Source: Candidatus Uhrbacteria bacterium
GTDB taxonomy: Bacteria > Patescibacteriota > Patescibacteriia > 2-12-FULL-60-25
Length of the DNA stretch: 20,269 nt
Assembly: GCA_903828685.1 (NCBI GenBank)
Contig: CAIKNB010000136.1
Span: forward strand, 1-20,269
Direction of reading: 5' to 3'
Under the pieces are notes generated by a model. The model ran no database searches, was not told where the DNA came from, and was given only the letters and a program-made list of their open reading frames with translations. Numbering within the stretch: the stretch's first letter is position 1; every line of letters begins with the position of its first letter. This document shows positions 1-20,269 of the stretch, piece after piece. A program made the translations under genes and the position numbers.

Positions 1-1
1 C

Positions 2-463
2 GGCAACCGGCTGCCTCTGGGCATGGTACCCATCGGCATGATGGTCCATTGCGTGGAGCTGGAACCGGGCAAAGGCGGACAGTTGGCGCGCGGCGCCGGC
101 AATTCCATCCAGATATTAGCCGTGGAAGGACGTTTCGCTTCGCTCAAATTGCCTTCAGGTGAAATTCGTAACGTACAAAAGGATTGTTTAGCTACTATCG
201 GTACGGTTTCTAACCCGGATTGGCACTTGGTGCGCTGGGGCAAGGCCGGACGCATGCGCCATCGCGGCATCAAACCCACGGTACGCGGCAAGGTCATGAA
301 CCCGGTGGACCACCCGCACGGCGGCGGCGAAGGCAAGCATCCGATCGGCATGAAATACGCCAAGACCAAATGGGGCAAGCATGCGTTGGGCGTGAAGACG
401 CGCAAGAAGCACCTGACGTCTGACATGCTCATCATGCAGCGCCGTAAGAATAAAAAAGCCTAA
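2..463 (+). CDS. rplB: 50S ribosomal protein L2, C-terminal part (5' end outside window)
   Basis: L2 (uL2) binds 23S rRNA next to the peptidyl-transferase centre and is needed for subunit joining. The open frame runs in from the window edge, so only the C-terminal ~153 residues are present. The frame begins [12 protein letters not shown], which matches the L2 stretch GNxLPLxxIPxG, so the internal ATG codons at 23 and 38 are not starts. Family hallmarks follow: [15 protein letters not shown] (SH3-like domain), then GIKPTVRG and [18 protein letters not shown]. The last contains the conserved histidine of the HPHGGGEG loop that approaches the catalytic centre. The C terminus ends in a Lys/Arg tail. 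Five nucleotides separate its stop from rpsS, the standard S10-cluster order. Identification is firm; total length cannot be judged. Confidence 0.97.
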
Positions 464-468
464 TCATT

Positions 469-806
469 ATGTCTCGAAGTCTCAAAAAAGGTCCGTTTAC
501 GGATCCCAAGCTGCTGGCCAAGGTGGCCAAGCTCCGCACTGGCGACAAGACCCCGGTCAAGACCTGGTCGCGCGCCTCAACTATCACGCCTGAGATGGTG
601 GGTTTCATTATCGGCGTACACAACGGCAGGGTGCATATCCCGGTCTCCATCGTGGAAAACATGGTGGGCCACAAACTGGGTGAGTTCGCCTCTACGCGCA
701 AGTTCGTGCGCCACGGCGGCAAGATGCAGAAAGCGCTCGAGACTCCAGCTGGAGCTCCGGCAGCGCTGCTCCGGCAGCAGCGTCTGCTGCGGGAGCTAAG
801 AAATAA
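469..806 (+). CDS. rpsS: 30S ribosomal protein S19, with an apparent 1-nt frameshift in its Ala-rich tail
   Basis: S19 (uS19) sits in the head of the 30S subunit with S13 and contacts tRNA. Residues 1-91 are a complete S19: [10 protein letters not shown] start, [24 protein letters not shown] and [14 protein letters not shown]. As read, the frame does not stop after this core. It runs to 1038, giving 189 aa and a 230-nt overlap with rplV, and the extra residues are an out-of-frame reading of rplV. Near position 765, reading one base earlier gives an Ala-rich tail ending SAAGAKK and a TAA at 804-806, two nucleotides before the rplV ATG. That is the normal spacing in this operon. Restoring one G (gcg-gct instead of gcgct) would give 112 aa. 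I therefore place the gene end at 806. A natural indel or sequence error is likelier than a real 189-aa S19. Confidence 0.9.
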
Positions 807-808
807 AT

Positions 809-1246
809 ATGGAAGTCAAAGCATCACTGCGTCATCTGCGCATGGCGCCTCGCAAGGTCAGGCTGATCATCGACTTGGTCCGCGGTTTGCCCGTGGCCGA
901 AGCCGAGTTGCGCCTCAAATTCAATCAGCGTGCCGCAGCACGCCCCGTGCTCAAGCTCCTGAATTCGGCTGTGGCCAACGCCGAGCACAACTTCAAATTG
1001 GAAAAGTCGTCTTTGCGCATCAAAACCATCACGGCTGACGGCGGTCCGGTGCTCAAACGCATGACGCCTCGCGCCATGGGTTCCGGCACCACGATCCGCA
1101 AGCGCATGTCGCACATCAACATCATCTTGTCGGACGAAAAACCTGTCGCCAAGAAGACGGCCAAAAAGGCACCGCGCGCCGCCAAGCAACCGGAGGTCGC
1201 CGCTAAACCGGCTCGCGCCAAGGCCGCCGCCAAAAACAACGTTTAA
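809..1246 (+). CDS. rplV: 50S ribosomal protein L22
   Basis: L22 (uL22) binds all six 23S rRNA domains, and its beta-hairpin lines the peptide exit tunnel. The family pattern is clear: [18 protein letters not shown] near the N terminus, [19 protein letters not shown] in the middle, and the tunnel hairpin around [20 protein letters not shown]. The protein is 145 aa against about 110 for typical L22. The excess is a C-terminal Lys/Ala/Pro-rich tail (about residues 112-145) of low complexity, a common kind of rRNA-binding extension. The start at 809 lies two nucleotides after the inferred rpsS stop and has no convincing Shine-Dalgarno at normal spacing. Next comes rpsC after 4 nt. Confidence 0.96.
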
Positions 1247-1250
1247 TACT

Positions 1251-2030
1251 ATGGGTCACAAAGTCAATCCCAAATCTTTCCGCATCGGCACGACCACCAC
1301 CTGGCCGTCGCGTTGGTTTGCGCGCAATCAAGTCTATCGGACGCAGCTGCGCGAGGACCTTTCCATCCGCGATTTCTTCAAGCGTGAGCTTAAGGACGCG
1401 GCCGTGAGCCAGGTGACCATCAACCGCTCGCGCGGCGCACTCGAGGTCAACATCTCCACGGCCAAGCCGGGCCTGGTCATCGGCCGTTCCGGTTCGGGCA
1501 TCGAAGACCTCAAAAAGAAATTCCTCAAAAAATTCTTTCCAGGCAAGAAGGTCCAACTGCAGCTCAACGTCTCCGAAATCGCCAAACCCGCCTTGGAGTC
1601 GACCATCGTGGCCCAGCAAGTCATCTCCGAACTCGAGCGTCGCATGCCGTTCCGCCGCGTGCTCAAGATGGCCATCGAACGCGTCAAGAAATCCGGCGCT
1701 TTGGGCGTCAAAATCATGGTCTCAGGCCGCTTGAACGGCGCCGAAATCGCGCGCCGCGAATGGTTGGGCTGGGGCAAGATCCCGCTCACCAACCTGCGCG
1801 CCGACATCGATTATTGCCAAGACAAAGCACAGACCATGGCTGGCGTAATCGGCGTCAAAGTCTGGATTTACCGCGGAGACATCTTTGCCCAGGATCGCTT
1901 GGCCCAATATCAGCCCTCGACCCCGACGCGCGACTCGCGCGGACGCGGGCCCGGACCCGGACCCGGACGCATGGGCGACCGTGGACCGCGCCCCGGCGCA
2001 GATTCGCGCGCTATAGCACCCGCCGCATAA
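1251..2030 (+). CDS. rpsC: 30S ribosomal protein S3
   Basis: S3 (uS3) lies at the mRNA entry channel of the 30S head and helps unwind mRNA. MGHKVNPKSFRIG is the canonical S3 start. A KH type II domain follows with the loop VIGRSGSGIEDLKKKF (GxxG about residues 78-81). The C-terminal S3 domain contains GVKIMVSGRLNGAEIARREW and ends near GVKVWIYRGDIF. From about residue 215 there is a non-family tail rich in Gly, Pro and Arg, including a short GPGPGPGR repeat (about 1946-1970), giving 259 aa in total against 210-230 usually. No Shine-Dalgarno is visible before 1251. The gap to rplP is 4 nt. Confidence 0.96.
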   Translation: MGHKVNPKSFRIGTTTTWPSRWFARNQVYRTQLREDLSIRDFFKRELKDAAVSQVTINRSRGALEVNISTAKPGLVIGRSGSGIEDLKKKFLKKFFPGKKVQLQLNVSEIAKPALESTIVAQQVISELERRMPFRRVLKMAIERVKKSGALGVKIMVSGRLNGAEIARREWLGWGKIPLTNLRADIDYCQDKAQTMAGVIGVKVWIYRGDIFAQDRLAQYQPSTPTRDSRGRGPGPGPGRMGDRGPRPGADSRAIAPAA

Positions 2031-2034
2031 ACAT

Positions 2035-2448
2035 ATGTTGATCCCCAAGAAAGTAAAACATCGCAAGTGGCATAAAGGCCGCGGCCGCATGATCCGCACG
2101 GCAACCGACAAAATCGAGTTGGCTTTCGGCAACTACGGTCTCAAGGCCACCACAGCTGCCTGGGTCAGCTCCCGGCAAATCGAAGCCTGTCGTCGCGTGC
2201 TCACGCGCTACACCAAACGCGGCGGCAAGATTTGGATCCGCATCTTCCCGGACAAACCCATCACCAAAAAAGGTAACGAAGTTCCTATGGGCGCAGGCAA
2301 GGGCGCCGTGGACCACTATGTGGCCCCGGTCCGTCCCGGCACGGTCATGTTCGAGATGGATGGCATCCCAGCGGACAAGGCCAAGGAAGCTCTGGAGCTC
2401 TCGGCCTACAAGCTGCCGTGTAAATCCCGTTATATCACTAAGCAATGA
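2035..2448 (+). CDS. rplP: 50S ribosomal protein L16
   Basis: L16 (uL16) is a late-assembling 50S protein that helps position A-site and P-site tRNA. The 137-aa length is normal. [16 protein letters not shown] is the classic N terminus. The core reads [20 protein letters not shown], followed by [18 protein letters not shown] and [20 protein letters not shown], all in family order. The Arg methylated in some bacteria by YcfD-type oxygenases lies in this last region, but nothing here shows modification. TGA is the stop codon. It is followed by a single T-A dinucleotide and then the rpmC ATG, so the two genes are probably translationally coupled. Confidence 0.97.
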
Positions 2449-2449
2449 T

Positions 2450-2650
2450 ATGGAAGCAAAAGAATTAAGGCTCAAAACCCGTGAAGAGCTCGTAGCCCTG
2501 GCTGGCGAGCTTAGCGGTGACGTGCGCGACCTGCGTTCCACAGTGCGCACCCGCCAGACCCGCAACGTGCGTGAACTGCGCCAAAAGAAGCACGATTTGG
2601 CGCGCATCCAGAGCGTGTTGCGTGAAATGGCCCTCAAACCAAAAGTATGA
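2450..2650 (+). CDS. rpmC: 50S ribosomal protein L29
   Basis: L29 (uL29) is a small two-helix protein near the exit tunnel, where SRP and trigger factor dock. The start at 2450 immediately follows the rplP stop and gives 66 aa, the normal size. The same frame is open upstream inside rplP, but that part is not L29-like. The sequence begins MEAKELRLKTREELVALAGE, then has the helical R-rich segment TRQTRNVRELRQKKHDLARI and VLREM, matching the family's (N/R)xxxIRxxrrxIARixTvLrE pattern. Its TGA stop overlaps the rpsQ start as ATGA at 2647-2650, a signature of translational coupling. Confidence 0.94.
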   Translation: MEAKELRLKTREELVALAGELSGDVRDLRSTVRTRQTRNVRELRQKKHDLARIQSVLREMALKPKV

Positions 2651-2916
2651 CCGAACAGACATCCCAACCCAAAGTGCAGCGCCGCCGCCTCCAAGGCACG
2701 GTAGTTTCCGCCAAGATGGCCAAGACCATCGTGGTGCGTATCGACCGTCAGGTGCCGCACAAGAAATACGGCAAGTACTTCACCGTATCCACCAAGCTCA
2801 AGGCGCATGACGAAACAGGCGCAGCCAAGGTCGGAGACGTGATCGAGATCGAGGAAACGCGTCCCTTGTCCAAGGACAAACGCTGGCGTTTCATCGCGCT
2901 CGTTAAGCAGGCCTAA
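2647..2916 (+). CDS. rpsQ: 30S ribosomal protein S17
   Basis: S17 (uS17) is an OB-fold primary 16S rRNA-binding protein needed for early 30S assembly. At 89 aa it has normal length. The family pattern runs [20 protein letters not shown], then [38 protein letters not shown] and the C-terminal FIALVKQA. The start is set by the 4-nt ATGA overlap with rpmC. The gap to rplN is 11 nt, one of the larger ones within the cluster. Confidence 0.96.
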
Positions 2917-2927
2917 GCCCAAACATT

Positions 2928-3299
2928 ATGGTCCAACATCGCACAATGCTCGTAGTCGCCGACAATACCGGAGCCAAAAAGCTCCAGGTCATTCGGCTGC
3001 ACGGGGGTTATCAGCGGCGCACCTCGGGTCTGGGCGACATCGTGACCTGCGTGGTCAAGGAAGCCGACCCTCGCGGCGTGGTCAAGAAGTCCGACGTGGT
3101 ACATGTCGTGCTGGTACGCATCCACAAGGAGACGCGTCGTCCTGACGGCACCTACGTGCGCTTCGACGACAACGCCGGAGTGGTCATCGATCAGAAATCC
3201 AAGGAACCTAAAGGCACCCGCATCTTCGGCCCGGTGGCGCGCGAATTGCGCACCAAGGGTTTTTCCAAGATCATCTCGCTGGCGCCCGAAGTGGTGTAA
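2928..3299 (+). CDS. rplN: 50S ribosomal protein L14
   Basis: L14 (uL14) lies on the 50S interface, forms an intersubunit bridge, and in many bacteria is the target of the silencing factor RsfS. The length of 123 aa is normal. Diagnostic stretches are [36 protein letters not shown] and [19 protein letters not shown], followed by [19 protein letters not shown] and the terminal SLAPEVV. The start is 2928, preceded by AT-rich sequence without a Shine-Dalgarno. A second ATG at 2946 is internal to the conserved N terminus. rplX follows after 6 nt. Confidence 0.97.
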
Positions 3300-3305
3300 A
3301 AACAT

Positions 3306-3575
3306 ATGACGAAACTGCGTATCAAAACAGGCGACACGGTAAAGATCATCACCGGCAAGGACAAAGGCAAGACCGGTAAGGTCATGCAGGTTTTTCCCAA
3401 ACTCAACCGCGTGGTGGTGGAGGGGATCAACATGTCGAAAAAGCATCTGCGCTCGCGGCAATCCGGACAAAAAGGCCAGGTCATCGAATTTTCCATGCCG
3501 CTTAACGCATCCAACGTGATGCCGCTCGATGTCGCCGGCCAGACCGTGCGGCACGATGACAAGCCCAAAGCATAA
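3306..3575 (+). CDS. rplX: 50S ribosomal protein L24
   Basis: L24 (uL24) is an assembly initiator of the 50S subunit. The KOW motif is plain near the N terminus: [20 protein letters not shown], followed by [20 protein letters not shown]. The protein is 89 aa against about 100-105 in many bacteria, so the C-terminal part is short. The distal region contains [12 protein letters not shown], corresponding to the usual ExPIhxSNVM motif. No zinc-type CxxC is present. It sits between rplN and rplE in the standard order, 6 nt from each. Confidence 0.95.
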
Positions 3576-3581
3576 AAAGTT

Positions 3582-4121
3582 ATGAATCTCAAAGAACGCT
3601 ACCTCAAAGAAATCGCGCCGCAGCTCGAAAAAGAGCTGAAGATCGAGAACGTCATGGGACTGCCGCGCGTTTCGCATATCACCGTGGCCGTAGGCCTTTC
3701 GCCCGGCACCAAGGACGCCAAGATCGAAGAGACGGCCAAAGGCGTGCTGCAACGAATCACCGGCCAAAAGCCTGTAGAGACCAAAGCCAAAAAGTCCATC
3801 TCCAACTTTAAGATCCGCCAAGGCATGGTCGTGGGTTTGCGCGTGACATTGCGCGGCAAACGCATGTGGGACTTCCTGGACAAGCTCTTGAACGTGACTT
3901 TCCCGCGCATCCGCGACTTCCGCGGTTTGAGCCCGAAGTTGATGGATGCCTCCGGCAACGTCTCGATTGGCTTCAAAGAGTTCTTGGCCTTCCCCGAAAT
4001 CCGTCCTGACGAAGTCGAACGCATGCATGGTCTGCAGATCACCATTACAACTACCTCCGGTACCAAAGAGCGGGGCATAAGCCTGCTGAAGCATCTGGGA
4101 TTCCCTTTCTTTAAGGATTAA
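3582..4121 (+). CDS. rplE: 50S ribosomal protein L5
   Basis: L5 (uL5) binds 5S rRNA with L18 in the central protuberance and contacts P-site tRNA. The 179-aa length is standard. Family blocks include [36 protein letters not shown] (normally NxMxVPkixKivvNmGv), [49 protein letters not shown] and [19 protein letters not shown]. The Met at 3582 is the expected start. The stop is followed after 4 nt by rpsN. Confidence 0.96.
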
Positions 4122-4125
4122 ACCT

Positions 4126-4311
4126 ATGTCCACCAAAGCTCAATTCAATAAATCCATCACCAAGCCCAAGTTCAGCACCCGCATCACGCGGCGCTGTTGG
4201 CGCTGCGGCCGAAGGCATGGCTTCATCCGGGATTTCGGCATCTGCCGCATCTGTTTCCGCGAGCTGGCTAATCGCGGCGAACTTCCGGGCGTAACCAAGT
4301 CCAGCTGGTAA
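4126..4311 (+). CDS. rpsN: 30S ribosomal protein S14, zinc-binding type
   Basis: S14 (uS14) is a late 30S-head protein. This is the short (61 aa) zinc form (type Z), with four Cys in two CxxC pairs: [10 protein letters not shown] and [13 protein letters not shown], ending GVTKSSW. The longer zinc-free S14 common in proteobacteria is about 100 aa and lacks these pairs. An AAGGA lies about 10 nt upstream, too far to be a good Shine-Dalgarno. The following gap to rpsH is 20 nt and contains an aagctt palindrome of no evident function. Confidence 0.96.
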
Positions 4312-4331
4312 ATCATGAAGCTTTATCTTTT

Positions 4332-4724
4332 ATGAACACCGATCCCATCAGCGATTTCCTGACGCGCATACGCAACGCGTATTCCGCCCGGCGCAACAGC
4401 GTGGAGTCTCCGTCTTCGCGTCTCAAGTATGCCGTGGCCAAAATCATGGAGCGTGAAGGCTATTTGAGCTCCGTGACCGAGCGCGCGAACGGTGCCAAGC
4501 GAGAATTGGTACTGGCCTTGAAATACCAGGGCAAAGACCCGGCCGTGCGCAGCATTAAACGCGTGTCCAAGCCGGGCAGACGGGTTTACCACAAAGCCGG
4601 CGAACTGCCCCGCGTGCTTTCGGACATCGGCATCGCCATCGTCTCCACCTCGGCTGGCATCATGACCAACAAGGATGCGCGCCGGCGCAAACTCGGCGGC
4701 GAGATAATCTGCGAAATATACTGA
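4332..4724 (+). CDS. rpsH: 30S ribosomal protein S8
   Basis: S8 (uS8) binds helix 21 of 16S rRNA and in E. coli is the translational repressor of the spc operon. The length of 130 aa is normal. The N terminus reads MNTDPISDFLTRIRNAYSAR (family: DPIaDmLTRIRNA). The C-terminal block is GIAIVSTSAGIMTNKDARRR followed by LGGEIICEIY, the canonical S8 ending. Autogenous regulation of the downstream genes is possible by analogy, but I did not identify an S8-binding hairpin near rplE. A two-nucleotide gap, TGA-T-ATG style, separates it from rplF. Confidence 0.96.
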   Translation: MNTDPISDFLTRIRNAYSARRNSVESPSSRLKYAVAKIMEREGYLSSVTERANGAKRELVLALKYQGKDPAVRSIKRVSKPGRRVYHKAGELPRVLSDIGIAIVSTSAGIMTNKDARRRKLGGEIICEIY

Positions 4725-4725
4725 T

Positions 4726-5277
4726 ATGTCACGCATCGGCAAAAAACCAATCCTTCTGCCCGCGGGCGTCGAAGCCACGATCGGTGCGCACTCGGTCTCG
4801 ATCAAGGGACCTAAGGGCGCGCTCGAAATCGGACTCAACCCGGCGGTCAGCGTAAAGCTGGAGCAAGAACCGCGCGCTTTGGTCGTGGAGGTCAAACATC
4901 CCGAAAACACTAAGGAAAATGCCTTGTGGGGTTTGACGCGCCAGCTCCTGAACAACGCCGTAGAAGGCGTGCAGAAACCTTTCGATAAATCGCTCGAGTT
5001 CGTGGGCGTGGGCTTTAAGGTCGCCGTGGCCGGTAACACACTGAACATCGAGGTAGGATTTTCCCATCCCGTGAAGTTTGAATTGCCCAAAGGCATCGAA
5101 GCCAAGGTGGAAAAGCAGATCCTCACCCTGTCGGGCATCGACAAGCAGCTAGTGGGGGAGATGGCGGCTCAAGTGCGCCGCATCCGTCCGCCCGAACCGT
5201 ATAAGGGCAAGGGCATCAAATACACAACCGAAGTCATCCGCCGCAAAGCCGGTAAGGCCGCGGTCAAGTCAGCCTAA
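4726..5277 (+). CDS. rplF: 50S ribosomal protein L6
   Basis: L6 (uL6) sits at the base of the L7/L12 stalk next to the sarcin-ricin loop. The 183-aa length is typical. MSRIGKKPILLPAGVEATI is the standard start. Two tandem L6 domains follow: the first carries IKGPKGALE, and the second GVGFKVAVAGNTLNIEVGF and SHPV. The C-terminal signature reads RRIRPPEPYKGKGIKYTTEV and ends IRRKAGKAA. The start follows the rpsH stop by one nucleotide. The gap to rplR is 6 nt. Confidence 0.97.
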   Translation: MSRIGKKPILLPAGVEATIGAHSVSIKGPKGALEIGLNPAVSVKLEQEPRALVVEVKHPENTKENALWGLTRQLLNNAVEGVQKPFDKSLEFVGVGFKVAVAGNTLNIEVGFSHPVKFELPKGIEAKVEKQILTLSGIDKQLVGEMAAQVRRIRPPEPYKGKGIKYTTEVIRRKAGKAAVKSA

Positions 5278-5283
5278 ACGCAT

Positions 5284-5643
5284 ATGAAACCGACTAAGCT
5301 CAAAGTGCTCAAACGCCAGCGTCGCATCGTCCGTGTCCGGGCCAAGATTTCCGGTACGGCAGTGCGTCCCCGTTTGGCCGTGCGCCGCACGCTTTCCCAT
5401 ATCTACGCCCAGCTCATCGATGATGTGGCCGGACGCACTTTAGTGGCCGCTGCGGACACCGAAATCAAGTCCAAGGAAAAGCTGAACAAGACCGATCTGG
5501 CCTCGCAGGTGGGCAAATTGGTCGCAGAAAAAGCCAAAGCCAAGAAGATCGAAGCTGCGGTATTCGACCGGCGCGACAAGCAGTACCACGGCCGCATCAA
5601 GGCTCTGGCCGACGGCGCGCGCGAAGGCGGCCTTAAATTCTAA
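5284..5643 (+). CDS. rplR: 50S ribosomal protein L18
   Basis: L18 (uL18) carries 5S rRNA into the central protuberance with L5. It is 119 aa, normal. The pattern includes [34 protein letters not shown], a middle helix with [20 protein letters not shown] and the terminal [19 protein letters not shown], which is the strongest family signature. The start at 5284 has no Shine-Dalgarno but has the local catATG context. rpsE follows after 9 nt. Confidence 0.97.
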
Positions 5644-5652
5644 ATTTGAATT

Positions 5653-6408
5653 ATGACTGACGAACTCACACCACAATCCGCACCAGCCGAAGCCAAGCCC
5701 GAAGAAGCTAAGGCAGTACCTGAGGCTGCGAAAGCTGCGCCTCAAGCTGCCAAAGTGGCGCCCGTAGCCCCCAGAGGCGGCCAAGGCGGACGCGGCGGTT
5801 TCAATCGCGGCGGCCAAGGCGGACGCGGCGGTTTCAATCGCGGCGGCCAAGGCGGACGCGGCGGACGGCGCGGACCGCCCCGACCAGGTGCTCCCGGCGA
5901 AGTTCCGACTGAATCCGACTACGAGGAAAAGAACTTGGAAATTGCGCGTGTCACGCGCGTGACCAAGGGCGGCAAGCGCATGCGCTTCCGTGCTTTGTCA
6001 GTGATCGGCAACCGCAAAGGACGCGTGGGTTTTGGCTTGGCCAAAGGCTTGGACGTGGCATTGGCCACGGGCAAGGCCACGACACAGGCCCGCAAAGCCC
6101 TCATCACCGTACCGCTCAAGAACGATACCATCCCGCACGCCGTCGAAGCCAAGTTTGCGGCAGCCCGCGTGCTGCTCAAACCCGCGCCTAAAGGCACCGG
6201 CGTCAAAGCCGGCGGTGCAGTGCGCGTCGTGCTCGAATTGGCTGGCGTACCCAATGTAGTCTCCAAGATTTTGGGTTCAGCTAACAAGATCAACAACGTA
6301 AAGGCGACTTTTATCGCGCTCAAGAAGCTGCGCATCCCGCAAAAAGCGGAGAACGCCGAAACAGCCGACGGCTCAGCTAAATCCCAGTCTCCGGAAACCC
6401 GAAACTAG
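5653..6408 (+). CDS. rpsE: 30S ribosomal protein S5 with RGG-repeat N-terminal extension
   Basis: S5 (uS5) is at the mRNA entry site of the 30S subunit and contributes to decoding accuracy. The family core starts around residue 93 (EKNLEIARVTRVTKGGKRMR), followed by FRALSVIGNRKGRVGFGLAK, the IPHAVEAKF segment, and the S5 C-terminal domain with KAGGAVRVVLELAGVPNVVS and KILGSANKINNVKATFIAL. Total length is 251 aa versus about 165 normally. The excess is an N-terminal Ala/Glu/Pro/Lys stretch (residues 1-40), then nearly three copies of GGQGGRGGFNR (about 42-71), then a basic Pro-rich linker. Glycine/arginine repeats of this kind usually mediate flexible RNA contacts, so an rRNA- or mRNA-binding role is a fair inference. 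No rpmD (L30) lies between this gene and rplO. Confidence 0.96.
   Translation: MTDELTPQSAPAEAKPEEAKAVPEAAKAAPQAAKVAPVAPRGGQGGRGGFNRGGQGGRGGFNRGGQGGRGGRRGPPRPGAPGEVPTESDYEEKNLEIARVTRVTKGGKRMRFRALSVIGNRKGRVGFGLAKGLDVALATGKATTQARKALITVPLKNDTIPHAVEAKFAAARVLLKPAPKGTGVKAGGAVRVVLELAGVPNVVSKILGSANKINNVKATFIALKKLRIPQKAENAETADGSAKSQSPETRN
5776..5864 (+). repeat. 33-bp in-frame tandem repeat in rpsE
   Basis: Two exact 33-bp units (5776-5808 and 5809-5841) and a third partial unit of 23 bp (5842-5864) occur head to tail. Each codes for GGQGGRGGFNR, and the period is a multiple of three, so copy-number change would keep the S5 frame. The exact DNA identity between the units points to recent slippage-type duplication. 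Confidence 0.93.
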
Positions 6409-6414
6409 AACCAT

Positions 6415-6888
6415 ATGTCGCTTACTCTCAATACCATCAAACCCAAAGCCGGGTCGCGCACTAAGAGGTTCCGCGTGGGCCGCGGTGAAGGCACGGGCAG
6501 CGGTAAGACCGCAGGCCGCGGTACCAAAGGCCAGCGCGCTCGTTCTGGCGGACGCAACAAGCTCAAGATGAAAGGCGTGCGCGCCATGCTCTTGTCTTTC
6601 CCCAAACTGCGCGGCTTCCGCAGTCGCTACGTCAAAGCCGGTACCGTGAGTTTGGAACGCGCGTCCAAGGTCTTCAGCGCCAAAGAGACCATCGATCTGC
6701 GCGCCTTGAAAGCCAAGAATCTGCTGTCGCGCAATGCTTCTAGCGCCAAGCTGGTGGGCAAGGGCCCGGTGGAAAAGGTCCTTAATTTTTCCGGCATCAA
6801 AGCTTCGGAAACCGCCAAGGCAGCCGTAGAAAAGGCTGGCGGCTCGTTTATCTTGCCCAAGAAGTCAAAGTCGTCCAAAAAACGTTAA
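6415..6888 (+). CDS. rplO: 50S ribosomal protein L15
   Basis: L15 (uL15) is a late-assembly 50S protein with a long basic N-terminal extension that threads into 23S rRNA. The N terminus reads LNTIKPKAGSRTKRFRVGRG, then GEGTGSGKTAGRGTKGQRAR, the classic glycine/basic L15 pattern. The globular C-terminal domain contains VKAGTVSLERASKVF and LVGKGPVEKVLNFSGIKAS, with a Lys/Ser-rich end. The length of 157 aa is close to the usual ~145. It follows rpsE directly after 6 nt, where most bacteria would have rpmD first. A 58-nt gap with an inverted repeat separates it from secY. Confidence 0.96.
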   Translation: MSLTLNTIKPKAGSRTKRFRVGRGEGTGSGKTAGRGTKGQRARSGGRNKLKMKGVRAMLLSFPKLRGFRSRYVKAGTVSLERASKVFSAKETIDLRALKAKNLLSRNASSAKLVGKGPVEKVLNFSGIKASETAKAAVEKAGGSFILPKKSKSSKKR

Positions 6889-6896
6889 TCATGTAA

Positions 6897-6935
6897 CATG
6901 TAGCCAAAGACCGAGACGGGCAAATCGGCTACATG
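6897..6935 (+). promoter_or_regulatory. Inverted repeat (stem-loop) between rplO and secY
   Basis: A perfect 9-bp inverted repeat, catgtagcc (6897-6905) and ggctacatg (6927-6935), encloses a 21-nt loop that itself can form a small ccg/cgg hairpin. The left arm also overlaps a competing short palindrome, catgt-a-acatg (6890-6900), so two alternative folds are possible. No T-run follows, so it is not a standard terminator. It ends 11 nt before the secY ATG and could affect secY translation or mRNA processing. The function is inferred from position only. Confidence 0.5.
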
Positions 6936-6946
6936 ACTAAAAACCT

Positions 6947-8221
6947 ATGTGGGAAAAACTTCAGCAAATCTGGAATGCCAAAGAAGTGAGGAACGGTTTG
7001 CTTTTCGTGCTGGGCATGATGGTAGTCTTCCGCTTCGCGGCCCACGTTCCCTTGCCGGGCATCGACGTTGAGGCGCTGCGCCGCTTCTTCCAGGCCAACC
7101 AGGTCATGGGCATGCTCAACCTGTTTTCCGGCGGCACGATACGCAACTTCGCCATCGTGGCTCTGGGCGTGGCTCCCTACATTACGGCTTCCATTATCTT
7201 TCAGCTTTTGGGCATGATTGTCCCCAAGCTTGAGGAAATCCAGAAAGACGGAGAGTCAGGGCAGCAGCGCATCAACCAATGGACGCGTCTTTTGACCGTG
7301 CCTTTGGCCGCCCTGCAATCCTTGGCTTTGATCCAGCTCTTGCGCCAATCACAATTGCACATCCTGACCAAGACCGACACGCTGCACATCGTGACCATCA
7401 TCTTCACGGTCACGGCCGGCACCTTGCTCCTCATGTTCCTGGGCGAACTTATGTCCGAGAAGAAGGTCGGCAACGGCATCTCGCTCCTGATTTTCGCCGG
7501 CATTTTGGCCAGTTTGCCTTCCTCCCTGGGCCAGCTCATCGTGTCGTACGATTCTTCGCAGATCATGACTTATGTGGTGTACGGCGTCATCGCCATCCTG
7601 ACCATCACGGGCGTGGTATTCATCACCGAGGGCCAGCGCAACATCCCGATCCAATATGCGCGTCAGGTCCACGGCAATGCCAGCATGGGCGGAGTCGCGA
7701 CTTCATTGCCTCTGCGCGTGAACATGGCCGGCGTCATCCCAATCATTTTTGCCATCTCCATCCTGCTGTTCCCGTCGGTCATCGCGCAGTTTTTCATCCA
7801 TGCGCGCACTCCGTGGATTGCTTATGCGGCACAAGGTTTGATCACATTGCTGCAGAACCAGCTCGTGTACGGCGTGACATACTTTTTGCTGGTCGTGATG
7901 TTCACCTTCTTCTACACCGCCGTAGTGTTCCATCCTGACCGCATCGCCGAGAATCTCCAGAAACAAGGCGGCTTCATTCTGGGCATCCGTCCGGGCCAGC
8001 CTACGGCCGACTATCTGCAATCCATCATCAACCGCATCAATCTGGTTGGTGCCGTGTTCCTAGGTCTCATCGCCGTGCTGCCGCTTATGGCGCAAGGCTT
8101 GAGCGGTTCGCGCCTCTTAGCCATCGGCGGCACATCTTTGCTCATCGTGGTTTCCGTGGTCATCGAATCCATCAAGCAGATCGAAGCCCAACTCACCATG
8201 CGTAAGTACGAAGTTTATTGA
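6947..8221 (+). CDS. secY: Protein translocase subunit SecY
   Basis: SecY is the pore of the SecYEG translocon in the cytoplasmic membrane, used for secretion and membrane insertion. The length is 424 aa, with ten hydrophobic segments expected and visible. Recognisable blocks are the first helix with LLFVLGMMVVFRFAAHVPLP followed by GID, the plug region GMLNLFSGGTIRNFAIVALG, PYITASIIFQLL, GNGISLLIFAGI, the cytoplasmic C5 loop GQRNIPIQYARQVHG (which contacts SecA and the ribosome), LPLRVNMAGVIPIIFA, and the TM10 region ending QLTMRKYEVY. The start follows AT-rich sequence without a Shine-Dalgarno. It is the last gene of the ribosomal operon, since a strong terminator follows. Confidence 0.97.
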   Translation: MWEKLQQIWNAKEVRNGLLFVLGMMVVFRFAAHVPLPGIDVEALRRFFQANQVMGMLNLFSGGTIRNFAIVALGVAPYITASIIFQLLGMIVPKLEEIQKDGESGQQRINQWTRLLTVPLAALQSLALIQLLRQSQLHILTKTDTLHIVTIIFTVTAGTLLLMFLGELMSEKKVGNGISLLIFAGILASLPSSLGQLIVSYDSSQIMTYVVYGVIAILTITGVVFITEGQRNIPIQYARQVHGNASMGGVATSLPLRVNMAGVIPIIFAISILLFPSVIAQFFIHARTPWIAYAAQGLITLLQNQLVYGVTYFLLVVMFTFFYTAVVFHPDRIAENLQKQGGFILGIRPGQPTADYLQSIINRINLVGAVFLGLIAVLPLMAQGLSGSRLLAIGGTSLLIVVSVVIESIKQIEAQLTMRKYEVY

Positions 8222-8241
8222 TAGAACATAGAACAAAATTT

Positions 8242-8273
8242 AAAACACCTCGAGTTTTCTCGGGGTGTTTTTT
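8242..8273 (+). terminator. Intrinsic terminator of the ribosomal protein-secY operon
   Basis: A 13-bp stem, aaaacacctcgag (8242-8254) with ctcggggtgtttt (8259-8271), closes a TTTT loop. One T-G wobble is the only imperfection. The stem ends in a run of T, so this is a classic rho-independent terminator 20 nt after the secY stop. The A-rich 5' arm makes it potentially bidirectional. Confidence 0.92.
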
Positions 8274-8309
8274 GGCTGGATTGAGCGAAATTCTGTCCAT
8301 ACTCGATGA

Positions 8310-8338
8310 TTGACAGGATGGGCGATACATGGTATATT
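8310..8338 (+). promoter_or_regulatory. Near-consensus sigma70 promoter for the 8397 gene
   Basis: The -35 box TTGACA (8310-8315) is exact. A 17-bp spacer follows, then -10 TATATT (8333-8338, five of six), preceded by TG in the extended -10 position (TGG). Transcription would begin near 8345, giving a ~50-nt leader before the ATG at 8397. The TTG inside the -35 box also opens a long frame, but it cannot be the start if this promoter is used. Confidence 0.78.
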
Positions 8339-8396
8339 TTTGCGTCAGATTTTGTCTGCAATTCAGCTCCTTCAAAAAGAGAGTGAGGAAGACTTG

Positions 8397-8888
8397 ATGA
8401 AGAACGATACGGTTTTGCCAAATTGGGTTTGGAACAGTACGACTTTGAGGACGGGTTATGTGACGCCAAGGCCGCATGACACGTTCGGCAGTTTCCTGGT
8501 CTATGGAGGGATATTCATATTCCTCCTGATTGCATCAGGCTTCGTAATCCTCGTACTCAACGCCTTGAGTTTTCTGGTCAACGGATATTGGGCGTTTGCT
8601 GCGCCAGCCTCGGCAAGCGTGATTCTCTGGATCATGCGGAGGCTAGCCTTCCGTTGGATCCGCATGGAGTGGCGCTGTATAACGGGCGAAAAAGATCTTG
8701 AGCCCTATCTTGTCATCACGGAGTATCCAGGCAATGGAATCTATGCGACCTTGAAGAATGTTGGCCTGCGATACAACTATTGGCAGCCCGGTGAAGATTT
8801 CAGAAAAATCCGCATGGCATGCGACATCGCCGGCATATATCAACTCTGCCACAAGGGTTATAAATTGTATGAATTGAGGGATGGCTGA
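8397..8888 (+). CDS. Hypothetical small membrane protein with two TM segments
   Basis: I do not recognise a family. The chosen ATG at 8397 has a Shine-Dalgarno (GAGGA, 8385-8389) 7 nt upstream and gives 163 aa. The frame is open from a TTG at 8310, but that lies in the promoter -35 box. The first ~28 residues are polar. Two hydrophobic stretches follow (about residues 29-60 and 63-82), then a basic RRLAFRWIRMEWR segment consistent with a cytoplasmic face. A soluble ~75-residue C-terminal part contains VITEYPGNGIYATLKNVGLR and ends with an aromatic-rich YQLCHKGYKLYELRDG. Base composition looks less GC-rich than the flanking genes. The gene is a stand-alone unit with its own promoter and a terminator on each side, which fits an acquired cassette. 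Function unknown. Confidence 0.75.
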   Translation: MKNDTVLPNWVWNSTTLRTGYVTPRPHDTFGSFLVYGGIFIFLLIASGFVILVLNALSFLVNGYWAFAAPASASVILWIMRRLAFRWIRMEWRCITGEKDLEPYLVITEYPGNGIYATLKNVGLRYNYWQPGEDFRKIRMACDIAGIYQLCHKGYKLYELRDG

Positions 8889-8894
8889 CGTCTC

Positions 8895-8945
8895 GCGCAC
8901 TCGCGCTTCGACAATCCTGTCGGAGTCCGGGTGCGCTCTTTTTTT
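8895..8945 (+). terminator. Intrinsic terminator after the 8397 gene
   Basis: A long imperfect hairpin, 8895-8913 with 8918-8936 (gcgcac outer pairs, cgaca inner pairs, a two-base mismatch and wobbles between), is closed by a 4-nt loop and followed by seven T (8939-8945). It lies just after the TGA at 8886-8888. Confidence 0.85.
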
Positions 8946-9018
8946 GTCAGTTTTTGGCTTAACAGTCGAGTCTTGCACCTATGTCAGGCTTCAGGTAAGG
9001 TGATTAATCCTTCACATC

Positions 9019-9027
9019 AAGGAGGTG
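9019..9027 (+). promoter_or_regulatory. Perfect Shine-Dalgarno fixing a TTG start
   Basis: The sequence aaggaggtg is complementary to the usual anti-SD of 16S rRNA over nine bases. It lies at proper distance (AGGAGG ends 6 nt before) from a TTG codon at 9032-9034. It is the strongest ribosome-binding site in the window and identifies a non-ATG start. Confidence 0.85.
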
Positions 9028-9031
9028 TACT

Positions 9032-9976
9032 TTGGCAAAATTTCCGCATAATCCTTCAGGCAGAGCAAGCTGCGTAGTAATGGGTATGGAAGGTGAACAT
9101 CGGTTTTTTCGGCGTTTCTCCGGACCTCTTCAGGTCGGCGAAGTCCGCGTCAGCATCCAAGTTGACAACGATCGCGCCGCTCTCGATGACCGCCAAACCC
9201 GCGAGCTCAAGGAGCAAGTCGGAATCTTCGTCTCCACGCTCGGCATGGCCGTCGCGCTCCAGCCTCCGCTCATCCTGGCCCAAAGGTTGTTGCAAGAGGC
9301 GAGTCCCGAGGCTTTCAACCGCCTGCTGCGCCACGATTCGCACTACGAGTTCTGGATGATCCAGGCTTGGGCCGCCGAGACACGGCATCTGCTCCAAGTC
9401 TTGCCGGACAAAGAGCAAAGCTTGCGCGAGCAGATCAAAGGCTTGGCCGAGCGTTTGCGCCGCTGGGTCTGGAATCTCAACCTGGATGACATCCGCGGCT
9501 TGTCGGTGACGCCTGAACCCCAGGCTGACTGGCTGCATCTCTCCGCCTATGCCAGGCAGCAGGCGGCCAACCGCATGCGTCAGGCCAAGCATGCGTCAGC
9601 CGAATCGCCACTAGTCGAGCCCAGGCCGCTTCTGGCCTGGCTCAGGCAGCGTTTGCGCAGCGGCGGCAAGCTTTTGTTCATCGGCGTGGAACGGACAAAC
9701 GAACTAGCTGCGCTGTGCCTGGATCAGGTCGTGGCGCAGAACGTCGTCCAGGTAGATTTCGCCCAAGACGTCGGCGAGCTGTCGCGCTCCAAGCAAGCTA
9801 TCGAAAACCGCGATGTCATCGGCGTCATGTTGCTTGGCCTGGATCAGATTTCTACGGAACAGCTCCAAGCTTGGTGCTACGACGTCGATACGCCGTGCGT
9901 GAGCCTCGACGAGGTTTCGCTCGAAGCCGCGGAGGCCGCGCTCCAGACTCTGGAGGCCGCGCTCCAGAAAAGATAG
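9032..9976 (+). CDS. Hypothetical soluble 314-aa protein, helical N-part and Rossmann-like C-part
   Basis: I do not recognise the family. The start is TTG at 9032, supported by the perfect Shine-Dalgarno at 9019-9027. No signal peptide or TM segment is seen. Residues 20-45 (EHRFFRRFSGPLQVGEVRVS) look like a short beta-rich N-terminal element. Residues 55-190 are strongly helical and charged, with several Trp, including WMIQAWAAE and RRWVWNLNLDDIRG. Residues 210-300 alternate strand and helix: GGKLLFIGVERTNELAALCL, a VVQVDFAQD strand, DVIGVMLLGLD, and TPCVSLDEV. This is the layout of a small Rossmann- or receiver-like domain, somewhat like the C-terminal domain called DUF2325, but without its cysteine-rich signature; the resemblance is weak. 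The last ~20 residues are a two-copy EAALQ helix. The gene forms a single unit between two terminators. Confidence 0.8.
   Translation: MAKFPHNPSGRASCVVMGMEGEHRFFRRFSGPLQVGEVRVSIQVDNDRAALDDRQTRELKEQVGIFVSTLGMAVALQPPLILAQRLLQEASPEAFNRLLRHDSHYEFWMIQAWAAETRHLLQVLPDKEQSLREQIKGLAERLRRWVWNLNLDDIRGLSVTPEPQADWLHLSAYARQQAANRMRQAKHASAESPLVEPRPLLAWLRQRLRSGGKLLFIGVERTNELAALCLDQVVAQNVVQVDFAQDVGELSRSKQAIENRDVIGVMLLGLDQISTEQLQAWCYDVDTPCVSLDEVSLEAAEAALQTLEAALQKR
9931..9968 (+). repeat. Short direct repeat in the 3' end of the 9032 gene
   Basis: The 17-nt sequence ggaggccgcgctccaga occurs at 9931-9947 and again at 9952-9968, a 21-bp period (seven codons). It encodes a repeated EAALQ helical heptad near the C terminus. 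Confidence 0.8.
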
Positions 9977-9989
9977 CTACTCTTCCTCT

Positions 9990-10023
9990 AACAGAGTTCC
10001 GTGGCGCGGAACTCTGTTTTTTT
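9990..10023 (+). terminator. Intrinsic terminator after the 9032 gene
   Basis: A 12-bp perfect stem (9990-10001 with 10007-10018; core acagagttccg / cggaactctgt) has a 5-nt loop and runs into seven T (10017-10023). It lies 14 nt after the TAG stop. Confidence 0.93.
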
Positions 10024-10079
10024 ATGCAGCCGCGGGTGCAATTTTGTTCCGTTTGGCGTACCATGTGCAGGCTTTTCAT

Positions 10080-10913
10080 ATGGCGGATACGCAGCATAAG
10101 TCGCGGAACGAGCAGCGCTACAGGCGCTGGTTTTTGGTCGCTTCGTATCTGTTGGCTGGCTGCGGTCTCATGCTTATCGTCGAACATGCGCGCCACGAAT
10201 CACTGCACTTCACCTCTCCTGGTTTGAGCAGCTGGTATTACGCCATCATCCTAGTGGCGGCTTGCGGTGTGGGTCTGCTGATGTTCAAGCGCATCCGTTC
10301 CTGGATGTTCTGGGAGACGATCTTCACCGTCACTCTATTCTTGGGCGTCTGGTTTGCTTGCCTGCTGTTGTTGCCGTTGGTTTGGGCTTTGCTTGTGGCT
10401 GCGGCGCTGACTTTGGCGCATCTGTTCATCCGTTCCGTGTTTTTGCATGATGCGTTTTATCTCGTCGGGGCCATGGGTGTGGCCATGAGCTTCGCCACCT
10501 GGCTAGCGCCCGAGGTGTTGCTGGTGTTTTTGGTGGGCTTTGTCCTATATGATATGGTTGCCGGACCTCCGGGAGGACCGATTCAGGAATTGGCCCGGAG
10601 CCTGGTCAGTAAAGGCATCGTTCCCGGTCTGGTCGTGCCCAGCGACTGGCGCGAGTTCGTGGCGTCCGTGGATACAGCCGTGAAAAGCCACAGCGCCTTG
10701 CTCGGCGCCGGCGATCTCATCTTGCCTCTGGCCGTGGTGGCGCGCGCCGCTGATGCCGGAGTCTGCCAGGCCGCAATCGTCTTGGTCGGCCTCTTGGTCG
10801 GCGTCCTGATCTTGGCGCGAACTCCCTCGCAGCATCCGCGCGCGGCTCTGCCCGCCCTGGCTGCCGGCGTGGGCGTTCCCTTTGTCGTCTTAATGCTGGT
10901 GTCATGGATATGA
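10080..10913 (+). CDS. Presenilin/signal-peptide-peptidase-like intramembrane aspartyl protease
   Basis: The 277-aa protein has nine hydrophobic segments (about 17-35, 51-70, 75-99, 100-120, 124-143, 145-162, 205-225, 228-247, 256-277) and all three catalytic motifs of the GxGD (MEROPS A22) proteases in order. These are a YD motif in TM6 (VLYDMVAG, Asp158), GAGD in TM7 (LLGAGDLILPLAV, Asp212) and PAL in TM9 (LPALAAGV, residues 258-260). Such enzymes use the two Asp residues to cut TM helices, for example leftover signal peptides. The size and compact loops resemble the archaeal/bacterial presenilin homologues. I chose ATG 10080; an in-frame TTG at 10044 would add 12 residues and also lacks a ribosome-binding site. 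It lies 13 nt upstream of adk and probably heads an operon with adk, map and ruvX. The substrate is unknown; a link to Sec-exported proteins is inference. Confidence 0.85.
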   Translation: MADTQHKSRNEQRYRRWFLVASYLLAGCGLMLIVEHARHESLHFTSPGLSSWYYAIILVAACGVGLLMFKRIRSWMFWETIFTVTLFLGVWFACLLLLPLVWALLVAAALTLAHLFIRSVFLHDAFYLVGAMGVAMSFATWLAPEVLLVFLVGFVLYDMVAGPPGGPIQELARSLVSKGIVPGLVVPSDWREFVASVDTAVKSHSALLGAGDLILPLAVVARAADAGVCQAAIVLVGLLVGVLILARTPSQHPRAALPALAAGVGVPFVVLMLVSWI

Positions 10914-10926
10914 AATCACTTCCGTT

Positions 10927-11586
10927 ATGATGCGAAAAAAGATCCGAGCTGTACTCTTCGGACCCCAAGGCTGCGGCAAAGGCACCCAGGGCCAGCTTTT
11001 GGCTGATCGCTTTGACATCCCGTTGGTCGGCGCCGGCGATTTGTTCCGCGCCGAAATCTCGGCGCGCTCGCAGCTGGGCAAACTTGCCAAGAGCTATGTA
11101 GAGCGTGGCGCCCTGGCTCCGGATGAGCTGGTCAATGCGGTCATCGCAAGCCAGTTGAAAAAAGTGGATTTGGCGCGCGGCTTTATCCTGGATGGCTATC
11201 CGCGCAATGTGGAGCAGGCGACGTATCTGGACCGCATCATGAAAGTGAATTTAGCGGTATATATTAAGATTACGGACAAGGAGGCGGTGCGCCGGCTCCA
11301 AGGTCGGCGCCAATGCAAGCGTTGCAAGTTCACTTACCATTTGACTGATGCGCCGCCGGCCAAATCCAACCAATGCTCTATCTGCGGCGGTCCGCTCATC
11401 AAGCGTGCCGATGACACCGAAGACATCATCCGCCAGCGTTTGGCCGCTTTCCATTTCATGACCGAACCGTTGGTCTCATATTATCGCCAGCAAGGAGTGC
11501 TGCTTCCCATCAACGGCGAGCAGTCCATCCCGTATGTGTTCGAGGACATGATTAAGAAGATGGCTAAGTTGGGATTCCAGAGTTGA
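10927..11586 (+). CDS. adk: Adenylate kinase, zinc-lid type
   Basis: Adk interconverts ATP + AMP and 2 ADP in the cytoplasm. The P-loop is FGPQGCGKGTQ (residues 11-21; most bacteria have GPPGAGKGTQ). AMP-site elements are GAGDLFR (35-41) and DGYPRN (89-94). The LID carries four cysteines in two CxxC pairs (Cys130, 133, 150, 153), marking the zinc-stabilised form, followed by KRADDTEDIIRQRL with the conserved Arg/Asp-Asp. The 219-aa length is normal for long-form Adk. Two ATG codons in tandem (10927, 10930) make the exact start uncertain by one residue. Neither has a Shine-Dalgarno. In many bacteria adk and map follow secY directly. Here they are still adjacent to each other but are displaced from secY by about 2.7 kb. 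Confidence 0.96.
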   Translation: MMRKKIRAVLFGPQGCGKGTQGQLLADRFDIPLVGAGDLFRAEISARSQLGKLAKSYVERGALAPDELVNAVIASQLKKVDLARGFILDGYPRNVEQATYLDRIMKVNLAVYIKITDKEAVRRLQGRRQCKRCKFTYHLTDAPPAKSNQCSICGGPLIKRADDTEDIIRQRLAAFHFMTEPLVSYYRQQGVLLPINGEQSIPYVFEDMIKKMAKLGFQS

Positions 11587-11602
11587 AGCAAAATAATGAA
11601 TT

Positions 11603-12385
11603 ATGAGTTTGATAAAAACACCGCAAGAAATCGAGGCCCTCAAGCAAGGCGGAGCCATACTCTCGCGCGCTTTGCGTGCGGCCATGGACGCTTGCGTGGT
11701 CGGAGCTTCGACCAAGCAGATAGACCGCGCCGCGCACGGGTCGCTTAAACGCGAAGGCGCCGAACCGTCCTTTCTGGGCTATCGCATTGCGCCGAGCGAC
11801 CCGGCGTTTCCGGCCACGGTCTGCATCTCCATCAACGACGAGGTGGTGCACGGTTTGGCTGTGCCTGAACGTTTCATCAAAGACGGTGACGTGGTGAGTC
11901 TGGATATTGGCGCTTGGTATTTGGGTTTGTGCACGGATATGGCGGCGACTGTGATTGCAGGATCCGCTGCGCCTCAAGCCGCGGCTTTGGTCAGCGACAC
12001 GCGCGCATCATTAGAGAAGGCGCTTGAGACCGTTCAGGCAGGCAAGCGGCTCGGCGACATCGGCGCAGCCATCGAAGACTATCTCAAGCCGCGGCACTAT
12101 GGCATCGTGCGCGATTTGGTGGGGCATGGCGTGGGGCATGCCGTGCATGAAGATCCGCAAATTCCGAATTATCGCGAGTCGCATGCGCCCAAAGTCGCAC
12201 TGCAATCCGGCATGGTCTTGGCCATCGAACCCATGGTGACTCTCGGCGATTGGCGCGTGGCGCAAAAAGACGACGGTTGGACCATCGTGACGCGCGATCA
12301 TTCGCTGGCCGCGCACTGGGAAGTCACGATTGCGGTTACAGACTTGGGATATGAGCTGATAACTCCATGGCCTGACAAACTATGA
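11603..12385 (+). CDS. map: Methionine aminopeptidase, type I
   Basis: MetAP removes the initiator Met from nascent proteins after deformylation. All five metal ligands are found by comparison with the E. coli enzyme: Asp101 and Asp112 (SLDIGAWYLGLCTDMAAT), His175 (VGHGVGHAVHE), Glu209 (AIEPM) and Glu240 (HWEVTIAVT). His83 in VVHG is the substrate-binding histidine. The FEHT motif at the last ligand is usually followed by His but reads EVT here, a mild departure. At 260 aa it has the type Ia size, without an N-terminal SH3-binding extension. Its last four bases overlap ruvX (ATGA, 12382-12385), implying translational coupling. Confidence 0.95.
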   Translation: MSLIKTPQEIEALKQGGAILSRALRAAMDACVVGASTKQIDRAAHGSLKREGAEPSFLGYRIAPSDPAFPATVCISINDEVVHGLAVPERFIKDGDVVSLDIGAWYLGLCTDMAATVIAGSAAPQAAALVSDTRASLEKALETVQAGKRLGDIGAAIEDYLKPRHYGIVRDLVGHGVGHAVHEDPQIPNYRESHAPKVALQSGMVLAIEPMVTLGDWRVAQKDDGWTIVTRDHSLAAHWEVTIAVTDLGYELITPWPDKL

Positions 12386-12777
12386 GAATCCTTGGCATTG
12401 ATTATGGGGAAAAGCGCGTGGGGCTAGCGCTCGGTGATACGGATTCGCGTATCGCTACTCCATGGGCCGTGCTTCCGAATGAAGGCACGTTGCCGCTTTT
12501 GGCCAAGATCCACGAAATCGTGACACGCGATTTGGTCGAAGAAATCGTCATCGGCGTGCCGCGTCCGCTCAAAGACCAAGCCAGCGAGAATCAGCAAGTC
12601 CGCGCCGTCCGGGAATTCGCGGAGCAACTCAAGGGTCTGGGTTTGCCCATCCATGAAGAAAATGAAGTCTTGACCTCGCGCTTAGCCGCGCAGCAAGCTG
12701 CCCAGGCAGGGGAGCGCGACAAGCGCGATGATCTGGCGGCGGCAAATATCCTGCAAACGTGGTTAGATAGACATTGA
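12382..12777 (+). CDS. ruvX: RuvX/YqgF family Holliday junction resolvase-like nuclease
   Basis: YqgF-type proteins have an RNase H fold. They act in 16S rRNA 5'-end maturation and/or as Holliday-junction resolvases. The length of 131 aa is typical. The N-terminal catalytic Asp lies in ILGIDYGEKRVGLALGD (Asp7), the second acidic site in HEENEVLTSRLA, and the C-terminal acidic pair in DKRDDLAAANILQTWLD (Asp116-117). The VIGVPRPL motif matches the usual VhGLPhxh. It overlaps map by 4 nt and precedes the next gene by 3 nt, so it belongs to the same transcript. Confidence 0.93.
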   Translation: MRILGIDYGEKRVGLALGDTDSRIATPWAVLPNEGTLPLLAKIHEIVTRDLVEEIVIGVPRPLKDQASENQQVRAVREFAEQLKGLGLPIHEENEVLTSRLAAQQAAQAGERDKRDDLAAANILQTWLDRH

Positions 12778-12780
12778 AAT

Positions 12781-13119
12781 ATGGAAAAACACCCACTCCA
12801 CATCAAGAACCCGGAGCTCCAGACGTCTCCTGATGTCCAAAAGGCAGTCAAGCGTCAGGAACGGCTCACGGGCGAGCGCGTCCCGAACAACCCTTTCGAA
12901 CGCATCGAGGCATATATGTCACGCCTCGAAAAAGTGTTCCTGCATCCAGACCCGGAAAAACGTCGCCGCAACATAGAGATGCTGCGGCCCAAGATATATG
13001 CTGCGCTACTCATCAAAAAAGAGGATTTCCCGGAGAGCTACTTCGAGCTCCAAAAACGCATTGCCCGCGAACGCGGCCAGGCTGTGGAGGAAATCCCGAT
13101 CAGATCCGCGAGCAGATGA
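12781..13119 (+). CDS. CPR-type hypothetical protein, N-terminal fragment (gene broken by frameshift)
   Basis: This is the first part of a single ~612-residue protein continuing to 14617. The real reading runs to about 13098 in this frame (ending VEEIP), after which the frame gives only IRSASR and a stop. One base earlier, the sequence continues as DQIREQMMDVAIQDQ, then KASLDAWID (about 13098-13169). One base earlier again it continues as YLTSEDAVYPAWFKYYAW to the end at 14617. Each break is explained by one missing base: ccg-gat read as ccgat, and gat-tac read as gatac. The N-terminal part is charged and helical (NPFERIEAYMSRLEKVF, PDPEKRRRNIEML). It starts 3 nt after ruvX. I recall similar long proteins in many Patescibacteria genomes but know no function. 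Confidence 0.75.
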   Translation: MEKHPLHIKNPELQTSPDVQKAVKRQERLTGERVPNNPFERIEAYMSRLEKVFLHPDPEKRRRNIEMLRPKIYAALLIKKEDFPESYFELQKRIARERGQAVEEIPIRSASR

Positions 13120-13168
13120 TGGACGTCGCGATTCAAGATCAAAAAGCCTCGCTCGACGCCTGGATAGA

Positions 13169-14617
13169 TACCTCACTTCCGAAGACGCCGTGTATCCGGC
13201 TTGGTTCAAGTATTACGCCTGGCAGAACGTCACAAAACTCTCCCAGTTCGATAAGGAACGCGGCGAGTACAAGAAACGCACTAGGTCCACGGTCGCGCCT
13301 TTCCCCGACATATATCGCGAACCCCTGGCCCAGATCGCTGACATCTACGAACAAGTCAAAGCCGACAACAAGAACCTGAAAGAGCCAGAGATCCGCGGAG
13401 CTTTCTCCAAGAAATTCCCGGCCCTGTACGCCGAACTCACGTCCAAATCGCTCGCCGCAACCATGGAGCGGAGCGAACAGGTCAAAGGCAAGTGGATAAA
13501 ATACTATCAGGGCAAACCTGAGGAAGCAGAAAAGCTTTTTGAATCCCTTGATGGTAAAGGCACGGGCTGGTGCACTGCCGGCAAGAGTACGGCCAAGGCC
13601 CAGATCGAGTCCGGTGATTTTTACGTCTATTACACCGAAGACGACAAAGGCGATCCAATCCAGCCCCGGCTCGCCATCCGCATGGACGGCACGGACCGCA
13701 TCGGCGAAGTCCGCGGCGTTTTGCCGCACCAGGAAGTCGAACCTCTGCTCCAGGACACGCTCGACGAGAAGCTAAAGGAATTCGGGAGCGAAGCTGATGC
13801 GTACCGGAAGAAATCTGCTGATATGAGACATATGACCGTGATTGAGGAGAAGATGACCGAAGACAAACAGCTGACCAATGGAGACCTGCGATTCCTGTAC
13901 GAAATCGACAATCCGATCGAAGGTTTCGGTTATCAGAAAGACCCGCGCATCAAAGAGCTGCGTTCACGACGGAATCAGGAGCATGACATGCTTGCTATTT
14001 TTGAGTGTACCAAAGACCAAATCGCCCATGTGCCGAGTGACATCAACAAGAACACCAAAGCCTACGTTGGCCAACTCGAACCCGGGATTTTTGACAGGCT
14101 CGCGAAATTTAATGTTGAGCATGTCTATACCGCTTTCCCGGGAGGTTGCATCCGGTTCATGGATGTGGAGCTTGGAGGCAAGACTGCGAAAGAATATGAA
14201 AAAGAGCTGATTGACCAGGGCCATAGGATCTCGGATTATGCCAAGGATATCCTGGCCAAGATAAAAGCAACAAAACAGTCCCAATCAATCCAAACTGTCC
14301 GCTTGTCGGTCAAAGACCTGGGTTTTTCGTCCGCAACGCGTTACGACAAGATTTGCGAACGTGCGCGTGAGCTTGGGCTTGACCTCGCTCCGGCAGAGAC
14401 CGGGCCAGCCCTCAGACTATTGATGAAAAACCAGGCTATGAATGATTGGTTCCTGGTAGGCATGGAGGCACTGACGAACCGTGACGGCTACCCGGACCTC
14501 TTCTCTCTCGAACGCTACGTCGGCGGCTCGTGGCTCGAGGCGAGCCGCGGCTACCCTGACCGTCAGTGGAATCCCGACAACGAGTTTGCCTTTGCCTGCG
14601 CAAGCATTAGAACTTAG
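13169..14617 (+). CDS. CPR-type hypothetical protein, main C-terminal portion (after the second frameshift)
   Basis: This is the in-frame continuation of the gene starting at 12781. The frame is technically open from 12998, but the 12998-13168 part is not the gene's own reading. Visible blocks are a helical aromatic region (AVYPAWFKYYAWQNV, KWIKYYQGKPEEAEKLFESL) and a central segment GTGWCTAGKSTAKAQIESGD followed by FYVYYTEDDKGDPIQPRLAI and RIGEVRGV (Cys about residue 265 of the restored protein). A C-terminal domain runs from about residue 514: LGFSSATRYDKICERAREL, GLDLAPAETGPALRLL, then DLFSLERYVGGSWLEASRGY and a final WNPDNEFAFACA. The central block has the order of elements seen in PcfJ-like proteins (Cys, then a strand pair, then an E/Q-x-RG turn), but this is only a shape resemblance. 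There is no TM segment or signal peptide. Function unknown. Confidence 0.75.
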   Translation, partial: YLTSEDAVYPAWFKYYAWQNVTKLSQFDKERGEYKKRTRSTVAPFPDIYREPLAQIADIYEQVKADNKNLKEPEIRGAFSKKFPALYAELTSKSLAATMERSEQVKGKWIKYYQGKPEEAEKLFESLDGKGTGWCTAGKSTAKAQIESGDFYVYYTEDDKGDPIQPRLAIRMDGTDRIGEVRGVLPHQEVEPLLQDTLDEKLKEFGSEADAYRKKSADMRHMTVIEEKMTEDKQLTNGDLRFLYEIDNPIEGFGYQKDPRIKELRSRRNQEHDMLAIFECTKDQIAHVPSDINKNTKAYVGQLEPGIFDRLAKFNVEHVYTAFPGGCIRFMDVELGGKTAKEYEKELIDQGHRISDYAKDILAKIKATKQSQSIQTVRLSVKDLGFSSATRYDKICERARELGLDLAPAETGPALRLLMKNQAMNDWFLVGMEALTNRDGYPDLFSLERYVGGSWLEASRGYPDRQWNPDNEFAFACASIRT

Positions 14618-14669
14618 GACTTAAATTTTTGTTTTTGATTTTTGTGCTTAGTCCTTTGTTTTTGTTTTA
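14616..14669 (+). terminator. Weak terminator candidate after the CPR hypothetical gene
   Basis: A 6-bp inverted repeat, aggact (14616-14621) and agtcct (14650-14655), has a long AT-rich loop and is followed by a T-rich tract (tttgtttttgtttt). The stem is short and the loop large, so this is a weak candidate, but it lies exactly at the gene end and before the next promoter. Confidence 0.35.
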
Positions 14670-14670
14670 C

Positions 14671-14679
14671 TGATATAAT
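14671..14679 (+). promoter_or_regulatory. Extended -10 promoter upstream of recO
   Basis: The sequence TGA-TATAAT is a perfect extended -10 (TGn plus consensus hexamer). No good -35 is present at 16-18 bp. A T-rich tract lies upstream. Transcription would begin near 14686, giving a leader of about 200 nt to the recO core start at 14888, or 100 nt to the ATG at 14786. Confidence 0.6.
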
Positions 14680-14887
14680 TGCATCGGTAGTAGGCGAATC
14701 AGCGGGTGGTCAAGGCTGCCTGCGGCCGAATCCAGCATCCATACGCCGAGAGCGTCTTTGTCCAAGTTTAAAGGCGGAGTGACGTATGCGCTTAAAAAAT
14801 GAAGATGCTTGGCGTGACGCGCTAGGGCATTTATTGCCGTGCAAACGTCAGGCAAACGTGGTTAAATGGAAATCCATCAGCCGCCTT

Positions 14888-15559
14888 ATGCCCTACATCC
14901 GCGACCGGGTCATCGTACTCAAGAAAGAACCGTTCCGCGAACATGACCGGCGCTATTTGCTGTACGGGCGAGATCATGGATTATTGAGCGCTGTGGCGCG
15001 CGGCACCAGTTTAGGTCACTCAAAACAAGCTGGCCATCTGGAGCCGTTCTCCGAAACCGAAGTCATGCTGGCCAAAGGCGCAGCATTCGACAAGCTGGCT
15101 GTGGCGCGCATGATCACCGTGCCGCCGGTCACGCGGCGTTTGGCTTTCTACGCCGTATGCGGCGCCTTCACCGACCTCATCATCCGGCTGAACCGTCCGG
15201 GCATCGCCGACGAGCGCATCTTTAATCTGCTGCGCGAGCTTACGCAGTCTTTGGATTACCTGCCGCGCGACCCCACGCCCGAACGCGCGCGTCTGATGCT
15301 TGCGACAGTGACGCTCAAGCTGCTCGACATCTTGGGATTCGCGCCCATCATCCACCGTTCGCCCGAGAACACTACGCCGGTCCAGAGCCTGGCGCTCGCC
15401 GCCTTCATGCGCGAGTCGCCTCTTCTTGACGTCTGGCGCGTCACCGGTCAGACAGACGTGTTTCAAGCGGCTGCAGCGTTCGTGGAAGAGGCGCTCAAGG
15501 TCACGCACCTGGAGGAGCGGCCGCGCGGCCCCGAAGCCGTGCATGCGCTTCTGGCTTGA
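14888..15559 (+). CDS. recO: DNA repair protein RecO
   Basis: RecO helps RecR load RecA onto SSB-coated ssDNA in gap repair. The OB-fold N terminus matches the family: YIRDRVIVLKKEPFREHDRR, YLLYGRDHGLLSAVARGTSL, then GHSKQAGHLEPFSETEVMLA and KGAAFDKLAVARM. The C-terminal helical domain contains LLRELTQSLDYL and LKLLDILGFAPII. In this last part most RecO proteins carry a CxxC zinc site (LxxCxxCG), but here it reads HRSPENTTP with no Cys, so the zinc finger is absent. I chose 14888 (223 aa) because the family begins a few residues before this motif. The in-frame ATG at 14786 has a good GGAG Shine-Dalgarno (14776-14779) and would add 34 residues, but those codons have about 50% GC at third positions (17 of 34), visibly lower than in the core. 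Confidence 0.85.
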   Translation: MPYIRDRVIVLKKEPFREHDRRYLLYGRDHGLLSAVARGTSLGHSKQAGHLEPFSETEVMLAKGAAFDKLAVARMITVPPVTRRLAFYAVCGAFTDLIIRLNRPGIADERIFNLLRELTQSLDYLPRDPTPERARLMLATVTLKLLDILGFAPIIHRSPENTTPVQSLALAAFMRESPLLDVWRVTGQTDVFQAAAAFVEEALKVTHLEERPRGPEAVHALLA

Positions 15560-15562
15560 GGG

Positions 15563-15591
15563 TTGACTTTAATCTCCGTAAATGCTAAAAA
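15563..15591 (+). promoter_or_regulatory. Possible promoter for the 15648 gene
   Basis: TTGACT (15563-15568, five of six) is followed after 17 bp by TAAAAA (15586-15591, four of six). Transcription would begin near 15598, inside the hairpin that terminates recO, giving a ~50-nt leader. Moderate evidence only. Confidence 0.4.
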
Positions 15592-15612
15592 AACGCCATT
15601 CGGCGTTCTTTT
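15587..15612 (+). terminator. Short intrinsic terminator after recO
   Basis: The hairpin aacgcc-attc-ggcgtt (15592-15607) has an A-run on its 5' side (15587-15593) and CTTTT on its 3' side. The stem is only 6 bp but GC-rich, and the A/T flanks extend it. It lies 33 nt after the recO stop and could work in both directions. Confidence 0.6.
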
Positions 15613-15647
15613 CATCTCTACACGCAGCTAGCCAAAGGATTTTGTGC

Positions 15648-16421
15648 ATGCCAAACATCAGGCTTTCGGTCAGTCATCAGAGGGTGTTGTTCAGGAATCG
15701 TAGGTTCAACCAAGGCGAATCTCCGAAGCCTACGTCTGTCGAGATTGCAGCGGTGCCGCGCGTCAGATTTCCGAACGAAGATACCGTCAGGGCAGCGGCG
15801 CATCGCTACGCCCTTTCCTCGGCGTTTCGCGAACGCAAACGCCAGCAGATGGAACGGGGGGAGTTCAGCCGCTTGGCGGACTTCATGAAGTTCTACAAGT
15901 TCGTGGCTGAGCGGATCCGCGAATACCGCGGGCGCGACGCCATCGAGATAGATATCTTCTTGGGCTTGAAAGATTTCGTGAACGAGTGCAAGCAAGCCAA
16001 CCGTTCGGTCAATCGTTACGACCTCGACATGGCGGCGCGCCGCTGGGTGGACGCGCGCGAGTCGTTGATCGAATTTTTGGGACAGAGCGAACGCCTGGTG
16101 GCACGGCCCATGGCGCCTAAGGATGCGCGCGAGCGCGGCGGCGAGGCCTACACCGAGGCGGCCATGAAGCGCCACAAGGATGCGCATATCAAGGATCGCG
16201 TCACGGTCATGGCCAGGCTTCCGGGCTATTCGGAGGAACTGTTTATCACCCTGGGTCCGGCCACGCGAGGCTCCAAGCGTCTCAAGGAGAATCGTGTGCG
16301 CAAGATCATCAGCATCCAGTCCGAGGCCGAATGGAACTCGTGGAAGCGCACGCGCACCCATGAACGCAAGGAATACCGCAATTTCCATCCGCGTCCGCGC
16401 CGCACTTTTGCTGCGAATTGA
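15648..16421 (+). CDS. Hypothetical basic protein (257 aa)
   Basis: I do not recognise a family. The ATG at 15648 is preceded by AAAGGA (15634-15639) at 8 nt, a fair Shine-Dalgarno. An earlier in-frame ATG at 15582 lies within the recO terminator and is unlikely. No TM segment is predicted. The protein is rich in Arg and Lys, with almost no Cys. Residues 1-50 are basic (SVSHQRVLFRNRRF). A helical region follows with FSRLADFMKFYKFVAERIRE and DIFLGLKDFVNECKQANRSV, then RYDLDMAARRWVDARESLIE. The C terminus is very basic (WKRTRTHERKEYRNFHPRPR), which suggests nucleic-acid or ribosome contact, though this is only an inference from charge. It is a single-gene unit between recO and a strong terminator. 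Confidence 0.75.
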   Translation: MPNIRLSVSHQRVLFRNRRFNQGESPKPTSVEIAAVPRVRFPNEDTVRAAAHRYALSSAFRERKRQQMERGEFSRLADFMKFYKFVAERIREYRGRDAIEIDIFLGLKDFVNECKQANRSVNRYDLDMAARRWVDARESLIEFLGQSERLVARPMAPKDARERGGEAYTEAAMKRHKDAHIKDRVTVMARLPGYSEELFITLGPATRGSKRLKENRVRKIISIQSEAEWNSWKRTRTHERKEYRNFHPRPRRTFAAN

Positions 16422-16427
16422 ACTCTG

Positions 16428-16463
16428 CCCCTTCCCGTATTGCGCGGGAAGGGGTTTTCTTTT
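16428..16463 (+). terminator. Intrinsic terminator before asnS
   Basis: A perfect 10-bp stem, ccccttcccg (16428-16437) with cgggaagggg (16445-16454), has a 7-nt loop and is followed by TTTTCTTTT (16455-16463). It lies 6 nt after the TGA of the preceding gene and only 5 nt before the asnS ATG at 16469. Confidence 0.92.
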
Positions 16464-16468
16464 ACAGT

Positions 16469-17773
16469 ATGCGCATCTATATGGATACCCTCATCTCCAA
16501 ATTCAAAGACCTGGTCGGCCAGACGGTTACGGTCAAAGGCTGGGCGTATAACGTGCGTTCGTCAGGCAGTATCGCTTTTTTGCAGCTGCGCGACGGTTCG
16601 GGATTTACGCAAGCCGTGGTGGCTAAGCCGAACGTGGACGAAGCATCCTGGAATGCAGCCGTGGATACCACCATCGAATCCTCGGTCATAGTCACAGGCA
16701 CTGTCTCTAAGCATCCTAAACAAGAAGGCGTTTACGAACTCCAAGCCACGCAAGTCGTGCTGGTGCAGAAAGCCGAGGAATATCCCATCGGTAAAAAAGA
16801 ACATGGACCGGAGTTTTTGCTCGACAATCGCCATCTGTGGTTGCGTGCGCCTTCGCAATGGGCTGTGCAGCGCGTGCGCGACCGCATCATCCATGCCATC
16901 TATGACTGGATGCGCGACCACGACTTTCTCAAGATAGATTCACCCATCTTCACGCCTAACGCCTGCGAAGGTACGACCGAACTCTTCGAGGTCAATTACT
17001 TTGAAGACCGCAAAGCCTATCTCACGCAATCCGGTCAGCTGTATCTCGAAGCCGCCATCGCATCTGTCGGCCGCTGCTTTGATTTCGGTCCGGTTTTCCG
17101 CGCCGAAAAATCCAAGACGCGCCGCCATCTGACCGAGTTCTGGATGATGGATGCCGAAGCCGCATTCGTGGAGCACGAAGAGAACCTCAAGATCCAGGAA
17201 CAGCTCATCGAGTTCGTGGTCAAGCGCGTGTTGGAGGATTGCCAGGAGGAACTCAAGATTTTGGAACGCAATGTGGAGCCGCTCAAAAAAGTCCAAGCTC
17301 CGTTCGAGCGCCTGACCCATGCCGAGGCCATCAAGATTTTGCGCGACAAGGGGAGCGATATCGGCGACATGGACGATCTGGGGGCTGACGATGAGACTAC
17401 GCTGACCCAGATGTACGAAAAGCCCATCTTCATCGAAAAATATCCGGCTGAAGTCAAAGCTTTTTACATGAAGCGCGACCCGGCCGATCCTACGCGCGTG
17501 TTGAACGCGGATTTGCTGGCGCCCGAGGGTTATGGCGAAGTCATCGGCGGCTCGCAGCGCGAAGATGATTACGAAGTTTTGCTCGCGCGCGTACGCGAAC
17601 ACAAACTTCCTGAAAAAGAATTCCAATGGTATTTGGATTTGCGTAAATACGGTTCGGTCCCGCATTCCGGATTCGGCGTCGGCCTCGAACGCTTGGTGGC
17701 CTGGATCTGCGGTCTGCATCATGTGCGCGAAACCATTCCATTCCCGCGGCTCATGAATCGTCTGGAGCCATAA
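16469..17773 (+). CDS. asnS: Asparagine-tRNA ligase
   Basis: AsnRS charges tRNA-Asn with asparagine. It is a class IIb synthetase of 434 aa, normal length. The N-terminal anticodon-binding OB fold reads VGQTVTVKGWAYNVRSSGSI and AFLQLRDGSGFTQAVV. Class II motif 1 lies around DSPIFTPNACEGTTELF. Motif 2 is FDFGPVFRAEKSKTRRHLTE followed by FWMMDAE. Motif 3 is GFGVGLERLVAWICG near the C terminus. SGQLYLEA and RRHLTEFWMMDAE separate AsnRS from AspRS. The frame is open from 16418, but that part lies inside the preceding gene's end and terminator. I use ATG 16469; ATG 16481 (MDTLISKFKDL) is equally plausible, and neither has a Shine-Dalgarno. No promoter is clear, since the upstream terminator almost touches the start codon. 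Confidence 0.95.
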   Translation: MRIYMDTLISKFKDLVGQTVTVKGWAYNVRSSGSIAFLQLRDGSGFTQAVVAKPNVDEASWNAAVDTTIESSVIVTGTVSKHPKQEGVYELQATQVVLVQKAEEYPIGKKEHGPEFLLDNRHLWLRAPSQWAVQRVRDRIIHAIYDWMRDHDFLKIDSPIFTPNACEGTTELFEVNYFEDRKAYLTQSGQLYLEAAIASVGRCFDFGPVFRAEKSKTRRHLTEFWMMDAEAAFVEHEENLKIQEQLIEFVVKRVLEDCQEELKILERNVEPLKKVQAPFERLTHAEAIKILRDKGSDIGDMDDLGADDETTLTQMYEKPIFIEKYPAEVKAFYMKRDPADPTRVLNADLLAPEGYGEVIGGSQREDDYEVLLARVREHKLPEKEFQWYLDLRKYGSVPHSGFGVGLERLVAWICGLHHVRETIPFPRLMNRLEP

Positions 17774-17792
17774 GGCATCAAACAGCAAAAAA

Positions 17793-17806
17793 TGGTATCC
17801 TATAAC
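17793..17806 (+). promoter_or_regulatory. Candidate -10 element just before the 17809 gene
   Basis: TGG-TATCCT (17793-17801) resembles an extended -10, and the overlapping TATAAC (17801-17806) matches five of six. No convincing -35 exists. If the first is used, transcription would start at or within a base or two of the ATG at 17809, giving a leaderless mRNA. There is no Shine-Dalgarno. Confidence 0.3.
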
Positions 17807-17808
17807 GC

Positions 17809-18897
17809 ATGCAAAAGACCTATAGGAGACCGAACAAAGCCAGTAAGACCAATGTACCCATGGTGATTTTCGCCACGTTTTTGGTGGTCGTGGGCATTGC
17901 GCTGGATGCGTATTTTTCTTCGCAAAAACCGCCGGCTACGCCGCTGCAGACGACTAAGGCAACCGCGAGCCAAAAAACCCCGGCTACGCCGCTGCAGGCT
18001 ACAGGCCCGGCGCTGCTTTTGCAGAATGCGGACGCCGTGACCATCCTGGGGTTGGACGGCAAGACGCAGCGTTTGAGTTTGGCGGATTTCAAATCGCAGG
18101 TCGCGGAAAAATATTGGCCGACCGAAGGTTCGCAAGCGGCTAACGGCTCGGTGGCGTATTTTTTGGCTGCCGCCTCCAGCGATTCACGCCAAGCATTCTT
18201 GAATTCTGATCGGTCTTACACCGCGGCTTTAGGTATAGCCAAAGCTGATGGCGCATCCGTCATCGAAGTCGCCAAGGGTTCGGATAAGGCGCAACAGCTG
18301 GTGCTGCGCGACAAAAACGGCAAACCGCTGTCCGATGCTTCGCTTTTGGGTTGGCTGGATGCGAATTCACTGGTCGTATCCGCTGTGGCTACGACTACGC
18401 GCGCAGCTTACACGTTGAATGTCGACGGGAACGTCCGCTATCTCTCCGCGCTGCCTGACAATGTGGTTTACGAAGAGGCGCGCGCTGGCGCCATTTGGTA
18501 TGCCACGGCGCAACTGGGCCAGGGCCTGGAATCAGAACCGCAAGGCCCGTCCGAATTGCATCGCGTCACGGCTGACGGCGCTGACCTCAAGGTGGCGCGC
18601 GATGCTTTGCGCGTGTTCTTGGTGGCCGTGCCAAGCGGCGCTGACAAACTCATGTATATGATGGATGACGGTGCGGCGTATTACCAAACAATCGGCGGTC
18701 AATCTTCCCGTACAGCTTTGGGCAAGCGCCGTCCGTTGGCGTTTTTGCCCGACGGGCGTCTGGCGCTGCGCGATAATTATGACGTGGTGGCCTATGATCC
18801 GGCGAACGGCCAAGTCAGCAAGCTTGGCGCGCTGCCCGAAGGCGAAGTCAAAGTGTTCGTGGCGCCGGCCCTCGACTTGATTCAACCCGCCCCGTAG
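17809..18897 (+). CDS. Hypothetical membrane-anchored extracytoplasmic protein
   Basis: The 362-aa protein has a basic N terminus (MQKTYRRPNKASK) and one TM segment (about residues 16-35, VPMVIFATFLVVVGIALDAY). The topology is therefore N-in with most of the protein outside. Next comes a Pro/Thr/Ala linker with two copies of a 16-residue unit (QKPPATPLQ and QKTPATPLQ). The body consists of short hydrophobic strands and turns of the kind found in beta-propellers: AVTILGLDGKTQRLSLADF, LLGWLDANSLVVSAVA, AYTLNVDGNVRYLSALPDN, LHRVTADGADL, LAFLPDGRLALRDNYDVVAY and DPANGQVSKLGALPEGEV. The WLDANSLVVSA and FLPDGRLALRD patterns resemble TolB/WD40-like blades, but no specific family is recognised. The C terminus is short. 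It lies 35 nt after asnS and 15 nt before the next gene, which is also a single-TM anchored protein. Confidence 0.75.
   Translation: MQKTYRRPNKASKTNVPMVIFATFLVVVGIALDAYFSSQKPPATPLQTTKATASQKTPATPLQATGPALLLQNADAVTILGLDGKTQRLSLADFKSQVAEKYWPTEGSQAANGSVAYFLAAASSDSRQAFLNSDRSYTAALGIAKADGASVIEVAKGSDKAQQLVLRDKNGKPLSDASLLGWLDANSLVVSAVATTTRAAYTLNVDGNVRYLSALPDNVVYEEARAGAIWYATAQLGQGLESEPQGPSELHRVTADGADLKVARDALRVFLVAVPSGADKLMYMMDDGAAYYQTIGGQSSRTALGKRRPLAFLPDGRLALRDNYDVVAYDPANGQVSKLGALPEGEVKVFVAPALDLIQPAP
17932..17997 (+). repeat. 48-bp-period direct repeat in the linker of the 17809 gene
   Basis: The 18-nt sequence ccggctacgccgctgcag occurs at 17932-17949 and 17980-17997. The 48-bp period equals sixteen codons and encodes the duplicated PATPLQ linker unit. 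Confidence 0.85.
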
Positions 18898-18900
18898 AAT
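18872..18900 (+). promoter_or_regulatory. Candidate promoter inside the 3' end of the 17809 gene
   Basis: TCGACT (18872-18877, four of six to TTGACA), a 17-bp spacer, then TAGAAT (18895-18900, five of six to TATAAT). Transcription would begin near 18907, leaving about 6 nt before the ATG at 18913. Suggestive only. Confidence 0.35.
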
Positions 18901-18912
18901 AGCAATCTCCAT

Positions 18913-19620
18913 ATGCCACATGACAAAACCTGGGATCTGAAACTTTACGCCGTACTGGGCGCCGTATTCGTGCTGTTGGTCGCGGGTGCGGCAATCGTGC
19001 TGATAGTTTTAGGAACGCACAAGCCGCTGGCTCCGGCTGCCGGTAAATCGTCGCAGTCCGCGTCCAAGGTTACGGGCAAATTGGGCGAGATCTCCAGTAC
19101 TTGCGGAGGCCCGCAGCGCCTGCCGTGCCGTCCAGGGCTCAAATGCTCGAATGGAGACGATACCCAAAGTTACGGTACATGCGTCAAAGTCGTGATCCCT
19201 TCCACTGAAGGCGTACTGGCGCAGGGTCAGCTCAACGAAGGCTGCAACGAGCTGAACGCATGCGTGCCTGGCTTATACTGCAAGCAGGGGATTTGCGCCT
19301 CACTCGAGTCCATGGCGCCGCGCATCCAAGAGATGCTGTTGGACGGCGCACAGCTCAATTACGGCGGCTATATGGCCAAACCGGGCACCACCATCACCCT
19401 TAATCTGCAGACGCTTAATGCAGAAAACGTGACTATCTACTACCTGTCGGCTGACGGCTCTCAGACCAAGAAGGTCGAACCCGTGGCCAAGTCCGCAGGC
19501 GGCAAATATTCGGCCGACTTCAGCATCGTCAAAGGAATGCAGGGTTGGCTGGAAGCGCGTGCCACAGCTCAAAGCGGCGATTATTCGGTTTTGTCCGTGG
19601 GCATTGCAGCCAGCGAATGA
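18913..19620 (+). CDS. Hypothetical membrane-anchored cysteine-rich extracytoplasmic protein
   Basis: The 235-aa protein has one N-terminal TM segment (about residues 11-34, LYAVLGAVFVLLVAGAAIVL) and a Ser/Ala/Lys linker, so the rest should face outside. It contains exactly two four-Cys modules. Module 1 has Cys64, 72, 78 and 90 (CGGPQRLPCRPGLKC...GTC). Module 2 has Cys111, 117, 123 and 128 (GCNELNACVPGLYCKQGIC). Both share C-x5-C with a (R/V)PGL(K/Y) core, reminiscent of small disulfide-knotted modules such as Dickkopf-like repeats. A C-terminal domain (about 150-235) looks like a beta-sandwich: TTITLNLQTLNAENVTIYYL, KYSADFSIVKG and DYSVLSVGIA. No enzyme motif is seen. A surface or adhesion role is an inference from layout. 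aspS follows after 31 nt. Confidence 0.78.
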   Translation: MPHDKTWDLKLYAVLGAVFVLLVAGAAIVLIVLGTHKPLAPAAGKSSQSASKVTGKLGEISSTCGGPQRLPCRPGLKCSNGDDTQSYGTCVKVVIPSTEGVLAQGQLNEGCNELNACVPGLYCKQGICASLESMAPRIQEMLLDGAQLNYGGYMAKPGTTITLNLQTLNAENVTIYYLSADGSQTKKVEPVAKSAGGKYSADFSIVKGMQGWLEARATAQSGDYSVLSVGIAASE

Positions 19621-19651
19621 AACATGTAAGTTAAAGGAATAGACGATCAAT

Positions 19652-20269
19652 ATGCCTCGAATCATGAATCTCGAAGCCGTGCCTTTGCCCGGACAACTGG
19701 TTGAAGTCTGCGGTTGGATCAATGCACGCCGCGACATGGGCAAGATAACTTTCTTGGATTTGCGCGACAGCTCCGGAATCCTGCAGGCGGTTTTGGTGCC
19801 GTCAGAATTGGATGATGCGTCGCGCGAACTTATCTCGACCCTGCGTCCGGAATTTTGTTTGCGCGTCACAGGCTTGGTCCAGCCGCGCGGTGCCAAGCAA
19901 ATCAATCCAGACATGCCCACGGGAACGGTGGAGCTCTTGGTCAATAGTGTGGAGATCCTGAATCCCGCCAAGACGCCGCCTTTCGAGTTGGCCGACACCA
20001 TGCCGGTCAACGAGGAGTTGCGTCTCAAATATCGCTATTTGGATCTGCGCAGTCCGCGGTTGCTCAAGAACCTCAAACTGCGCGACGCAGTCATCACGTT
20101 CATGCGCAATTATCTGCATGCGCAGGATTTTGTCGAAGTCGAAACTCCATATATCACCAAGGGTACGCCCGAGGGCGCGCGCGAATTCATCATCCCGTCG
20201 CGTCAGCAGCCGGGAAAGTTTTTTGCCTTGCCGCAATCGCCGCAACAATTCAAGCAGCTCTTGATGGTC
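19652..20269 (+). CDS. aspS: Aspartate-tRNA ligase, N-terminal part (3' end outside window)
   Basis: AspRS charges tRNA-Asp (class IIb). The 206 codons present are open to the window edge. The N-terminal OB fold reads VEVCGWINARRDMGKITFLD then LRDSSGILQAVLVPSE. The linker to the catalytic domain has the bacterial signature LRLKYRYLDLRSPRLLKNL. Motif 1 lies around FVEVETPYITKGTPEGAREF, followed by IIPSRQQPGKFFALPQSPQQ and FKQLLMV, typical of bacterial AspRS. Motifs 2 and 3 and the GAD insertion are beyond the window. I use ATG 19652; ATG 19664 is an alternative. An AAAGGA sits about 12 nt upstream of 19652, too far for a strong ribosome-binding site. Confidence 0.95.
   Translation, partial: MPRIMNLEAVPLPGQLVEVCGWINARRDMGKITFLDLRDSSGILQAVLVPSELDDASRELISTLRPEFCLRVTGLVQPRGAKQINPDMPTGTVELLVNSVEILNPAKTPPFELADTMPVNEELRLKYRYLDLRSPRLLKNLKLRDAVITFMRNYLHAQDFVEVETPYITKGTPEGAREFIIPSRQQPGKFFALPQSPQQFKQLLMV

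What the first reader, a model, noticed from the sequence alone, without database searches (positions are those of the whole stretch)
10080..10913. Bacterial presenilin-like GxGD protease upstream of adk-map
Nine TM segments plus YD (Asp158), GAGD (Asp212) and PAL (258-260) reproduce the full catalytic layout of presenilin and signal peptide peptidase in only 277 residues. Such enzymes are well known in eukaryotes and archaea and are less studied in bacteria. Its operon partner map acts on nascent-protein N termini, and secY lies 2 kb upstream, so a role in clearing signal-peptide remnants is a plausible inference. The motifs are clear, but substrate and activity are not.
Basis: partly seen in the sequence, partly recalled or inferred. 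Interest (0 to 1): 0.72.

Follow-up and report, generated by a model that had tools for sequence, protein, structure and literature searches.

The report
Bacterial presenilin-like membrane protease beside adk
A tiny uncultured bacterium carries a compact relative of the human presenilin protease between its protein-export gene and two housekeeping genes, and some related bacteria have kept the gene in the same place after losing a residue needed to cut proteins.

The parts
10080..10913 (+). presenilin-like diaspartyl intramembrane protease gene, 277 aa
10548..10553 (+). YD motif, Tyr157-Asp158, predicted TM6
   Evidence: YD in 51 of 52 rows; helix 144-161 in the model
10704..10715 (+). GAGD motif, Asp212, start of predicted TM7
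   Evidence: GxGD in 52 of 52 rows; helix 210-226 in the model
10842..10853 (+). AALP (255-258), homologous position of the PALP of canonical members, start of TM9
   Evidence: profile alignment with 15 canonical copies; counts
9990..10018 (+). terminator-like hairpin (13 pairs, 3-nt loop, T run) between the upstream ORF and the protease gene
   Evidence: consensus match only (10 such sites found in 8000-13000, 5.8 expected in shuffles)
10914..10926 (+). 13-nt gap between the protease stop and the adk start
10927..11586 (+). adk, adenylate kinase
   Evidence: TIGR01351 over its cut-off
11603..12385 (+). map, type I methionyl aminopeptidase
   Evidence: TIGR00500 over its cut-off
6947..8221 (+). 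secY, upstream border of the conserved slot
   Evidence: TIGR00967 over its cut-off

Best explanation
A compact nine-helix intramembrane aspartyl protease of the presenilin/SPP (A22) clan with presenilin-type orientation (N terminus in the cytoplasm, C terminus outside). Asp158 (TM6) and Asp212 (TM7) would activate a water molecule and cut a substrate transmembrane helix that unwinds against the short strands of the TM6-TM7 loop and the TM9 AALP segment. With this orientation the natural substrates should be type I segments (N outside, C in the cytoplasm), so a membrane-protein quality-control or release protease made together with Adk and Map is more likely than a signal-peptide-remnant peptidase. 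Shown: ORF, motifs, conservation, gene order. Predicted: fold. Inferred: activity, orientation (charge rule), substrate class, co-expression.
Against: Direct hmmscan of the window protein gives no PF06550 match at E up to 10, and only 7 of the 24 aligned rows match it at E up to 1. The first Pro of PALP is Ala. No activity data and no Asp-Asp distance. Six of 21 slot copies lack the TM7 Asp and 11 of 36 family genomes have an empty slot, so proteolysis cannot be essential across the family. In the charge test one of 21 slot copies, G018, is a tie.
Confidence: 0.62

Rival explanations
1. Membrane scaffold or chaperone: the conserved job of the slot protein is to bind transmembrane helices near the translocon, and proteolysis is an add-on that some lineages keep and others lose. 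The window copy would be one that still cuts.
Against: In the window's own clade 51 of 52 rows keep both Asp at 34-66% identity to the window protein, which points to selection for catalysis there. dS is near saturation. One of the three losses rests on G018, the weakest member; on the gene-family tree starred branches force only two. Foldseek alone is weak for the inactive model (best E 0.09).
Confidence: 0.22
2. Signal-peptide peptidase: it clears signal-peptide remnants after signal peptidase I.
For: Best structural row is SPPL2a. secY is a near neighbour. Signal peptidase I (PF10502) matches in 53 of 57 relatives (none in the window's own 91% complete assembly) and SppA (PF01343) in only 2 of 57.
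Confidence: 0.1
3. Leader-ORF role: the reading frame is kept mainly because its translation is coupled to adk, and its protein product matters little.
For: Overlap or short gap to adk in 20 of 20 slot copies, estimated -7 to +82 nt.
Against: Amino-acid-level constraint, kept fold and motifs; 11 of 36 family genomes do without it.
Confidence: 0.04
4. Not a protease relative at all: a membrane protein that shares motifs by chance.
For: No direct Pfam match.
Confidence: 0.02

Closest known systems
Archaeal presenilin homologue PSH / MCMJR1 (Methanoculleus marisnigri; PDB 4hyc, 4hyg, 4y6k)
   Different: No match between the window clade profile and its sequence at E up to 10; archaeal; its gene neighbours were not examined here
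Human presenilin-1, catalytic subunit of gamma-secretase
   Different: About 15% identity; AALP for PALP; shorter TM6-TM7 loop (recalled for PSEN1); partner subunits not looked for
Human SPP-like protease SPPL2a
   Different: Opposite predicted orientation (against PMC7768045, passages)
Patescibacteria PF06550 copies outside the slot (16 used, for example G041, G043, G044, G235)
   Same: Homologous over 231 columns (15 of the 16), YD and GxGD in 16 of 16
   Different: Separate side of the gene tree (support 94/80), found by the PF06550 model, which the window protein is not
iRhom pseudoproteases (rhomboid superfamily)
   Same: Analogy only, for the inactive slot copies: an intramembrane-protease relative without key catalytic residues (PMC3149277, abstract in search listing)
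   Different: Rhomboid serine-protease family, animal proteins

Membership tests
Presenilin/SPP intramembrane aspartyl proteases (A22 clan) | Nine transmembrane helices | tested here: met
   Predicted model, (prediction, not experiment)
Presenilin/SPP intramembrane aspartyl proteases (A22 clan) | YD in TM6 and GxGD in TM7 | tested here: met
   D158 and D212 in the right helices; both kept in 51 of 52 rows
Presenilin/SPP intramembrane aspartyl proteases (A22 clan) | PAL motif at the start of TM9 | tested here: inconclusive
   Homologous columns read AALP. Active archaeal PSH also lacks an obvious PAL (PMC2947513, passages), so the motif does not decide membership of prokaryotic proteins
Presenilin/SPP intramembrane aspartyl proteases (A22 clan) | Presenilin fold | tested here: met
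Presenilin/SPP intramembrane aspartyl proteases (A22 clan) | Sequence homology to PF06550 members | tested here: met
   A1 against A5 99.8%, E 1.4e-29; 7 of 24 rows match PF06550 at E up to 1, best 4e-9. The window protein alone does not
Presenilin/SPP intramembrane aspartyl proteases (A22 clan) | Asp-dependent intramembrane cleavage | not testable with these tools
   needs purified protein
Signal peptide peptidase (SPP/SPPL) subgroup | N-out, C-in orientation, type II substrates | tested here: not met
   Charge rule gives N-in in 52 of 52 rows, p 0.0067 for the window; criterion from PMC7768045 passages. A prediction, not an experiment; no known SPP was run through the same count as a control
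Presenilin subgroup | N-in, C-out orientation | tested here: met
   by charge rule only
Presenilin subgroup | Works in a complex with nicastrin, APH-1 and PEN-2 | not tested
   no search made
Type IV prepilin peptidases (A24, also GxGD) | A24 fold and Asp arrangement | tested here: inconclusive
   no A24 model; fold comparison lists presenilin-type chains first

The most novel reading that the evidence does not exclude
Bacterial pseudo-presenilins: one orthologous slot between secY and adk holds a presenilin-fold protein whose conserved job does not need proteolysis. Two, probably three, lineages lost the TM7 Asp (the largest inactive clade mostly the TM6 Asp too) while keeping fold, orientation, closeness to adk and amino-acid constraint, so the presenilin fold would act as a transmembrane-helix binder in membrane-protein biogenesis, with cutting as a losable extra. 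The window copy is the intact form.
Probability: 0.45. Interest if true: 0.78.

Novelty: new variant of a known kind. Interest (0 to 1): 0.55.

Why it matters
Presenilin-type proteases are studied mainly in eukaryotes and archaea (recalled; the papers seen here deal with those). This gives a small, single-gene bacterial form with a fixed genomic address, and beside it orthologues that lost the catalytic Asp more than once but are kept. Comparing the two within one bacterial family is a natural experiment on what the presenilin fold does besides cutting.

Tried and rejected
Direct Pfam, NCBIfam and PDB sequence searches with the window protein gave no family; the A1 profile against PDB sequences gave two unrelated rows. 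The scan of genome contigs with the single protein found no relative; with the alignment it found six loci. I considered prepilin peptidase (A24) and a chance motif and dropped both.

I considered that empty slots hide diverged copies: in 11 of 36 family genomes secY is followed by adk with no room for the gene. Two of these need a note: G009 has about 390 nt between the two genes, and in G019 adk is split over two contigs, the first part next to secY. 4 of 36 (G011, G017, G022, G028) could not be judged because adk was not found or the contig ends. The adk search covered 30 of the 57 genomes, among them all 15 family genomes without a clade match. In G037 (another family) the hydrophobic ORF in that place reads to me as a cation-exchanger-like protein (no family search made).

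The co-occurrence test with SppA, M50 and signal peptidase I did not separate genomes with and without the gene. Signal peptidase I was not found in the window's own assembly, and its best M50 match there is modest (E 1.4e-6); the assembly is 91% complete.

Limits of the inactive-copy case: Foldseek alone on the inactive model is weak (best E 0.09); the case rests and on profile comparison (99.3%, E 4.9e-20). G018 is the weakest slot member (29 bits; tie in the charge test; very long branch); without it two independent losses remain. dS is near saturation, and infinite for some pairs.

Rows dropped: P0002 (the window's own fragment) from A1 and A4; of 18 non-slot PF06550 copies 16 were used (G117, weak, and G153, same genus as G113, left out) and 15 in A5 (G037 left out too); 12 of the further homologues were picked by hand for the tree.

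Literature: 20 of 43 listed; 20 of 20; 1; 0; 20 of 48; 3; 10 of 35; 20 of 451. Among the rows listed I saw no paper on a presenilin-like protease of Patescibacteria or on inactive bacterial presenilins. Only listings were seen, apart from passages of PMC2947513, PMC7768045, PMC9263693, PMC10679502 and PMC9239227; most subscription papers are not held, and Raut et al. 2021 on archaeal roots of these proteases was not held. This is not proof of absence.

Full report
What is there. The window is part of a Candidatus Uhrbacteria-type Patescibacteria genome: G002, in the same genus as the window, has its copy on a contig of the same length (391247) as the named record JACRQE010000003.1. The order is ribosomal protein genes, secY, two unidentified ORFs, the finding, adk, map, then a gene I read as ruvX (ribosomal and ruvX names are my reading, no family search). 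The ORF 10080-10913 encodes 277 aa and ends 13 nt before adk. A 13-pair terminator-like hairpin at 9990-10018 lies between the preceding ORF and this gene, so the transcription unit here is probably protease-adk-map and not the secY operon (inference from a consensus match).

Catalytic layout. Asp158 and Asp212 lie where they should. Both are kept in 51 of 52 rows (window plus 51 homologues); P0044 has YA. In the profile alignment the PALP of canonical members falls on 255-258, AALP in the window. In the clade these columns read AAL in 37 of 52 and PAL in 8 of 52; at 258-260 PAL stands in 24 of 52. PSH also lacks an obvious PAL and is active (PMC2947513, passages), so the missing proline does not speak against activity. 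The Asp-Asp distance could not be measured.

Orientation. I counted Lys and Arg in the loops of either side, leaving out the long loop between TM6 and TM7. The N terminus is predicted inside in 52 of 52 rows of the intact clade, in 20 of 20 of the inactive clade and in 16 of 16 canonical copies; of the 21 slot copies 20 are N-in and G018 is a tie. For the window the count is 10 against 1 with the loop borders and 9 against 0 with tighter ones, permutation p 0.0067 (borders chosen by me from the model). Known SPPs and presenilins were not run as a control. Presenilins are N-in and cut type I segments; SPPs are N-out and cut type II segments (PMC7768045, passages). Signal peptides are type II in this sense (established knowledge), so the signal-peptide-remnant role is unlikely.

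Gene order. Of 57 relatives 22 have a match to the clade profile. 21 of these are in the window's family (36 genomes), in front of adk in each. In 19 of the 20 besides the window secY is seen upstream on the same strand; in G025 secY was not found on the short contig. In 11 of 36 secY is followed by adk with no room for the gene, and 4 of 36 could not be judged. G044, in another family, has a copy with none of the window's other genes near it. In the 20 slot copies the estimated gap to adk is -4 nt in 12 and between -7 and +82 nt in the other 8; the distance to secY varies widely. In a phylum-wide sample 10 of 379 genomes match the clade profile, four of them in the window's family, and 12 of 379 match PF06550: presenilin-type proteins are sparse in this phylum, and the adk-linked form was seen only in the window's family, though the neighbourhoods of the six phylum-wide matches outside it were not examined.

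How it most likely works. The window copy is most likely an active presenilin-oriented intramembrane aspartyl protease acting on type I segments (0.62). The inactive orthologues suggest that binding of transmembrane helices is a function kept without cutting. Substrate and partners are unknown; the neighbourhood (secY, adk, map) suggests co-expression and does not name a pathway, since adk and map stand behind secY in many bacteria (recalled) and also in the family genomes without this gene.

Novelty. The protein class is known, and sister sequences are already annotated as presenilin-like by databases. What I did not see in the search listings named under Tried and rejected is the adk-linked clade and its repeated loss of the catalytic Asp.

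Noticed in passing
L026, L027, L028, L029, L018, L023 (slot copies of G032, G016, G035, G018, G025, G006): Presenilin-like orthologues between secY and adk without the TM7 catalytic Asp; 20 homologues of the largest group in public data (P0054-P0073), none named as presenilin.
   Followed up: yes
window 9990-10018: Terminator-like hairpin with a 13-pair stem directly upstream of the protease gene, separating it from the secY side.
   Followed up: partly
window 9032-9976: Unidentified 314-aa ORF between secY and the protease gene; at E up to 1e-4 seen only in the three same-genus relatives (G001, G002, G003) among the loci compared; no Pfam family.
   Followed up: no
G006:C97 and G025:C77 (L088, L087): Two genomes with an inactive slot copy carry a second, canonical PF06550 copy with both Asp at another place.
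   Followed up: partly
L065 491-1480 (G037, another family): A hydrophobic ORF that reads like a cation exchanger sits directly before adk, in the place used by the presenilin-like gene elsewhere.
   Followed up: no
57 relatives searched: SppA (PF01343) matches in only 2 of 57 genomes while signal peptidase I matches in 53 and M50 proteases in 57: how this group disposes of signal peptides is open.
   Followed up: partly
G012:C27 (L063, L082), G021:C4 (L071, L081): adk matches in two pieces in these two empty-slot genomes; cause not examined.
   Followed up: no
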